NCBI RefSeq assembly: GCF_001485215.1
Contig: NZ_BBWW01000001.1
Span: forward strand, 3,472,001-3,536,000
From: Leptolyngbya sp. NIES-2104
Lineage (GTDB): Bacteria > Cyanobacteriota > Cyanobacteriia > Leptolyngbyales > Leptolyngbyaceae
DNA: 64,000 nt
Direction: 5' to 3'
Shown: positions 1 to 64,000 of the stretch, one piece after another
Position numbering within the stretch: position 1 is the first letter of the stretch
Layout of the letters: each line of letters opens with the position of its first letter
Notes under the pieces: model-generated
Told to the model about the DNA's origin: nothing
Databases searched by the model: none
What the model saw: only the letters and a program-made list of their open reading frames with translations
Translations under genes and position numbers: made by a program

Positions 1-122
1 GTGTGTAATGAGCTAGATAAGTCACGACCGAGATCTAGAACAATCAATCGACGATCGCTTTCAAAATCAGAAATCGCCAATCCTAAATCCGGGCTGCTCG
101 TGTGAATTGCTAAACCATACAT
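1..122 (-). CDS. tsaB: TsaB, tRNA threonylcarbamoyladenosine biosynthesis protein (5' end only)
   Basis: Partial gene: only the first 40 codons lie in the window, reading leftward off the edge. The N-terminus reads MYGLAIHTSSPDLGLAI followed by a DLGRDLS segment. This matches the start of TsaB, the ASKHA-fold partner of TsaD in making t6A on ANN-decoding tRNAs. The ATG lies 2 nt after the stop of the upstream GntR-type regulator, so the two are probably co-transcribed. The call rests on the short N-terminal signature only. Confidence 0.72.
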   Translation of the reverse strand, partial: MYGLAIHTSSPDLGLAISDFESDRRLIVLDLGRDLSSSLH

Positions 123-124
123 CG

Positions 125-826
125 TTACTTTCTCTTGATCTGCACTGAATAACATAAACGATCACCGCGTGAAATCGATTTTCCATGTACGATCGCACAA
201 TTTCCATCGGTGTAAGCCGTATGCTGATAAACAATCAACGGATGTCCGAGCGGCACTTCTAGCAGTTCACCTGTTTCGTCATCAGCCTGTGTACATTCAA
301 TCACCGCATCAATCTTTTCTGTAAAAATTCCATGTTTCTCTAACGCCGTTAAGCTTAATTGTTGTTTGAGATCTTTAGCATAAGCTTTTCCTAGCTCTGG
401 AGCAATGTAAGTAATATCCACACAACCCGGAACACCATTAAATAACAATACTTTCTTTTGGAAATAAGCGATTTTTACCGATAGTATTTCCTCGACTTCT
501 GGCGGAACTGTAACTAATTCAAACACTATCGATCGAACTGTAATGGTCACATCTTGCTGCGCCATCGCTGCCTCTAGCAACAATGGACTAGAGAGCGAAT
601 GAGTGACTTTCTGCTGACTTGCAACGAACGCGCCTTTTCCTTGTTGCACTACGACTAAACCTTGCTGCATTAGATTGGCGATCGCACGTCTTGCAGTAAT
701 CCGACTCACCTCAAACTCTGACATTAATTGATGTTCACTCGGTAGCTGATCTCCCGGTTTATATTGTCCATTGCTCATGCGATCGCGGAGTTTTTTTGAA
801 ATCATACTGTGCAGAGGAATTCCCAT
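125..826 (-). CDS. GntR/HutC-family transcriptional regulator (UTRA domain)
   Basis: 233 aa. An N-terminal winged helix-turn-helix of the GntR type covers about residues 10-70, with the typical PSEHQLMSEFEVSRITARRA recognition segment and a QGKGAFVA wing. A UTRA ligand-binding domain follows at about 90-230, ending in a conserved SISRGDRLCY-like strand. HutC/FadR-like regulators bind small metabolites and usually repress neighbouring genes. It is divergent from the desaturase-hydrolase-GlnT operon, starting 85 bp away, which makes that operon the likeliest target (inference). Its stop is 2 nt before tsaB. The ligand cannot be read from sequence. Confidence 0.85.
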   Translation of the reverse strand: MGIPLHSMISKKLRDRMSNGQYKPGDQLPSEHQLMSEFEVSRITARRAIANLMQQGLVVVQQGKGAFVASQQKVTHSLSSPLLLEAAMAQQDVTITVRSIVFELVTVPPEVEEILSVKIAYFQKKVLLFNGVPGCVDITYIAPELGKAYAKDLKQQLSLTALEKHGIFTEKIDAVIECTQADDETGELLEVPLGHPLIVYQHTAYTDGNCAIVHGKSISRGDRLCYSVQIKRK

Positions 827-911
827 AATTTGTAGCTTGAAATACAGCGTTTTGGTGATATATTGCTATCTTGCTTGTTATAACAAGTCCAGCTTCTTGA
901 GGAAAAAGACG

Positions 912-1850
912 ATGAGTTCATCTGTTTTTGAGTCTAACTTGACTGAACCCGATTCAAAGCGTTGCTCACCCCTGAGTAATGAGGCTTTGAAAAATCTGAA
1001 TACTCGATCGACTGCAAAAGGTGTGTTCCAACTTTCGGGACACTTCGCAATTCTCGGTATCAGTGGCTATCTTTGGGGTACGAATATCGGACACAATTGG
1101 TTGATCGCGATTCCTGCACTCGTTGTTTATGGATTCGGTTTTGCTGCAATGTTCGCTCCCATGCACGAAGCTTCTCACCGCACCGCTTTCGAGAACAATC
1201 TACTAAATGATGCGGTTTGCTGGCTTGCTGGAGTGCTGTCTTTCTACAATGGCGCATTTTATCGCCGCTATCACAAGTGGCATCACCGCTACGCGCAAGA
1301 CTGGGACAATGATCCAGAGCTAAGTGATCCGATTCCTCAAAATTTAGTTGAGTATCTGATCATGTTGAGTGGTGTGACTTGGTGGTGGGGCAAGCTGAGA
1401 ACGCATTTTCGTGTTGCAACTGGACAGCTAGAAGACTATCCCTACATTTCAGAAGAAGCGCGGAATGGTGTGATTTTTTCAGTCCGATCGCAGTTAGCAG
1501 TTTATGGAATCGCGATCGCCATTTCGATCATTGCTCATCAACCGTGGTTTATTACCTACTGGGTTTTCCCGTTGATGGTGGGGCAACCAATTCTACGGAT
1601 GATTCTGCTGTCAGAACATACCGGATGTACGCACGATAACAATCCGTTGACGAATACTCGATCGACAAAAACCCTCTTTCCGCTGCAATTTCTGATGTGG
1701 AACATGCCCTTTCATGCTGAACATCATCTTTATCCATCGATTCCCTTTCATCAATTGCCTGCTGCACACCAACAGTTAAGAGAACATTTCACCTACAAAG
1801 ACCAAGGCTATGTCGAAGTAAACTACAGCTTTGCTAAAAACCTGGTATGA
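912..1850 (+). CDS. Membrane fatty-acid desaturase/hydroxylase family protein
   Basis: 312 aa integral membrane di-iron enzyme. The three histidine boxes are HEASH (85-89), HKWHH (121-125) and HAEHH (268-272), with hydrophobic stretches around 40-80 and 190-230. The family inserts double bonds or hydroxyls into lipids, alkyl chains or carotenoids; the substrate cannot be told here. The start at 912 is preferred over an upstream in-frame codon at 771 because GAGGAAA lies just upstream and the longer N-terminus would overlap the regulator gene. Its stop overlaps the next start by 4 nt (ATGA), so the three genes form one translationally coupled operon. Confidence 0.88.
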   Translation: MSSSVFESNLTEPDSKRCSPLSNEALKNLNTRSTAKGVFQLSGHFAILGISGYLWGTNIGHNWLIAIPALVVYGFGFAAMFAPMHEASHRTAFENNLLNDAVCWLAGVLSFYNGAFYRRYHKWHHRYAQDWDNDPELSDPIPQNLVEYLIMLSGVTWWWGKLRTHFRVATGQLEDYPYISEEARNGVIFSVRSQLAVYGIAIAISIIAHQPWFITYWVFPLMVGQPILRMILLSEHTGCTHDNNPLTNTRSTKTLFPLQFLMWNMPFHAEHHLYPSIPFHQLPAAHQQLREHFTYKDQGYVEVNYSFAKNLV

Positions 1851-2839
1851 AGTTCACTCTGAAAGACTTTCCGCTGTATTGTGGTGCAACATTGCCCGAA
1901 GCCCAGATCGTGTATCAAACCTACGGAACATTGAACCGCGATCGAACGAACGCCATTCTCTACCCAACCTCATACGGGGCGCAGCATCCAGACATCGATT
2001 GGCTGATTCGTCCCGATGGAATTCTAGATCCAACTCAATGGTTTATCATCATTCCAAATATGTTCGGAAATGGTTTATCCACTTCACCGAGCAATTGTGA
2101 GTTAGAAGGGGTTTGGTTTAGTCACTACGACAATGTTCGCGCCCAAAAACAGCTACTTGAGGAAGTCTTTCAGATTGAACAACTCGCACTAATCTATGGT
2201 TGGTCAATGGGCGCACAACAGGCTTATCACTGGGGTGCGCTTTTTCCCGATCGCGTTCTCAGAATTGCTGCCCTCTGCGGAACGGCTCGAACGACTGATC
2301 ACAATCGTATCTTTCTCCAAAGCTTACGAACTGCATTAACGGCTGACCCCGCTTGGACAGGAACCCGATTTGAAAGATTACCCGATCGAGGATTTCGAGC
2401 CTTTGCCCATATCTATGCAAGTTGGGCAGCTTCCCAAGCCTTTTATCGCGAAGGACTTTACTATCAACTCGGCTACAGTTCGTTAGAGGACTACATCGCC
2501 CGATTCTGGGAAATGAGCTATCGCAAACGTGATCCGCACAATCTACTCGCCATGATTGAGACTTGGTTGCACTGTGATGTCAGCGATAATCCAACCTATC
2601 AAGGCAACTATATTGCAGCGATGAGTGCCATACAAGCCAAAACTTTTGTAATCCCTGCAACAACCGATTTGTACTTTACACCCGAAGATTGTGCAGCAGA
2701 AGCCGCGTTAATTCCAAACTCGGAATATCATCAGATCGAATCGATTTGGGGACATCGCGCAGGCAATCCGTATCAGTATCCGCCTGATGCCGCATTTATT
2801 CGATCGACGATCCAAACCCTACTCCAACACCCACTATGA
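1847..2839 (+). CDS. Alpha/beta hydrolase, MetX/homoserine O-acetyltransferase-like
   Basis: 330 aa. The fold follows homoserine/serine acetyltransferases: an N-terminal YQTYGTLN strand region, a nucleophile elbow GWSMG (Ser120), an acid within TTDLYFTPED (274-281) and a catalytic His in WGHRAG (His303). It is shorter than most true MetX enzymes, and its context (desaturase upstream, glutamine-synthetase homologue downstream) does not suggest methionine synthesis. It could be an acyltransferase or hydrolase acting on the product of the neighbouring enzymes (inference). It overlaps both neighbours by 4 nt. Confidence 0.8.
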   Translation: MKFTLKDFPLYCGATLPEAQIVYQTYGTLNRDRTNAILYPTSYGAQHPDIDWLIRPDGILDPTQWFIIIPNMFGNGLSTSPSNCELEGVWFSHYDNVRAQKQLLEEVFQIEQLALIYGWSMGAQQAYHWGALFPDRVLRIAALCGTARTTDHNRIFLQSLRTALTADPAWTGTRFERLPDRGFRAFAHIYASWAASQAFYREGLYYQLGYSSLEDYIARFWEMSYRKRDPHNLLAMIETWLHCDVSDNPTYQGNYIAAMSAIQAKTFVIPATTDLYFTPEDCAAEAALIPNSEYHQIESIWGHRAGNPYQYPPDAAFIRSTIQTLLQHPL

Positions 2840-4140
2840 CGCTTTCTCAAACCGCGCAAACTCAAGGAATCCGCTACTTTCTGATTTCGTTTACTGACTT
2901 GTTTGGAGTAGCTCGATCAAAGTTAGTCCCGACAGAAAGCATTGATCAAATGGCAACCAGTGGAGCAGGATTTGCCGGGTTTGCAGCTTGGTTAGATATG
3001 ACTCCCGCTGATCCAGATATCTTAGCGATTCCTGATCCAGATAGCTTGATCCAACTCCCTTGGCAGCCTGATGTCGCGTGGTTAGCAGCAGACTTACACA
3101 CAATCACCGGAGAGCCGTTAGAACAAGCGCCGAGAGTCGTTTTAAAGAAGGTTTTACAACAAGCTCAAGAACTTGGCTATCGAGCAAAAACGGGCGTTGA
3201 ATGTGAGTATTTTTTGCTGAGCGCGGACGGTGAGCAGATTTCGGATTTACGCGATCGACAATCTAAACCTTGCTACGATCAACAGTCCCTGATGCGTCGA
3301 TACGATGTCATTCGTGAAATCTGCGATGCCATGTTAAACCTTGGATGGGGAGCCTATCAAAACGATCACGAAGACGGAAACGGACAGTTCGAGATGAACT
3401 GGATGTATGCCGATACGTTGATGACAGCAGATCGACAAGCGTTCTTTAAGTACATGGTGAAATCGATCGCTGAAAAACATGGACTCAGAGCGACTTTCAT
3501 GCCGAAACCGTTCACTCACCTGACTGGAAACGGTTGTCACACCCATCTTTCACTTTGGGACAACGCAGGACAAGAAAACCTCTTCTATGATCCACAAGGC
3601 GAACTCGGACTATCCCAACTCGGTTATCAATTCATTGCAGGGGTACTACATTCGGCTGAGGCGCTCTGTGCAATTACCAATCCAACTATCAATTCTTACA
3701 AACGCATCAATGCACCTGTCACCTTATCCGGTGCAACTTGGTCTCCGAACACTGCTAGTTACAGCGGCAACAATCGAACGCATACTATCCGAATTCCCGA
3801 TGCTGGACGCTTCGAGTTTCGTTTAGCCGATGGAGCCGCAAATCCTTATTTGTTGCCTGCTGCATTGATTGCAACCGGATTAGATGGCATTGTTCAAAAG
3901 CGTGATCCAGGCGTTCGACGTGATAACAATATGTACACTGAACCACTCCCTGAAGGTGAAGTGAAAGCATTGCCGAAAAACTTGCTGGATGCGTTGCGGT
4001 GTTTGGAGGAAAATGCAGTGATTTGTCGATCGCTGGGTGAATCTTTCACAAAAGCATATCTCAAACTGAAACACCAAGAATGGAATCAATTTACAAGCTG
4101 TGTGACACCCTGGGAACTGGAAAATACACTGGACTGTTAA
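2836..4140 (+). CDS. glnT: Glutamine synthetase family protein, GlnT-like
   Basis: 434 aa, the size of Rhizobium-type GlnT. It has an N-terminal beta-grasp region (FTDLFGVARSK), then catalytic-domain motifs: GVECEYF with metal-binding Glu, NGQFEMNW, the glycine-rich MPKPFTHLTGNGCHTHLSLW stretch, NSYKRIN, and a FEFRLADGAANPYL segment. Canonical glutamine synthetases join glutamate and ammonia; this subfamily includes gamma-glutamyl-amide ligases acting on amines. Its place in an operon with a desaturase and an acyl-transfer-like enzyme suggests a specialised amine ligase rather than the main ammonia-assimilating enzyme (inference). The start overlaps the previous stop (ATGA). Confidence 0.82.
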   Translation: MTLSQTAQTQGIRYFLISFTDLFGVARSKLVPTESIDQMATSGAGFAGFAAWLDMTPADPDILAIPDPDSLIQLPWQPDVAWLAADLHTITGEPLEQAPRVVLKKVLQQAQELGYRAKTGVECEYFLLSADGEQISDLRDRQSKPCYDQQSLMRRYDVIREICDAMLNLGWGAYQNDHEDGNGQFEMNWMYADTLMTADRQAFFKYMVKSIAEKHGLRATFMPKPFTHLTGNGCHTHLSLWDNAGQENLFYDPQGELGLSQLGYQFIAGVLHSAEALCAITNPTINSYKRINAPVTLSGATWSPNTASYSGNNRTHTIRIPDAGRFEFRLADGAANPYLLPAALIATGLDGIVQKRDPGVRRDNNMYTEPLPEGEVKALPKNLLDALRCLEENAVICRSLGESFTKAYLKLKHQEWNQFTSCVTPWELENTLDC

Positions 4141-4295
4141 TACACCCGTAGATGCCAGAAGAACTATACGTACACAAACTATTTACCACCATCGGTATAC
4201 CAATCTCACATTCTGTTAGTTAAACTAAGAATAGTTAAGCGAATAAGAACGATTTACTGATCCGCTTGATTTAACGATGTGTGGAGGTTTATTCC

Positions 4296-4697
4296 ATGAA
4301 TCAGACATTAAAACGTGCCCTCGCTCCTGGACTGATGGCAACGAGCTTAGTCGGCGCTACTTTTCTCCCAATGAAGCCCGCTTCAGCCGACCAAAACATC
4401 TGGCGTGACATCGGAATTGGAGCCGCTACGGGTGTTGTCTCCAGTGTAGTTACCCGTCACAAAGTTGTACCCAACATTATCAATGGTGCAGCCGCAGGTG
4501 CAGCGGTAAACCAATCTCGCGATCTGCTCACTCGAAAAGGTCAGCGTCCTGATCTGCTCAAAGATGCGGCAGTGGGTGCAGGTACAAGTGCCGCAGTTGG
4601 AAGAGTCACAAATCGCCGTCACGCAGTCCGAAACACGGCAAATGGTGCGGCAGTCGGTGCTGTGATTAACGTTCTCACACCGAACCCGCGTCGATAG
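4296..4697 (+). CDS. Exported glycine-zipper-like protein
   Basis: 133 aa. The start at 4296 is set by TGGAGG eight bases upstream. A signal-peptide-like N-terminus (KRALAPGLMATSLVGATFLP, cleavage near ASA-DQ) is followed by repeated small-residue segments such as GIGAATGVVSS, NGAAAGAAVNQ, DAAVGAGTSAAVG and NGAAVGAVINVL. These have the spacing of glycine-zipper or YMGG-like surface proteins. No enzymatic motif is visible. It is probably secreted or outer-membrane associated, function unknown. It is convergent with the nucleoside hydrolase and shares a terminator hairpin with it. Confidence 0.75.
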   Translation: MNQTLKRALAPGLMATSLVGATFLPMKPASADQNIWRDIGIGAATGVVSSVVTRHKVVPNIINGAAAGAAVNQSRDLLTRKGQRPDLLKDAAVGAGTSAAVGRVTNRRHAVRNTANGAAVGAVINVLTPNPRR

Positions 4698-4716
4698 TTC
4701 TCGATAGTAAATTTTG

Positions 4717-4741
4717 AGGGATCAGATCAACTCTGATCCCT
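4717..4741. terminator. Hairpin terminator between convergent genes
   Basis: AGGGATCAGA at 4717-4726 pairs with TCTGATCCCT at 4732-4741 across a 5-nt loop. It lies just after the glycine-zipper gene and overlaps the last codons of the opposing nucleoside hydrolase, so it can serve both directions. Confidence 0.7.
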
Positions 4742-5717
4742 TATTTAATGTCTTTAAATCCTCAATCAAACTTGTAAAGAATCTCGTAGCATCGACTTCG
4801 GTTGAAATCCAAGCATTTGAGAGTGGTTTTGCAGAATTACGATCGTCGATCAATGTCTGCCCTCGTGTCCATCCCTCTTTTGTTTCAATCTGCACTCTCG
4901 CCCGTCTCCACACCATTGTTTCTGGATAAAACAAATATCCCAACGTCGCCGCATCATGGACGAGAAACCCTTCGGTTCCACTCGTTTCTCGGTACTTTAG
5001 AGCAGTGCTAATCATGAACTCACAGAGATTCGTGAGAAATTTTGATAGTTCAGTGGTTGGGTTCGATCGAGCGATCGACAAACTCATCTCCCGTGTAAAA
5101 ATCAACTTCCGCGTCACATCCAGCGAAGTAATTACCAAATCATTCCGACTGTTCAATACAATCTCTGCCGCTTCTGGATCAAACCACACATTGAATTCTG
5201 CATGAGGCGTAACGTTTCCGGGACAGCGAAACGCACCGCCCATGATGATAATTTCCTTAGCTTTTCTGAGAATGCCGGGATGCTTCTTTTCTGCCGCTGC
5301 AAGATTGGTAAGAGGCGCGATCGCAATTACGGTAATTTCTCCTGGCATTGTGTTTAATCGATCGATCAAAATCTCATTCGACGATCGAGCCGTTTCATAG
5401 TTGTGAACTGGCTCAGGAAGTTGTGATGACAGATTTCCCATACCATCAGAGCCGTGAATGTGTGAGGCATCTTCTGAAGGGTGTGAAGTTGCAACTCCTC
5501 TCCCCACTTCAACCTCTCCCAATCCCCCCAAGCTCAGAATCCGACTCGCACTAGAAAACGTCTTCTCAGTCGAAACATTCCCGCCCGCTGTCGTCACCGC
5601 AATCAGTTCTGCTAGTCCCTGTTTCACCAAGCTCTGAAGCCAGAGCAGCGCAAAGACATCATCACCACCCGGATCGGTATCGAGAATAACTTTAGGAATG
5701 CTGGAGAATGCAACCAT
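4722..5717 (-). CDS. Nucleoside hydrolase (inosine-uridine preferring family)
   Basis: 331 aa. The N-terminal calcium-binding signature DTDPGGDD (about residues 13-20) defines the family. Further family segments are the TTAGGN loop, the EITVIAIAPLTNLA strand, IMGGAF, AEFNVWFDPEAA and a late VHDAATLGY aspartate. These enzymes cleave the N-glycosidic bond of ribonucleosides, giving ribose and free base for salvage. It is a single-gene unit on the minus strand. Specificity for pyrimidine or purine nucleosides cannot be assigned from sequence. Confidence 0.88.
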   Translation of the reverse strand: MVAFSSIPKVILDTDPGGDDVFALLWLQSLVKQGLAELIAVTTAGGNVSTEKTFSSASRILSLGGLGEVEVGRGVATSHPSEDASHIHGSDGMGNLSSQLPEPVHNYETARSSNEILIDRLNTMPGEITVIAIAPLTNLAAAEKKHPGILRKAKEIIIMGGAFRCPGNVTPHAEFNVWFDPEAAEIVLNSRNDLVITSLDVTRKLIFTREMSLSIARSNPTTELSKFLTNLCEFMISTALKYRETSGTEGFLVHDAATLGYLFYPETMVWRRARVQIETKEGWTRGQTLIDDRNSAKPLSNAWISTEVDATRFFTSLIEDLKTLNKGSELI

Positions 5718-5843
5718 AGTGGTTAAGTTAAGCGAATAATCACCTGAATTCTACGCAATTATTTTTTATTGCGCGATTTCACCTAAAACTCAGGTTTTCT
5801 ACAGTGCTAGAACAGAGGAATCCAAGTCTTACGGAGATAGCCG

Positions 5844-5999
5844 ATGGCAAAAACAAAAGGTGGTAAAAAGAAGGTTTATGTGCATGAGCACAAAAGAGGA
5901 GATAGTACCGTAAAAAAACACTATCGATCAACTTCAAACAAACCTACAAAAAGCTCTTCTTCTCTAGGTGCTGCAATTTTTAAGTTGTTTGGACTGTAA
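5844..5999 (+). CDS. Small lysine-rich basic protein (51 aa)
   Basis: A short reading frame preceded by GGAG at a plausible distance. The product begins MAKTKGGKKKVYVHEHKRG, has a Ser/Thr/Lys-rich middle and ends in a short hydrophobic AAIFKLFGL tail. The high positive charge suggests nucleic-acid or membrane-surface binding, but no family is recognised. It lies alone between the nucleoside hydrolase and the 6137 gene. Confidence 0.5.
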   Translation: MAKTKGGKKKVYVHEHKRGDSTVKKHYRSTSNKPTKSSSSLGAAIFKLFGL

Positions 6000-6136
6000 C
6001 TAACCTGTTCCATACAATTGAATTATAAATCGCTAGGTGGGCACTTCTCGCTCACCTTTTTTAGTAAAAAGTTAATAATTCAAGTGCTGTAACAGCATCT
6101 CAGCTACGATGGGTAGAAGAAGAGAAACTCGAATAC

Positions 6137-6403
6137 ATGAACGCTCAACCACTTCGCTACAGCAAGGAAGAATTTGCTCAACGCGGCAACGAGATCTACG
6201 AGTCTCAAGTACGCCCCCAGATTGAGCAAGGAAACTTTGGCAAAATTGTTGCGATCGACATCGAAACCGGAGCCTTTGAACTTGCAAACGATACAATAAC
6301 AGCTTCAGATCGATTGCTTGAACAGCATCCGGAAGCCCAGATCTGGTGCGTTCGAGTTGGGCACAAAGGGGTTCATCGCTTTGGCTTCGGTCGTCCGGTT
6401 TAA
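6137..6403 (+). CDS. Conserved small protein paired with an aspartic protease (possible antitoxin partner)
   Basis: 88 aa, mostly polar (NAQPLRYSKEEFAQRGNEIYE, then GKIVAIDIETGAFELANDTITA, ending HRFGFGRPV). No enzymatic motif is visible. The gene ends 4 nt before the clan AA aspartic-protease gene, an arrangement I recall as recurrent in cyanobacteria. The tight two-gene design resembles toxin-antitoxin or regulated-protease pairs, but that is an inference. Confidence 0.7.
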   Translation: MNAQPLRYSKEEFAQRGNEIYESQVRPQIEQGNFGKIVAIDIETGAFELANDTITASDRLLEQHPEAQIWCVRVGHKGVHRFGFGRPV

Positions 6404-6407
6404 CTTT

Positions 6408-6785
6408 ATGATTCATGGAATCGTTGGTCAAAACTGCGAGGCAACAATCCGGTTGATTGTACGGAATGCAGGTTTAACGCAGTTAGTTGAGGCAATTATT
6501 GATACAGGATTTACAGGTTTTTTGACTCTGCCTTTGTCGGTTTTGTCTAACCTCAATTTGCAGCCTTACAGACGAGAAGCAGGCACATTAGGTGATGGAA
6601 GTACTTGCATTTTTGATGTGTATCGTGGCTCTGTCATTTGGGATGGAGAGTTTCGACAAGTTGATATTAATGCGTCTGAAGCGTCGCCTTTGGTTGGAAT
6701 GAGTTTACTTTATGGGTATCGAGTGCAATTTGATACGATCGAGGGCGGTGCAGTCACGATTCAGTCTCTGATTAGTCTGAATTAA
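6408..6785 (+). CDS. Clan AA (retropepsin-like) aspartic protease
   Basis: 125 aa. The active-site signature AIIDTGFTGFLTLP lies near residues 24-37, followed by a flap-like region (DGSTCIFDVYRGSVIW) and the second conserved element PLVGMSLLYGYRVQFD, as in single-domain retropepsin-like proteins that act as dimers. The start is set by the ATG 4 nt after the upstream stop; an in-frame upstream start at 6318 would overlap that gene. Substrate unknown. Confidence 0.8.
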   Translation: MIHGIVGQNCEATIRLIVRNAGLTQLVEAIIDTGFTGFLTLPLSVLSNLNLQPYRREAGTLGDGSTCIFDVYRGSVIWDGEFRQVDINASEASPLVGMSLLYGYRVQFDTIEGGAVTIQSLISLN

Positions 6786-6916
6786 TTCGCAAAAAACCAT
6801 CTCACAATTTTGTCCACTCTCCCGAATGTTAAGAATCTTGAGAAACCTCAGATCCGTGTCACCCTTCACAGGTACATTCACAAATGGAATCATCTAACGA
6901 ATAGGAAACTTTTCTT

Positions 6917-7045
6917 ATGACAGGTTCATATGCAGCTTCATATCTGCCTTGGATTCTCATCCCCGTTGTCACCTGGTTAGTGCCAACGGTCGTCTTTGCA
7001 TTGTTGTTCTTGTACATCGAACGCGAAGATCCGACAGGCATCTAA
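6917..7045 (+). CDS. psaI: Photosystem I reaction centre subunit VIII
   Basis: 42 aa single-pass membrane protein, [17 protein letters not shown] at the start and an IEREDPTGI tail. This matches PsaI in length and sequence. PsaI sits at the PSI trimer interface and stabilises PsaL. The gene is monocistronic here and convergent with psbEFLJ, with which it shares a terminator hairpin. Confidence 0.9.
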
Positions 7046-7075
7046 GCCACAAATTCCAAACGCATTAGCAAACTA

Positions 7076-7106
7076 AAAGCCGCCCAATCTTGCATCAGGC
7101 GGCTTT
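7076..7106. terminator. Bidirectional terminator between psaI and psbJ
   Basis: AAAGCCGCC (7076-7084) pairs with GGCGGCTTT (7098-7106) over a 13-nt loop. The A-rich and T-rich flanks give a terminator for either strand, after psaI on plus and after psbJ on minus. Confidence 0.8.
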
Positions 7107-7126
7107 CTTCATTTGTAACGTTCGAC

Positions 7127-7246
7127 CTACATCGACGAACCCACACTCGTATAGGAACCGTAAAAGAACAGCGCCAATACACCAATTGCGCCCAAGCCAG
7201 CGACCGTTGCCACTAACCACAAGGGAATTCTTCCACCAGTTTGCAC
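7127..7246 (-). CDS. psbJ: Photosystem II reaction centre protein J
   Basis: 39 aa: [20 protein letters not shown], one membrane helix, ending [11 protein letters not shown], diagnostic of PsbJ. The start is a GTG with GGAGG eight bases upstream, giving [10 protein letters not shown]. PsbJ assists electron flow from QA and PSII assembly. It is the last gene of the psbE-psbF-psbL-psbJ operon. Confidence 0.93.
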
Positions 7247-7287
7247 AGTTTAATCCTCCTAAAAACGCAAGCTAAACGATCGAGAAA

Positions 7288-7416
7288 TTAGTTGAAGAAA
7301 TAGCTAGAGAACAAAATTCCCAGCGTAAAAATCATCAGCAAACCCAGATACAGCGAAGTCCGGTTCAATTCAACGGGCTGCTTATTTGGGTTTGGAGAAC
7401 CTTTAATCCCTGCCAT
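7288..7416 (-). CDS. psbL: Photosystem II reaction centre protein L
   Basis: 42 aa: a polar N-terminus [19 protein letters not shown], a single transmembrane helix and an FSSYFFN end, characteristic of PsbL. The protein lies at the PSII dimer interface and protects against back electron flow. It sits between psbF and psbJ in the conserved order. Confidence 0.94.
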
Positions 7417-7427
7417 GATTCAAGCTC

Positions 7428-7562
7428 CTATCGTTGAATAAATTGCATTGAAGCGATCGCGCCAATGAAAAAGATCGCCGGAACTGCCAACGTGTGCACA
7501 GCCAACCAGCGGACGGTAAAAATCGGATATGAAATCGGTTCGTTCGGAGTGTTGCTTGTCAT
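7428..7562 (-). CDS. psbF: Cytochrome b559 beta subunit
   Basis: 44 aa. The membrane helix carries the haem-ligand histidine in [14 protein letters not shown] and the protein ends ASMQFIQR. With PsbE it binds the b559 haem in PSII. The start is the ATG 20 nt after the psbE stop, giving [15 protein letters not shown]. Confidence 0.95.
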
Positions 7563-7582
7563 TGTTTTTTAACCTCGTTAAA

Positions 7583-7843
7583 CTACTTGCCAACCTGCGA
7601 TGCAAATTTGTCTACCTGTTGTTTCGCTTCAGATCGGTTGCTTACGATCGGCAACTGTTCTTGGCGGGCAGTCGGATAGTATTCATTCGGACGAGGCGTT
7701 CCGAATACGTCGTATGCCAAGCCAGTGCTGACAAACAACCAACCTGCAATAAACAATGCAGGAATCGTGATGCTGTGAATCACCCAATAGCGAATGCTTG
7801 TAACAATGTCCCCAAACGGACGCTCACCAGTAGTACCTGCCAT
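7583..7843 (-). CDS. psbE: Cytochrome b559 alpha subunit
   Basis: 86 aa: N-terminal [19 protein letters not shown] with the haem-ligand His, one membrane helix ([17 protein letters not shown]) and a lumenal tail with [12 protein letters not shown]. It is slightly longer than the roughly 81-82 aa typical of PsbE, through C-terminal residues. First of the four psb genes, downstream of ycf48 in the widely conserved rubA-ycf48-psbEFLJ array. Confidence 0.95.
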
Positions 7844-7949
7844 TTAACTCTCTCCAGAAGTCAACGAACAAAAGCCTTATTTGTATCATACGGGACGGAA
7901 GAAACCCTCACAAGTGAATCCTTGAAAATTGATCCCCCATCCCTTTCAA

Positions 7950-8951
7950 TCAAGCGGTTTGTGCGGGTTCGTACTTCAATAAAGTCCCGCGCTGACCCAT
8001 GATGAACCCGGTCTTTGAATCCAAGAAAACAATCCGGTAAAGGTTCGCTGGAATGTTCTCGACATCGCGATCCTTTTGCCAAGTCTTACCGCCATCAAAG
8101 CTGGCTAACAGATTGCCGCTACCCCCGACAACCCATAGCTCTTCAGGGGTGCGATACGCCAAATCTAACAATCCCCAACTGGTGGAAAACTCAGGATTTT
8201 GAGGGTCTAACCAGTCCTCTGGATTGTTTGAAGCACTAAACTGAATCTGTCCACCTCTTGCCAACATCCAGAGATGTCCGTCAGGCGCAAATCCCATGTT
8301 TTGCAGCTTGCGTGAACTGTTGCGGTTGAACGGTTGCCAAACGTTTTGACCCGGTTCCCAAGTTGAGAAGAAGTTACCGGTCGAAGAAACGGCAATGTAC
8401 TTTCCATCAGAAGTACGATCGATACTCCGCATTACCCCAAACGCCTCAGACACTAGCGCTTTCCAATTCTTGCCACCGTCAGTCGTGCGATAAATTGCAC
8501 CCACATCAGTCGTCATCTCCGCTTGATTTTCACCAAGCGCCACAATCTTTTCCGGTGCTCCAGGTAGCTTAGTGCTCAAGGGCAATCGCGCCCAAGACTT
8601 CCCGCCATCGCCCGTGTGCAAAAGAATCGAAGGCTGTCCAGCAATCCAACCATCATTACCTGAGAAATTCACGGAAGTGAGACGATACTTCTGTTCACCC
8701 AAGTCTAAAACTTTTTGATTCCAGGACTTCCCGCCGTTCGTGGTTTCGAGCAGTGCGGAATTCGTGCCGACCATCCAGCCGTGTTGCTTATCCACAAAGC
8801 TGACATCGAGCATATTTTCTTCAACGGGTAGCTCAACCGTCTGCCACGGGTTATTCACAACAGCGGGCAAAAACCCTTTACAGCCAGTCGCCAGGAAGAC
8901 AACCGCTAACAAAATCACAAACTGTTTCCAGGCTCTCAAAATCCGATACAT
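7950..8951 (-). CDS. ycf48: Photosystem II assembly factor Ycf48 (Hcf136)
   Basis: 333 aa lipoprotein-like seven-bladed beta-propeller. The N-terminus has a lipobox (FLATGC) after a hydrophobic stretch. Repeated blade motifs are visible: GTNSALLETTNGGKSW, ILLHTGDGGKSW, AIYRTTDGGKNW and ASFDGGKTW. Ycf48 binds pre-D1 in the lumen during early PSII assembly. The position between rubA and psbE is a conserved cyanobacterial arrangement and supports joint control of assembly proteins and cytochrome b559. Confidence 0.94.
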   Translation of the reverse strand: MYRILRAWKQFVILLAVVFLATGCKGFLPAVVNNPWQTVELPVEENMLDVSFVDKQHGWMVGTNSALLETTNGGKSWNQKVLDLGEQKYRLTSVNFSGNDGWIAGQPSILLHTGDGGKSWARLPLSTKLPGAPEKIVALGENQAEMTTDVGAIYRTTDGGKNWKALVSEAFGVMRSIDRTSDGKYIAVSSTGNFFSTWEPGQNVWQPFNRNSSRKLQNMGFAPDGHLWMLARGGQIQFSASNNPEDWLDPQNPEFSTSWGLLDLAYRTPEELWVVGGSGNLLASFDGGKTWQKDRDVENIPANLYRIVFLDSKTGFIMGQRGTLLKYEPAQTA

Positions 8952-8991
8952 CGCTCTTGATCTCAGTAAATAAAGGGTTCAATCCGTTGCA

Positions 8992-9369
8992 CTACTGCAA
9001 CCCGTAAAGACTTAGGAAGAAAATAAACGCTAAAATCAATCCGCCGAAAATTAGCAGGTTTTTCTGCCCTGGAGTCATCGTATTCACACCCAGCCCATAT
9101 CCCAGATTCGACTTAAATCCAGACGGCGAATTGAGCGGACCGACATTTTGAAACCGCTTTTTTGGAACGCCGCAGACCGGACATTTCCAGATAATTGGCA
9201 AATCCTCAAACGCGACTCCAGCGGCAATCCCACTGCGATCGTCGCCCTTGGTCGGCTCGTAGGTGTATCCACAAGCGGCGCACTCATAGCGATCGAGATC
9301 TTTTGGATCTAACGGCTTAACCTCAGTCTCTACAGCGTTTTCTTGGGAGTTATCAGCTTCGGTACTCAT
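8992..9369 (-). CDS. rubA: Membrane-anchored rubredoxin
   Basis: 125 aa. The rubredoxin iron site is formed by CAACGY and CPVCGVPK with a typical GVAFEDLPIIWKCP stretch between. A C-terminal transmembrane segment (NLLIFGGLILAFIFFLSLYG) anchors it. RubA-type proteins are needed for photosystem assembly. First gene of the rubA-ycf48-psbEFLJ cluster; divergent from ndhC across about 290 bp. Confidence 0.93.
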   Translation of the reverse strand: MSTEADNSQENAVETEVKPLDPKDLDRYECAACGYTYEPTKGDDRSGIAAGVAFEDLPIIWKCPVCGVPKKRFQNVGPLNSPSGFKSNLGYGLGVNTMTPGQKNLLIFGGLILAFIFFLSLYGLQ

Positions 9370-9593
9370 GGCAAAATGTCAGGGAGTGACCCAAACCTTA
9401 AAGTGTTCGTTAATTATTATGACATTATGAGATCCTTCTCAAACGCCCAATAATTTAGCCAATTCACATATACTTTCTTCAGAACTGCCCCAAATCTGAA
9501 TAGATTCTGCTCAATGGTTTCGATTCAGAACCAATTGTAAGTAATCCTTGATTTGGCGGGTATTTCAGCGCACCATGATAAATTGCGACACAC

Positions 9594-9599
9594 TATAAT
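9594..9599 (+). promoter_or_regulatory. Putative -10 box upstream of ndhC
   Basis: TATAAT occurs 60 nt before the ndhC start in the rubA-ndhC divergent region. I see no convincing -35 hexamer at 17 nt spacing, so this is only a candidate. The rest of the 290-nt region holds no recognisable gene. Confidence 0.3.
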
Positions 9600-9659
9600 A
9601 ATGAAGTGTAAAGCAACGTAACCAGTCCATTTTTGTAGAACGAGAGGCGGCGAATACCT

Positions 9660-10022
9660 GTGTATGTCCTAAGCGGCTATGAATATCTTTTAGGCTTCCT
9701 GCTGATTTGCAGTTTGGTTCCGGTTCTGGCACTTCTGGCTTCTAAGCTAGTTCGCCCTAGCCGTCGAGGACCTGAACGCCGTACCACGTATGAATCGGGG
9801 ATGGAACCGATCGGGGGTGCATGGATTCAGTTCAACATCCGTTACTACATGTTCGCGCTCGTATTCGTGATCTTCGACGTAGAAACGGTGTTTCTGTACC
9901 CTTGGGCAGTCGCTTTCAATCGTTTGGGATTGTTAGCGTTCATCGAAGCGCTGATTTTCATTGGAATTTTAATTGTCGGTCTGGTCTACGCCTGGCGAAA
10001 AGGAGCATTGGAATGGTCATGA
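9660..10022 (+). CDS. ndhC: NAD(P)H-quinone oxidoreductase subunit 3
   Basis: 120 aa with three membrane helices. It carries the conserved [30 protein letters not shown]-type loop ([11 protein letters not shown] is visible) and [12 protein letters not shown]. It starts with GTG, giving [13 protein letters not shown] as in other cyanobacterial NdhC. First gene of ndhC-ndhK-ndhJ, which encode parts of the NDH-1 complex used in cyclic electron flow and respiration. Its stop overlaps the start region of ndhK. Confidence 0.95.
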
Positions 10023-10741
10023 ATCCAGAAGCGACTTCGCTTAACGGCGGGTCTCTCATTAATCCGATCGAGCGTCCGGGTGTGACGCAAGAATTGTCCG
10101 AGAACGTCATTTTGACGACGGTAGACGATCTTTACAACTGGGCAAGATTATCGAGTCTTTGGCCCCTTCTCTTTGGAACGGCTTGCTGCTTTATCGAATT
10201 TGCGGCGCTGATCGGTTCGCGGTTTGACTTCGATCGCTTTGGACTCGTTCCGCGATCGGCACCCAGACAAGCGGATCTTTTGATCACCGCAGGTACGATC
10301 ACGATGAAAATGGCTCCCGCTTTGGTGCGTCTCTACGAGCAAATGCCCGAACCGAAATATGTGATCGCGATGGGCGCTTGCACGATTACGGGCGGAATGT
10401 TCAGCGTGGATTCTCCGACTGCGGTTCGCGGCGTGGATAAACTGATTCCAGTTGATATCTATTTGCCGGGATGTCCTCCCCGTCCTGAAGCGATCATCGA
10501 TGCGATCATCAAGCTTCGTAAGAAGATCTCGAACGAATCGATCCAGGAACGCGGTCAACTGCTGCAAACCCACCGCTACTACAGCACGACCCACAATATG
10601 CAGCCGTACAAAATCATTCACGATGGCACGTATCTGCAATCAGATAGCCGAAACGCGCCACCACGTGAATTAGCGGAAGCATTGGGTCTTGAAGTCCCTG
10701 CGGTTTTGGAAGCGCAAAAGGAGAACGTCGATCGTGGCTGA
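10013..10741 (+). CDS. ndhK: NAD(P)H-quinone oxidoreductase subunit K
   Basis: About 242 aa. It carries the N2 4Fe-4S cluster motif with tandem cysteines in [10 protein letters not shown], then [11 protein letters not shown] and [11 protein letters not shown] supplying the other ligands. The start at ATG 10013 is favoured by AGGAG seven bases upstream; ATG 10019 is an alternative. Either way it overlaps the end of ndhC. The C-terminal extension past residue 180 is usual in cyanobacterial NdhK. Confidence 0.95.
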
Positions 10742-11249
10742 AGAAAAACAAGCGACTGAAACAACGATCGTTGAAGCGGGTAAAACTTCCAAGTGGCTGA
10801 CTCAAAACGGTTTTGATCACGAATTCATGGGACCTGATGCCAGTGGAGTCGAAGTGATCAAAGTCGAACCGGAGTTGCTAATCCCGTTTTCGACTGCGCT
10901 GTATGCGAATGGGTTTAACTGCCTTCAGTGTCAGGGCGGCTATGATTTGGGTCCGGGCGATCAGTTAGTGAGTTTCTACCACCTGATCAAAGTATCTGAT
11001 AGCGCCGATCGCCCGGATGAAGTTCGGTTGAAAGTGTACTTACCGCGTGAGAATCCGAAAGTGCCTTCGGTTTTTTGGATTTGGAAAGGCGCAGACTGGC
11101 AAGAGCGAGAAACGTTTGATATGTACGGGATTGTCTACGAAGGACACCCGAACTTGAGACGCTTGCTGATGCCGGAAGACTGGGTAGGTTATCCACTCCG
11201 CAAGGATTACATCTCCCACGACTTCTTTGAACTACAAGACGCTTACTAA
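10734..11249 (+). CDS. ndhJ: NAD(P)H-quinone oxidoreductase subunit J
   Basis: 171 aa. It is the NuoC/30-kDa subunit homologue, with [17 protein letters not shown] and a [21 protein letters not shown] end. The start is a GTG overlapping the last codons of ndhK, preceded by AAGGAGAA; upstream codons in the frame would overlap ndhK deeply. It completes the conserved ndhCKJ operon and is followed by a strong hairpin. Confidence 0.94.
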
Positions 11250-11271
11250 GTTCAGAAGTACCATAATCTTG

Positions 11272-11302
11272 AAAAGCTCTCTTGGAATTCAAGAGAGCTT
11301 TT
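11272..11302 (+). terminator. Terminator after ndhCKJ
   Basis: A perfect 13-bp inverted repeat, AAAAGCTCTCTTG / CAAGAGAGCTTTT, with a 5-nt loop, 22 nt after ndhJ. Its A and T ends allow it to act in both directions, also serving the convergent DUF4268 gene. Confidence 0.85.
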
Positions 11303-11317
11303 ATATTTCTGAACCTG

Positions 11318-12355
11318 TTATGGCTCCTCAGTATCAGAAGATGAAGAAATTAAGCTTAAACCACTGAGGTCGAGTTGTTGCACTCGCTTAGCAAAGACAG
11401 AATGGAGCTTATCAAGTTTTTCAACTAGCCATTGATGTTGATTTTTCCAGTCGTCACGATCGCCCAACTTAACAGAAGTTCTGATGTAAATTCGGCAGCT
11501 TTTCCGATCAGGTTGACTATCCCAAATCAAAGCTTCACCAAATTCACGTTCGATTTCGGATTGTTGTTGTTTAAGCAAGGAAAAGCAGGCTTTCGAGGCT
11601 TTATTTTGAATATTTAATTCGGCGCGGGTTTCATTACTGTTGTAGTTTTGAGTTTCAGAATTCCAGGTTGACGCGATCGCAACTAAGATAAAGCCACTAC
11701 GCCCCAAAGCAATATTCATCCAGTGCTGGTAGAGCGGTTTAGTAGGTTTGATAAATTGAGCGTTTTCTAGAGCATATTCGCGGAAGACAGTCCAGTATTC
11801 GTATTGAAGTTTTTTGGCTTCGGTTTGCTCAACTGTCTGTAAACTCTTTGCGGCTCCGGTAATCGTTTTGCTCCAATTATTCGGTTTACTAACCATGTTG
11901 AATTTTGGCGCGATCGCAGATGTCCCAATCCGCCAGAGTTCAATCTCAAGTCCAAAAAAGTTAAAATCTTCGTTTGTAATTTCGTTGAGCCAGTCCAGTG
12001 TGGCGCGATGTTCATCAGTGAAACGAGCGGCGATCCAAACGATCGTTACTGCGTTCAGTCCGGCTGCATAAGTGAGAAGCTGTCCAAGATGAATATGATC
12101 AGTCCGTTCTAATTGGTTTTCGATGAGAACCCATTGATCATTTGCAGTGTCCTTGCAAAGGATGTCAGCCCGAAAAGGACCTACTTCTTTTTCCTGAGCC
12201 TCAATTTCTAAATCTAAACCAATAGTGTCGCCTAGAAGTTGAATGTTCTCAGCTTCCGCAAGCCAAGGGGTGAAGTCAATAGCTTCTTTCTCCCAATAGG
12301 AGCGGAGATCAACTTTCTCTAAGCGTCCAAGGGGCAATTTAACTGCAATGTTCAT
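11318..12355 (-). CDS. DUF4268 protein with PD-(D/E)XK-like N-terminal domain
   Basis: 345 aa. The N-terminal part holds a nuclease-like core (EKEVGPFRADILCKD and WVLIENQLERTDHIHLGQLLTYAAG), matching the D..ExQ form of the PD-(D/E)XK superfamily. The C-terminal part (YWTVFREYALEN... RAELNIQNKASKACFSLLKQQQ) is the DUF4268 region. Such proteins are common in mobile or defence-related settings, but the cellular role is unknown. It is a single gene convergent with ndhCKJ. Confidence 0.8.
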   Translation of the reverse strand: MNIAVKLPLGRLEKVDLRSYWEKEAIDFTPWLAEAENIQLLGDTIGLDLEIEAQEKEVGPFRADILCKDTANDQWVLIENQLERTDHIHLGQLLTYAAGLNAVTIVWIAARFTDEHRATLDWLNEITNEDFNFFGLEIELWRIGTSAIAPKFNMVSKPNNWSKTITGAAKSLQTVEQTEAKKLQYEYWTVFREYALENAQFIKPTKPLYQHWMNIALGRSGFILVAIASTWNSETQNYNSNETRAELNIQNKASKACFSLLKQQQSEIEREFGEALIWDSQPDRKSCRIYIRTSVKLGDRDDWKNQHQWLVEKLDKLHSVFAKRVQQLDLSGLSLISSSSDTEEP

Positions 12356-12420
12356 AGAGATATACGGAAGGCTCTGATATCTTTTAACACATCTATTCAG
12401 AGTTTTACCCGTAGAAATTA

Positions 12421-12633
12421 TTAGAATGCTGTTTGAGAAAGCGATCGGTAATGAAGCTGCATCACTTGATCTGCATTCAAAGTCTCTACCGCATAGGTTT
12501 TTCCTTGCAAATCAACGAATTCAACTTCAAAGGTATCAGAATCATATGCTTCTACGATCATTCCAACTTGCCCTTTGTAGATACTCTGTTTTGGTAAATC
12601 TTTGGTGAGTGCAACAACGTCTAAAAGCTTCAT
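12421..12633 (-). CDS. DUF4926 domain protein
   Basis: 70 aa. MKLLDVVALTKDLP, YKGQVGMIVE and FEVEFVDLQGKTYAVETL match the small beta-barrel DUF4926 family often found next to toxin-antitoxin-like genes. The function is unknown. It is divergent from the DUF433 gene across 67 bp. Confidence 0.78.
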   Translation of the reverse strand: MKLLDVVALTKDLPKQSIYKGQVGMIVEAYDSDTFEVEFVDLQGKTYAVETLNADQVMQLHYRSLSQTAF

Positions 12634-12700
12634 GGTTTTAATTATGCTTGCGAAACAAGATTAAGATAAGAGCAAATAGCGACGGCAGGGAGTTTTAACG

Positions 12701-13036
12701 ATGCGACTCAAAGACTATTTCAACTTTCTAGCCCCGAATGACATCCGCATCCAAGGCACACGCATCGGCATCGAAACGATTCTCTACGAGTACATTTACA
12801 AATCCCGAACGGCTGAAGAAATTCAGCAAACCTACTTTGCTCTGACACTAGAGCAAGTCTACGCCACGATTCTCTACTACCATCACGCCAAAGAAACCGT
12901 AAGTCAATATATGGCGGACTGGCTCGAATTCAGTCACCAGCAACGCACAGCACAACAACTCAACCCTCCCGCAGCCGCAGCAAGACTAGAGAAACTTCGG
13001 CAAGAACGAGAAGTTAATGCGCGCTATTTCGCATAA
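12701..13036 (+). CDS. DUF433 (VapB45-like) protein
   Basis: 111 aa. An N-terminal winged-helix-like DUF433 segment: IRIQGTRIGIETILYEY, then TAEEIQQTYFALTLEQVYATILYYHHAK. The family contains antitoxins paired with DUF5615/PIN-like toxins, but no such partner lies next to it. The last seven bases overlap a degenerate copy of the tail of the 13888 gene on the opposite strand (see repeat at 13030), so the local DNA has been rearranged. Confidence 0.8.
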   Translation: MRLKDYFNFLAPNDIRIQGTRIGIETILYEYIYKSRTAEEIQQTYFALTLEQVYATILYYHHAKETVSQYMADWLEFSHQQRTAQQLNPPAAAARLEKLRQEREVNARYFA

Positions 13037-13098
13037 CCCATTTCTTTCAGAAATCTCCGCAGGCTGTCGAGGAACTCTTCTCGATCGCTTTTCCACTT
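13024..13098 (-). pseudogene. Remnant 3' end of a paralogue of the 13888-14700 gene
   Basis: On the minus strand this stretch reads SDREEFLDSLRRFLKEMGYAK and a stop. It is closely similar to the end of the 13888-14700 product (SDREEFFGSLRKFLKETGYAQ, stop). Nothing upstream of about 13098 continues the match; instead the DUF3368 gene begins. It is best explained as a leftover of a duplicated gene. Confidence 0.7.
13030..13091. repeat. 62-bp degenerate direct repeat, copy A
   Basis: Aligns without gaps to 13894-13955 with about nine to ten differences, nearly all transitions and mostly at third codon positions of the minus-strand frame. The two copies flank the DUF3368/UPF0175 pair. Confidence 0.75.
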
Positions 13099-13100
13099 GA

Positions 13101-13595
13101 TCACGCTTCACCAACAATCTCTAAAATCTGGCTGTACAAAGCCGAAGATACTCTAAACTCCGATGTATCAATCAAAGCATCCATCAAGGGTTTAACAGCA
13201 GAAATCAGATTTTTCTGCTTTGCCTCAACCAAAATACCAAGCAGACCAGTAATTCTCACCCCTAAACGGTTTGCCTCTGCTCTGCCGCGACGCTCATCAA
13301 TTAGAAGTAAATCTGCATTGAGTTCCAAGGCAAGGGCAATTGCTTCCGACTCTCCAGGATCTAACCGCACCTCGCTTTGAAGACGCTTGACAACTTCGAC
13401 TGTCGTCACTTGACGAACATCAATCCAGGAAACAGATTGAACTTCTAGAGTTCCTGGGACAGGTGGATCAACTTCTGTAAGTTCACGATAAACGGCTTCG
13501 GGGATAATCACTCGATCGTAAAGTTGAGGCAAAAGATGCAGATGCTGAATTGCTGCTAGATTTGTGATGGCTGACGTATCACTGATAACGATCAC
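13101..13595 (-). CDS. DUF3368 PIN-like toxin-type protein
   Basis: 164 aa. The N-terminal MIVISDTSAITNLAAI carries the first conserved Asp of PIN-fold ribonucleases, LDPGESEAIALALE the central acidic motif and LLLIDERRGR a further Asp. This is the DUF3368 family, commonly the toxin-like member of two-gene modules with UPF0175. It overlaps the upstream UPF0175 gene by 4 nt. RNase activity is inferred from the family fold. Confidence 0.82.
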   Translation of the reverse strand: MIVISDTSAITNLAAIQHLHLLPQLYDRVIIPEAVYRELTEVDPPVPGTLEVQSVSWIDVRQVTTVEVVKRLQSEVRLDPGESEAIALALELNADLLLIDERRGRAEANRLGVRITGLLGILVEAKQKNLISAVKPLMDALIDTSEFRVSSALYSQILEIVGEA

Positions 13596-13840
13596 AGCCG
13601 TCCCAACTCCCGCAAGTTTTTCAAATCTAATTCAAAATCCTCAACATCATAGGAGTAAAGAGGAACATTGTGTTTTTTAAGCAAATTGCGGAACTCTACG
13701 GTTGTCATCTCAGCTAACCGACTCGCATACCCCAACGATAACCGCCCAGTTTGAAACAGATGAATTGCTATTTCTTGACGAAACTCATTCGGGCTAAGCT
13801 GAGCGGCTTGCAAGATTTCCTCAGAAATAACGACGCTCAT
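13592..13840 (-). CDS. UPF0175 family antitoxin-like protein
   Basis: 82 aa. SEEILQAAQLSPNEFRQEIAIHLFQTGRLSLGYASRLAEMT is the UPF0175 core, a ribbon-helix-helix/HTH-like DNA-binding protein, ending with the usual LKKHNVPLYSYDVEDFELDL. The start at 13840 has GAGG eight bases upstream; longer in-frame starts run into the neighbouring gene. It is paired with DUF3368 and probably autoregulates the pair (inference). Confidence 0.83.
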   Translation of the reverse strand: MSVVISEEILQAAQLSPNEFRQEIAIHLFQTGRLSLGYASRLAEMTTVEFRNLLKKHNVPLYSYDVEDFELDLKNLRELGRL

Positions 13841-13887
13841 CGCGGCTACCTCAATGACAATAATCTCAGCGTAGCCGATTCCCAGCA

Positions 13888-14700
13888 CTACTGCGCGTAG
13901 CCCGTTTCCTTCAGGAATTTCCGCAGGCTGCCAAAGAACTCTTCTCGATCGCTTTCTTGATAAGCCTCTCGTAACCGATTCCATCCATCTTCTTGCTGAC
14001 CCAGCAGATATTTATCCGCCAAATAAGCCGCCAAAACACCCTTCACTTCAGCATCTTCTTCAGTTCGGATCTTCTGATAATGCTGCCACAGTTGATACGC
14101 ATTGCTGTAGATCTCTTTTGAATATTGCCGTGTGACATCGATCAGTTTGCCATTCTCAAGCCGCCAAATTTGAGTTGGAAATGCTGAAGCAGCATAGCTT
14201 GTAAATGCGTAGGCAAAACGATCGTCAGCACTGTAAAACTCAGATTTGCCATCACGATCGAGATCCCGCAGTTGATAGCCCAAATTTCCCCAGAATGCAC
14301 GCGACTCCACGTATTGTTTTTGGTCGCGATCGTATTCGTAAATCAGCGAATATCGACAGCAATGCGCTCCGCCTGTGTACATATCCGCGATCACTTCCGG
14401 GTTTTTGTCACCATCCAAATCGCGAACGACGAAACCGAGATTATCGTCAAACTCGATCAAAGGTCGATCGTATTCATTGATCGTTGGTGCTTGATCAAAC
14501 GCCGATTGACTGTCTCTTAGAATTCTGAGCCGCACATTCTTCGTTTGTGGAATGCCATCGGTCAAAAGTTTCTCGTATGACAGTTCAGCCTTCACATTTT
14601 CTTGCTGTACAGTCTTCGTGATTTGTTCAGCTTGAACGGGTAAAGCCGCAAATCCTAACACTCCCAAACTCACTAAAGCGATCGCTCGAATGCTCATCAT
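13888..14700 (-). CDS. Exported protein with VCBS/FG-GAP-like segments
   Basis: 270 aa. A signal peptide (MMSIRAIALVSLGVLGFAALPVQAE, cleavage near QAE) is followed by two calcium-binding-like repeats, VVRDLDGDKNPEVIADMYTGGAHCC and LRDLDRDGKSEFYSADD, of the type seen in FG-GAP/VCBS proteins. The C-terminal part is helical and charged, ending SDREEFFGSLRKFLKETGYAQ. Probably periplasmic. The tail is duplicated at 13024-13098. Confidence 0.7.
   Translation of the reverse strand: MMSIRAIALVSLGVLGFAALPVQAEQITKTVQQENVKAELSYEKLLTDGIPQTKNVRLRILRDSQSAFDQAPTINEYDRPLIEFDDNLGFVVRDLDGDKNPEVIADMYTGGAHCCRYSLIYEYDRDQKQYVESRAFWGNLGYQLRDLDRDGKSEFYSADDRFAYAFTSYAASAFPTQIWRLENGKLIDVTRQYSKEIYSNAYQLWQHYQKIRTEEDAEVKGVLAAYLADKYLLGQQEDGWNRLREAYQESDREEFFGSLRKFLKETGYAQ
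13894..13955. repeat. 62-bp degenerate direct repeat, copy B
   Basis: The intact copy inside the 3' end of the 13888-14700 gene. Its partner at 13030-13091 lies on the far side of the toxin-antitoxin-like pair, in the same orientation. Confidence 0.75.
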
Positions 14701-14733
14701 CGCAGTAAATCCATCACTGGATTTAACTACAGA

Positions 14734-15426
14734 TTAGGAATTGGGAATTACGAAATCTTGTCGGTTTTTCGGGCGAAATTTCCAGTAGTCGGAAAGCGCA
14801 AAATGAACGGGTTTTAAGAGTGCGTGAAGGACGGTGAGAATGAGAAATGTAATTGCGATCGTCATCAGTGAATCTCTCGCAAACACTCCCTCAAATACAC
14901 TACTTACGACATCGTTCCAATGCGTCAGGAGGTTCCAACTGTTGAAGCGGAGAAAGCGACCGAGATAAATGCCGATCGCACTTAATCCATGCAAAGTTAA
15001 TTCAGTTGCAAAAACGTATCGTCTCAATCCTTGCTGTTTCAAGTAATGTCCCACATTCAGCAGTGACATCACATACGCCTCAAATCCAGCAGCAAGGAAT
15101 AGAAAAAATAGCGGCACATAAACGAGTGCAACCGTCCAGACAGAGGCACCATCCCGCACCCACCGCACAAAATGAATAATGTCTGTAAGAATGTAAGGCG
15201 CATTCGGCAAGAACGCGACGAAGATTGCAACACCAAGCCACCAGAGCGGAGAACGATGGCGATTCAACGTTACAGTCGAATTTCCGAATTGCAGACGGCG
15301 GAAGAGGAACACGCTCAGAACGAAAGGCACGATCGCTAAAAATAAATTCCAGCCCATCCAGTCAGCATTGTGATACACGGTACGAAGCGCGTCGGCGATC
15401 AGAGATTTGAGCGAAAAATCCACCAT
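14734..15426 (-). CDS. DUF1361 integral membrane protein
   Basis: 230 aa with about six hydrophobic segments. Conserved features of DUF1361 are visible: FLPNAPYILTDIIHF, GFEAYVMSLLNVG and IYLGRFLRFNSWNLL. Function unknown. It follows petG by about 130 bp on the same strand, but a strong terminator lies between them, so it probably has its own promoter. Confidence 0.82.
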   Translation of the reverse strand: MVDFSLKSLIADALRTVYHNADWMGWNLFLAIVPFVLSVFLFRRLQFGNSTVTLNRHRSPLWWLGVAIFVAFLPNAPYILTDIIHFVRWVRDGASVWTVALVYVPLFFLFLAAGFEAYVMSLLNVGHYLKQQGLRRYVFATELTLHGLSAIGIYLGRFLRFNSWNLLTHWNDVVSSVFEGVFARDSLMTIAITFLILTVLHALLKPVHFALSDYWKFRPKNRQDFVIPNS

Positions 15427-15516
15427 CTGAAATGACTCCTCTCGATTATGAGTACTTTCTATTGCAAATCTAATCGCCCCGTTTGTCTTCTGTATGACAT
15501 TGGCACAAAAAATAAC

Positions 15517-15550
15517 CCCAGAAAGAAAACTCTCTGGGGTAGTTCGTAAG
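15517..15550 (-). terminator. Terminator after petG
   Basis: Read on the minus strand, ACCCCAGA and TCTGGGGT (15543-15550 and 15525-15532) form an 8-bp stem, followed by a T-rich run. It lies 11 nt after the petG stop. Confidence 0.8.
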
Positions 15551-15560
15551 CTGGAAAAAC

Positions 15561-15674
15561 TTAGAGGTTCAGTTGATTTCCGCGACGGTATTGGGTGTAA
15601 GCGGCAACAAACAGACCCGCTAAGGTAACGGGCACCAGTCCCAAAACAATGCCTAGCAAAATTGGCTCGACCAT
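15561..15674 (-). CDS. petG: Cytochrome b6f complex subunit 5
   Basis: 37 aa, one membrane helix: [20 protein letters not shown], then [14 protein letters not shown]. This is the PetG sequence, required for assembly or stability of the b6f complex. GAGGAGA lies eight bases upstream of the ATG. Divergent from the cytochrome cM gene across about 230 bp. Confidence 0.95.
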
Positions 15675-15908
15675 GTTTAATTCTCCTCGGTTTGTAAGAT
15701 TTTGAAACTTAAATCATGAAGGTATCGTTATCTAATATCTTAGCTGTTCTTGTCCATTCCTCATCGAGCAACGCTGATGACACGGTGAATTACAGCAATT
15801 TTCTTGGCAAGATCACGAAATTTTCTTCGGCAGGAGTTGTCGAAATTTGTTAAAGTCTGTTTAGTATATGAGTGAACAAATTTTACAGTCCTTTCATAGA
15901 AGCCTCTT

Positions 15909-16283
15909 TTGAACCAGCAGCTTGTTAAATCTGAAGGGTCGCTCCAAAAATTGCTCACGATCGCGCTTGTTGTCTGTTTTGCGATCGTGTTGTCTGTTCT
16001 TGGCGTGAATCAATTTCATCGCACTGATCCCTATGTGCAAGAGGTTCTCTCACTCACCGGGGATTCAGTCCAAGGTCATGCTATTTTTCAGATTAACTGT
16101 GCAGGGTGTCATGGAATCATGGCAGACGGCAAAGTCGGACCGAGTTTGAAAAATGTTTCTAGCCGCAAATCGCACGTTCGACTGATCGAGCAAGTCATCA
16201 GCGGACAAACGCCGCCGATGCCGAAATTTCAGCCGAGTCCGCAGGAGATGGCTGATTTGCTGGAATACCTGGAAAGTTTGTAG
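15909..16283 (+). CDS. cytM: Cytochrome cM
   Basis: 124 aa. A membrane anchor or signal region (about 14-33) precedes a class I cytochrome c domain with haem-binding CAGCH (64-68), a VGPSLKN strand, a probable Met ligand in TPPMPKF and a C-terminal helix EMADLLEYLESL. Length and motifs match CytM, a low-abundance cytochrome thought to modulate respiration and photosynthesis under stress. The start is a TTG, the only codon giving a full N-terminal segment. Confidence 0.85.
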   Translation: MNQQLVKSEGSLQKLLTIALVVCFAIVLSVLGVNQFHRTDPYVQEVLSLTGDSVQGHAIFQINCAGCHGIMADGKVGPSLKNVSSRKSHVRLIEQVISGQTPPMPKFQPSPQEMADLLEYLESL

Positions 16284-17168
16284 TTAGCCTCTTGGTCTTC
16301 GAGCTTCGGTATCGATGCGACTCCGAACGGCGAGATCTGCAATTCCATTGACTCGTAATCCGTAGCGAGATTGGAACTGTCTCACGGCAGTTCTGGTGGC
16401 TTCATCGTAGTACTGTGCGATCGCAAAGTTACTTCTCAGAATCACCCTCAAATTGTTTCGCAGATTTCGCATCACGCTAGAGAACTTCTCTTCGGTGGCA
16501 CGATCGATCGCTCCCGTTTCTGAGAGTCCATAGATTCGCTGAAGATCCCGAATCGCGCGAACCGTTGGCGGATCGCTTAATGAAGCTTGTGGATTGATGT
16601 CATAACCAAATCCGGTCAGAATTGCTTTGATTTGAGCCTCAGAGTAGATCGTTAACTGCGATCGAGGCGGATTCGTTACAGGCGAATTTGCAGGATTCGT
16701 TGGCTGACGAGGTTCCGCATCACTGAGAATATCGTTTAACCGCTGCCGAGTTTCGAGCGTCGCAATTCCCGTCGCAGGTAAACGATTCTGTTGCTGAAAG
16801 AGTTTCACCGCTGCTTCAGTCTGCCTGCCGTAAAACTGCGTCGCGGGAAGTTGAGGAGACGGTTTCAGCGTGCGATTGAGTGCAGATTGAAGCGTTTTAA
16901 CAATGTCCGCTGCTCGATCTTGAGTCGGATTGTTCAACGTGCCATCCACAGGTAAGCGAAACTGAATTTGAAAATCTCGAATTGCTTGTTGAACACGCGG
17001 ATCATCAATTCGAGCATCTAGCGGAACGGCGTAACCTAAACCATTGAGAACAGAAACAAACTGTTCGGGTGTATAGTCTTGCGATCGCGCTGCATTCACA
17101 GATTGACACAGCACAATACTTACCACACTTCCCCACACCACACTAGACACTAACCTTGCATTCCACAT
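16284..17168 (-). CDS. Exported protein with tandem peptidoglycan-binding domains
   Basis: About 294 aa from the ATG at 17168; an earlier in-frame start at 17225 would put a polar stretch before the signal peptide (MWNARLVSSVVWGSVVSIVLC). At least three PG_binding_1-like units are seen: IRDFQIQFRLPVDGTLNNPT, AVKLFQQQNRLPATGIATLE and AVRQFQSRYGLRVNGIADL, plus a degenerate fourth. These helical repeats bind peptidoglycan stem peptides. There is no catalytic domain, so the role is structural or targeting. The stop abuts that of cytM. Confidence 0.82.
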   Translation of the reverse strand: MWNARLVSSVVWGSVVSIVLCQSVNAARSQDYTPEQFVSVLNGLGYAVPLDARIDDPRVQQAIRDFQIQFRLPVDGTLNNPTQDRAADIVKTLQSALNRTLKPSPQLPATQFYGRQTEAAVKLFQQQNRLPATGIATLETRQRLNDILSDAEPRQPTNPANSPVTNPPRSQLTIYSEAQIKAILTGFGYDINPQASLSDPPTVRAIRDLQRIYGLSETGAIDRATEEKFSSVMRNLRNNLRVILRSNFAIAQYYDEATRTAVRQFQSRYGLRVNGIADLAVRSRIDTEARRPRG

Positions 17169-17271
17169 AACCTTTGCCTTTTTATCTGAGAAAATTATCG
17201 CTTGTTCTGCACTGTCACGTTGCATTTGCTAGAAGGGATTAATTGAGAAACATCTTTTGATCCGCTGCTTT

Positions 17272-17997
17272 ATGTCATATTCGTTTCGTATCGCTGACTT
17301 GCCTGAAAGTGAACGTCCTCGCGAACGCCTCATCGCTCAAGGAGCAAGAACCCTTTCCACCGCCGAACTTTTAGCAATTCTCCTCAGCACTGGGTCAGGA
17401 AAGCTTTCAGCCGTGGGATTAGGGCAGTACATCTTACAAGAATTGAGCCAGCATCAGCGTGATCCTTTAAGCGCATTGCGAGAAGTCAACATTGCAGAAC
17501 TTACCAAAGTTCCGGGAGTGGGAACGGCGAAAGCGACGACGATTATGGCAGCGATCGAGCTTGGTAAACGAGTCTACCAATCGCGCCCACCCGAAAAGAC
17601 GATCATTGATGATCCGAATGTTGCCGCTGCTGCGTTGAGTCACGAATTGATGTGGCAAACGACCGAGCGATTTGCTGTTTTGATTCTCGATGTGAAAAAT
17701 CGATTGATTGCCACGCAGGTGATTACGATCGGGACTGCAACCGAAACATTGGCACACCCACGAGAAATTTTTCGGGAGATTATTCGTCAAGGAGGAACGA
17801 GAGCGATCGTGGCTCATAATCATCCTTCTGGCAATACAGAACCGAGTGCCGAGGATATTACTTTGACTCATCAACTGCTTGAAGGCGCTCGATTTCTCGG
17901 AATTCCGATTTTGGATCACTTAATCCTCGGCAATGGAACACATACCAGTTTGAGACAAACGACTTCGATTTGGAATGAAGTACCGCAAGGCGTTTAA
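17272..17997 (+). CDS. radC: RadC family JAB/MPN-domain protein
   Basis: 241 aa. The N-terminal part has a helix-hairpin-helix ([25 protein letters not shown]). The C-terminal JAMM-like metalloprotease domain holds [15 protein letters not shown] with metal-binding His/His/Asp. RadC is historically linked to DNA repair, but its biochemical role is unsettled. ATG 17272 is preferred over TTG 17257 by homology ([18 protein letters not shown]). It is followed after 3 nt by the methyltransferase gene. Confidence 0.9.
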
Positions 17998-18000
17998 ATT

Positions 18001-18729
18001 ATGCAATTCGATACTGAATCGGTTTTTGATCAAGACTACTTGTACTTCTATGCTCATCTCACCCCGGAACGGAACCAGCGAGAAGCAGAATTAGTGAAAC
18101 AGTTGCTCAAACTTGAACCTGGATCTACGGTGCTTGATCTCGCTTGTGGGCACGGGCGGATTGCGAATCTGTTAGCACAGCACGGTTGCAACGTGACGGG
18201 ATTAGACATTACGCCATTGTTTCTTGATCTGGCTCGTGAGTCCGCTTCTGAATTGAGTGTTCACGTCAATTATGTGCAGGGAGATATGCGATCGCTGCCT
18301 TGGTCAAACCAATTCGATGCCATTTTCAATCTGTTCACCGCTTACGGTTACTTTGATGATGCGGGTAATCATCGAGTGCTAGAGGAAACTTATCGATCGC
18401 TGAAACCCGGTGGAAGTCTACTCCTCGATCTGATCAATCGAGATTTTATGTTGAGACAGTTTCAACCCAGTAGCGTCGTGAAACGCGATGACAATTATTT
18501 GATTGACCAAACACGATTTGATATCTTAACTGGACAAACTCATACAGAGCGAACCATTATTCGTGATGGACAAATTCGACGAATGCAGTACAGTGTTCGT
18601 CATTTTACCTACACTGAAATTCAAAGCTGGCTGATGCAAGCGGGATTTCAACAAGTAGAAGGATACGGAAGCAACGGCGATAATTTGACTTTGGAAAGCC
18701 GTCGCATGATTGTTGTAGCACAAAAGTAA
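18001..18729 (+). CDS. Class I SAM-dependent methyltransferase
   Basis: 242 aa. The SAM-binding motif I is VLDLACGHGRIANLLA, followed by VTGLDITPLFLDLAR (motif II), YVQGDMRSLPW and FNLFTAYGYFDD. It has the C-terminal RRMQYSVRHFTYTEIQSWL extension typical of small-molecule methyltransferases. The substrate is unknown. It starts 3 nt after radC, so co-transcription is likely. Confidence 0.85.
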   Translation: MQFDTESVFDQDYLYFYAHLTPERNQREAELVKQLLKLEPGSTVLDLACGHGRIANLLAQHGCNVTGLDITPLFLDLARESASELSVHVNYVQGDMRSLPWSNQFDAIFNLFTAYGYFDDAGNHRVLEETYRSLKPGGSLLLDLINRDFMLRQFQPSSVVKRDDNYLIDQTRFDILTGQTHTERTIIRDGQIRRMQYSVRHFTYTEIQSWLMQAGFQQVEGYGSNGDNLTLESRRMIVVAQK

Positions 18730-18752
18730 TCGGTGAAAGATCGCCGCGCACA

Positions 18753-18793
18753 AGCGACGATAGAAAATTTTGTTCTAGTTTTCTATCGTCGCT
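18753..18793. terminator. Strong bidirectional hairpin between methyltransferase and psaK
   Basis: AGCGACGATAGAAAA (18753-18767) pairs perfectly with TTTTCTATCGTCGCT (18779-18793), a 15-bp stem and 11-nt loop, between two convergent stops. Confidence 0.85.
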
Positions 18794-18802
18794 CAATTAA
18801 GT

Positions 18803-19069
18803 TTATAGAACGCCCGCGTTGCTGAGTCCAAGAATCACACCTGCACCGAGAACGTGACCAAAGCTCATGGTTCCAAGCAGTTCGGGGACTCCAAACCCTT
18901 CAAACAATGCGGGAGATTCGAGCGGCAGTTTCGGTCCGACTCCACGGTTTTTAATGGCAAAACGTCCGATCGCAACTGAAAACAAACAGCACAGCGTCAT
19001 GGTCAATCCAACCGCAGGCGACCATTCCACGGTTCGGGGCATCGTTGCAAGTAGTGTTGAGTAAAGCAA
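18803..19069 (-). CDS. psaK: Photosystem I subunit PsaK
   Basis: 88 aa, two membrane helices. WSPAVGLTMTLCCLFSVAIG, the IKNRGVG loop and LLGTMSFGHVLGAGVILGLSN with the end NAGVL match PsaK. The start is a TTG with AGGAG seven bases upstream, giving the expected length; longer in-frame versions add a charged stretch without homology. PsaK sits at the PSI periphery and connects antenna during state transitions. Confidence 0.9.
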   Translation of the reverse strand: MLYSTLLATMPRTVEWSPAVGLTMTLCCLFSVAIGRFAIKNRGVGPKLPLESPALFEGFGVPELLGTMSFGHVLGAGVILGLSNAGVL

Positions 19070-19223
19070 AGTTTTTCTCCTAGATCTTGCTAAATCGAAA
19101 CAATTCACAAGATCCATAGATACCTGTTTCCTCAATTCTCTGATCAACATTGTTGAAAGAGTTAACGATCGATGAACGATTCGCTGCATTCTTCAGTCCC
19201 CTTTAGTGGACTTCGCACCGTTA

Positions 19224-19245
19224 GCCCCGAATTCCATTCCGGGGC
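19224..19245 (-). terminator. Hairpin downstream of the amidase gene
   Basis: GCCCCG (19224-19229) and CGGGGC (19240-19245) form a GC-rich stem, about 40 nt past the amidase stop on the minus strand. There is no good T run, so it may instead be a palindromic intergenic repeat. Confidence 0.45.
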
Positions 19246-19284
19246 GGACTCGCAACGAAGCGCAAAACCTTCAGAGCAAAACCT

Positions 19285-20670
19285 TCACGCCCGATCGACA
19301 ACCGGAGCCGCGACAATTCCCTTTGCTTCCAATTCCGCCGCCACTCGCAACACCAGCGCTTCTTGATACGGAGCCGCGATAATTTGTATGCCGATCGGTA
19401 ATCCCGATCGCTTCACCGGAACCGAAATAATCGGCAATCCAATAAACGAGAGCGGCTGTGTGAAAATCCCCAAATTCGGACGCACTAACATTTCTTGCCC
19501 GTCTAAAGTCATCATCTGCTGTCCGATTCGAGGTGCAACACAGGGCGTAGAGGGAGCCAGAATAATATCGACTTCCTGAAACACTTCTCGAACCCGATCG
19601 CGAAACCATTGTCGAAATCGCTGCGCCTGTAAGTACCAATGTCCGGGTACTAATGCGCCCGCTAGAAGTCGATCGCGCACTGCAAAATCAAAATCCTGCG
19701 GGCGCGTCCGTAACTCTTCAAAATGCAGATTTGCGCCTTCGGTTGCAGTGATGATAAATGCTGCTGCTCGTGCCCGTCCTGCTGCGGGTAAGGTGACTCG
19801 CTGAGTTGCCCCCAATGCTTGCGCGACTTGTTCGAGTGCGGTGAAAACTTCTGGCTCAGCGCTTTTTGCAAAGTATTCATCGGCGATCGCAATTCTCAAT
19901 CCCTCACTGCCTTTGGAAAGCTCCGGTAAACAAAATTCGGGCGATCGCTTCGTACAAACTGGATCACTCGGATCGTGTCCCTGCATTACATCAAATAAAA
20001 GTGCAATATCACGAACCGATCGAGCAAACGGACCGACATGATCCAAACTGCCAACAAATGGATAAGCCCCCGATCGCGATAATCTTCCGTAAGTCGGCTT
20101 CAATCCGAATACACCACAAAAGGAGGACGGTACACGAATCGAGCCATTCGTATCAGAACCGAGGCTAAAAGGAATGAATCCGGCTGCGATCGCGGTTGCC
20201 GACCCGCCCGACGATCCACCAGCAACGCGATCGAGATCATGAGGGTTGCGAGTCGCTCCATAATGCGCGTTCTCCGTTGTGAATCCATAGGCAAATTCAT
20301 CCATATTGAGCGCTCCGACCAAAATCGCGCCCGCTTCCTTTAATCGTTTTACCAGCGTCGCATCTTGAGTGGCTGGAGGCTTTTCAGCGTTAATTTTGGA
20401 GCCTGCTAGAGTCGGAATTCCAGCTACGTCAAACAGATCTTTTACAGCAAATGGAACGCCTGCTAAGGCACCCGGATCTTCACCTGCCGCAATTTTTTGA
20501 TCAATGCGATCGGCATCCTCTAGTGCTGACTCCGATAAAACCGTGGTGAAACAGTTGTAAGTTTGATTTTGCTCAGCAATTTTCGCAAGGGTTGCCGCTG
20601 TGGTCGATCGAGCGGAAACTTCTTGATTGCGAACCGCGATCGCAAGTTGAGTCGCATCAGGAATCGTCAT
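19285..20670 (-). CDS. AtzE-like amidase (amidase signature family)
   Basis: 461 aa. The Ser-cisSer-Lys triad is visible: Lys77 in FAVKDLFD, Ser153 in AGGSSGGSATA and nucleophile Ser177 in GSDTNGSIRVPSS. In AtzE enzymes this catalyses 1-carboxybiuret deamination in cyanuric-acid/biuret breakdown. Downstream of a DUF4089 (AtzG-like) gene whose stop it overlaps by 4 nt, the exact context of AtzG-AtzE complexes. Other amide substrates are possible in a cyanobacterium, but with a biuret-hydrolase gene at 40.1 kb the biuret link is strengthened (inference). Confidence 0.82.
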   Translation of the reverse strand: MTIPDATQLAIAVRNQEVSARSTTAATLAKIAEQNQTYNCFTTVLSESALEDADRIDQKIAAGEDPGALAGVPFAVKDLFDVAGIPTLAGSKINAEKPPATQDATLVKRLKEAGAILVGALNMDEFAYGFTTENAHYGATRNPHDLDRVAGGSSGGSATAIAAGFIPFSLGSDTNGSIRVPSSFCGVFGLKPTYGRLSRSGAYPFVGSLDHVGPFARSVRDIALLFDVMQGHDPSDPVCTKRSPEFCLPELSKGSEGLRIAIADEYFAKSAEPEVFTALEQVAQALGATQRVTLPAAGRARAAAFIITATEGANLHFEELRTRPQDFDFAVRDRLLAGALVPGHWYLQAQRFRQWFRDRVREVFQEVDIILAPSTPCVAPRIGQQMMTLDGQEMLVRPNLGIFTQPLSFIGLPIISVPVKRSGLPIGIQIIAAPYQEALVLRVAAELEAKGIVAAPVVDRA

Positions 20671-20834
20671 GGTTCAAACACCGGAGCAGCTTCAATCTCA
20701 TTGGGAAGGGGAAATTCTAAAACCACTTGCGCGACCGTGTGAATTCGCTCCAGGTTTGCGACAACTCCTTCGCGGTACTCTGCCGGGATGGGTAATGCGA
20801 TCGCTTCAGACATGATTTCTACAAAGTCATCCAT
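20667..20834 (-). CDS. DUF4089 protein, AtzG-like amidase partner
   Basis: 55 aa, MDDFVEIMSEAIALPIP followed by YREGVVANLERIHTVAQVVLEFPLP. This is a short helical DUF4089/AtzG protein, which in the AtzE-AtzG complex resembles the GatC stabilising subunit. The stop overlaps the amidase start by 4 nt. A longer in-frame start lies inside the next upstream gene, so ATG 20834 is preferred; it overlaps that gene by 8 nt. Confidence 0.75.
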   Translation of the reverse strand: MDDFVEIMSEAIALPIPAEYREGVVANLERIHTVAQVVLEFPLPNEIEAAPVFEP

Positions 20835-21219
20835 TTGCCTTTTCCTCGATATAAGCTCTCCAGCCGCCGTACTTCGTAATCTCGATTTGTCCTTCACACA
20901 GAAACGGTTCACCGAGTACGCCTAAAACTTCCTCGCCGTCCGCAAGTCGAACTTTTCCGATCGATAATCCGGGTGGCTCTTGCATCAATAATGTCGCTAA
21001 TCCACTTGCGGGAACTGCCCAGACTTCGACCGCGATCGCAGTTCCGCCTTCTTTGACTTTCAGCATTGCCGGATGTCGATCGCCAATCGACCAGATTCGA
21101 TAGGCTGGCTCAGTCTTAGTTTCCCGTAAAAACTGGGCATCGATCGCCAATAAATTCGGATTCAATTCTAAGCCGCGCATTAATGTTCCATTAACCGCTA
21201 ACTTTACCGCACCTTCCAT
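20827..21219 (-). CDS. Allophanate-hydrolase C-terminal-like (glutamylcyclotransferase fold) protein
   Basis: 130 aa. AVNGTLMRGLELNPNLL at the start and YRIWSIGDRHPAMLKVKEGGTAIAVEVWAVPASGLATLLMQEPPGLSIGKVRL are typical of the stand-alone version of the AtzF/allophanate hydrolase C-terminal domain. Together with AtzG- and AtzE-like genes immediately downstream it makes a compact three-gene operon. No full allophanate hydrolase is present in the window. Confidence 0.75.
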   Translation of the reverse strand: MEGAVKLAVNGTLMRGLELNPNLLAIDAQFLRETKTEPAYRIWSIGDRHPAMLKVKEGGTAIAVEVWAVPASGLATLLMQEPPGLSIGKVRLADGEEVLGVLGEPFLCEGQIEITKYGGWRAYIEEKANG

Positions 21220-21228
21220 AGAGCCACA

Positions 21229-21669
21229 TCAAGCTTGTCTCAAATAGTTTACAAGTGCATGGAGTCCTAAACGGTAGCTCTCGGCTCCAAATCCGCAAAT
21301 TTGCCCAATCGCGACGGGGGCAATGTAAGAATGATGTCGAAATTCTTCTCGCTTGTGAATATTGCTGAGGTGTACCTCAACTGTAGGGAGATTCACAGCC
21401 GCGATCGCATCTCGAATCGCTACGCTCGTGTGCGTGTATGCGCCCGGATTGATTAAAATCCCTTGGTGTTCACCCATTGCGACCTGGATCGCATCGACCA
21501 GAACACCCTCATGATTCGATTGCAGCGTCGAAAGTTCAACCTTTAACGATCGAGCTTCTTGTACTAAACGCTGATTAATTTCTTCCAGCGTAACCACTCC
21601 GTAAACTCCTGGTTCTCTTTTACCCAGAAGATTAAGGTTTGGTCCGTGGAGAACCAAAATACTGTCCAA
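21229..21669 (-). CDS. aroQ: Type II 3-dehydroquinate dehydratase
   Basis: 146 aa. [18 protein letters not shown] has the catalytic Tyr, followed by [30 protein letters not shown] and [19 protein letters not shown], all hallmarks of AroQ. It converts 3-dehydroquinate to 3-dehydroshikimate in the shikimate pathway. It lies 9 nt upstream of the amidase operon and may be co-transcribed with it. Confidence 0.95.
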
Positions 21670-21693
21670 TGAATTCGCCCCGCAGCATGTAGA

Positions 21694-21831
21694 TTAGCGG
21701 TGACGATCACGCACCGGAATGGGAATCGGGATCATTTCACCCTCTGGCTCTTCTTCAGGACCTAACAGGGTTTCGATCACGCGTCGCGCCCATTCTTTGA
21801 GCTTTTCCAATACCTTTTCAATGTAATCCAT
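21694..21831 (-). CDS. Small conserved acidic/proline-containing protein (45 aa)
   Basis: MDYIEKVLEKLKEWARRVI, then ETLLGPEEEPEGEMIPIPIPV and a basic RDRHR end. An amphipathic N-terminal helix precedes an acidic linker. GGAG lies about ten bases upstream. I recall similar short proteins in other cyanobacteria but know no function. It is 24 nt upstream of aroQ on the same strand, so probably co-transcribed. Confidence 0.55.
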   Translation of the reverse strand: MDYIEKVLEKLKEWARRVIETLLGPEEEPEGEMIPIPIPVRDRHR

Positions 21832-21992
21832 CGGTCAGACGGCTCCTTTGATAGGGTCTAAACTGTACTAGAGTAACCAATCTAATAAATTGATTCTAGC
21901 AGGGAGCTTTTTGAAAACCAATGATCCCCAAGGTGGGGAAATCAGTATTCATTCATCATACCGAAAGACAGATTAAAATCAAGCCACAAAAC

Positions 21993-23240
21993 TTAGAGGT
22001 TCCTTAACAATCTTCGTCTAAGTTGATCTAGAGCGCTACAAGCACTGACCTGCCGAATCCAATCGCGCCCACGATCGCCAAATCGATATCGCTGACTGAC
22101 TGCCCCTTCTGGATTCGCCAATCCAATATAAACGAGTCCAACAGGTTTTTCATCTGAACCGCCTCCGGGACCTGCGACACCTGTAATGCTAATTCCCCAA
22201 GTAGTGTTGAGGCGCGATCTTACTCCTGCCGCCATTTGTTCAGCCACGATCGCGCTCACCGCTCCTTGAGTTGCGATCGCGTTCGGATCAACGCCCAAAA
22301 GATCCTCTTTCACCGAATTGTCATAAGAGATCACGCCACCCCAGAAGTAAGCCGAACTTCCAGCCACACGAGTCAGCATTTGACCCAATCCGCCACCCGT
22401 ACAAGATTCCGCTACACTCAGCGTTGATTCTTGATCCATCAAAAGCTGTCCGACTACTGAAGCCAGCGAATCTTCATCGGCTCCATAACAATCAATCCCT
22501 GCAATTTCTCTTAAATGCTGTTCGATCGGGGCGATTAATTCCTGAGCCGCTTGATCTGAAGGCGATTTTGCTGAGATTCGGAGTTTCACTTCTCCGTAGT
22601 TGGCATAAGGCGCAACAGTTGGATTTTGCAGATCGAAGAACGTTCCGACCTTTTCCGCTAAGGCTGATTCTGAGATTCCCCAAAACCGGAGCGTCCGACT
22701 GACGATGATTTCTTTGCCCCATCCTTGCTGTCTGAGATAGGGCACAGCGACTTCATGCCACATATGCTTCATCTCAGTCGGAACACCCGGAAAGGTGAGA
22801 ATCGTCAAATTTGGGCGAGGTTGCCAAATGATACCGGGAGCGCTTCCCAGTGTGTTGTAGAGAATATCTGCACCTTCGGGAAAGAGGGCTTGCTTGCGGT
22901 TATTGTCGGTCATTTGGCGACCGCGTTGAGCAAATTTTGCGGCAATATCCTCAACGATTTCGGGCTTTTCGACTAAAGGAGTTGAGAAAAAATCAGCGAT
23001 CGTTTCAGTCGTTAAATCATCTGGAGTCGGACCCAAGCCACCCGTAAACACGATTAAATTTGCGCGATCGCTGGCAACTCCAATCGCTTGCTTCAACCGC
23101 TCCGGATTGTCCCCCACAACCGTTTGGAAATAATGAGGAATCCCCAATTCCGCAAACTGTTGAGCGAGAAACTGAGCATTCGAGTTCAGAATATTTCCTA
23201 ATAAAAGCTCAGTTCCGACGCTGATAATTTCCGCATTCAT
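21993..23240 (-). CDS. cinA: CinA-like competence/damage-inducible protein
   Basis: 415 aa. N-terminal MoCF/COG1058 domain (EIISVGTELLLGNILNSN, VVGDNPERL, GGLGPTPDD) and C-terminal PncC-type NMN amidohydrolase domain (TLSVAESCTGGGLGQMLT, GGVISYDNSVK, GVAGPGGGSDEKPVGLVY). ATG 23240 is preferred to 23354, which would extend into the upstream gene in another frame. It overlaps the MraY-like gene by 4 nt. In naturally transformable cyanobacteria CinA-type proteins are linked to competence and pyridine nucleotide repair. Confidence 0.92.
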   Translation of the reverse strand: MNAEIISVGTELLLGNILNSNAQFLAQQFAELGIPHYFQTVVGDNPERLKQAIGVASDRANLIVFTGGLGPTPDDLTTETIADFFSTPLVEKPEIVEDIAAKFAQRGRQMTDNNRKQALFPEGADILYNTLGSAPGIIWQPRPNLTILTFPGVPTEMKHMWHEVAVPYLRQQGWGKEIIVSRTLRFWGISESALAEKVGTFFDLQNPTVAPYANYGEVKLRISAKSPSDQAAQELIAPIEQHLREIAGIDCYGADEDSLASVVGQLLMDQESTLSVAESCTGGGLGQMLTRVAGSSAYFWGGVISYDNSVKEDLLGVDPNAIATQGAVSAIVAEQMAAGVRSRLNTTWGISITGVAGPGGGSDEKPVGLVYIGLANPEGAVSQRYRFGDRGRDWIRQVSACSALDQLRRRLLRNL

Positions 23241-24268
23241 CTTGCTGTCCGCCACACTTGCCAACTGGTCACGCTCAAGACGATCGTAGCAGCGATCGCA
23301 TATCCGACTCCACTCGGCATTCCCGAAACCGCCATCGCTAAACTTCCCGCCCACAACGTCAGCGAGTAGATAAATAGCACCGCCAAACGCTGAGAAAGTC
23401 CCGCTTTCAGCAATCGATGATGTAAATGGCGTTTATCAGCCACGAACGGCGATTTCCCGCGACGTAAGCGATCGACAATCACCGCCGACATATCCAAAAT
23501 CGGCACCGCCAAAATGACATAAGGCAACAATACCGCAACAGTTGTGACGCTTTTTACTAAACCAATCACGCCCACACCCGCTAGCGTAAACCCAATAAAA
23601 TACGCGCCCCCATCACCCATAAAAATTTGAGCCGGATTGAAGTTGTAGCGCAAAAATCCGAAAGTTGCACCCGCCAGCGCAGCCGCAAACAAAGCCGCTT
23701 GAGGCTGTCCCATAAACAGGCAAGTCCAGAACATCACAAATGCTGCAATTCCTGAAACGCCCGCTGCTAATCCATCGAGTCCATCAATCCAGTTAATCGC
23801 GTTCGCCATTCCCACGAGCCAGATCACCGTAATTGGCAAACTTGCCCATTCGGGAAGCGAAACGAGTCCCGCGATCGGATTTGTCAAGAAATCAATCTGA
23901 ACACCAGACTGCCACGCCAATCCAGCCACAACGAACTGCAAAAGTAATCGAGTTTTGGGTGAAAGGCTAAACAAATCATCTGCAAGTCCGATCAAAAAGA
24001 AAGCGATTCCACCGATCGCGACTCCCCACACTTCCGATTCTTTGCCCGGTTTGAGTACTCCAAATCCACCCGTTGACCAAACAATCAATAGAGCCACCAC
24101 CACACCGATAAACATTGCCACGCCGCCCAGTCTGACCATTGGGCGCTTATGGACTTTGCGATGATTTGGTTTATCGACTAATCCCACTCGCTTACCGAGG
24201 CGATTAACGATCGGGGTTGCTACGAGAACAACCAGGAATGAAATCAGAAATGCAGCAAAGAACGGCAT
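23237..24268 (-). CDS. MraY/WecA-like undecaprenyl-phosphate GlcNAc-1-phosphate transferase
   Basis: About 343 aa with ten or so membrane helices. Typical motifs are VDKPNHRKVHKRPMVRLGG, ADDLFSLSPKTRL (Mg2+-binding Asp pair), NAINWIDGLDGLAAG, MGDGGAYFIGF and the HHRL loop (DKRHLHHRLLKAG), which favours the WecA/TagO side over MraY. It starts surface polysaccharide or lipid-linked glycan synthesis. ATG 24268 is chosen; a TTG four codons earlier (24280) is possible. Confidence 0.88.
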   Translation of the reverse strand: MPFFAAFLISFLVVLVATPIVNRLGKRVGLVDKPNHRKVHKRPMVRLGGVAMFIGVVVALLIVWSTGGFGVLKPGKESEVWGVAIGGIAFFLIGLADDLFSLSPKTRLLLQFVVAGLAWQSGVQIDFLTNPIAGLVSLPEWASLPITVIWLVGMANAINWIDGLDGLAAGVSGIAAFVMFWTCLFMGQPQAALFAAALAGATFGFLRYNFNPAQIFMGDGGAYFIGFTLAGVGVIGLVKSVTTVAVLLPYVILAVPILDMSAVIVDRLRRGKSPFVADKRHLHHRLLKAGLSQRLAVLFIYSLTLWAGSLAMAVSGMPSGVGYAIAATIVLSVTSWQVWRTAR

Positions 24269-24407
24269 CAGAACTCGCAAGTAGGAAGGACAAAAGCTTC
24301 AGGCAGAGTGTACTACAGATTCAGCAATCCTCAGCAAAGAATTATGAACGAAATTCCTGGTTTCATTCATATTTTTTTTAGCTCGATCGTCATCTACCCA
24401 AAGGCAA

Positions 24408-24436
24408 CAAAAAGAAAGGCACCCGTTCAGGATGCC
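24408..24436 (-). terminator. Terminator after glyA
   Basis: On the minus strand GGCATCC and GGGTGCC (24430-24436 and 24418-24424) form a 7-bp stem with one G-T pair, followed by TTTCTTTTT. It lies about 50 nt after the glyA stop. Confidence 0.8.
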
Positions 24437-24488
24437 CTCGTTACGATTATTCAGTGACGCTGCTCTCCATCGGGAGAATCAGCAAAAT

Positions 24489-25766
24489 TTATACCAATGC
24501 TGGAACTTGAGCACTGAGATGAGGATAAAGCGGGAAGCGATCGCACAATGCCGCTACCCGACGACGACAATCTTGAGCGACGCTTTCATCTTCAGGATTG
24601 AGTAAGCGATCGGCAATGATATTCGCGATTTCGGTGAATTCAACCGTTCCCATACCGCGAGTGGTCATCGCAGGCGATCCAAGTCTCAGCCCACTCGTGA
24701 CAAACGGCGAAGCTGGATCAAACGGAACGGTGTTTTTATTCGCGGTAATGTTCACGCCGCTAACAAGCTGATCCGCTACTTTTCCGGTCATGTTAATCGA
24801 TCGCAGATCGACCAGCATCAAGTGATTATCGGTTCCATCAGAAACCAGTTTGAAGCCGCGATTTTGAAGCTGAGTTGCCATCGCTTTCGCGTTTTCGATC
24901 ACTTGACCCGAATAGGTTTTGAATTCTGGTTTTAGAGCTTCTCCGAATGCGGCAGCTTTTCCAGCGATAACGTGTTCCAAAGGTCCGCCTTGGCTCCCGG
25001 GGAACACTGATTTATCTAACTGCTTACCGAGTTCTGCATCGCGAGTCAGAATCAATCCGCCTCTTGGACCCCGCAGCGTTTTGTGAGTCGTCGTAGTCAC
25101 CACATCGCAATAAGGGATTGGGTTCGGATGATGTCCAGACGCGACCAATCCAGCAATGTGAGCAATATCAGCTAAGAGATAAGCTCCGACTTCATCCGCG
25201 ATCGCTCTAAATTTCTCAAACTCGATCACACGCGGATAAGCTGAGTACCCACAGATCAAAAGCTTCGGACGATGTTGCAGCGCCAGATCGCGAATTTGGT
25301 CAAAATCCAAACGCTCAGTGGTTTGATTGACTCCGTAGTGCTGCACCTTGAACCATTTACCGGAGACGTTTACAGGCGATCCGTGGGTTAGGTGTCCACC
25401 GTGAGACAAGTCCATCCCCATGATCGTGTCGCCGGGTTGGAGCAGGGTGAGAAACACTGCAAAATTCGCTTGTGCGCCGGAGTGGGGTTGCACGTTTGCG
25501 TGTGCGGCTCCGAACAGTTCTTTAGCGCGATCGATGGCGAGTTGCTCAACGCGATCGACAAATTCACACCCGCCGTAATAGCGTTTTGTCGGCAGACCTT
25601 CAGCGTATTTGTTCGTCAGAACCGAGCCTTGAGCTTCCATCACCGCAGGAGACGTAAAGTTCTCGCTGGCAATCAGTTCTAGATGATCTCGCTGGCGTTG
25701 CAGTTCTTGTTGCATCATTTCAGCGAGCAGGGGATCGGACTTAGCGAGAAAATCAGAATGCGTCAC
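24489..25766 (-). CDS. glyA: Serine hydroxymethyltransferase
   Basis: 425 aa. [42 protein letters not shown] and the PLP-lysine motif [15 protein letters not shown] are diagnostic. It interconverts serine and glycine with tetrahydrofolate and in cyanobacteria works with the glycine cleavage system in photorespiratory recycling; gcvT, gcvH and lipA also lie in this window. The start is a GTG with AGGAAG seven bases upstream, giving the usual length; the longer ATG-initiated frame (25820) adds 18 residues without homology. Confidence 0.96.
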
Positions 25767-25959
25767 AGTGCTTCTTCCTTTAAGTTCGTCGATCGGAGTT
25801 TCGTAATCAGATTGGCGCAATTGAGTAGAAACGCAATCAAGGGTACAGCACTCTGAGACGACTCAATCACAAATTACGAATGGGGTATCCGGGAGTTTTG
25901 ATCATAACGCTGTTCGATCGAGACTTTGAGCGCGATCGCTAAACTTTTTGATTAAATCA

Positions 25960-26838
25960 TTAAGGATTAGAATCTAGCCATCTTCTCAAATCATCCAGCC
26001 CCAAAAAATTCAACAACGCGATCGCCAATGCCTCTAATTGCTCAGCATTGAGGGCAGAAATTTCCGCGATCGTCCCTTCTGAAAGCGCTCCAAGCTTCTG
26101 ATTGAGTAGAAGGAGAATCAGCGATCGACGTTCTTCTTCACGTCCTGCCTGAAGTCCTTCTTCACGTCCTGCCTGAAGTCCTTCTTCTCTTGCTTCCTGA
26201 TAAAACCGCGTTTGTTGAAGTTCAATTCCAAGCATTTGTTCGATTTCCCGTCTTCCTAAATTGGTGAACTTGTAAGCCAGAATCGTTGTGATCATCTCCA
26301 TGATGCCACGTCTATTTTGAGCGGAAAGCTCAGACTGTTGCACTCGATCGAGCAAATTCCGCGCCGCTTCTACCGCTCGACTTTCAGCGATCGTGGTTAA
26401 CACCATCAGTGCAATCCCCAACGGGAGAGTTTGAATGTCTCCTAATCGATCGAGATAGATTCGGTAAACGCGGTTCCCATTCAGCAAATCCTCAAACGGG
26501 AGAATGTCTCGCTGTTCGGTATTAGCAGAAGGATAAATAATCACAGCTCGCCAATCCGAGAAGCGTACCCGATTGCGATAAAAATACAGAAACGATTCGC
26601 CAAATAGCCGTTCGTACAGTTGCTCATCTTTCTGAAATTGCACCTCGCAGAAGTAGACAATTCCAGGCAATTGATTCTCAGGCGGCAGAAACACACCATC
26701 AATTTCAAATTTTGGCTTTTTGACTGCAACAGAATCAAATCGATATTCCGCAGCATTGGACGGTGCAGACTCCAAAAACTCAAACAGCAAAGTTGGGGAT
26801 TGCTGGAACAGGGCATAGAAGATCGAATCGCGGCGCAT
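25960..26838 (-). CDS. DUF2887/Rpn-family PD-(D/E)XK protein
   Basis: 292 aa. The N-terminal nuclease-like core (MRRDSIFYALFQQSPTLLFEFL, KFEIDGVFLPP, VYFCEVQFQKDEQLYERLFGE) gives the Asp...ExQ pattern of the Rpn/DUF2887 group. A tandem EEGLQAGR / EEGLQAGR / EEERR repeat links to a C-terminal DUF4351-like helical tail (LNQKLGALSEGTIAEISALNAEQLEAL). Such genes are often multicopy and mobile in cyanobacteria. Function is unproven; relatives can promote recombination. Confidence 0.83.
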   Translation of the reverse strand: MRRDSIFYALFQQSPTLLFEFLESAPSNAAEYRFDSVAVKKPKFEIDGVFLPPENQLPGIVYFCEVQFQKDEQLYERLFGESFLYFYRNRVRFSDWRAVIIYPSANTEQRDILPFEDLLNGNRVYRIYLDRLGDIQTLPLGIALMVLTTIAESRAVEAARNLLDRVQQSELSAQNRRGIMEMITTILAYKFTNLGRREIEQMLGIELQQTRFYQEAREEGLQAGREEGLQAGREEERRSLILLLLNQKLGALSEGTIAEISALNAEQLEALAIALLNFLGLDDLRRWLDSNP

Positions 26839-26977
26839 GGTTTCGGTTCAGAGAGTGAGTCAATTGTACTATTAGATCTCGATAAAAATAAAAAAGCTCC
26901 GGTGGAAGTCGGCTAAGAGATGAAGGAAGAAACCGACTCACGGTATACTCCCTCTCGTATTGAGAAATGAAAAAGCT

Positions 26978-28366
26978 ATGGTAGCGGTGGCAATTCTGGC
27001 GGCAGGTCGTGGAACGCGGATGAAATCGGATTTACCCAAGGTGTTGCATCCGTTGGGCAGTCGATCGCTCATTGAACGAGTTCTAAACAGTACAAGCGCG
27101 ATGCCTCTGGCGCACGGGGACGTGTTCGCTCCGTCTCGACGATTGGTGATTGTCGGCTACCAATCTCATTTAGTTCGAGAAGCGTTAGCGAACTATCCCG
27201 CAGAAATCGAATTTGTCGAACAAACCGAGCAATTAGGCACCGGACACGCGATCCAGCAGTTGATTCCGTCGCTTGAGAATTTCGATGACGACCTGATTGT
27301 ATTGAATGGCGATTTACCGCTGATCCGTTCTGAAACGTTGGCGCTTTTGTTGGAAACGCATCGATCGAAAAAGAATGCAGCGACATTATTAGCGGCTCAC
27401 ATTCCCGATCCAACCGGATACGGGCGGGTTTTTTGCGATGAAAATCAGATTCTGACGGAAATTGTTGAAGATCGCGATTGCACGATCAACCAAAAACAAA
27501 ATCGCCGCATTAACGCTGGAGCCTACTGTTTTCGCTGGAAAGATCTGGTTCAAGTCCTGCCCAAACTGACCTCGAATAACGATCAGAAAGAGTATTACAT
27601 CACCGATGCGATTAACTTCTTTGATGCGGTGACAGTCGTAGATGTGCCGGATTATCAGGAAGTTTTAGGAATTAACGATCGCGCTCAACTCGCACAAGCC
27701 TATTCAGTTTTGCAAAACCGGATTCGCGATCGCTGGATGAAAGCAGGAGTCACGATTATCGATCCGGCGAGTGTCACGATCGACGATACGGTCGAACTCG
27801 AAGCAAATGTGACGATCGAACCTCAAACGCATTTACGCGGCAATACGATCATCAAAGCTGGAAGCCGAATTGGTCCCGGTAGCCTGATTGAAGATAGCCA
27901 GATTGGAGAAAATGTAACCGTCCTGTTTTCAGTCGTGACAGGTAGCGTGATTCACAACGATGCTCAGATCGGACCCTACTCGCATCTCAGAGCACCCGTT
28001 GAGATTGGTGCGGGTTGCCGAGTCGGGAACTTTGTGGAACTGAAAAATACGACGTTAGGAGAGCGGACAAATGCGGCTCACTTGTCGTACTTGGGGAATG
28101 CCACGATCGGGAAGCGCGTCAATATCGGAGCCGGAACAATTACGGTGAATTACGACGGCGTCAAGAAGCATCCGACAACGATCGGCGATCGTACTAAAAT
28201 TGGCTCGAATAATTGCTTGGTGGCACCGATTACAATCGGCGAAGATGTCACCACTGCCGCAGGCTCGACGATTACCGAAAACTTACCAAATGATTGTTTA
28301 GCGATCGCTCGTGCCCGTCAGGTGGTCAAACCCGGATGGCGCAGAAAGGAAACCCCAGAGTCCTAG
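26978..28366 (+). CDS. glmU: Bifunctional GlcNAc-1-P uridyltransferase / glucosamine-1-P acetyltransferase
   Basis: 462 aa. The N-terminal nucleotidyltransferase carries [32 protein letters not shown] and LNGDLPLIR. The C-terminal left-handed beta-helix has hexapeptide repeats and the [29 protein letters not shown] active-site region. It makes UDP-GlcNAc, the precursor for peptidoglycan and lipopolysaccharide. ATG 26978 is chosen over 26960 because [10 protein letters not shown] matches the family start. Confidence 0.96.
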
Positions 28367-28397
28367 CGTGATGAATTGCTGAAATTTTTCAAGCAAA

Positions 28398-28433
28398 AGC
28401 GCTACAAGAAACGTTCTTCCTGTAGCGCTCTTT
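28398..28433. terminator. Hairpin between glmU and the response regulator
   Basis: AGCGCTACA (28398-28406) pairs with TGTAGCGCT (28421-28429) with a 14-nt loop, then CTTTC. It sits between two convergent stop codons. Confidence 0.7.
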
Positions 28434-28449
28434 CGCTTCAAACTGATAC

Positions 28450-28992
28450 TTACTTCAGCTTCTGCTTCACAAACGTCAACAACTGCCCCATTTGTTTCTT
28501 CAGACCATCAATCTCCGCCTGCATCTTCACAATCTTCTGATTCAGCGCTTGAATTTCCGCCGCATCCGCTGAAACCGTCGCCGCTGGAGTCGGAGGTACG
28601 ATCGCTGCTGGACGACGTTTCGCCTTGGTCATCGCCAACTTGATTGCATCAATCAAGCCCTTCTGGTCAAACGGCTTTTGCACAAACTCGAAATATTCAA
28701 ACGGCTCTTGCAGCTTCTCCGCAACTTCCTCTTTGCGCCCGGACATCAGCACCAAAGGAATCGTTTGCAGTTCAGTACTGCTCTGAATCTGCTGATACAC
28801 TTCCCAACCGCTCATTCGGGGTAACAAGAAATCCAGCATAATCAGCGTCGGACGTTCCTGCCGAATCAAATTGATTCCCTGTAGACCATCCTTCGCTTCC
28901 AACACTTCAAAATTGCCTTTCGGCAACATATCGCGCACCATGTTCCGAATCACGGCGCTATCATCGATAACTATGACTTTGTGACTTGCCAC
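28450..28992 (-). CDS. Response regulator with C-terminal coiled coil
   Basis: 180 aa. The receiver domain (1-120) has the acidic pair in VIVIDDSAV, phosphoacceptor Asp54 in IMLDFLLPRMSG, Ser84 and Lys106 in FVQKPFD. A proline/alanine linker (about 131-145) leads to a heptad-like helix (AEIQALNQKIVKMQAEIDGLKKQMGQLLTFV). There is no DNA-binding or enzymatic output domain, so it probably signals by protein contact. A partner kinase is not adjacent. Confidence 0.88.
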   Translation of the reverse strand: MASHKVIVIDDSAVIRNMVRDMLPKGNFEVLEAKDGLQGINLIRQERPTLIMLDFLLPRMSGWEVYQQIQSSTELQTIPLVLMSGRKEEVAEKLQEPFEYFEFVQKPFDQKGLIDAIKLAMTKAKRRPAAIVPPTPAATVSADAAEIQALNQKIVKMQAEIDGLKKQMGQLLTFVKQKLK

Positions 28993-29287
28993 AATTGAAC
29001 TCCTCTAGGGTGATCTGCAAAATCGCAATGAATCGGGTAGGACTCGCCGGAAAACGATGCGACAGAAACAACTGCGCTCCTGACCGAATCTTTTCAATAG
29101 GAAAACGGATTGTCGCGTCGCAATCTCGTGATAAATGTTACTCGATATGAGCAAAACACGGACAGCTTTCGCACTCCACTCCAGTCAGTCTCTCTGCCTA
29201 TAATGAGTTTGGATAAAGAAACTTCATACTTTCTGCTCCCGACTTGCGACAATCTTCATCGAACTGACCCTTAGCATTCCCCCGTTT

Positions 29288-30214
29288 ATGTCCTCTCAAA
29301 CTGATCGATCGGCACTTTCTGACCGTCGCGCCCTGATTCAATCGATGCCTGACTGGTTGCGGCGCTCGATGGGGAATGCCAGTGAAATTTCCACAGTGCA
29401 ACAAATCATCAAACAGCGGCAGATTCACACAATTTGTGAAGAAGGACGCTGCCCAAATCGGGGAGAATGTTACGCCCAAAAGACAGCAACCTTTTTGCTA
29501 ATGGGTCCAACCTGTACGCGATCGTGCGCTTTCTGCCAAGTCGATAAAGGTCATGCCCCGATGCCACTCGATGCCGACGAACCGCAAAAAGTCGCTGAAT
29601 CGGTACAACTTCTCGGATTAAAATACGTCGTTTTAACTTCGGTAGCGCGGGATGATTTAGCCGATCAAGGAGCCGGATGGTTTGCCGAAACGATGCGACA
29701 AATTCGGGTCATGAATCCGGGAACGCAAATTGAAGTCTTAACTCCGGATTTCTGGGGCGGACGGCAAGACGGATTTTCGCCCCAAGAATTACAACAGCAG
29801 CGGATTGCCACGATCGTGAATGAAAAACCTGCTTGCTATAACCACAATATTGAGACGGTGAAACGGTTACAGGCTCCGGTACGACGCGGGGCAAAATACG
29901 ATCGAACCCTCCAAGTCTTGCAAACCGTCAAAGCACTCAATCCAACCATTCCCACTAAATCCGGTTTGATGTTGGGGCATGGTGAAACCGAAGACGAAGT
30001 GATCGAAACGCTGAAAGATTTGAGAACCGTCGAATGCGATCGCGTCACGCTTGGTCAGTATATGCGCCCTTCTCTCGAACATTTGCCCGTTCAGAAGTAT
30101 TGGCATCCTGACGAATTCGAGCGGTTGGGAACGATCGCGAAAGAATTGGGATTTTCTCATGTGCGATCGGCTCCTTTGGTTCGTAGCTCCTATCACGCAG
30201 GTGAGGAAACCTGA
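29288..30214 (+). CDS. lipA: Lipoyl synthase
   Basis: 308 aa radical-SAM enzyme. The auxiliary cluster ligands are in [12 protein letters not shown] and the radical-SAM cluster in CTRSCAFC; further motifs are [30 protein letters not shown] and the C-terminal RSSYHAGEE serine. It inserts sulfur into octanoyl groups of lipoyl domains such as GcvH, encoded at 56.3 kb. Cyanobacteria often carry two lipA paralogues; which one this is cannot be decided. Confidence 0.93.
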
Positions 30215-30744
30215 ACAACGCAACCAATCCCTACCATTGGACAGATGTGATAGATCCTCATCAAAATTAATTTAGGGGTAACTAGAACTTCACGAAGGCA
30301 GGATCAGTAGGGTGCAGGGTGTAGCCAAGTGAGTTCTTAGTAATTAAAAGTAGGTATTGCCGTCAGTATTTGCAGCCTCACGCAGTTTTTTGCACCATGT
30401 AGGAACTCGATCGCATCTTGCAAGAAATCGCACCATTTGTAGAATGAGGAAGCTGTGAAAGCGCAATCGCTCTTCTTGCAGTGACAGCACGCATGGGTCA
30501 AAAGACCCATAGGTTCAGCGTGCTGGTTCTAATTAGCTACTCAGATTTGACTCAGATAGTTCGAGCGACATAATTCCCGCGAAGCCATCTGATCCCTCGT
30601 AGGATCGATGCTTATTTTGCATAAAAAATTTACGCTGAGCGGAAAGTAAAGTCGCGCTCCTCATAGCTGCCCTTGGCGAAGTCAGCTTACAGCAGTGAGC
30701 GCCAGGGCGTTGTTTATATAGTCCTTTCGCAGAGTCAGCTTTAG
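30215..30744. other. 530-bp intergenic region with RNA-like hairpins
   Basis: No protein-coding frame is convincing. It contains a 41-nt two-part hairpin at 30485-30525 and a second GC-rich inverted repeat near 30654-30708, both upstream of the PEP-CTERM gene. A non-coding RNA or a long structured 5' leader is possible. I recognise no known RNA family. Confidence 0.5.
30485..30525. repeat. 15-bp interrupted inverted repeat (hairpin)
   Basis: CAGCACGC (30485-30492) pairs with GCGTGCTG (30518-30525) and, nested, ATGGGTC (30493-30499) pairs with GACCCAT (30504-30510) with an AAAA loop. The two stems are stacked on the 5' side and separated by a 7-nt AGGTTCA bulge on the 3' side. Confidence 0.7.
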
Positions 30745-31776
30745 ATGGTGCCAGAAGAAAGTCCTACTTCAAGGAAGTGTGTGAGGAGACAGCCTCAGTT
30801 CCGCTGTGCTCCTGTGGAGAACCTGAAAGAATCATCGCGTCGGCATCGTGGTAGCACGATCGCTCTCACGCTCTCACTTGGTTGGTTGACGAGCAGTTTG
30901 GCACTTCCAGTGCGGGCGGCGGATTTGTCGATCGGCAATGAAGGGGTGCGAGTGAATCGGGATGCCACCCTCGAATCTGAGTTCGTGGAGTCACACGGCG
31001 CTTACCAATCAACATTTGGAGTGATCAACCTAACGACCAAGGAGAAGACACCACTCCTGATCGAAACGAGACCCTCGGATAGTCCCGATACGATTTTCCG
31101 TCCATCTACCAAAATCGACGACGCTGGCACACAGCTAGACTTCCCCGGAACGCCCGGAAACGCGGTTCCTCAAACCGCAAACCGATACACGTTCCGCCCG
31201 AATAACGATTATGTGTTCTATTTAGAGTCCTCATTTAACGGTAGACCGACGGGTATTTTATATTCAACCGATCGCTTGAATCCCAACGCAGAACAGCACG
31301 TCCGCTTTACAGGCAACATTAATGCCTTGTGCCAAACCGGAGGAATGCAGATCGGCTGGGACGACACCGGATCGAGAATCGTCCGCAATCGTCCAGCCCA
31401 AGACCGCGATTTCGATGACTTTACTGTGCGCTTGCGCGATACCGCTTGTCCAATCGGACAGGGTGAACCGCCGCCAGTCGTCTCACCGATTTCACCCGGA
31501 ACGCCGATCGGTCAAGTTCCCGTTGCGCCCATTGCTGGAGGAACGACGGGTGGCGGATTCTTGCTGCCTCTGGTGGCGGTTGCTGGCTTAACTGGATTAG
31601 GGTTTGCGATCGCGGGCGGTGATGATGGCGGTGGCGGCAGTGGTGGCGGCGGTGGCGGTGGTACGCCTCCTGAAGTCATTCCTGAACCGATGACCATTCT
31701 TGGATCAAGTGCAGCCGTTGGATTCGCGACCTTGATGCAGCGCCGCAGGGCAAAGAAGAAAAAGAAAAAAGACTAA
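30745..31776 (+). CDS. PEP-CTERM sorting-domain exported protein
   Basis: 343 aa. The signal sequence is internal to a long basic N-terminus (STIALTLSLGWLTSSLALPVRAA, about 37-58), so the true start could be later than ATG 30745. The middle is a beta-rich DUF4114-like or unknown domain (PNNDYVFYLESSFNG, FTVRLRDTACP). After a glycine-rich linker it ends with VIPEPMTILGSSAAVGFATL and a basic RRRAKKKKKK cluster: a PEP-CTERM signal for exosortase processing. No exosortase gene lies in the window. Confidence 0.8.
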   Translation: MVPEESPTSRKCVRRQPQFRCAPVENLKESSRRHRGSTIALTLSLGWLTSSLALPVRAADLSIGNEGVRVNRDATLESEFVESHGAYQSTFGVINLTTKEKTPLLIETRPSDSPDTIFRPSTKIDDAGTQLDFPGTPGNAVPQTANRYTFRPNNDYVFYLESSFNGRPTGILYSTDRLNPNAEQHVRFTGNINALCQTGGMQIGWDDTGSRIVRNRPAQDRDFDDFTVRLRDTACPIGQGEPPPVVSPISPGTPIGQVPVAPIAGGTTGGGFLLPLVAVAGLTGLGFAIAGGDDGGGGSGGGGGGGTPPEVIPEPMTILGSSAAVGFATLMQRRRAKKKKKKD

Positions 31777-31794
31777 TTTTCTGTTCAATTGCAG

Positions 31795-31827
31795 ATGCCT
31801 CTTCTCGATAGAAGAGGCATTTTTTTT
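31795..31827 (+). terminator. Rho-independent terminator after the PEP-CTERM gene
   Basis: ATGCCTCTTCT (31795-31805) pairs with AGAAGAGGCAT (31810-31820), followed by eight T residues. Confidence 0.92.
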
Positions 31828-31925
31828 CTCGGAACTCCGATCGCGCAATATCATGTCCAAGATAGAAGTCAGTCCCAGTGATGGTTTGAAAAGCTGGGGG
31901 AATGTTCGCGGTAGGTTAAAGCAGA

Positions 31926-33056
31926 ATGTTTTGGGTTGAAATAGTGTTGGTGATCCTGATTCTGGGATCAATTGCGTTTTATTTGGCGTGTGCTTGGTTT
32001 ACTTATCAGTTTTTTTCAGAACCTCAATTCAGTCACCCATCTCATCAAGAGCCTGTCTCGATCTTGGTTCCGATCTGTGGATTGGACGAGGGCGCGATCG
32101 AAAATTGGTCTTCTCTATGTACGCAAACCTATTCCGAATACGAAGTGTTATTTGGTGTTGTTGATCCGGAAGATCCAGCAGTTCCAGTTCTGCATCAATT
32201 ACAGGCGCAGTTTCCCGATCGCGTTCAGGTTTTCGTCGGGCTTCCTCCGCGTGGGATTAATCACAAAGACAGTACCCTCAGCTATCTATTAGAGAAAAAT
32301 AAGTACGAGACTTTGATTTTCGTAGATAGTGATATTCGAGTTCAGCCCGATTACATTCAAACCGTCACCGCGCCACTCGATCGTGTCGATGTGGTCACCT
32401 GTGCTTACATCGCGCACAATCCTCAGTTTTTCACTTCAGCGGTAGCATCGTTGGGACGGTGCTGTGATTTTATTCCGAGTGCTTTGATCGCACGGACAAT
32501 CGATCGAGGATTACAGTTTGCGATCGGAGTCACGATCGCGGTTCGTAAAACAACTTTGATGAACTTCGGCGGGCTACAGCTCAATCGAATTGGCTCCGAC
32601 CACAATTTAGGAAAACGAGCCGCAAAAGCAGGTTATAAAGTCGAACTTTCACACTTAGTTCTAGAATCGGATACCGGGAGAGAAACTCTTAACGAACTAT
32701 TTCAGCGAGAATTGCGATGGTCGCGAACGATTCGGTTTAACAAAGGTAGCATTTATTACACAATGATCTTTTGTTACGGAACTGTATTCTGTCTTCCGTT
32801 GCTGTTAATTTCTAATTTTTCAGCTTGGGCGATCGCGCTTTCATCCGTAACGTATGTGATTCGTTATACTCAATCTTTCATTGCAGTATTTAGTATGAAT
32901 AGTCCTGCACTATTGCGCTGGGTATGGGCGTTACCGTTTCGAGATTTCTTGAGTTTCATCATTTGGACGATCGGGAGTGTGGGACGAAGCGCTTATTGGA
33001 GAGGGCGAAAACTCCGAATTGAAGGCGATGGAATTATTCAACAAGTAGACGCTTAA
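31926..33056 (+). CDS. Family 21/2 glycosyltransferase (ceramide glucosyltransferase/HpnI-like)
   Basis: 376 aa. An N-terminal membrane helix precedes a GT-A domain with VSILVPICGLDEG, FVDSDIRVQPDY (metal-binding DxD-like), IGSDHNLGKRAAKAGY and QRELRWSRT (the Q/RxxRW motif), then C-terminal membrane segments. Relatives add sugars to lipids such as ceramide, diacylglycerol or bacteriohopanetetrol. The acceptor here is unknown. Single gene after a strong terminator. Confidence 0.85.
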   Translation: MFWVEIVLVILILGSIAFYLACAWFTYQFFSEPQFSHPSHQEPVSILVPICGLDEGAIENWSSLCTQTYSEYEVLFGVVDPEDPAVPVLHQLQAQFPDRVQVFVGLPPRGINHKDSTLSYLLEKNKYETLIFVDSDIRVQPDYIQTVTAPLDRVDVVTCAYIAHNPQFFTSAVASLGRCCDFIPSALIARTIDRGLQFAIGVTIAVRKTTLMNFGGLQLNRIGSDHNLGKRAAKAGYKVELSHLVLESDTGRETLNELFQRELRWSRTIRFNKGSIYYTMIFCYGTVFCLPLLLISNFSAWAIALSSVTYVIRYTQSFIAVFSMNSPALLRWVWALPFRDFLSFIIWTIGSVGRSAYWRGRKLRIEGDGIIQQVDA

Positions 33057-33155
33057 AAGCACTCTTGAAGCTTTCATCAAGAAACGGGAAAACCTAACAA
33101 TTGCGCGATCGCTCTGTGCTAAAAATTAAGCCATGTCCCAGGTAGGAAAAGTGCA

Positions 33156-33851
33156 ATGTTTGGCTTAACGAAGTCGCGTACGATCGTTCTTGGCGTGTCT
33201 GGAGTCGTGTTAGCAGGTGTTCTGAGTCCGCTAGCGAATCGAGTGATCGCGCAGGTTGCCCCGCCCCCTATCGATCCTATTTCAGCTCCGTCTGCGCTCC
33301 CCGTGACCCCAGACGTGGTTCCGGCTGGTCGGATCATTCCGAGTCCGATCCCGATTCCGGTCAGACCTTCTGTGATCACTCCTACTCCAAGACCCGCATT
33401 ACCTACGATTCGTCGTTCAATTCGACGAATTCCGATCGATCCGGTTCCGATGCCCGGAGAGCGGGGTCAACCCTTGCCAGCACTACCTGCTACTCCAGAT
33501 CTCCGTACCATGCCTGGATCAGGAGCGGCATTGAATAGCGGCATTTCTGGCAGAATTACCCTAACTCCGATTTGTTCGATATCCGCTCCGGCTGCGTCTT
33601 GTGCGCCACGTCCTTACACTGGGTTCATCAAGATTTCAACTGCTGGACGAGATCGAGTGATTCGTCTCTATGCGGGTGAAGGCGGCGCGTTCCAACTCCG
33701 ATTAGCGCCAGGGCAATATGTGATCGAGCCAGAAGGGTCAAATTTCCCGATCGGAACTCGGCAACCGTTTACCGTCGTGAGTAGCGTGATGCGGCAGATG
33801 GAATTCAACTTCCAAGGAACGCCCTCGACCGCAGCAGCACCTTTCCCTTAA
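33156..33851 (+). CDS. Exported proline-rich protein with beta-sandwich tail
   Basis: 231 aa. A signal peptide (TIVLGVSGVVLAGVLSPLANRVIAQ) is followed by a proline-rich region (about 35-115) with repeated PIP/PRP runs. The C-terminal domain (SGRITLTPICS..., GAFQLRLAPGQYVIEPEGS) resembles carboxypeptidase-regulatory or prealbumin-like folds. It is probably periplasmic or cell-wall associated. Its end overlaps the convergent PPOX gene by 4 nt. Confidence 0.7.
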   Translation: MFGLTKSRTIVLGVSGVVLAGVLSPLANRVIAQVAPPPIDPISAPSALPVTPDVVPAGRIIPSPIPIPVRPSVITPTPRPALPTIRRSIRRIPIDPVPMPGERGQPLPALPATPDLRTMPGSGAALNSGISGRITLTPICSISAPAASCAPRPYTGFIKISTAGRDRVIRLYAGEGGAFQLRLAPGQYVIEPEGSNFPIGTRQPFTVVSSVMRQMEFNFQGTPSTAAAPFP

Positions 33852-34426
33852 GGATTCACTTCTTCAACCGTCCAGCCGTTTTCGTTGAGATGGTATTGAT
33901 GGCGATTCTGCGGGTCGCCTCGGAGTTCTAAATGATCCACGTCGGTTGGATCGAGAAGGAGTAGACAGAACTGCGGGAGTGGATCAGTCTGACCTGGTGC
34001 AGGTGGCGAAAAGGTTTCACTCGCTGCACGAGGTTGTCCGGGATGCTCCCAAGCAAACTGAAGTTGGGCACTATCTGAAAGTTCTTGCCAAATGAGTTGG
34101 CGTGCTTTTTGCAGCTTCTCATCGGGATTCGTGTGATCGATTAGGCTTAATTTTCCTGCAAACCGAAACTGTTCGCGTGTATTTGGAAAATACCAACAAA
34201 GTTCAGCCCAGGGACAATGCTCGATTTGTTTGGGTTTTTCGCTGCGATCGTCGGTCACGAATTTAAGCTGATTGGTGTCTTCGAGAAAGCCGCGAAACAC
34301 GATCGTACGATTAGCAGGTTTTCCATCGGGTCGGACGGTGGCGAGTTGAGCATATCGAGCATAAGGCAGCGATCGATTGCGATGAAGGGCACCTGAGAGA
34401 ATCGATCGCCAGGGAGCAAGAGACAT
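33848..34426 (-). CDS. FMN-dependent PPOX-type flavoprotein (pyridoxamine oxidase-like)
   Basis: 192 aa. SLPYARYAQLATVRPDGKPANRTIVFRGF is the FMN-binding N-terminal strand set, with DDRSEKPKQIEHCPWAELCWYFP and ENGWTVEEVNP later. It belongs to the cyanobacterial/plant pyridoxamine 5'-phosphate oxidase-like group. The substrate is not certain. ATG 34426 gives the family start; a longer frame to 34552 has no homology and overlaps the divergent lipase-like gene. Confidence 0.82.
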   Translation of the reverse strand: MSLAPWRSILSGALHRNRSLPYARYAQLATVRPDGKPANRTIVFRGFLEDTNQLKFVTDDRSEKPKQIEHCPWAELCWYFPNTREQFRFAGKLSLIDHTNPDEKLQKARQLIWQELSDSAQLQFAWEHPGQPRAASETFSPPAPGQTDPLPQFCLLLLDPTDVDHLELRGDPQNRHQYHLNENGWTVEEVNP

Positions 34427-34483
34427 AAGCGAAACTGTGAAATACTTTAAGATCCTATATGAACTGTTTCGTTTCTTCGAGTT

Positions 34484-35188
34484 ATGGCACTGCCGACTGT
34501 AATTTTGCCGGGGTATCTTGCAGGCGCGATCGACTATCGCGACATGCAGCAAACCTTGATTGATCTTGGAATTCCAGCGGTGACAGTGCCGTTAGTGAGA
34601 CGGGACTGGTTGCCAACGTTGGGCGGTCGATCGGTATTGCCGATTTTAGAAGCACTCGATCGAACAGTGCAGCAAGTTCGGCAGACTTACAACACAGAAA
34701 AAGTTAATTTAGTTGGACATTCGGCAGGAGGGTGGATCTCACGGATTTATCTTGGTGAAAAAGCTTACGACGTGCATGGGATTGTAGATAACCGGACTTA
34801 CGCTTGGCAAGCTCACCAGTATGTTTCAACTTTGTGCACGCTCGGAACGCCGCAAACAAGCTACGAGCGGTGGACGCTGAAGAATTTGAACTTTGTGAAT
34901 TTCACTTATCCCGGTGCGTTTTATCCCAGCGTTCGATATGTTTGTGTCGCTGGAAAATCTGTGTTCGGAGCGCGTCGGTTAGGAAGCTGGTTAGCGTATA
35001 GCAGCTATCAATTGACAGGCGGACGAGGAGATGTTTGGGGCGATGGAATTACGCCGATCGAAGCGGCTCACTTAGAAGGAGCAGAAAATTTAGTGTATGA
35101 AGGAGTTTGGCATTCACCGCGATCGCCTGGAGGGAAATGGTACGGCACGGCTGAAATTGCCAAACAATGGGCAACACATTTGAATTGA
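34484..35188 (+). CDS. Alpha/beta hydrolase (lipase-like)
   Basis: 234 aa. PTVILPGYLAGAIDYRDM at the start, nucleophile elbow VGHSAGGW (Ser about 79), an Asp in GDVWGDGITP and a His in GVWHSPR form a plausible triad. Similar small hydrolases occur in plants and cyanobacteria with possible galactolipid or esterase action. No signal peptide, so cytoplasmic. Divergent from the PPOX gene by 57 bp. Confidence 0.8.
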   Translation: MALPTVILPGYLAGAIDYRDMQQTLIDLGIPAVTVPLVRRDWLPTLGGRSVLPILEALDRTVQQVRQTYNTEKVNLVGHSAGGWISRIYLGEKAYDVHGIVDNRTYAWQAHQYVSTLCTLGTPQTSYERWTLKNLNFVNFTYPGAFYPSVRYVCVAGKSVFGARRLGSWLAYSSYQLTGGRGDVWGDGITPIEAAHLEGAENLVYEGVWHSPRSPGGKWYGTAEIAKQWATHLN

Positions 35189-35195
35189 CGCAAAA

Positions 35196-35222
35196 AAGAG
35201 GGATGTTCAACGCATCCCTCTT
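35196..35222. terminator. Hairpin between lipase-like and Ser/Thr-rich genes
   Basis: AAGAGGGATG (35196-35205) pairs with CATCCCTCTT (35213-35222) over a 7-nt loop, between two convergent stops, preceded by six A on the left side. Confidence 0.82.
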
Positions 35223-35238
35223 CGCTGTTTAGGTCAGG

Positions 35239-36042
35239 TTACCAGAGCGCACGAACGCCACCGGGAGTGCCACTACCGCCGTCAGTGTTAGATGGCGTGG
35301 TGGTTGAGTCAGGAGTTGTTGAGTCAGGAGTTGTTGTGGATGGGGTTGTGTTTTGCTCTGGTGTTGTAGTTGAAGGAATTGTTGAATCGGGTGTAGTCGT
35401 CCCTGGTGTGGTCGTTGAACCGGGAGTCGATGTACCCGGTGTTGTGGTTGAATCAGGGGTCGTCGTACCCGGTGTGGTCGAAGGGATGGTTGAATCGGGT
35501 GTGATCGTACCCGGTGTGGTTTGAGTCGATGAACCTGGTGTGCTAGTGGGCGAACTTTGCGTCGATCCCGATGAAGGTTCAGTCGGAACGGCAACATCAC
35601 CGGAAGAAGGTGTGCTGGTGGGCGATGTTGGACTCGTGGTTTCAGGAGTAACCGTTGGGCTGCTCGGAGTTGGGGAAGTTTGTGCGGTTGCTCCAGAAGT
35701 TGAATCCGTTGAGCTACTAGGAGTTGCACTGCTTGGAGAAATCAGCGAGGAATCTGACGAAACCGAGGCAGCCCGATTGTAGGGAGCTTCGTTGAAAATG
35801 CTTGGATTTGGATTAACTTTTGCCAGTGAAGGTGTAGAGTTGCGGGGAGTGCTGCTCGATGGAGTACTCATTGGCATCGAGCTATCTGGAGTTGCTTGCG
35901 CCAGGGTTCGATTGTAGGGTGCTTCGCTAAAAATACTGGGATTGGGGTTTAGCGGCGATTGTGCCATTGCAGGTAGAGTGAGCAACGATCCAAAGCCTGT
36001 GACCACGATCGTACCTGCAAATTTCTTAATCTTTCCGTTCAT
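35239..36042 (-). CDS. Exported low-complexity Ser/Thr/Pro repeat protein
   Basis: 267 aa. A signal peptide (IKKFAGTIVVTGFGSLLTLPAMAQ) is followed by two near-identical modules, NPNPSIFSEAPYNR and NPNPSIFNEAPYNR, about 50 residues apart. Beyond them lies a long degenerate tandem repeat rich in TTPGT/TPDST/STP units (about 100-255) and a GGVRALW end. Probably a wall-spanning or secreted mucin-like protein. The repeats make this gene prone to length change. Confidence 0.72.
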   Translation of the reverse strand: MNGKIKKFAGTIVVTGFGSLLTLPAMAQSPLNPNPSIFSEAPYNRTLAQATPDSSMPMSTPSSSTPRNSTPSLAKVNPNPSIFNEAPYNRAASVSSDSSLISPSSATPSSSTDSTSGATAQTSPTPSSPTVTPETTSPTSPTSTPSSGDVAVPTEPSSGSTQSSPTSTPGSSTQTTPGTITPDSTIPSTTPGTTTPDSTTTPGTSTPGSTTTPGTTTPDSTIPSTTTPEQNTTPSTTTPDSTTPDSTTTPSNTDGGSGTPGGVRALW

Positions 36043-36219
36043 CGGTCTCTCCCTTGTTTGAATATTGACAAGTCCGGTTTGCGATTGAAACCCACCGAAT
36101 GGGCGGAAGCGAGAATCCGATTTGGACTCACCACCACAGGTTGCAGTGTAGGAATTGTTGATCCCGAAAATGCTCCCTCTGTGGTTCGATTTGTTTGTAG
36201 GCGAAATTTCCTAAACCGT

Positions 36220-36732
36220 TTAATTTTTGACGATAACTTCTGTCCCTAGGCTGACTTTGCCAAACAGTTCTTCGACATCGCGGTTGTACATCCGAATACA
36301 GCCATGTGATGCCGCAGTGCCGACGGATTCTGGGTTTGGTGTGCCGTGAAAGCCGATCCAGTTCTTGCCGTCTGTCCAAAAGCCAATCCAGTAGCGTCCC
36401 AGTGGATTTTCGGGATCACCGCCGGGAACTTTGGAGCCGTTGAGTGGGTGAATCCATTCGGGGTCGCGAATTTTCTGCTTGATGGTGAAGTTACCAGTCG
36501 GAGTTTCCCATCCAGGTTTACCAACTGCGATCGCGTAACTTTTGACTTTGCGATCGCCTTGATAGATATTCACTCGTCGCTGTTTGAGCCGGATTTCCAA
36601 TCTTAAAGGTTGTGCGGTCGGCTGAGATTCTCGTACAGGTTCAGCGACAGGATTAGAAAAACTGGGTTGAGGACTGAAGAACGTTGCACAGGTTAGTAAG
36701 ATTCCTACACACCAGACTGTTTTTCGCTGCAT
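36220..36732 (-). CDS. L,D-transpeptidase (YkuD domain)
   Basis: 170 aa. A signal peptide (about 1-25) precedes a YkuD domain starting IRLKQRRVNIYQGDRKVKSYAIAVGKPGWETPTG and ending with the active-site motif HGTPNPESVGTAASHGCIRMYNRDVEELF, where the Cys is catalytic. Acts in the periplasm on peptidoglycan, making 3-3 cross-links or attaching proteins. Single gene. Confidence 0.92.
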   Translation of the reverse strand: MQRKTVWCVGILLTCATFFSPQPSFSNPVAEPVRESQPTAQPLRLEIRLKQRRVNIYQGDRKVKSYAIAVGKPGWETPTGNFTIKQKIRDPEWIHPLNGSKVPGGDPENPLGRYWIGFWTDGKNWIGFHGTPNPESVGTAASHGCIRMYNRDVEELFGKVSLGTEVIVKN

Positions 36733-36897
36733 CGGTTGTCAGGACAAAACTACACCCAAGACGAAACCAGATTGTGAAAGGTCGGTTCATCTGTCGAAAG
36801 TGAGAAGTTCGATCGCGCTAGTTGTTAGTCAGGTAGTCGCCTCCTCCAGTAGTAAGAAATAGCACCGTTTAATTTTGCGATCGCTTCACTATGAAGA

Positions 36898-37164
36898 TTA
36901 AGCCTTGTGAGCACTTGCATAAATTCGCAATGCCGCCGCCATCCTTCTTTCGCAGTCTTCACCCTGGCTCCGGAACCATGCCAAAGTATCAGCATCAATC
37001 TCAACTAATACATTTAGCGAGTTAGCGGGCTTCCACCATCGAGATTTTTTGAAAAGCTCTTCAGTAATTGGAGGAATGTCAGAGGTATCAATTTCTTGTT
37101 CTGTGAGTGAATCAACTTTCTCCCAATTCGTTTCTGAGATATTGCTCGTAGAGTTTTCGCTCAT
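36898..37164 (-). CDS. brnA: BrnA-family antitoxin
   Basis: 88 aa. NSLNVLVEIDADTLAWFRSQGEDCERRMAAALRIYAS is the BrnA ribbon-helix-helix core, preceded by an acidic region with ITEELFKKSRWWKPA. Translation from ATG 37164 overlaps the upstream BrnT frame by 53 nt. BrnA neutralises BrnT and represses the pair. Confidence 0.82.
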   Translation of the reverse strand: MSENSTSNISETNWEKVDSLTEQEIDTSDIPPITEELFKKSRWWKPANSLNVLVEIDADTLAWFRSQGEDCERRMAAALRIYASAHKA

Positions 37165-37405
37165 AGGGTAAAGCTTTGCGAAGGGAAATAATTCTAATGG
37201 TGTCTTCATCGGGTTCGGTAAAGACTATCACTATGATACGTCCATCCAACATTCCTAGACCAATCCATCGCTCCTCTTCGTAATCTTGACGTTCATCTAA
37301 AGTGATCCGAAGTGGGGAATTGAAGATCCGAGGAGCGTCGGCAAAATCGAGTTGATGCTTTGCTAAGTTTGATTTGTTCTTCTCGTGATTCCACTCGAAC
37401 TTCAT
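37112..37405 (-). CDS. brnT: BrnT-family RNase toxin
   Basis: 97 aa. FEWNHEKNKSNLAKHQLDFADAPRIF and the core DYEEERWIGLGMLDGRIIVIVFTEPDEDTIRIISLRKALPYERKLYE match BrnT closely, including the RIISLRKA strand-helix. The family cleaves mRNA in a RelE-like fold. It lies first in the pair, with brnA overlapping its 3' end, the usual order. Confidence 0.88.
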   Translation of the reverse strand: MKFEWNHEKNKSNLAKHQLDFADAPRIFNSPLRITLDERQDYEEERWIGLGMLDGRIIVIVFTEPDEDTIRIISLRKALPYERKLYEQYLRNELGES

Positions 37406-37536
37406 ACGATTTAGAGAGATTTATCTGTTCGTAGTATCTCATCAACCCGTAAAGCTTAGAAAGATTAGCGACGATCGCAGTCGTTTTCTCCGAATCAGAT
37501 TGCGATATCATCGGAATCAGTGCAAAGGAGAAAGTT

Positions 37537-37830
37537 ATGTCTGAATCCGTCAGTGAAGCCTTTTCGCCTGCGGTCAGCGATCGTATTTGTAATCACATGA
37601 ACAAAGATCATAGTGATTCGGTGCTGGTGTACGCACAGTATTTTGGCAAAGTGAAGGATGCAACGGCTGCTGAAATGAAGTCGATCGATGAAAAAGGCAT
37701 GGAATTGTTAGCACAGGTGAACGAAGAAACCGTTCCCCTGCGTGTGGAGTTCGATCGCACTTTGAAAGATGCTAAAGAAGCGCATATTATTCTCGTGGAA
37801 ATGCTGAAGCGCGTTCGACCGAGTGACTAA
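37537..37830 (+). CDS. DUF2470 domain protein
   Basis: 97 aa. VSDRICNHMNKDHSDSVLVYAQYFG is the conserved NHMN-HxD segment of DUF2470, a domain linked to FMN-binding/haem-utilisation proteins (HugZ-like) and to a plant regulator of tetrapyrrole synthesis. Here it stands alone. A role in tetrapyrrole handling is only suggested by family. Confidence 0.82.
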   Translation: MSESVSEAFSPAVSDRICNHMNKDHSDSVLVYAQYFGKVKDATAAEMKSIDEKGMELLAQVNEETVPLRVEFDRTLKDAKEAHIILVEMLKRVRPSD

Positions 37831-37888
37831 TTGTGCGATCAGGCTTTTATTTTGGGCATTTAAAAAGAGGGTAATCTGATGCTCTTCT

Positions 37889-37913
37889 GGGCGGACTGCG
37901 GTTCGCCCTTTTT
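37889..37913 (+). terminator. Terminator after the DUF2470 gene
   Basis: GGGCGGAC (37889-37896) pairs with GTTCGCCC (37901-37908), with one G-T pair and a 4-nt loop, followed by five T. It lies 9 nt before the next start. Confidence 0.8.
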
Positions 37914-37921
37914 CCTGATTT

Positions 37922-39025
37922 ATGCCCCATACCAATCACGTTTTCGTTTTTCTTCAAGTCTTTTCCTGTGAAGGCGGGATTCAGTCTTACGTCAAAGACA
38001 TTTTGCAAGCTTATTCGCAATTGGATTTGAGTGCGGATGTGTTTTTGCTGCGGGATGATGCGACGGTCGAGAATTCGCTTGTTTCTGAGCGATTTCGGTT
38101 CCACTACTACAAAGCGAAATCGCCGATCGTGGGACGCATGAAGTTCGCGATCGCGCTTTTCGCCCATCTCCTGACGCATCGCCCAGAGCGGGTCTTCTGC
38201 GGTCATATTCTGCTGGCTCCGTTGATTGAAGCTCTGTGTAAACCGTTGGGAATTCCTTATACCGTGCTGACTTACGGTAAAGAAGTTTGGGAGCCGTTAC
38301 CAAATCGGAAGCAGAAAGCGTTGCAGAATGCCGATCGCATTTGGGCGATTAGTCGGTATTCTTGCGATCGGGCTTGTGCAGCGAATGGAATTGCACACGA
38401 CAAAGCTGATTTTCTCTTTTGTGCAGTTGATGGAGCAGTTTTTCGACCTCAAACAAAAGATCTAGAACTCTTGCAGAACTATCAGCTTGAGAATTGCAAA
38501 GTGCTGATGACTGTGGCTCGTTTATGGTCGGGTGATCCTTACAAAGGAGTCGATGTGACGATTCGAGCCTTGCCGCAAATTCTGAAAGTCTTCCCGGATG
38601 TGAAATATTTAGTGATTGGGCGGGGAGATGATCAGCCGAGACTTGCAAAACTGGCGGAAGAATTGGGAGTGAGCGATCGAGTCGTCTTTGCTGGATTTGT
38701 CGCGACTGATGCACTGCCGAAACATTACTGTCTGGCGGATGCGTATGTGATGCCGTCACAAGAAGGCTTTGGAATTGTTTATCTTGAGGCGATGGCTTGC
38801 GGGGTTCCGGTGCTGTCAGGGGATGCGGATGGATCGGCTGATCCGCTGCAAGATGGGCGATTGGGGTGGCAAGTTCCGCATCGTGATCCGGATAAAGTTG
38901 CGATCGCTTGCATCGAAATGCTCAAAGGTGAAGATCAACGCTGTGACGGGAAATGGTTACGTCAAAAGAGCCTTGCAATTTTTGATAAACCTGCGTTTGT
39001 AGAGCGCTTGAAGCAACTTTTGTAG
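37922..39025 (+). CDS. Group 4 glycosyltransferase
   Basis: 367 aa GT-B enzyme. CEGGIQSYVKDIL at the N-terminus, MTVARLWSGDPYKGVDVTIRALPQI, YLVIGRGDDQPRL and the nucleotide-sugar motif PSQEGFGIVYLEAMACGVPVLSG (EX7E-type) identify family 4. Probably acts in exopolysaccharide, lipopolysaccharide or glycolipid synthesis. The ATG is 9 nt after a terminator hairpin, so its promoter may lie in or before the DUF2470 gene. Confidence 0.88.
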   Translation: MPHTNHVFVFLQVFSCEGGIQSYVKDILQAYSQLDLSADVFLLRDDATVENSLVSERFRFHYYKAKSPIVGRMKFAIALFAHLLTHRPERVFCGHILLAPLIEALCKPLGIPYTVLTYGKEVWEPLPNRKQKALQNADRIWAISRYSCDRACAANGIAHDKADFLFCAVDGAVFRPQTKDLELLQNYQLENCKVLMTVARLWSGDPYKGVDVTIRALPQILKVFPDVKYLVIGRGDDQPRLAKLAEELGVSDRVVFAGFVATDALPKHYCLADAYVMPSQEGFGIVYLEAMACGVPVLSGDADGSADPLQDGRLGWQVPHRDPDKVAIACIEMLKGEDQRCDGKWLRQKSLAIFDKPAFVERLKQLL

Positions 39026-39101
39026 ACTCGTATCACAAAGCACGAATTGCCCTCGAAAAAGTGTGATAAAGCTGACACACAATCATTCTAGAGGGCGGAT
39101 C

Positions 39102-40118
39102 ATGAGTGGGTTGGGTGGATTAAACAAGACTCCGAATGGCGTTGTTTTGGGGATGATGCAGTTACAGCTTCCGAATGTTGTAACGTCCGATGATTTAGCA
39201 GCGCAAACCGATCGCATTTGTCAGATGGTCGGCAAGGCGCGGCGAAATATGCCCACGATGGATTTAGTCGTATTCCCAGAGTATTCACTGCATGGATTGT
39301 CGATGGATACCAATCCAGACATCATGTGCCGCTTGGATGGCAAAGAAGTGCAAGCCTTTCAGAAAGCGTGTCGTGACCATCACATCTGGGGATGTTTTTC
39401 GATTATGGAATACAACCCCCACGGCAATCCCTACAATAGCGGCATCATCATTGATGACACAGGCAAACTCAAACTGTATTACCGCAAACTGCACCCTTGG
39501 GTTCCGGTGGAACCTTGGGAGCCTGGAAACTTAGGGATTCCGGTGTGTGAAGGTCCGAATGGAAGCACGATCGCTCTTGTCATTTGTCACGATGGTATGT
39601 TCCCCGAAATGGCGCGTGAATGTGCTTACAAAGGGGCAGAGATTATGATTCGCACAGCGGGCTATACGGCTCCAATTCGTCATTCCTGGCAAATTACGAA
39701 TCAAGCGAATGCGTTCTGTAATCTGATGTACACGGCTTCAGTTTGTATGTGTGGTTCAGATGGCACGTTTGATTCAATGGGCGAAGGAATGTTTGTGAAT
39801 TTTGATGGAATGCCGCTGGTGATGGGAAGTCACCGACCCGATGAAATCATCACCGCCGAACTGCGACCGGATTTAGTGCGGGAGGCTCGGAAGCATTGGA
39901 GTGTTGAAAACAATATTTATCAATTTGGACATCGAGGATATGTTGCAGTCAAAGGTGGGGCGCAAGATTGTCCTTACACTTACATGCAAGATTTGGTGAA
40001 TGAGAGTTATCGATTGCCTTGGGAAGACGAAGTAATTTACACCGATGGAACTTCTTGCGGATTTGATGCGCCCACTCGATCGTATCGTGGTGAAGTGCCA
40101 ACTGTAACTGGAGCGTAA
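39102..40118 (+). CDS. Formamidase-like aliphatic amidase (nitrilase superfamily)
   Basis: 338 aa. Catalytic Glu60 in VVFPEYS, Lys129 in YYRKLHPW and Cys162 in [10 protein letters not shown] are present. The closest family I recognise is AmiF/AmiE; segments such as [17 protein letters not shown] and [13 protein letters not shown] are shared with formamidases. It releases ammonia from formamide or short amides. The start at 39102 has GAGGG upstream. Followed after 4 nt by a biuret-hydrolase-like gene and then a binding protein. Confidence 0.88.
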
Positions 40119-40122
40119 TCGA

Positions 40123-40806
40123 ATGTTCGTCAAGGCTGACCCGTATCCGTATCCGTTCAACGGCGATCTGCGTCCTGAAAATACAGCGCTGATCATCATT
40201 GATATGCAAACGGACTTTTGCGGTAAAGGTGGATATGTAGACAAAATGGGCTATGACTTATCGCTCACTCGTGCGCCGATCGAGCCGATTCGTCAAGTGA
40301 TGAATGTCATGCGATCGCTGAACTTCCACATCATCCATACCCGCGAAGGACATCGCCCGGATTTGTCAGATTTGCCAGAAAACAAACGTTGGCGATCGCA
40401 GCAAATCGGAGCCGGAATCGGTGATCTAGGACCTTGTGGGCGAATTCTTGTGCGCGGTGAACCCGGATGGGAAATTATTCCTGAACTTGCGCCTTTACCT
40501 GGAGAAGTGATCATCGATAAACCTGGAAAAGGATCGTTTTACGCAACAGATTTAGATTTGATTTTGAACCGCAAAGGAATTCAGAATTTGATCCTCACGG
40601 GAATTACGACCGATGTTTGTGTCCATACAACAATGAGAGATGCAAACGATCGCGGTTATGAATGTTTGTTGCTGTCTGATTGTACAGGTGCAACCGATTA
40701 TGGTAACTATCTTGCCGCCTTGAACATGATCAAAATGCAAGGAGGCGTATTTGGGTCAGTGAGTGACTCGATCGAACTAATTACTGCGCTCAAATCGGGA
40801 TTGTGA
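40123..40806 (+). CDS. biuH: Biuret hydrolase-like cysteine hydrolase (isochorismatase superfamily)
   Basis: 227 aa. Asp27 in [17 protein letters not shown], Lys133 in [10 protein letters not shown] and Cys166 in [21 protein letters not shown] form the Asp-Lys-Cys triad. [20 protein letters not shown] and [14 protein letters not shown] are features I recall from biuret hydrolase BiuH and the nearby ureidoacrylate hydrolases. It would convert biuret to allophanate and ammonia in the cytoplasm. The end overlaps an alternative in-frame start of the next gene. The substrate rests on similarity, so ureidoacrylate or another amide is not excluded. Confidence 0.85.
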
Positions 40807-40880
40807 TAGACAATACAAATCGATCGAAGAAAACAGACTTCAATCGATCGCATTTAATTCAATTTCTGAAGGAACCAGCG

Positions 40881-42083
40881 ATGAGTAAGAATGACCCGCA
40901 CCGTTCACGAGTTTCCCGCCGTCAAGTGATTCGGGGGCTACTCGCAACCGGAGCATTTGGCGCAACCTCGAAACTATGGACAGGATGCACTCCTGCGACG
41001 AACACCACAACCGCTTCAGGAGGCAGTCCAGCGGCAAGTCCGGCATCTGCGAAAGAGCTTGTCATGGGCTTTATCTATGTCGGACCCAAAGATGACTTTG
41101 GCTATAACCAGGCGCATTTTCAAGGCAAAGAAGGCTTGAAAGGTCTGAACGTTAAAACGGTTGACCAAGCAAGCGTTCCTGAAACGACTGAAGTTCAGGA
41201 AGCGATGCGGAACATGATCGAGCAGGACAAAGCCACCGTTCTGTTTCCCACCTCATTCGGCTACTTTGATCCGCACATTCTGAAGCTGGCAGCCGATTTT
41301 CCGGATGTGCAATTCTTCCACTGTGGCGCTATGTACGACGCAGCAAAACACCCAAAAAATGTCGGAAGCTACTTCGGCTACATTGACGAAGCCCAGTACG
41401 TGGCGGGTGTCGTTGCAGGTCATATGAGCAAGTCCGGCAAGCTGGGATTTGTGGCAGCAAAACCGATTCCACAAGTGCTTCGGAACATCAATAGTTTCAC
41501 TTTGGGCGCAAGAAGCATTAAGCCGAACATTACGACTCAGGTGATTTTCACCGGAGATTGGTCGCTTCCGGTGAAAGAAGCTGAGGCAACCAATAGCTTA
41601 GTTGACCAAGGCGCAGACGTGATTACCTGCCATGTGGACAGTCCGAAAGTTGTGATGGAAACCGCAGAAAAACGGGGTGTGTTCTCGTCGGGCTATCACG
41701 CGAATCAAGCATCACTGGCACCAAAAGGATATCTGACCGGAGCCGAGTGGGATTGGACGAAGGTGTATACCGAATATGCCAAGATGATCCAAGAAGGTAA
41801 AACGCTGATGAATGGTGGAATTCCACATTTGCTCAGAGGTGGATACAAAGATGGATTCGTGAAGATTTCACCGTTTGGTCCGGCAGTCACGGCTGAGGCG
41901 AAGAAGTCGGCGGATAACATTGTCGCGCAGATGCAGACTGGATCGCTTGTCGTCTACAAAGGTGGACTGAAGGACAATACTGGAAAGACGGTTGTTCCAG
42001 ACGGAAAAGATTTCGGGGCAACCGCGATCGAGCTTGAATCGATGAACTGGCTGGTCGAAGGTGTGGTCGGTAAAACCGCCTAG
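40881..42083 (+). CDS. BMP-family ABC transporter substrate-binding lipoprotein
   Basis: 400 aa. An RRQVIRGLL twin-arginine-like N-terminus and a LWTGC lipobox (Tat lipoprotein type) are followed by a Thr/Ser-rich linker and a BMP domain (GFIYVGPKDDFGYNQAHFQG, DFPDVQFFHCGAMYD, NVGSYFGYIDEAQYVAGVVAGHMSKSG, YLTGAEWDWTKVY). BMP proteins bind nucleosides, purines, riboflavin or similar rings; with amide hydrolases upstream the ligand may be a urea-like or purine-derived compound (inference). ATG 40881 has AAGGA upstream. No permease or ATPase gene follows. Confidence 0.85.
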   Translation: MSKNDPHRSRVSRRQVIRGLLATGAFGATSKLWTGCTPATNTTTASGGSPAASPASAKELVMGFIYVGPKDDFGYNQAHFQGKEGLKGLNVKTVDQASVPETTEVQEAMRNMIEQDKATVLFPTSFGYFDPHILKLAADFPDVQFFHCGAMYDAAKHPKNVGSYFGYIDEAQYVAGVVAGHMSKSGKLGFVAAKPIPQVLRNINSFTLGARSIKPNITTQVIFTGDWSLPVKEAEATNSLVDQGADVITCHVDSPKVVMETAEKRGVFSSGYHANQASLAPKGYLTGAEWDWTKVYTEYAKMIQEGKTLMNGGIPHLLRGGYKDGFVKISPFGPAVTAEAKKSADNIVAQMQTGSLVVYKGGLKDNTGKTVVPDGKDFGATAIELESMNWLVEGVVGKTA

Positions 42084-42091
42084 AAGTTCAC

Positions 42092-42129
42092 TGCCACCGC
42101 TACACTCGTAAACGTGGTTAGCGGTGGCA
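42092..42129 (+). terminator. 11-bp hairpin after the BMP gene, reaching the kinase start
   Basis: TGCCACCGCTA (42092-42102) pairs with TAGCGGTGGCA (42119-42129). There is no T run; the right arm covers the region just before ATG 42133, so it might act as a translational control hairpin rather than a terminator. Confidence 0.5.
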
Positions 42130-42648
42130 ACGATGAACGTAGTGGATTTAATCGCTGGATTAAGTATTGGTTTTGTGGGTGGCTGGTTTCTCAATCGGAA
42201 AAAACCAGACCCGTCGCTTGAGTTAGCGTATCGATCGCTACTCGAACAGGCGCAATTCAAAGCGGGATTTTTAGCGCGAACTTCTCATGAACTGCGATCG
42301 CCTTTAAACGGGATGATCGGCGCACATCAATTGATTCTTGCAGACTTGTGTGAATCACCCGAAGAAGAGCGCGAATTTATCGAGCAAGCAAATCAGTCAG
42401 CTTTGAAAATGGTGAAGCTGCTCGATGAAGTAATCAATGTTTCCAAAGCCCAATACGGTACGGGTAAATTAGACGTAAAAGCGGTTTCCGTTTCTGATGT
42501 GTTTGACAATGTGTTTTCTATGACACATCTATTAGCAGAAAACCGCAATTTACCGTTTCAGATTGTGTTGCCGGAACCGGATTTAGAAGTGATATGCGAT
42601 CGCACATCGCTAGGGCGTATCTGCAAAGTCTAAATGTAAGGTAGTGCT

Positions 42649-43029
42649 TCATTTGAGCCAAATCAGAATTGCTGCGATTGTCAACATTGCTAGATAGTTC
42701 TCTGCGCGTTTTTCATACCGTGTTGCTACCCGTCGAGCTTGCTTGAGTCGATTGATCAAGCGCTCAATCCGGTTGCGCTCACGGTAGAGTCCCCGATTGA
42801 AACGCGGTCGGCGCTTGGCGTTCTTGCGCTTGGGAATCACTGGAGTCGTGTGCTGACGACGCAGCGATCGCCGAATCGAATCCGCATCATAGCCTTTGTC
42901 GCCAACGAGATAACGCGGACGTTGCTTCGGTCTGCCGCGTCCTTTGCGCTTGATGCGGGGTGCTGCTTCGTTGAGTTTGTCAAAGCCCTTGACATCGTGG
43001 CTTTGTCCCGGCAAGATGACAAACTGCAT
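42649..43029 (-). CDS. IS5-family transposase, C-terminal part (ORF B)
   Basis: 126 aa as an open stretch from a Met; the -1 frame extends upstream into the overlap with ORF A. LVGDKGYDADSIRRSL holds the second catalytic Asp and the YRERNRIERLINRLKQARRVATRYEK segment the Glu of the DDE set. It is probably produced only as a fusion with ORF A through frameshifting. Confidence 0.88.
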   Translation of the reverse strand: MQFVILPGQSHDVKGFDKLNEAAPRIKRKGRGRPKQRPRYLVGDKGYDADSIRRSLRRQHTTPVIPKRKNAKRRPRFNRGLYRERNRIERLINRLKQARRVATRYEKRAENYLAMLTIAAILIWLK

Positions 43030-43124
43030 CGGTTTACCCAGTCCTTCCGCCTGAATCTGAATCTTGGTGCTGAAGCCGCCTTTGGATCGCCCCAGTGCTT
43101 CTTGTTCTTGCAGTTGTTCGGTCG

Positions 43125-43511
43125 TTAAACGCGGTTGTTCTGGGTTTTGATCCCCCTTTTTGCGCCCGCTGCATGTTGGTGGGCGCGAACTATCGTGCTA
43201 TCGACGAAATGCACTTCCCAATCAATTTGGTGCGCTGCGTCTGCTGTGTGTTGCAATTGATTCAAGATCTGCTGCCACACCCCTTGGGCACGCCACCGAT
43301 AGAAGCGGCTCGACACCGTACCGCGTGAACCATACCGCTCTGGTAAGTCTGACCACGGTGCGCCCGTCCGGTGTATCCACAAGATGCCATTGAGAACTTG
43401 GCGATGGTCATTGGCAGGTCTGCCTGTGGGCGCGGGTTGCGGCAGTAACGGTTGCAGTTTCTGCCATTGTGCGTCGCTTAAATCCCCTCGGTGCTGTGCC
43501 ATTGTTCCCAA
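43125..43511 (-). CDS. IS5-family transposase, N-terminal part (ORF A)
   Basis: 128 aa. LSDAQWQKLQPLLPQPAPTGRP is the helix-turn-helix of DUF4096/IS5 type, with GILWIHRTGAPWSDLPERYG, and the first catalytic Asp in FVDSTIVRAHQ. The frame ends after a five-A, five-G run (around 43158-43167) where a -1 shift would continue into ORF B as KKGDQNPEQPRLTT. The joined protein is about 287 aa, a normal size. Confidence 0.88.
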   Translation of the reverse strand: MGTMAQHRGDLSDAQWQKLQPLLPQPAPTGRPANDHRQVLNGILWIHRTGAPWSDLPERYGSRGTVSSRFYRWRAQGVWQQILNQLQHTADAAHQIDWEVHFVDSTIVRAHQHAAGAKRGIKTQNNRV

Positions 43512-43928
43512 CTCATCTGTTTCCAGACGTTAGAGTGCCCAGCACTGCTCGAAGATGCACGCTAGATTTAGGGTCGCTCTACAGTTTGCAGATACGCCCT
43601 AGAACAAGTTTTGATTAGTTTGATTAGCGGTGCGATCGGCACCATGCAGGATGGAACGCTGAAACTTTCTGCACAAGCGGATTCTAACTCTGTCTATATT
43701 GATTTAGAAGACGAACGCCCGATCGAGGTTTGGCGAGACGCGATCGACTTATTGAAAAAAGATGCTCCACCTGATTTGGAGCCACCGTCATTGGGATTTA
43801 GCTTATTACTGAATCAGAGCTTAATGGAGTTGATGAACGGTCGGTTAGAATTCGTGAAGATGCCCATCGGATCAGAGGAAACAATCACTCAAATTCGGTG
43901 TACGCTCCCTCGAAGTGCAAGTTGATTT

Positions 43929-45542
43929 ATGGATTCTCTCATTGGTACAACGCTCTCAAACGGCAAGTACACCCTAGAAGAAGAAATCGGTCAGGGTGGA
44001 TTTGGTGTGACTTACAAAGCAATTCACCATTTTCTTGATCAAACAGTGGTGATCAAAACGCTGAATGAATCGCTGAAATCAGAGCGAAATTTCTCCGATC
44101 TTCAGCGCAAATTTCAGGATGAAGCCCGCCGTCTTGCTTCCTGTGTGCATCCAAATATTGTGCGCGTCAGTGACTTCTTTATCGAGCACGATCGCGCTTA
44201 TATGGTGATGGATTACATTCCAGGTAAGACGTTGGACGATCTGGTGTTTCCCGATCGACCTATGCCCGAAGCGGTTGCCATTCACTACATTCGACAAATC
44301 GGCTCCGCGCTTCAAGTGGTTCACCGCAATGGATTACTGCATCGAGACATCAAACCGCAAAATATTATTCTGCATGAGAAAACACAAGAAGCAATCCTAA
44401 TCGATTTTGGAATTGCACGAGAATTTACACCGAATTCAACCCAAACGCACACACAAATGATGTCCGTCGGATATGCCCCGATCGAGCAGTATTTCGCTCA
44501 AGAAAAACGCAGTCCCGCAAGTGATGTTTACGGACTAGCCGCAACACTTTACGCATTAGTTACAGCAACCGTTCCCACCGCATCGATTCTACGCGATCAC
44601 GAACGGATGCCAGAACCGCGAGAATTAGCACCGTCGATCAGTCCGGGAGTGAATCAGGCAATTCTTCGAGGAATGGCAATGCAGGCGATTCATCGTCCTT
44701 CGTCGATCGGGGAATGGCTTGCCCTTTTACCCGAAGGTTCGCCATCCTTCCAAATGACACAACCCCCGAAAGCATCGACTAAGACTGCTGAAACGGTTGT
44801 GTTCGCTCCCAAACCCGAACCGACTAAGCCCGGATTGCGGGCGATTTGGTTACTCGCGGCATTATCTGGATTAACTTTAACCGGAGTTGCGATCGCGATT
44901 CTCTGGCTCCAATCTCGTCAATCTCCTCAACCCGCCATCACGCTGAATTCTCCTAGCCCGCTCCCCTCTCTGCCACCTGAACCTTCTCCGTCGCCCAGTC
45001 CATCCCCGATTCAGAGCGCGTCCCCCCGTCCGAAGCCGAGTCCGTCTGTGACTCCATCTCCAACACCGCAACCGATTCCCGTTGATCCGTCGCTGCCCTC
45101 TCCGGATCTGCCAAAAGTCGTGACTCGATCGACCAGTCGTATTCCCGGATTCGCAGTTGGCACACCAGAACAAGAAGTCAGAGCCGCACTCGGTGATCCT
45201 GTTCGATCGGGTGCAGGCTATTGGCAGAATACGCGCAGTGTCTTATATGAGCCTGTACCCGATCGTATTAGTCTGGGCTATCTCTACGATCAATCCACAA
45301 ACCAAATTCGTCAGACTGAGGCTTCGTTTGCTCAATCGATCGATGATTTAACGCTGCAAGTCACAGTGAATGGAATGTTAGGCAGTCGGGCGACTCCAGA
45401 CGTGATCGAAGGATTAAAGCAAGTTTATCGACGAGAACGCGATCGCTATTCTTTTCAACAAGGCAACCTCAAAGGCGTGATCGAACGCAACAATCAAGAC
45501 CGCATCTATGTTGGGGTTTGGGAAGCAGACTTACATGATTAG
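43929..45542 (+). CDS. Ser/Thr protein kinase with single transmembrane helix
   Basis: 537 aa. The kinase domain (about 10-270) is complete: GQGGFGVTY glycine loop, VVIKTL lysine, HRDIKPQN catalytic loop, IDFGIA. After a linker there is one membrane helix ([22 protein letters not shown]), a Pro/Ser-rich stretch and a C-terminal extracytoplasmic domain ([25 protein letters not shown]). The start is 3 nt after the split histidine-kinase gene, suggesting they were one operon now cut by the IS. Its stop overlaps the convergent kinase stop by 4 nt. Confidence 0.9.
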
Positions 45543-47245
45543 AACTTGAGTTGACCCCGATGAATCACACCAGATGTACCGCAAACATCAGTCGTGTACC
45601 AATCGCCTTTCAAGTCGTAGACATTGATATTTCTCTTTTCTCGGACTGAACAGAGAATCGCTCCATTCGGGGATACTCTCACATTCGAGGGCGGATTAAA
45701 TACCGTTGCAACTCCGGCTTTTGAGATGGAATCGTTTGAAGCTGCGCCTTGAGGAGATTTTGCACCACAGATTCGCTCTAGCATCTTCTCAGTTGCGGGA
45801 GATTGAGGACGATTCACCTGGTTTTCTGGAAAGCTTGTCCACGTTCCACTGGCGCAATCGGTTTGAGCCTGAACGCGATCGGCATTGAGATAGTAAATAA
45901 AGCGAATCAAAGACGGGTTACTCGCATCGATCGAACAAGTATCCAGCGTTAGTGTTTGCGCTCTCAAAGTTGTTCCGGTCTGCAATCTGCAAGCTTGATC
46001 GATCGGCGGCTCGACAGGTTTCGCTGGCTGTTCGGGTGGTTTTGCAGGTTGCTGAGGAACGGGTGCAGGCGCGGAAGTTGTCGGCTCTTTGGGTGCAGGA
46101 GAGGGATCAACCGGAGACGATTTAGGAGATGCGATCGTATTCTTGATAGGGGAAGTTGATGCGATCGGGGTTGGAGTCGGTCGCATCGTGAAATAAGCCA
46201 AAAGTCCCGCAATCCCCGCAAGAGAAGCCGCTCCCATTCCAATGATTGCCCATTGCCACGTCCACGGCGATCGCGTCACCACAGAAGCTTGAGTGGAGGG
46301 AGTCGGAGCGCTCGGAACGGTCTGAGATGAATCGATTCGGAACTCAGACGCAATCACGGTTGAAGGAGGAACCGCACCCGACGATAACGCCATTGCCATA
46401 TCTTGTGCGGCTGCAAATCGCTGATTTGCGTAGGGTTGAATGGCTCGATCGAGCACTGCGGCAAAATCAGGACTAAGATTCGGCACATATTGCTGCCAGA
46501 GAACCTTTCCAGTCATTGGATCATTGTCTAATTGCTGCGGCTGTCTTCCCGTGAGTAGATAGATTGCGGTTAGTCCCAAACTATACAAGTCACTCGAAAA
46601 GACTGGACGACCTGCCATCTGTTCTGAGGACATATAGCCCGGTGTGCCGATGACGATCGATTGACTTTGCCCCCCTTGAGAATTGAGCAAGGTACTCATC
46701 GTTTCTTTGACTGCACCGAAATCGATGAGAACAGGTTTGCGATCGAGTCGCCGCAAAATGATGTTATCGGGCTTGATATCGCGATGAACAATGCCTTGAC
46801 GATGAATATCTGAAAGAAGCGGTAAAAGATCGAGTAACAGCGATCGAACTTCCGTTTCGCTCATCACCCCTTGTATCTCGACTCTCTGCGCTAAAGTTTC
46901 TCCCTCGACCCATTCTTCGACTAGGTAAAACTCGTCTCCCTCCTCGAAATAAGCATAGAGCCGAGGAATCTGCCGATGATGATCTCCCAAGCGTTCTAGA
47001 ATCGCTGCCTCACGCTGAAACCGCTCTTTTACGAGTTGATGAATTTGTGGATTGTCGTGAATCGGCTTGAGTTGTTTGAGTACACATCTTCGAGCAGAAG
47101 GCATCTGAGTGTCTTCGACCAGAAACGTTTTACCAAAGCCGCCTTCTCCCAGAACGCCTAAAATTCGATAGCGATTGCTGACCAACTGAGACGGAGATCC
47201 ACCGAAATTAGGAGTACCCATAGCTTCAACGTACTGAGAAATCAA
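45539..47245 (-). CDS. Ser/Thr protein kinase with C-terminal SH3-like domain
   Basis: 568 aa. Kinase domain (about 28-285): [14 protein letters not shown] lysine, [26 protein letters not shown]. One membrane helix ([23 protein letters not shown]), a Pro/Ala-rich stalk ([19 protein letters not shown]), then a Cys-containing beta domain and an SH3b-like end ([42 protein letters not shown]). A typical cyanobacterial sensor kinase; its signal is unknown. Confidence 0.9.
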
Positions 47246-47299
47246 AACAGGTGATGTTTCATTCTACAGCCCGACTCTCTTTCACTTCAGAAACTACCG

Positions 47300-47342
47300 C
47301 AAAAATAAACGGCATGAAAGGCTTCATCGCTCTCATGCCGTT
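47300..47342 (-). terminator. Terminator after the WGxxGxxG gene
   Basis: AACGGCATGA (47308-47317) pairs with TCATGCCGTT (47333-47342). On the minus strand the stem is followed by TTATTTTTG. Confidence 0.82.
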
Positions 47343-47362
47343 GAATTTCTGAGTTAACCGAA

Positions 47363-47659
47363 TTAATAGCGATCGCGGGTTCCCGATACATCTGCCGGAT
47401 CACGATATGCAGTCGTTCCGGTTGTAGAGTACTCATCGCGCTTGCTCTTGCGTCCCAGCAAACCAAACAAGCCAAGCAAACCAAGCAATCCCCAGTAACC
47501 GTTGCGTCCTTCGTTGTTGTAGTCGTTATCGACTGCGGTCGTTCCCGTTCCAGTTGTGCCTGTTCCGGTTCCCGTTCCGGTTTGGCTCATTGCAGGTAGC
47601 GACATCGGAGCCAAAATCAAAGCAGACACCAGTGCGATCTTTGCAGCAAATTTAGTCAT
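47363..47659 (-). CDS. WGxxGxxG-type anchored exported protein
   Basis: 98 aa. A signal peptide (IALVSALILAPMSLPAMSQ) leads to a Gly/Thr-rich repeat (TGTGTGTGTTGTG). A short hydrophobic WGLLGLLGLFGLLGRKSKR segment follows, then a polar tail. The motif marks the WGxxGxxG membrane-anchored family, of unknown function, common in cyanobacteria and planctomycetes. Confidence 0.75.
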   Translation of the reverse strand: MTKFAAKIALVSALILAPMSLPAMSQTGTGTGTGTTGTGTTAVDNDYNNEGRNGYWGLLGLLGLFGLLGRKSKRDEYSTTGTTAYRDPADVSGTRDRY

Positions 47660-47919
47660 CGTTTTATCCTCTTTTGAAATGTTTGTGAACTCAACCTTGA
47701 ACAGTTACACAATAGAAGTTCCAGAGGATTGCTTAATCCCACTAAAGCTTGAGACTTGTCTCTGTTAATAGAGCCATTCCGCAACGGCGAACACACTCCA
47801 CTTGATAGAGGGAATATTTCAAAACCGTTACATTGATTGGGTTTGCGACGAGGAGCGATCCGCTCAGTGATAGGCTAGGAAACGGAGAAAACAAAAGGAT
47901 TTATTAAGAGGCTTCTTGC

Positions 47920-48984
47920 ATGACGGGTTCTTCGCAACTTCCACTTTTGTTACGGGCTGCACGGGGTGAAGTGTTGGAACGTCCCCCAGTTTGGATGATG
48001 CGACAGGCTGGTCGCTACATGAAAGCCTATCGAGATTTGCGCGATCGCTATCCATCATTCCGCGAACGCTCTGAAATTCCAGAAGTCGCGATCGAGGTGT
48101 CGCTGCAACCTTGGAGAGCATTTAGACCGGACGGTGTGATTTTGTTCTCGGATATCGTCACTCCCTTGCCAGGATTGGGCATCGAGATGGATATCGCAGA
48201 AGGAAAAGGTCCGATTATCGCTGATCCGATTCGCTCTCAGGCGCAAATCGATCGCCTTCATCCGCTGGTTCCTGAAGAGACGATGCCGTTTATCAAAACG
48301 ATTTTGAAGTCTCTGCGCGAAGAAGTGAAGAACGAGGCAACCGTTCTCGGATTCGTGGGAGCACCTTGGACACTCGCGGCGTATGCGGTGGAAGGAAAAG
48401 GATCGAAAACCTATTCGATTATCAAGAATATGGCGTTTTCTGATCCAGCAATTTTGCATCAATTGTTGTCGAAGCTGGCAGATGCGATCGCGACTTATGC
48501 CTGTTATCAAATCGATTGCGGTGCTCAAGTGATCCAAATGTTCGATTCTTGGGCAGGACAACTCAGCCCCCAAGATTACGATACCTTTGCGCTGCCGTAT
48601 CAACAGCAAGTGTTCCGCAAGATCAAACAGGTGCACCCTGAAACGCCGTTGATTCTGTTGGTCACTGGAAGCGCAGGACTGCTCGAACGCATGGCGAAAG
48701 CGGGCGCGGATATTTTAACGATCGATTGGACGGTCGATATGGCGGATGCACGGGCGCGACTTGGAAAAGAGGTAAAGGTGCAAGGGAATCTTGATCCGGG
48801 TGTGTTGTTTGGATCGAAGGACTTTATTCGCGATCGTATTCTTGACACGATTCGGAAAGCGGGCAACCGAGGACACATTTTAAACCTCGGACACGGCATT
48901 CTCCCGAATACCCCGGAGGAAAACGCGGCTCACTTCTTTGAGACGGCGAAACAGGTGGATCAACTGCTGACCGCCACTCGTTGA
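47920..48984 (+). CDS. hemE: Uroporphyrinogen decarboxylase
   Basis: 354 aa. [75 protein letters not shown] and [19 protein letters not shown] are diagnostic. It decarboxylates uroporphyrinogen III to coproporphyrinogen III for haem and chlorophyll. A stand-alone gene, followed 116 bp later by an SDR gene. Confidence 0.97.
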
Positions 48985-49100
48985 TGAAAATTGCGGGATG
49001 AAGGGCAGTTAGGAGATCAGAAGTTGCAGAATCCGTTTATTCTGTTAATTCAAAGGGATTCCTCACACACGAATCATGTCCTTCATCCTTCATTCCCTCA

Positions 49101-50042
49101 ATGACCAAGCGAATCTTTGTGACAGGTGCTAGTGGTTGCATTGGTCACTATCTTGTCGAAGCGCTCATTCAACAGACTCCGCATGAATTGTTTTTGCTCG
49201 TCCGAGATGCGAATAAGCTGAAAATCGATGTCACGGCTCGATCGGGCATTACGGTGATTCAGTCGGATATGAGTGAGATCGAGCAGCATCGAGAGTTGTT
49301 GAAGACGATCGATTGTGCAATCTTGGCGGCAACCGCTTGGGGTGGGGACAGCGTTCAATCGGTGAATGTGGATAAGAATTTGGAATTGCTCTCGATGCTG
49401 GATGCAGACCGGATCGAGCAGGTGATCTATTTTTCAACGGCTAGTATTCTCGATCGCCAAAATCAACTCCTTCCCGAAGCGATGGAGATCGGGAATGACT
49501 ATCTGAAATCGAAGTATCTTTGCTGTGAAAAATTAGCGAATTTGGCGATCGCGCCCAAAATTACGAAACTATTCCCAACACTGGTAATCGGTGGTGGAGA
49601 ACAATATCCTTACTCAGCGATCACGGCTGGAATTCCTGATGTGACGAAGTGGGCGAAACTGATTCGGCTGTTTCAAGCAGACGGCAGCTTTCACTTTATT
49701 CATGGACATGACATTGCTCAAGTGGTGCGGCATTTCGTCGATCGTCCGCCTGCTGAGAAAAATATTGTATTGGGGAATCCGAAGATCACGGTTAATCAAG
49801 CGATCGAAGAAGTGTGTGAGTATCTCGGAACGAAGCCGCTGATTGGAATTCCGCTCGTGTGGCTGGCAGATGTGATTATCTTTCTATTCCGGATTCAGGT
49901 CGGTGAATGGGATCGATTTGCTTTACGCTATCGGCATTTCACTCATTTGAATCCGGTCAGTCCAGCAACGTTTGGGATGGAGAATTATTGTTCAACGATG
50001 GAAGATGTGTTGAAACTCAGCGGCGTTCGGAAAAAGCCGTAA
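49101..50042 (+). CDS. NAD(P)-dependent extended short-chain dehydrogenase
   Basis: 313 aa. The Rossmann motif FVTGASGCIGHYLVEAL and the active-site region YFSTASILDRQ with YLKSKYLCCEK (YxxxK) are visible. The C-terminal part (NAIEEVCEYLGTKPLIGIPLVWLADV-like) resembles epimerase/3-beta-HSD-type enzymes. Substrate unknown. It ends exactly where the convergent ParB-like gene ends. Confidence 0.85.
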   Translation: MTKRIFVTGASGCIGHYLVEALIQQTPHELFLLVRDANKLKIDVTARSGITVIQSDMSEIEQHRELLKTIDCAILAATAWGGDSVQSVNVDKNLELLSMLDADRIEQVIYFSTASILDRQNQLLPEAMEIGNDYLKSKYLCCEKLANLAIAPKITKLFPTLVIGGGEQYPYSAITAGIPDVTKWAKLIRLFQADGSFHFIHGHDIAQVVRHFVDRPPAEKNIVLGNPKITVNQAIEEVCEYLGTKPLIGIPLVWLADVIIFLFRIQVGEWDRFALRYRHFTHLNPVSPATFGMENYCSTMEDVLKLSGVRKKP

Positions 50043-50732
50043 TCAACTATCCTCAATCAAACTCAGTAGGCGTGTCTCGCTTAATCCTTTGACGCGCTTT
50101 CTCACATCAATGAGTGAAGTGAAGTCTCCGTTTTTGCGTTCGGATTCGATCGCAGAAATCACCTTTTCCGCAGTCTTGCCCGTTAATCCAATGCGCTTAA
50201 ATCGAGAGGATAGCTCTCGAATCGGGGCTGTATTGAAAAAAATCAACGGTTCTAAAGGCTTTGGGAGATGTTCTTGAACTTCTCGAATGAGCGATTCTAG
50301 CTTTTTCTTTTCCTCAATATGCTTCTGATGAAGGTCACTGAATTGCTGTTCGATAAATTTCTCCAAATTCGCCGTTCGATCAGATGAATCGACAGGCGGA
50401 GTTACTGCGGAAGCCGTTTTAGGTTGGTTTCTGAGCAGTTTGATTTGGTCTAGAATCGCCTCTTCGTTTTCGGGCTGAACGACGATCGCATCAATCATTT
50501 CACCACGTCCTAGATCAATCTCACGGGCGCGAACTGCCGCGTAATATTCTAGATGTCCTTCAATGACTTCAAATTCACGTAGGCTCACTTGACGCACTAC
50601 GATCGGATTAATCGTTCCTTCTGCTTCAAGAATTGCTTTTGCGGCTTGTTCGAGTACGTCTTGAGAAAAGTTTGATCGGGATTGATTGGATGTAATTTTT
50701 TTAACGGGAATCAGAGACGGATTTAAGCTCAT
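50043..50732 (-). CDS. ParB/Srx-like N-terminal domain protein with C-terminal HhH
   Basis: 229 aa. The N-terminal region (SLIPVKKITSNQSRSNF, INPIVVRQVSLREFEVIEGHLEYYAAVRAREI) has the ParB/sulfiredoxin fold, but the usual GERR-type motif reads GHLEYY. A charged linker (about 110-165) follows, then a helix-hairpin-helix-like end (FKRIGLTGKTAEKVISAIESERKNGDFTSLIDVRKRVKGLSETRLLSLI). The start overlaps the stop of the nuclease-ParA gene by 4 nt, so the two are coupled. No central HTH of true chromosomal ParB is seen. Confidence 0.75.
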   Translation of the reverse strand: MSLNPSLIPVKKITSNQSRSNFSQDVLEQAAKAILEAEGTINPIVVRQVSLREFEVIEGHLEYYAAVRAREIDLGRGEMIDAIVVQPENEEAILDQIKLLRNQPKTASAVTPPVDSSDRTANLEKFIEQQFSDLHQKHIEEKKKLESLIREVQEHLPKPLEPLIFFNTAPIRELSSRFKRIGLTGKTAEKVISAIESERKNGDFTSLIDVRKRVKGLSETRLLSLIEDS

Positions 50733-52117
50733 ACCATCATTCCTATTTTTTGCAAAACTTCAGTTGCAAGCGCATCGAACTCTTGAGCCGAGGGAGAATC
50801 AGGTTTAAAGTCAAAAACAGACTTTGGATCGGGAATTTCCTGGTCATCGATCGTATAACTCAGTTCAGCGCATTTCGCTAAATCTTCTCGCTCAGAAATC
50901 ACGCTATCTAAAACATTGAAACCGTAGCGATTAATCGCTGCTTTTCGTTTAGGAAACGTGGATTGAAAGAATTTTGCGTTTGTTGAAATTTTACTCGGCA
51001 GTACTCCCAAAATCTCGATCGCAGGTTTGCCGACATATCGACGAAATGAATTTTGCTCTTTGATAAATGTACCTACATTTTGTAGTCCCTGATTAGCAAA
51101 AGGTTTGAGGTCAGAAGGAATGATTAGATAGTCACACGCAATTAGCGCGATCTTTGAGTAGAGATTCAGTGAGGGAGGAGTATCGATGATTACAACATCG
51201 TAGTCTGATTCAGCGGCTTTCAGCTTTTCTACCAATGTGCCTCTAGTAAAGTCCAGCCGCCCTAGTTCCACTTCTTTTTCCATCAGTTGAATGTGGGCTG
51301 GAATAACATGAATTGGCGGATCACAAAAATCTGCTTTTCTTGCAACCTCTGAAACTGAAAAAAGCTCTTCAGACTTTAAAAGATGATAAACGTAGCATGA
51401 CTTTAGATTGTCAGATTCTTCGTCCTCAAACTTAATCAATCCAGCTGCAAACGTTGTGTTAGCTTGGCTATCTAAATCGATGATTAAAACTCGTTTTCCT
51501 CGTTTCCGAATCGCCGCTGCTAGATTGGTGACAGTCGTTGTTTTACCAACGCCGCCTTTGTTGTGATAAATCGCGATGACTTTCATTTCGTGTTTCCTAC
51601 TTGCTTCTGAGTTCGCTCGATCGCTTGTGGTTTCTTCAGCCTGATTTTTCAGATTTTCCCGCCCGATTAGACTTCTTATTGTGTTTAATTCATTCTGAAT
51701 CCCTCGACCTCTACATTGAAAAACCAGTTGAATTTTCTCCTGATTTCTCGCGTAAATTCTAATCTCCTTGCCATTGGTTAACAAGCCATATCTGATATTC
51801 AAACTGCTCAGATACCGACCCAATTTCCGGACGTGCAGATCCAAATTTTGCTTTGGACTTTTTGCCTCCATTGCCACGCTCAACGGTGAATTCGCATCTA
51901 ATACAAATGGAATCACCTGTGCTGCAAACGCCAGAAAATCGAGCCGAATGCTTCCGACTGCCACTTCCTGATGCCAATCATTCGGACGATAGCCCAATGC
52001 AGGTAAAAGGTATTGCACAATCAATTTGCTTTCGACTTCGCTTTCGTTGCGGCACTGCTCCGGATCAAATTCTAACGGGGGATTTTCTTCAAACTCCTGC
52101 ATTGCACTGCTCGACAA
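50729..52117 (-). CDS. PD-(D/E)XK nuclease-like domain fused to ParA ATPase
   Basis: 462 aa. Residues about 20-130 form a type I HsdR_N-like nuclease fold with ESEVES, Asp60 in SIRLDFLAFA and Glu84-x-Lys86 in VAMEAKSPKQ, so the metal-binding triad looks intact. Residues 179-460 are a full ParA/MinD-like ATPase: Walker A NKGGVGKTT (186-194), LIIDLDSQANTTF, VVIIDTPPSLNLYSKIAL. An internal ATG at residue 178 (genomic 51586) has AGGA eight bases upstream and would yield a plain ParA. Coupled to the ParB-like gene. Role unknown; a defence or plasmid-maintenance function is conceivable. Confidence 0.82.
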   Translation of the reverse strand: MSSSAMQEFEENPPLEFDPEQCRNESEVESKLIVQYLLPALGYRPNDWHQEVAVGSIRLDFLAFAAQVIPFVLDANSPLSVAMEAKSPKQNLDLHVRKLGRYLSSLNIRYGLLTNGKEIRIYARNQEKIQLVFQCRGRGIQNELNTIRSLIGRENLKNQAEETTSDRANSEASRKHEMKVIAIYHNKGGVGKTTTVTNLAAAIRKRGKRVLIIDLDSQANTTFAAGLIKFEDEESDNLKSCYVYHLLKSEELFSVSEVARKADFCDPPIHVIPAHIQLMEKEVELGRLDFTRGTLVEKLKAAESDYDVVIIDTPPSLNLYSKIALIACDYLIIPSDLKPFANQGLQNVGTFIKEQNSFRRYVGKPAIEILGVLPSKISTNAKFFQSTFPKRKAAINRYGFNVLDSVISEREDLAKCAELSYTIDDQEIPDPKSVFDFKPDSPSAQEFDALATEVLQKIGMMV

Positions 52118-52296
52118 CGGATTCGTAGTAATCGTGATAAATTCATTTTTAGATTAGTTCCGTACGATTACGTAAAATTCGCGATCGTGAAGTTTTCGCA
52201 GGGCATTTCAATTTGATTTTGTCACTGGTAAATCAGAACGCTGTATGATGTCCCAAATGTCCGGGTAGCGATTTTGACGAATCATCGGAGGCGAGC

Positions 52297-53244
52297 ATGA
52301 CGTATACGATCGCAATGACGAACATGAAAGGCGGAGTTGGTAAAACAACGCTGTCCGTCAATTTGGCGACTTGTCTAGCAAAATTCCACCAAAAGCGTGT
52401 TCTCTTGGTTGATCTCGATACGCAGATCAGCGCGACGTTGAGCTTGATGCCGCCTGCGGATTTCGCCAAACTGCGGAATGATAAGCGGACGTTGAGGAAT
52501 TTGATTAATCGTGCGATCGCGTCTGACCCAAAATTGCCGCAAATCGTCCCAGATGCGATTCATAAATATGTTTGTCAGTTGAAAGGCTTCGATCTGTTGC
52601 CCGGTGATATTGATTTGTATGACGAATTTTTGGTGTCTCAACTGTTGCACAAAACGGCACTACAGAAAGGTGAAACCGATTTTGAGCAGGTTTGGAATAT
52701 CTTCGAGAAGCAATTGATTCGGAAAGTGTTAGAACCGATCGAGAAAGATTACGATTTCATTATTCTCGATTGTGCTCCGGGCTATAACTTGATTACTCGA
52801 AGTGCATTGTTAGCGAGTAATTTCTATCTGATTCCCGCGAAACCTGAGCCACTTTCGTTAATTGGAATTCAGCTTTTAGAGCGTCGAATTAATAAGTTGA
52901 AAGAGACGCATAAAACAGATACGACTGAAGTTGAATTAGAAATGTTGGGCATTGTGTTTTCACTGTCCGGTAATAACATTTTGACGGGTCGTTATTACGG
53001 GCAAGTGATGAAGCGATTGAATGAGGATTTCAGTGAAGCGAAATTATTTAAGACGCGGATTCCGTCAGATGTGAATGTGTCGAAAGCGATCGATAGTTTC
53101 AGTCCGGTTGTATTAGCAAATCCGGGAACTGCGGGATCGCGATCGTTCGCGATGCTGGCTCAAGAAACACTCCAGAAACTCTCAATTTTAACGAAGACAA
53201 ATCAAACCTTACAGAAGAAGATGTCGCTGGCAGCTTTGGATTGA
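52297..53244 (+). CDS. ParA-family partition ATPase
   Basis: 315 aa. Walker A MKGGVGKTTLSVNLAT (residues 9-24), VLLVDLDTQISATLSLMP, and FIILDCAPGYNLITRSALLAS with the switch II Asp. It belongs to the ParA/Soj group but is a separate type from the ATPase across the divergent promoter region. A strong GGAGG precedes the ATG. Its last 36 bases overlap the 3' end of the kinase-like gene on the other strand. No parB of its own follows. Confidence 0.88.
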   Translation: MTYTIAMTNMKGGVGKTTLSVNLATCLAKFHQKRVLLVDLDTQISATLSLMPPADFAKLRNDKRTLRNLINRAIASDPKLPQIVPDAIHKYVCQLKGFDLLPGDIDLYDEFLVSQLLHKTALQKGETDFEQVWNIFEKQLIRKVLEPIEKDYDFIILDCAPGYNLITRSALLASNFYLIPAKPEPLSLIGIQLLERRINKLKETHKTDTTEVELEMLGIVFSLSGNNILTGRYYGQVMKRLNEDFSEAKLFKTRIPSDVNVSKAIDSFSPVVLANPGTAGSRSFAMLAQETLQKLSILTKTNQTLQKKMSLAALD

Positions 53245-53730
53245 GTCACACCAAATACATTCATCTAATCCCTCATCTAATGCGGGTGGTGCGCCATATA
53301 ATCGACGTGCCATCCGATGAATGACTGCTTCTGGAACGACTCGCGATCGCGCTTTATTTCTCTCCAAACAAACCTCGATCGAGGGATTGATCCAAACTCC
53401 GGTAATCTTCGTAAATCCGCATTTTCTCGCTAATGCGATCGCGGCTCTTCGCTGTTTTCTCACCGCATTGGTCGCATCGTAAATCGCGAATTCGATTTCG
53501 CCTTGTTGAATCGAATGAACGGCTTGATCAAACTGCGATCGAACTTCTAGCCAAATTTTTAACCAACTGCCTTGAATCGCTTCTTCACCGAACAATTGAG
53601 CGCGAATGGCATCGGTTGAAATAATGTGCGAATGAAGAGAGCGGGCAAAAGTCGATTTCCCGCTCCCTGGTAAGCCGATTAACAGAATGAGATGAACCTT
53701 AGATGATGGTTCCGTCGGGAATAATTGCAC
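53209..53730 (-). CDS. P-loop kinase (Zeta/polynucleotide-kinase-like AAA)
   Basis: 173 aa. Walker [15 protein letters not shown] (about 17-30), [34 protein letters not shown] and [17 protein letters not shown] match small kinases of the Zeta-toxin/PNK group. It overlaps the end of glgC by 32 bp in the same direction and the convergent ParA by 36 bp. An RNA-end or nucleotide phosphorylation role is typical for the fold, but nothing here proves it. Confidence 0.78.
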
Positions 53731-54994
53731 CTTTCAACGTGACGACAATTCCACTGCGAATATAGAAACCCATATTTTCTCGATCGGCTTCCTCAACTCG
53801 ATCTTTGTTCACGATTTGAACATTGCAGCCAATGTGAGCATTTTTATCAATAATTGCCCGACGAATGATCGTGTCAGACCCGATGCCTAAAGGAACTTTT
53901 GGAGTACCGCAATCAATTCCTGATTTCCGTTCGGCGTGACCTTCGTAGAAGTCAGCACCCATAATCAGCGCGTCCTCGATCACTGAATTCGCTTCGATTC
54001 TCGATCGAACTCCCAACACCGAATGATGTATCCGGCAATTCTTCAGAATGCAGCCTTCACCGATGATCGATTCGGTCACATGAGAATCGAGGAACTTGCT
54101 CGGAGGCAGGAAACGCTGGCGAGTGTAAATCGGAGATTGCTCGTCGTAGAAACTAAACGGCGGATAAGGTTGCTGAGTCAGAGCAAGATTGGAATCGTAA
54201 AAAGCCGCGATCGTTCCAATATCTTCCCAATAATCGTTAAACAAATACGCTTGAACGTTATAGCGATCGGATGAACTGGGAATGATTTCTTTGCCGAAAT
54301 CGGTTTGATTGGGTGCTTCTTTTAACAGCCTTTCTAACACTTCTTTCTTGAAAACATAGATCCCCATCGAAGCAATATAGGGATTCTGAAGTGCTTCTTC
54401 TGCGGTTAAACCGAGCACCGTTGTATCGACCTGCATTGCTTTTAGCGCATCGCCTTTCGGCTTTTCACTAAAATCGATCACTCGTCCTTCCTGGTCGATC
54501 TTCATCAATCCGAAATCTGAGGCACGCTCATCATCCATCGGCACCACAGAAAGCGTAATATCTGCACCTGTATCGCGATGCCGCTGCACAAATTCGCGAT
54601 AATCCATCCGGTACAAATGATCACCCGAAAGAATCAGATATTCGTCAATATCCCACTCTTGAAACAGCCAAACATACTGACGAACTGCGTCAGCAGTACC
54701 TTGAAACCAATTGGGATTTTCAGCGGTTTGTTGAGCCGCTAAAACTTCGACAAAGCCTTCATTAAAGCCAGAGAAATTGTAAGCGCGGCTCAAATGGCGA
54801 TTAAGCGAGGCAGAATTAAATTGCGTTAGAACGTAGATCTTAAAAATTTCTGAGTTGATGCAGTTACTCACTGGAATATCAATCAGTCGATACTTTCCAG
54901 CAAGGGGAACGGCGGGTTTGGCTCGTTGCTTGGTCAACGGATACAAACGGGTTCCAGCGCCCCCTCCCAAGATGATTGCTAATACCTTTTTCAC
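53699..54994 (-). CDS. glgC: Glucose-1-phosphate adenylyltransferase
   Basis: 431 aa. [76 protein letters not shown] and the C-terminal beta-helix with [11 protein letters not shown] identify ADP-glucose pyrophosphorylase, the control step of glycogen synthesis. The start is a GTG at 54994 with GAGG seven bases upstream, giving the standard length; the longer frame from 55060 adds a non-conserved stretch. Confidence 0.97.
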
Positions 54995-55199
54995 AAAATA
55001 ACCTCGCACTTCCACTTCGACTCCCACCCTTAGTTTCTGTCTGGATGGCAAAGTTGACAAGGGGTTTCGGGCAGAGAATTCAAATTGGGGATCGATCGAG
55101 GAAAATTTCGAGGCGTTTGCAATCTAGAATACATTCACAAATCAAAATTGCGAGAAATGATAACTTTGGAATGATGTCTTTTTGTTGTGAGTTGCTCCC

Positions 55200-56282
55200 T
55201 TGAATTCTTTGCGCCGTACCCCGTTGTATGATTTAGCCGTTTCGCTCAATGCCCGAATGGTTGGGTTTTCTGGCTGGGAAATGCCTGTTCAATTTGGTGG
55301 CATTACTCAAGAACATCACGCTGTTCGATCGGATGCTGGAATGTTCGATATTTCCCACATGGGCAAATTCACGCTCAGTGGCAAAAACGTGCTGACTCAA
55401 ATTCAGCGGCTGGTTCCGTCCGATCTGAGCCGTTTACAGCCCGGACAAGCTCAATACACGGTGCTGCTGAATGAACAAGGCGGCATTATCGATGATTTGA
55501 TTTTTTACTATCAAGGAGACGATCACTGGACGGTGATCGTGAACGCGGCAACGACTCAGAAAGACCGCGATTGGATGTTAGCGAATTTAAACGGTGTTGA
55601 CTTTCGAGATCTGTCTGATTCCAAAGCTTTGATTGCTGTGCAAGGTAAAAAAGCGGTTGAACATTTAAATGCGATCGTTGATCAAGATCTCTCTCATATC
55701 AAACCTTTTGGACATTTAGAAACCAAGATTCTCGGTCATCCTGCCTTCATCGCCAGAACGGGCTACACCGGAGAAGACGGATTTGAAGTCATGATTGATG
55801 CAGAGTGCGCGATCGGACTTTGGCGATCGCTACTCGATACGGGAATTGTTCCTTGTGGGTTAGGAGCGCGGGACACGCTGCGATTAGAAGCAGCAATGGC
55901 ACTTTACGGACAAGATATCAACGATTCGACGACACCGCTCGAAGCGGGATTAGGCTGGCTCGTGCATCTGGATACGAAAGGGCATTTTATTGGTCGATCA
56001 ATTCTCGAAGATCAAAAACAAAATGGAGTCAAAAAACGGCTCGTAGGTTTACAAATGCAGGGGCGGAATATTGCGCGGCACGATTACCCGATTTTTGTTG
56101 ACGGTGAAGAAGTCGGAATCGTTACGAGCGGCACTCTGTCACCAACAGTTGGACAAGCGATCGCACTCGGATACGTGCCAACTGAATTATCAAAGCCTGG
56201 TCAACTTGTAGAAATCGGCATTCGGGGGAAAAATTATGGCGCGATCGTGGTTAAGCGTCCGTTCTATCGCGCAACCAAATAG
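55200..56282 (+). CDS. gcvT: Glycine cleavage system T protein (aminomethyltransferase)
   Basis: 360 aa. FSGWEMPVQFGGITQEHHAVRSDAGMFDISHMGKF, PARTGYTGEDGFEVM-like segment (IARTGYTGEDGFEVMI), CGLGARDTLRLEAAMALYGQDI and LSPTVGQAIALGYV are typical of GcvT. It transfers the methylene carbon of glycine from GcvH to tetrahydrofolate. The start is a TTG, the earliest codon consistent with the family N-terminus. gcvH follows after 33 bp; gcvP is not in the window. Confidence 0.96.
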   Translation: MNSLRRTPLYDLAVSLNARMVGFSGWEMPVQFGGITQEHHAVRSDAGMFDISHMGKFTLSGKNVLTQIQRLVPSDLSRLQPGQAQYTVLLNEQGGIIDDLIFYYQGDDHWTVIVNAATTQKDRDWMLANLNGVDFRDLSDSKALIAVQGKKAVEHLNAIVDQDLSHIKPFGHLETKILGHPAFIARTGYTGEDGFEVMIDAECAIGLWRSLLDTGIVPCGLGARDTLRLEAAMALYGQDINDSTTPLEAGLGWLVHLDTKGHFIGRSILEDQKQNGVKKRLVGLQMQGRNIARHDYPIFVDGEEVGIVTSGTLSPTVGQAIALGYVPTELSKPGQLVEIGIRGKNYGAIVVKRPFYRATK

Positions 56283-56315
56283 AATAGAGATTGAAATTTG
56301 ACCCCCGATCCGCTC

Positions 56316-56702
56316 ATGGCATTCGATTATCCTGACACGCTGAAATACACCGACTCTCACGAATACGCCAAACTCGATGGTGATACTGCCACAATCGGCA
56401 TTACTGCATTCGCGATCGACCAACTAGGCGATATTGTGTTTCTGGAACTCCCGGAGCCAGGAACTGAGGTGCAAAAAGGCGAGAATTTCGGCACGGTGGA
56501 GTCGGTGAAAGCCGTGGAAGATCTGAAATCTCCTGTCACTGGAACGGTTTTAGAAGCGAATACGGAAATGGTCGATACCCCAGAAAAATTAGTCGATGAT
56601 CCTTACACTTCTGGCTGGCTGATCAAAGTTCAGGTGAGTGATCCGTCTGAGCTTGAAAGTGCCTTGTCTGCTGATGCTTATCGCGGTATGGTCGAAGGCT
56701 GA
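56316..56702 (+). CDS. gcvH: Glycine cleavage system H protein
   Basis: 128 aa. [52 protein letters not shown] with the lipoylated Lys in ESVKAVED, and [25 protein letters not shown] at the end match GcvH. It carries the aminomethyl group between GcvP and GcvT; its lipoyl group is made by lipA (29.3 kb). ATG 56316 is the family start. The end overlaps the convergent permease by 25 bp. Confidence 0.97.
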
Positions 56703-57604
56703 TCGAGTTCAGTGTCTCCTAAACTGTCTGTCGATCGCTGCACCGCCAACCGCACGATCGACAACATCAAGATAATCAAAAACATCACAAGCCCGATCGT
56801 ACAGGCATAGCTAATCTCCAATTTCGTGTACTGCTCATACACGTAAAACACGATCGTTTTCGAGCTATTCAACGGACCGCCCTGCGTCATGATGAAAATC
56901 TCTTCAAACACCTTCGTTGCAGAAATCGCTGAAATCACCGCTACGAGAAACAAATAAGGCTGCATTAGCGGAATCGTAATATCCCAGTGCTTGCGAAATC
57001 CATCAGAACCATCGATCGCAGCCGCTTCATAAAGTTCCACCGGAATCGATTGCAATCCCGCAAGATAAATCACCATGTAGTAGCCCAACCCTTTCCAAAT
57101 GGTCACAACCATCACGCTGAATAGGGCAAGATTCGGATCAGTCAGCCACGGCACACCCTCAAAGCCGATCGCTCTGAGAAACTGATTTAGCAAACCGTTA
57201 TCTGAGTAAAGCCACTTCCAAGCAATTCCCGCCACCACCATCGAGATAATTACAGGTGTGTAGTATGCGACTCGAAACCAGCGAATCCCCCGGATTTTCT
57301 GATTGACGAGAATGGCGAGAGCGAGAGGCGCGATCGCTAAAACTGGAACGACACACACCAAATACAGCAACGTATTTCGTAACGTTTGCCAAAATACCGG
57401 ATCGCGGCTCAATCGCTGAAAATTTTTCCATCCGATCCACTGAGGCTCTCCGATCAAGTCATAGCTTGTAAAACTCAGATAAAACGCTTGCAGTGCCGGA
57501 TAAAAAACCGTGAACCCCAACACGATCAAAGCTGGCAACAGAAACAGATAAGGCGTAGATCGCCGCTGCATCGGATACCAGCTTTTGAGAATTGCTTTAT
57601 ACAT
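56678..57604 (-). CDS. Sugar ABC transporter permease (MalF/UgpA type)
   Basis: About 308 aa with six helices. The EAA loop [30 protein letters not shown] gives the inner-membrane permease signature; [25 protein letters not shown] is the first helix pair typical of carbohydrate transporters. Only one permease is present locally, with no second permease, ATPase or binding protein in the window. The start among ATG 57604 or 57571 is uncertain. Confidence 0.88.
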
Positions 57605-57644
57605 TGGGCAGTGAAGTTGCAAAAAGCCACTTCACACTGTACTA

Positions 57645-58247
57645 CTAATCGATTTCCTCTGCTTCAACGCGACGAATCGATCGACGAGCAGGCAACATCT
57701 GAGTCCGGCGACGATTCGACAAATAGCCCGGATATTCATCGTGCACCACCTCGATCGTGCGGGAAGGTCGCTGCTGTTTGGCAAACAGGACGAACATTCC
57801 CACCAGCGCAATCCCACCTCCAAAGGTGAGAATCACACCGCCCAACATCCAAAGCAGATTCGAGAATACAGGATTGTTCTCAATTCCTTGATTGACGGGC
57901 TTCGGTGGATTCGCTAAAGCGGCTTTATTCTGAGCGTTTAGCGTTTCAATTAAAGCTTGCTGGCTCTGAAGTTGGGTTTTGAGTTGCTCGGTTTGAACTC
58001 GTTGCTGCTCAACTAATGCTTTGAGTTGTTCGGTTTCTGCCCGCTGTTTGTCTACATCGGTTCCAGTTGTGGTGGGGGGAACCGTGGGAGCAGGCATACC
58101 CGGCTGAACAGAATAGCCGTAGTTTGGGAGAGGCTGAGACGGAGCGAGAACGGGTGCAGTCGTGCTGCCCACTCCTCCTCGCAGTAAAATCACAGCCGCA
58201 AGTCCTGCGAGTGCTGCGCCTCCTAAAAATGATGTCGTCTCACTCAT
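57645..58247 (-). CDS. Membrane protein with coiled coil between two helices
   Basis: 200 aa. An N-terminal hydrophobic segment (SFLGGAALAGLAAVILL), a Pro-rich linker, then Gln/Glu-rich heptads (KQRAETEQLKALVEQQRVQTEQLKTQLQ and onward, about 67-108) and a strong membrane helix (LLWMLGGVILTFGGGIALVGMFVLF). A basic C-terminus (NRRRTQMLPARRSIRR) follows. No family recognised. Same strand and 40 bp upstream of the permease gene. Confidence 0.65.
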   Translation of the reverse strand: MSETTSFLGGAALAGLAAVILLRGGVGSTTAPVLAPSQPLPNYGYSVQPGMPAPTVPPTTTGTDVDKQRAETEQLKALVEQQRVQTEQLKTQLQSQQALIETLNAQNKAALANPPKPVNQGIENNPVFSNLLWMLGGVILTFGGGIALVGMFVLFAKQQRPSRTIEVVHDEYPGYLSNRRRTQMLPARRSIRRVEAEEID

Positions 58248-58517
58248 CTCCCCTTCACCTTTATGCTGGATTGCAACGCGAATCTTCTCCTAAACCGTAT
58301 TCTGATAATCGTGACTCAATCCAGGATGTTTTGATCTTTTCAGTGATTCTACTAATATTCAAGATCAGATTTCCGGGTTTGTCCATATCAGTTTATATAG
58401 ATTTTTCAAAAAAAGGGCAGTTTCTAATAAATTTAACCAGTGGAACTGCCCGATTTTGTCGAGTACTGGATGCACTTTAGAATGCCCAAGTCACGATCGA
58501 ACACGACTTTTTCAACT

Positions 58518-59516
58518 TTAGGCACGTTGACACAGTAAAACGGCGAATGCAGCCGATGAATCTGTCCAAACTTGAATGCAGGGAAGTTGTTTTTCTGTCA
58601 ACAGCTTTTTCATTTGATCGAGATCAAATTTTCGCGAGATTTCACTGAGAATCGTTTCACCCTGGGCAAATTCGACGGTCAAATTTAATGCTTGGAGATG
58701 GATGATTTGCGATCGCAAACTCCGCAGGTGCATTTCAATTTGTCGATTCGTTTCGTTGTAAATTGCAATGTGCTGAAACTGCGTTAAATCGAAATCTCCC
58801 TGAAATCGCTGGTTCAAATGTCGCAACATATTCAAGTTGAATTCAGCCGTAATGCCTTGTCGATCGTTGTACGCTGCTTCGAGTTGTTCGGTCGATTTGT
58901 GTAAATCAATTCCGAGTAGAAAATATTCTTTCGATTTCAATGCGTGGGTAATGCGATCAAGAAAAAGGTCACATTCTTCGGGGTTCAAATTGCCTAACGT
59001 ACTGCCGATAAAGCCGATCATGCGACTCGGAAGATGCGTTTTCGGTAATTTCTCTAGGGCGAGTTCATAAGTTCCCACCAGTCCATAAACTTCAAGCTCC
59101 GGATAATCCTGGAGAAGACTGTGAGCGCTACTTTCGAGAATTCCGGCGCTAATGTCGATCGGGCAATAAACGAGCGGAAATCCCGCCGATCGATACGCAT
59201 CTAATAAAAGTCGCGTTTTTGTCGAATTGCCGCTACCGAGTTCAATCAGTTCACAATCTCCCGTGATTTGGGCGATTTCGGGCGCACAAGATTTGAGAAT
59301 TGCTGTCTCAGTGCGGGTGAGATAGTACTCTGGAAGTTCGGTGATTTGCTCAAAGAGTTGGGAACCTCGATCGTCATAAAAATATCGAGGCGGTAATGTT
59401 TTCGGGGTTTGGCTCAATCCGAGAACGACATCGCTACCGGGATGCAATTCGTCATCAGATGGCGTTGAACGATCGATTAAATAGGTTAAATGAACGCGGT
59501 CAGAAATGCCTTGCAT
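58518..59516 (-). CDS. egtD: L-histidine N-alpha-methyltransferase
   Basis: 332 aa. PPRYFYDDRGSQLFEQITELPEYYLTRTE, LIELGSGNSTKTRLLLDA (SAM site), YCPIDISAGIL, GFIGSTLGNLNPEE and LGIDLHKSTEQLEAAYND define EgtD/DUF2260. It trimethylates histidine to hercynine, the first ergothioneine step. ATG 59516 lies 13 nt after the egtB stop. The third gene of an egtC-egtB-egtD operon. Confidence 0.93.
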   Translation of the reverse strand: MQGISDRVHLTYLIDRSTPSDDELHPGSDVVLGLSQTPKTLPPRYFYDDRGSQLFEQITELPEYYLTRTETAILKSCAPEIAQITGDCELIELGSGNSTKTRLLLDAYRSAGFPLVYCPIDISAGILESSAHSLLQDYPELEVYGLVGTYELALEKLPKTHLPSRMIGFIGSTLGNLNPEECDLFLDRITHALKSKEYFLLGIDLHKSTEQLEAAYNDRQGITAEFNLNMLRHLNQRFQGDFDLTQFQHIAIYNETNRQIEMHLRSLRSQIIHLQALNLTVEFAQGETILSEISRKFDLDQMKKLLTEKQLPCIQVWTDSSAAFAVLLCQRA

Positions 59517-59529
59517 CACAGCGAACTCC

Positions 59530-60690
59530 TCATACACCAGAAACACAGCGAAAGCCAGAGAAGATTTCTCGGACGTGCGGATAATACCAGTTTCGGAAGG
59601 AGTTTCGCATTGCCCACGGGAAAGTAACCCAGCTTCCACCTTTTAGAACCCGGTGCGCCTGATCAAAATAAGTTTGAGAATAGCCAGGGTACGGATAGCT
59701 TTCAAAGTTGGGATAGCTCTCAAACCAAGTCGCCGTCCATTGCCAAACTTCACCCAGCATAGTTTGAAATTGAGCGGCTTTTTCCCATTCGGCTTCGGTG
59801 GGAAGTCGCTTTCCGACAAATCGAGCATAGGCATCGGCTTCGTACCAACTTACACCGCAGACTGGAGAATTGTCGCTGCGATTTAGGCGGCTAATGCCCC
59901 CTAAATCCCCCAGAATGGGGGACTTTGAAGAGGATGACCAATAGAGGGGATGGGTGATTTGATCGTCCTGAAGCCATTTCCAGCCTTGCTTAGTCCACCA
60001 TTGCGGATTCTGATAGCCGCCTGCTTCGATGAACGATCGATATTCTGCATTCGTGACCGGATGTCGATCAATCCAATAGTCTTCTAAATAAATTTCATGT
60101 GCAGGACGCTCATTATCTTGAGCCTCGATCGCATCACTCCCCTGCACAAACGAACCTGCCGGAATCAAAACCATTCCCCCTCGACTCTGAGCATCTTTCA
60201 ATTCAAAGTCCCCCACTCGTGGGAGATTTAGGGGGCTTCCACCCGCCCCAATCGCAGTCCGTAATCCCACCAACGCAAGCACGATCGCGATCGTCTCGGC
60301 GTGTTGTGATTCATGCTGGATCAACCATTTCCACAATCGTTCCTGCTCCTCCAGAGGCGCGATCGCTAAGTAATCCAATACTTTCGATCGCACCGCTGCC
60401 AAATAGTCCAAAACGGTTTCAATCGCAGGCAACCCAACGCGATCGCACTTCGGCAAACCATCCTGAGCAAACAATCGATGATACTCAGGAAACACAGGCG
60501 GATACCCGGCACATCGCTGCAAAATCCAGAGCGCTTCAGTATAAGCAAGATGTCCCACATGCCACCCGATCGGACTGAAATCAGGATGTGCTTGAGTGCA
60601 AAAGGTTTCGTAATCGAGCGATTGAATGAGAGTTAGCGTGTTCGATCGACACTGCTGCATCGAATCGCGCAACTCAGATCGGAGTGACAT
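59530..60690 (-). CDS. egtB: Ergothioneine sulfoxide synthase EgtB
   Basis: About 386 aa. An N-terminal DinB domain has the iron-ligand histidines in GWHVGHLAYTE and LIQHESQHAE. The C-terminal FGE-sulfatase domain has MVLIPAGSFVQGS, YWIDRHPVTNAEYRSF, VCGVSWYEADAYARFVGKRLPTEAEWEKAA and VLKGGSWVTFPWAMRNSFRNWY. It joins hercynine with a thiol donor. Two 34-35 bp palindromic repeats lie inside the coding region without breaking the frame (residues about 152-166 and 254-268). ATG 60690 is chosen; 60705 is possible. Confidence 0.92.
   Translation of the reverse strand: MSLRSELRDSMQQCRSNTLTLIQSLDYETFCTQAHPDFSPIGWHVGHLAYTEALWILQRCAGYPPVFPEYHRLFAQDGLPKCDRVGLPAIETVLDYLAAVRSKVLDYLAIAPLEEQERLWKWLIQHESQHAETIAIVLALVGLRTAIGAGGSPLNLPRVGDFELKDAQSRGGMVLIPAGSFVQGSDAIEAQDNERPAHEIYLEDYWIDRHPVTNAEYRSFIEAGGYQNPQWWTKQGWKWLQDDQITHPLYWSSSSKSPILGDLGGISRLNRSDNSPVCGVSWYEADAYARFVGKRLPTEAEWEKAAQFQTMLGEVWQWTATWFESYPNFESYPYPGYSQTYFDQAHRVLKGGSWVTFPWAMRNSFRNWYYPHVREIFSGFRCVSGV
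59896..59929. repeat. Palindromic interspersed repeat, copy 1 (inside egtB)
   Basis: Reads GCCCCCTAAATCCCCC, AGAAT, GGGGGACTTTGAA on plus. The core CCCCC...GGGGG is an inverted repeat. In the egtB frame it encodes roughly SKSPILGDLGGIS, a loop that the family normally lacks. Confidence 0.8.
60202..60236. repeat. Palindromic interspersed repeat, copy 2 (inside egtB, inverted)
   Basis: On the minus strand it reads GCCCCCTAAATCTCCC, ACGAG, TGGGGGACTTTGAA, almost the same 34-35 bp as copy 1 but in the opposite orientation. In the egtB frame it encodes GSPLNLPRVGDFE between the DinB and FGE domains. Confidence 0.8.
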
Positions 60691-61456
60691 CTGGCTCAAA
60701 ATCATGATCAACGGTCAACAAACAGCGATCGGGCAATGCTTTCCACTTTCCCTCAAACATCGGCTCTGATGCAATCAGTACTGAGTCTGAAAACTTTGGA
60801 TCATTCTGCAAATAATAGAGCGTCGGAGTCGGAATGCCTTGAGCATAGCGAGAAGCGACAAGCTGGTTGCCATCACTCAAAATCAGGTTGGCAGAAAACG
60901 GAACCTGATGTTTTTCACCTAATTCCGTCAGCACTTTCAGGGTCTGATGTAACGCATCGGTGAGACTAGCACTTGATTCCAATTCATCGATCACAGTGGC
61001 GAAGATATGTTCTGAATCGGTTAATCCTTGCACCATTTGATAAGCAAGGTCACTTAAGCGATCGCGCATCGGACGATACAAGGTGTGGCGAAAGTCTTTG
61101 ATAAATCCGTTGTGCAATCCCAGAATCGACGCATATTGAAACGGTTGAGTATTACTTAAATCCGTCGCGAGTCCCGCTGTTGCACTGCGAACATTTGCCA
61201 GCACACAACCCGATTCGACATATCGCCCTAAACTTTGTAAATTCACCTCGTTCCAAATTGGTAAAGTACTGCGGTAGGTAAACGGTTCGGTTTCACGAGT
61301 GGGATGATACCAACCGATGCCGAAACCGTCAGCGTTCATCGTCCCTGCTGTCATTTCTTTGGGCTGATAGCTTTGGACGAGAAGAGAATGATCGGATTGA
61401 GAAACTAAACGATCGAGCAACACAGGCTGCCCTAAATAACCAAGCAAACGACACAT
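60674..61456 (-). CDS. egtC: Gamma-glutamyl-hercynylcysteine sulfoxide hydrolase (class II amidotransferase)
   Basis: 260 aa. MCRLLGYLG exposes Cys2 as the N-terminal nucleophile after Met removal; ADGFGIGWYHP, CVLANVRSATAG and LGLHNGFIKDF are class II glutamine amidotransferase motifs. In mycobacteria EgtC removes gamma-glutamate. ATG 61456 is required so that Cys is residue 2; the longer frame to 61495 would bury it. Overlaps egtB by 17 nt. Confidence 0.9.
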   Translation of the reverse strand: MCRLLGYLGQPVLLDRLVSQSDHSLLVQSYQPKEMTAGTMNADGFGIGWYHPTRETEPFTYRSTLPIWNEVNLQSLGRYVESGCVLANVRSATAGLATDLSNTQPFQYASILGLHNGFIKDFRHTLYRPMRDRLSDLAYQMVQGLTDSEHIFATVIDELESSASLTDALHQTLKVLTELGEKHQVPFSANLILSDGNQLVASRYAQGIPTPTLYYLQNDPKFSDSVLIASEPMFEGKWKALPDRCLLTVDHDFEPDVTPI

Positions 61457-61504
61457 AAAGATGGGGAGGAATCGAACTTCCTCAATCTGACACAAATTCT
61501 CAGC

Positions 61505-61885
61505 TTATGGTTTCAACCGCCAAGCCGCGATCGCTAAACAAACCCATCCCGTCATAAATGCCGCTCCACCGATCGGAGCTACTGCGCCTAAAATTTTCAC
61601 GCCTGACAGTGACAAAGCGTAGAGACTGCCAGAAAACAACACAATTCCGGCGATAAATGAAATTCCTGAAGCGGTTAAAAGTGGATCTGAGAATTCGGAT
61701 TGTCGGATAAAAAGAGCGACTAGAATTAATGCGATCGCGTGATACATCTGATATCGCGCTCCGGTTTCAAAGATTTCTAAAGCGCGATCGTCTAATTTGG
61801 CTCTCAGCGCATGAGTTGCAAAAGCACCTCCCGCAACTGAAATTCCTGCAAGAATCGCTCCAGCTAATAAAAAGAAACGCATCAT
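61505..61885 (-). CDS. DUF423 small membrane protein
   Basis: 126 aa, four hydrophobic segments. GGAFATHALRAKLDDRALEIFETGARYQMYHAIALILVAL and GSLYALSLSGVKILGAVAPIGGAAFMTGW match the DUF423 (YgdD) family. Function unknown. ATG 61885 has AAGGA six bases upstream. It lies 48 bp upstream of egtC on the same strand and may be co-transcribed. Confidence 0.88.
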   Translation of the reverse strand: MMRFFLLAGAILAGISVAGGAFATHALRAKLDDRALEIFETGARYQMYHAIALILVALFIRQSEFSDPLLTASGISFIAGIVLFSGSLYALSLSGVKILGAVAPIGGAAFMTGWVCLAIAAWRLKP

Positions 61886-62622
61886 TTTCAATCCTTGCAA
61901 TTTGTTCTACTCAATGATTCTAGATCTGCGTTTCTCGATTGAATTCATAGAGATCGTAAAAATTAAGTTATGTAAATGAATTTGAATTGATTCTGATCTA
62001 TTTAGAGAATCAATAAGCACGTAAATTCGAGTAGTTTAGACCTTTTCAAAAACGAAAGTTTAGAAACGAAACCTAAGCGATTAATAGACTCAAAGTAATC
62101 TCAATAAAAGTACTGTCTCAATTAATTTGGCTTCCTCAAAGCTTCTTTCAATCGAGCTTTCAGGCGTTTCCAGGATTTGTATCATTCAAAATCAATCCTG
62201 ATAATTGCTCAACACAAGTGAGAAGAATTACCTAGAAAATCAACTTAAAATAAAAACTTATTGAATCGATTGGATATTACTCTTATTGTTTTATTCCTAA
62301 CCTGTTCAAGATCACCATAAAAGGCTATAAACTGATTTTCATCAGAGAAGAAACAGCAAATTTCTTCAAGGTTTATTCCTTAATTGAATACTTGAACGCA
62401 GATACAAATGTCGTTCGGTTGCAGCTTCTACCTGTTCGTCCAAACATTAGAAAGCGTGAGATACTGTACGGCTTCGCGCCCACTGGGTCGCTGAATTTGT
62501 GTTGAGAATTCAATTCAATTTGTACTCAGTTTCACTTACTCAAAAAGCTGTCACTTTGGGATTCCTCCTGACGGCTTCTCATGTCAAAAAATAGCGATTT
62601 TGTTGGTTAGGAGATTTGTGTT
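61886..62622. other. 737-bp AT-rich intergenic region upstream of the cmpA-like gene
   Basis: No convincing coding frame or known RNA was seen. It is clearly more AT-rich than its surroundings and nearly free of GCGATCGC sites. It probably carries the promoter and operators of the transporter operon; I cannot point to a definite CmpR or NtcA site. Confidence 0.5.
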
Positions 62623-63984
62623 ATGAGTCAGTATTCTCGCCGTCGATTCTTGTTCACCGCGACCGCCACTGGAATCGGTGCGATCGCGCTCAAAGGTTGT
62701 GTTGGAAACCCTCCAAGCTCTGGAGGAGGAACTGCAACGGCTCCCACTTCCCCTGGTGCTGTTCCTGCGGTGAATCCAGGTGGCGCTGATGCTCCAGAAG
62801 TCACCACCGCTCGTCTCGGCTATTTGCCCATCTTTGAAGCGGCACCGTTCATTGTGGCGGTGGAAAAAGGCTTCTTCAAAAAGTACGGCATGACCGATGT
62901 GCAAGTTCTGAAGCAATCGTCTTGGGGTGCACTGCGCGATAACATCGTCATCGGCGCAGGCGGCGGCGGAATCGATGGCGCACAATTCCAAATGCCGATG
63001 CCCTACGCGATCGCAGACGGCAGAATCACCGATAACCGGAAAGTGCCGATGTACGTGATGATGCAAACTTCCACACAGGGAAATGGAATTGCGATCGCCA
63101 ATAAGCACCTCGGCAAAAATCTCCACCTTGACTTATCTAAAGGCGGTGCCAATTATCTTAAAGAGCTTTCCTCGAAAGGCACACCGTTCACCGCAGCGTA
63201 CACTTTCCCTGGTGCAAACCAAGAATTGTGGATTCGCTACTGGCTGGCAGCAGGTGGAATTAACCCCGATACCGATGTCAAACTCATCGTCGTTCCTCCA
63301 GCGCAAACGGTCGCGAACATGAAGACCGGAACCATGGACGGATTTAGCACAGGCGACCCTTGGCCCTTCCGCATTTTGTCAGACAACATCGGCTTTATGG
63401 GTGCTCTGACCGCTCAAATGTGGAAAGACCACCCCGAAGAATACTTTGGCATGAGAGCCGATTGGGTAGACAAGCACCCGAAAGCCGCTAAAGCTTTGTT
63501 GAAAGGCATGATGGAGGCACAGCAATGGTGCGACAATCAGGCAAACCGCAAAGAACTCGCTCAAATTCTCAGCGGACGAGAATTCTTTAATCTGCCCGTC
63601 AACATTCTCGAAGCACCGCTAGCGGGTCGGTACAACATGGGCGACGGTCAGCCCGAAATCAACGATGCGGCGATGGGTCCGCTCTACTGGAAAGACAGCA
63701 AAGGCAGCGTGTCTTACCCATACAAGAGCCACGATATCTGGTTCCTGACCGAGAACATTCGCTGGGGCATCATTCCAGCAGAAACCGATGTGAAAGCATT
63801 GGTGGATAAAACCAATCGGGAAGATCTTTGGAAAGAAGCTGCGAAAGAAGCAGGAATTGCAGATGCAGATGTCCCCAAAGAAACGACCCGTGGCGTTGAA
63901 ACCTTCTTCGATGGCACGAAGTTCGATGCGGCGAATCCGACCGAATATCTCAAGAGCCTGAAAGTGAAGAAAGTCAACGTTTAG
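62623..63984 (+). CDS. cmpA: CmpA/NrtA-family ABC transporter substrate-binding lipoprotein
   Basis: 453 aa. A twin-arginine lipoprotein N-terminus (SRRRFLFTATATGIGAIALKGC) and Gly/Pro/Thr linker precede the solute-binding domain (LGYLPIFEAAPFIVAVEKGFF, GGGIDGAQFQMPMPYA, YTFPGANQELWIRYWLAAGG, MDGFSTGDPWP). The HPEEYFGMRADWVDKHPKA stretch has Glu where nitrate-binding NrtA has Lys, and ALKGC-GNPPSS and ILSGREFFN resemble bicarbonate-binding CmpA. It is probably the periplasmic bicarbonate receptor; nitrate or a related anion is not excluded. AGGAG lies 11 nt before the ATG. Downstream permease and ATPase genes would lie beyond the window. Confidence 0.82.
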   Translation: MSQYSRRRFLFTATATGIGAIALKGCVGNPPSSGGGTATAPTSPGAVPAVNPGGADAPEVTTARLGYLPIFEAAPFIVAVEKGFFKKYGMTDVQVLKQSSWGALRDNIVIGAGGGGIDGAQFQMPMPYAIADGRITDNRKVPMYVMMQTSTQGNGIAIANKHLGKNLHLDLSKGGANYLKELSSKGTPFTAAYTFPGANQELWIRYWLAAGGINPDTDVKLIVVPPAQTVANMKTGTMDGFSTGDPWPFRILSDNIGFMGALTAQMWKDHPEEYFGMRADWVDKHPKAAKALLKGMMEAQQWCDNQANRKELAQILSGREFFNLPVNILEAPLAGRYNMGDGQPEINDAAMGPLYWKDSKGSVSYPYKSHDIWFLTENIRWGIIPAETDVKALVDKTNREDLWKEAAKEAGIADADVPKETTRGVETFFDGTKFDAANPTEYLKSLKVKKVNV

Positions 63985-64000
63985 TGAAAGGATGCGATCG

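Follow-up and report, generated by a model that had tools for sequence, protein, structure and literature searches.

Halves of a dispersed, bipartite palindromic repeat lie in frame in an egtB-like gene of Leptolyngbya sp. NIES-2104

The egtB-like gene of Leptolyngbya sp. NIES-2104 raises the question of how an enzyme gene comes to carry two palindromes within its reading frame. The gene lies in a window of 64,000 nucleotides, by which we mean the whole stretch of DNA analysed, and the present genome (G000, 6.39 Mb) was compared with seven relatives of the genus (G001-G007), giving eight genus genomes in all. The gene occupies 59530..60711 on the minus strand and encodes 393 aa from the first start codon. 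A domain search places DinB_2 at residues 19-141 and the FGE match at residues 179-314. It has as neighbours an egtD gene (58518..59639, minus strand, TIGR03438) and an egtC-like gene (60674..61495, minus strand, TIGR03442), both of which score above their model cut-offs. The egtB product itself reaches 349.4 bits, which is below the curated TIGR03440 cut-off of 360; the EgtB of G005, which is free of the units described below, is likewise under it, at 304.3 bits. In structural comparison, the best match of the AlphaFold model is EgtB 6o6l (Z 38.1, rmsd 3.4, 364 aligned); the top six matches are all EgtBs (Z 36.8-38.1), and SenA chains come next (Z 35.5-35.8). Among named relatives, EgtB identity is 74% to Phormidium tanganyikae FI6-MK23, 71% to Cyanobacteria bacterium FACHB-63 and 66% to Leptolyngbya sp. 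Prado105. As a side observation, the TIGR03440 cut-off is missed by genus EgtB in all four cases tested, and a stretch before MLGEVWQWT that is present in many other EgtBs is missing from it; genus EgtB may be a distinct subtype.

The first-pass annotation had described two palindromes of 34-35 bp, in opposite orientation and in frame, and its coordinates and translations (GSPLNLPRVGDFE and SKSPILGDLGGIS) are correct. It took them for two copies of one palindrome; they are instead the left (L, 35 bp) and right (R, 34 bp) halves of a bipartite element. The L-type half-unit (GCCCCCTAAATCTCCCACGAGTGGGGGACTTTGAA) is at 60202..60236 on the minus strand and encodes SPLNLPRVGDFE in the linker between DinB and FGE. 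Next to it, at 60237..60260 on the minus strand, is its probable outer arm, which by eye resembles the arms of some intergenic copies. The R-type half-unit (GCCCCCTAAATCCCCCAGAATGGGGGACTTTGAA) is at 59896..59929 on the plus strand, and the minus strand here encodes SKSPILGDLGG. Both loops had been placed in linkers, which is right for the first, GSPLNLPRVGDFE, situated between the DinB_2 and FGE domains; the second, SKSPILGDLGGIS, is a loop within the FGE match, immediately before VCGVSWYEADAY. The insertions are indeed in frame, but the gain at site 2 is larger than the palindrome, since 63 nt replace 6 nt of the relatives, a net +57 bp. The whole gain consists of the R unit plus an outer arm and spans 59875..59937 (minus strand), with ends that are uncertain by a few bases. 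An Rfam search of positions 59500-60750 of the window gave no match at E up to 1.

Pattern searches indicate that these units belong to a repeat family. The L pattern matches once in the window, where 0 matches are expected from 100 shuffles; the R unit is outside the reach of this pattern. Over the whole genome, the L pattern with up to 3 mismatches gives 30 matches, compared to 0 for a reversed-pattern control, and a gapped pattern gives 34 matches including both egtB units, again with a control of 0. A half-unit model was then applied to the genome, scoring the best 150 of 1484 candidates; it finds at least 71 half-units grouped into at least 41 sites, which bears out the expectation that the repeat extends beyond egtB. 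The same search of G004 (best 150 of 1555 candidates) finds at least 101 half-units at at least 55 sites. The supposed commonness of such elements in cyanobacteria is borne out by matches of the model at E 1e-4 in 97 of the 194 class genomes sampled, a count made with stricter filters and with the best 28 or so candidates scored per genome.

It could be argued that the two loops are simply native, length-variable loops of EgtB that resemble a repeat by chance or through codon bias. EgtBs do differ in the length of both regions, and the solved EgtB 4x8b also has a long site-2 loop. We nevertheless find this explanation barely credible. It is refuted by the nucleotide match to dispersed, intergenic copies, with reversed controls of 0, and the distance from PLY to P-CGV, which is 25 codons in the present genome, is only 6 in G002, G005, G006 and G007. 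Furthermore, the half-unit model finds no unit within egtB at 23 loci from outside the genus. Its matches there, at E 0.015 or better and including two in locus L044, are off the egtB frame. The sample comprised 30 egtB loci out of 56 genomes with an EgtB match; rows L049 and L052 were left out of the EgtB alignment, and the unit search covered both of these loci whole. Neither of the refuting outcomes named in the first-pass annotation was seen: units are absent from egtB at 23/23 loci outside the genus and in G005, and the repeat is not confined to this gene.

The family is composite. L-type units are 35 bp long with the loop CGAG (AAAT and others also occur), and R-type units are 34 bp long with the loop GAA or TTC, in a tally that leaves out 25 of 71 units in the present genome and 27 of 101 in G004. 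In the commonest form the L and R hairpins, with a spacer of about 38 nt between them, make up a core of 104 bp, which is found in at least 13 pairs in each of the two genomes; other spans range from 36 to 340 bp. Among the sites found, all two-unit sites are head to head (28/28 in the present genome and 46/46 in G004), as are all the pairs left after removal of self-palindromes matched on both strands (4 and 7 respectively, leaving 24/24 and 39/39). In 15 of 23 pairs tested in the present genome and 18 of 38 in G004, the outer arms align as inverted repeats more closely than 99% or more of shuffled sequences do; in the remaining 8 and 20 they were not recognisable as inverted. Two side observations concern the copies themselves. 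Exact-stem L-type copies number 156 in G003, compared to 13 in G001 and 31 in G006, and AAATTT is the most frequent loop among the G003 copies listed; the surplus in G003 hints at what may have been a recent burst. In the pair at G000:C1:1350421-1350571 (L062/L063), both hairpin loops read in the opposite sense to those of the commonest forms, a hint that loops may be inverted by way of the hairpin.

Taken together, the two egtB units form a head-to-head L..R pair of 340 bp (59896..60236, minus strand), whose members are predicted to pair in the mRNA. This is the usual orientation of the family, and the span is the longest among the sites found in the present genome and G004. The canonical orientation and the variation of family spans from 36 to 340 bp would suit the idea that a single long composite element took up gene DNA and has L and R as its ends, or that the two units delimit an exchanged cassette. 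This is unlikely, given that the intervening 270 bp encode FGE sequence that aligns with other EgtBs, that G006 and G007 have L without R, and that single halves are common (12/41 sites in the present genome and 9/55 in G004, among the sites found).

The egtB units were also compared across the genus. At site 1 the L unit is complete in the present genome, G004 and G006. In G007 a different sequence is nested within it, and in G001 it is partly deleted; G002 has an L+R pair and G005 has none. At site 2 an R unit is found in the present genome, G004 and G001 (3/7 species). On the coding strand, the loop of this unit is ATTCT in the present genome and G001, and AGAAT in G004, so that IL is swapped for RM. 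Each genus egtB frame stays open, with a DinB-FGE linker of 20 to 52 codons, and the G005 gene, without units, is an uninterrupted frame of 365 codons. In a tree of egtB and menC, the present genome, G001, G003, G004, G006 and G007 stand apart from G002 and G005 with support 100, G003 being without egtB in the tree data. G001 is placed with a support of 67 in the menC and joint trees, and elsewhere, with a support of 42, in the egtB tree. Because of this low support, the history of the R unit is ambiguous. An L unit would have occupied the DinB-FGE linker from the ancestor of most genus members onwards, and the R unit is found in the FGE-domain loop in three of seven species; we infer the order of these two gains.

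The nested insertion in G007 (L035, 1996-2018 and surroundings) is a different sequence of about 48 bp that contains CAAGTCGGGGAACCCGCCCAACG, and the frame is open across it. Among the loci examined, its core occurs only in the G007 egtB (L035 and L267). It presumably resembles known cyanobacterial repeats.

Other genes carry units too. A unit is found at one site in menC in 6 of the 8 genus genomes; G002 and G005 are without it, and the G004 copy is 12 bp shorter. A GT4 glycosyltransferase gene in the present genome exceeds its counterparts in G003 and G004 by 177 bp (59 codons), with the frame kept, which gives a clean empty site. The insert is also missing in G002, G005 and G006; the search matched nothing in G001 and just a fragment in G007. 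Rows L189, L190, L192 and L194 were left out of the GT4 protein comparison, and the empty sites were read from the nucleotides. The GT4 and menC copies represent insertion polymorphism among relatives. An element in the linker of a CheA-type kinase is present in the present genome and absent in G001, G002, G004, G006 and G007; the row from G003 (L262) stops short of the linker. The orthologous Hpt linker of the CheA-type gene in G004 (L265) has a different repeat-like stretch, PLPEGEGGKNSSSLSPRERVRV, a hint that linkers of this kind may gather various repeats. More generally, when flanks of up to 1.3 kb were compared between the present genome and G004, 6 of the 41 sites, including egtB, could be paired with a G004 site by matches in both flanks, as could a seventh at lower identity.

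Most copies are outside genes, as the first-pass annotation had supposed for a dispersed repeat. Among the sites found, 4/41 in the present genome are in long open frames, namely egtB, menC, the GT4 glycosyltransferase and the CheA-type kinase. In G004 the figure is 4/55, namely egtB, cbiD, another GT4, and a frame without a Pfam match (L221), which was counted as a gene on its open frame alone. In both GT4 proteins the insert separates the matched N-terminal domain from the matched C-terminal one. A greedy ORF count puts the coding share of the window at about 85%, and yet so few sites are genic; frame-keeping genic copies are thus rare. Binomial values for the genic sites are 9e-27 (present genome) and 6e-38 (G004), with the coding density of the window applied to both genomes. 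A site was scored as being in a gene if an open frame ran across it, so that gene-breaking insertions are counted as outside; with the frame built into the definition in this way, the binomial values gauge only the rarity of frame-keeping copies. A borderline site in the present genome (L017, with frames of 44 and 83 codons) and several one-sided short frames were also counted as outside.

Between the present genome and G004, egtB has dN 0.082 and dS 0.69 with the insert columns left out, a dN/dS of about 0.12 with respect to the nearest relative compared; between the present genome and G006 the values are dN 0.138 and dS 0.89 (342 codons). The gene is under purifying selection outside the gapped columns. 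The AlphaFold model of EgtB, made with 28 sequences, has a mean pLDDT of 83.1, and only residues 146-164 and 255-270, within which the two loops lie, form segments of at least 3 residues with pLDDT below 50. The low values may be due in part to the small number of homologues over the inserts rather than to disorder. Judging from the model, the two loops are probably floppy and the enzyme otherwise looks intact; the loops would be truly flexible and effectively neutral.

The inserts had been suggested to feed protein evolution. As a statement of benefit this goes too far: low-confidence loops, purifying selection and partial in-frame loss show tolerance and not gained function. The corresponding hypothesis, that the inserts altered EgtB and that positive selection has retained them, could draw on the finding that 5 of 7 full-length genus egtB genes have an L unit, in one form or another, at the same position. 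It is very unlikely in view of the low model confidence of the loops, the partial deletion and nested insert seen in relatives, and the unit-free egtB of G005, which keeps its open frame.

A further possibility is that the units are kept for a function of the nucleic acid, such as an mRNA stem, regulation or protein binding, and that the peptide is a by-product. The comparison of silent sites covers the genes with a complete unit (5/8 menC and 3/7 egtB). The menC L unit has 1/12 variable third positions compared to 185/312 elsewhere (Fisher 0.0005, five species), and the egtB L unit has 2/12 compared to 174/345 (Fisher 0.02). Both of these counts would be expected from a functional nucleic acid, as would the predicted fold of the egtB mRNA, in which L pairs with R over about 270 nt (z -6.42). 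This pairing is not a surprise, because L and R are inverted repeats, and it is not a sign of function. The egtB R unit has 3/11 variable third positions compared to 185/358, which is not significant (Fisher 0.10), and equal-sized segments at least as conserved as the units occur in each gene (7/290 for menC L, 22/323 for egtB L and 57/338 for egtB R). Units are partly deleted in the G001 egtB and the G004 menC, G006 and G007 manage without R, and exchange with other copies would give the same silent-site pattern. A nucleic-acid function is therefore rather improbable.

The low silent-site variation could arise if the units trade sequence with other copies or if the DNA itself is constrained, or it could be a chance effect in so few codons, about a dozen. 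The menC loops give mixed evidence on exchange: the G001 loop (AAGCTT) is similar to AAATTT, a loop common in that genome, while the G003 loop (ACTTGT) is unlike the majority loop of G003. It is a speculative idea, and we would lean against it at present, that genic copies exchange sequence with the extragenic family or are constrained like it, so that these stretches of enzyme follow the rules of the repeat and not those of the host gene. If true, conserved silent sites and inverted hairpin loops in enzymes would reflect evolution of the repeat type.

As regards mobility, Y1/RAYT-type transposases (PF01797) were found in 7 of the 8 genus genomes. The search of the G006 genome gave no PF01797 match, and yet all of the best 150 candidates scored there are half-units (at least 150), while the match in the present genome is only a fragment with a stop. 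Mobilisation of the units by RAYT/Y1 enzymes is not supported by either of these two genomes, although such enzymes may still be involved. The GT4 copy, of 174 bp, starts with TACC and ends with GGTA, and so has TA at both ends, although its empty sites are strongly diverged. TA at both ends would fit TA-targeting transposons and may mark a target-site duplication. We infer that the element is transposed by an enzyme acting in trans.

We consider it likely that the egtB palindromes are tolerated in-frame relics of a bipartite, non-autonomous element, similar to a MITE or a REP dimer, in flexible linkers. In its commonest form the element has left and right hairpins separated by about 38 nt, with inverted outer arms around many copies, and its copies survive mainly outside genes. 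The few genic copies would survive because each unit can be read in several stop-free frames, because the length gained is divisible by three, and because they lie where the protein has a flexible linker or a loop at its surface. Both egtB loops would then be tolerated and subject to continuing in-frame remodelling by loop inversion, partial deletion and nested insertion.

The best-documented cases of palindromic elements inserted in frame come from Rickettsia and, in the form of REPs, from several further groups; in the present cyanobacterial genus a bipartite element lies within genes in the same way. Ordinary enzymes (EgtB, MenC, CbiD and GT4) together show unoccupied sites, old insertions shared between species, a fresh insertion and stages of decay, which makes them a tractable system for studying how a protein copes with the sudden gain of roughly 10 to 60 residues. 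With matches in half of the class genomes sampled, annotators may expect such loops elsewhere. Among the papers listed in literature searches on in-frame palindromes, MITEs and REPs in cyanobacterial genes, no title or abstract opening describes the present family in coding sequence, and a literature search with the sequence of the unit gave no title on a bacterial repeat among the matches listed.

Several known systems can be compared with the element. The small dispersed repeats of Nostoc, which Elhai and colleagues are said to have described in 2008, reportedly form hairpins and occur as nested insertions; on this description the present units are like them in being cyanobacterial, small, hairpin-forming and nested, and would differ in length from their reported families of 21-27 nt. 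The element is also like cyanobacterial MITEs such as Nezha in its inverted arms in many copies and in the TA at the ends of the GT4 copy, and as with MITEs we assume that it has no coding capacity of its own. It would differ from them in its internal double hairpin.

The resemblance to REP dimers and REPINs lies in the short hairpins, the mostly intergenic position and the inverted pairs. Intragenic REPs, and cyanobacterial REP dimers within longer palindromes, are already published. One account reports REPs within ORFs of several species, among them REPs at nearly the same position of recB in two species of Xanthomonas, and also cyanobacterial REP families, with many GTAG-15 dimers of Anabaena variabilis inside longer palindromes (PMC3733652). 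As described in that text, the latter come close to the architecture seen here, of L and R with outer arms (PMC3733652). Unlike the GTAG families, however, the present units rarely have GTAG at the foot of the hairpin (6/61 units in the present genome and 2/92 in G004). There may still be kinship with GTAG-12, -15 or -16.

A parallel in behaviour is offered by the Rickettsia palindromic elements (RPEs), which lie in frame in protein genes, and where guanylate kinase is active with the insert (PMC2229807, PMC10969869). The present element is like RPEs and the reported protein-coding palindromes of Wolbachia in being palindromic, dispersed, and in frame in conserved protein genes, here egtB, menC, GT4 and the CheA-type gene in the present genome, and egtB, cbiD and the other GT4 in G004. 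It differs from RPEs in occurring in another phylum and in being bipartite with two hairpins. The genic share is also much smaller, 4/41 and 4/55 compared to nearly half of the RPEs of R. conorii, as reported (PMC10969869). By analogy, our best reading is that the element would be a cyanobacterial counterpart of the Rickettsia palindromic elements.
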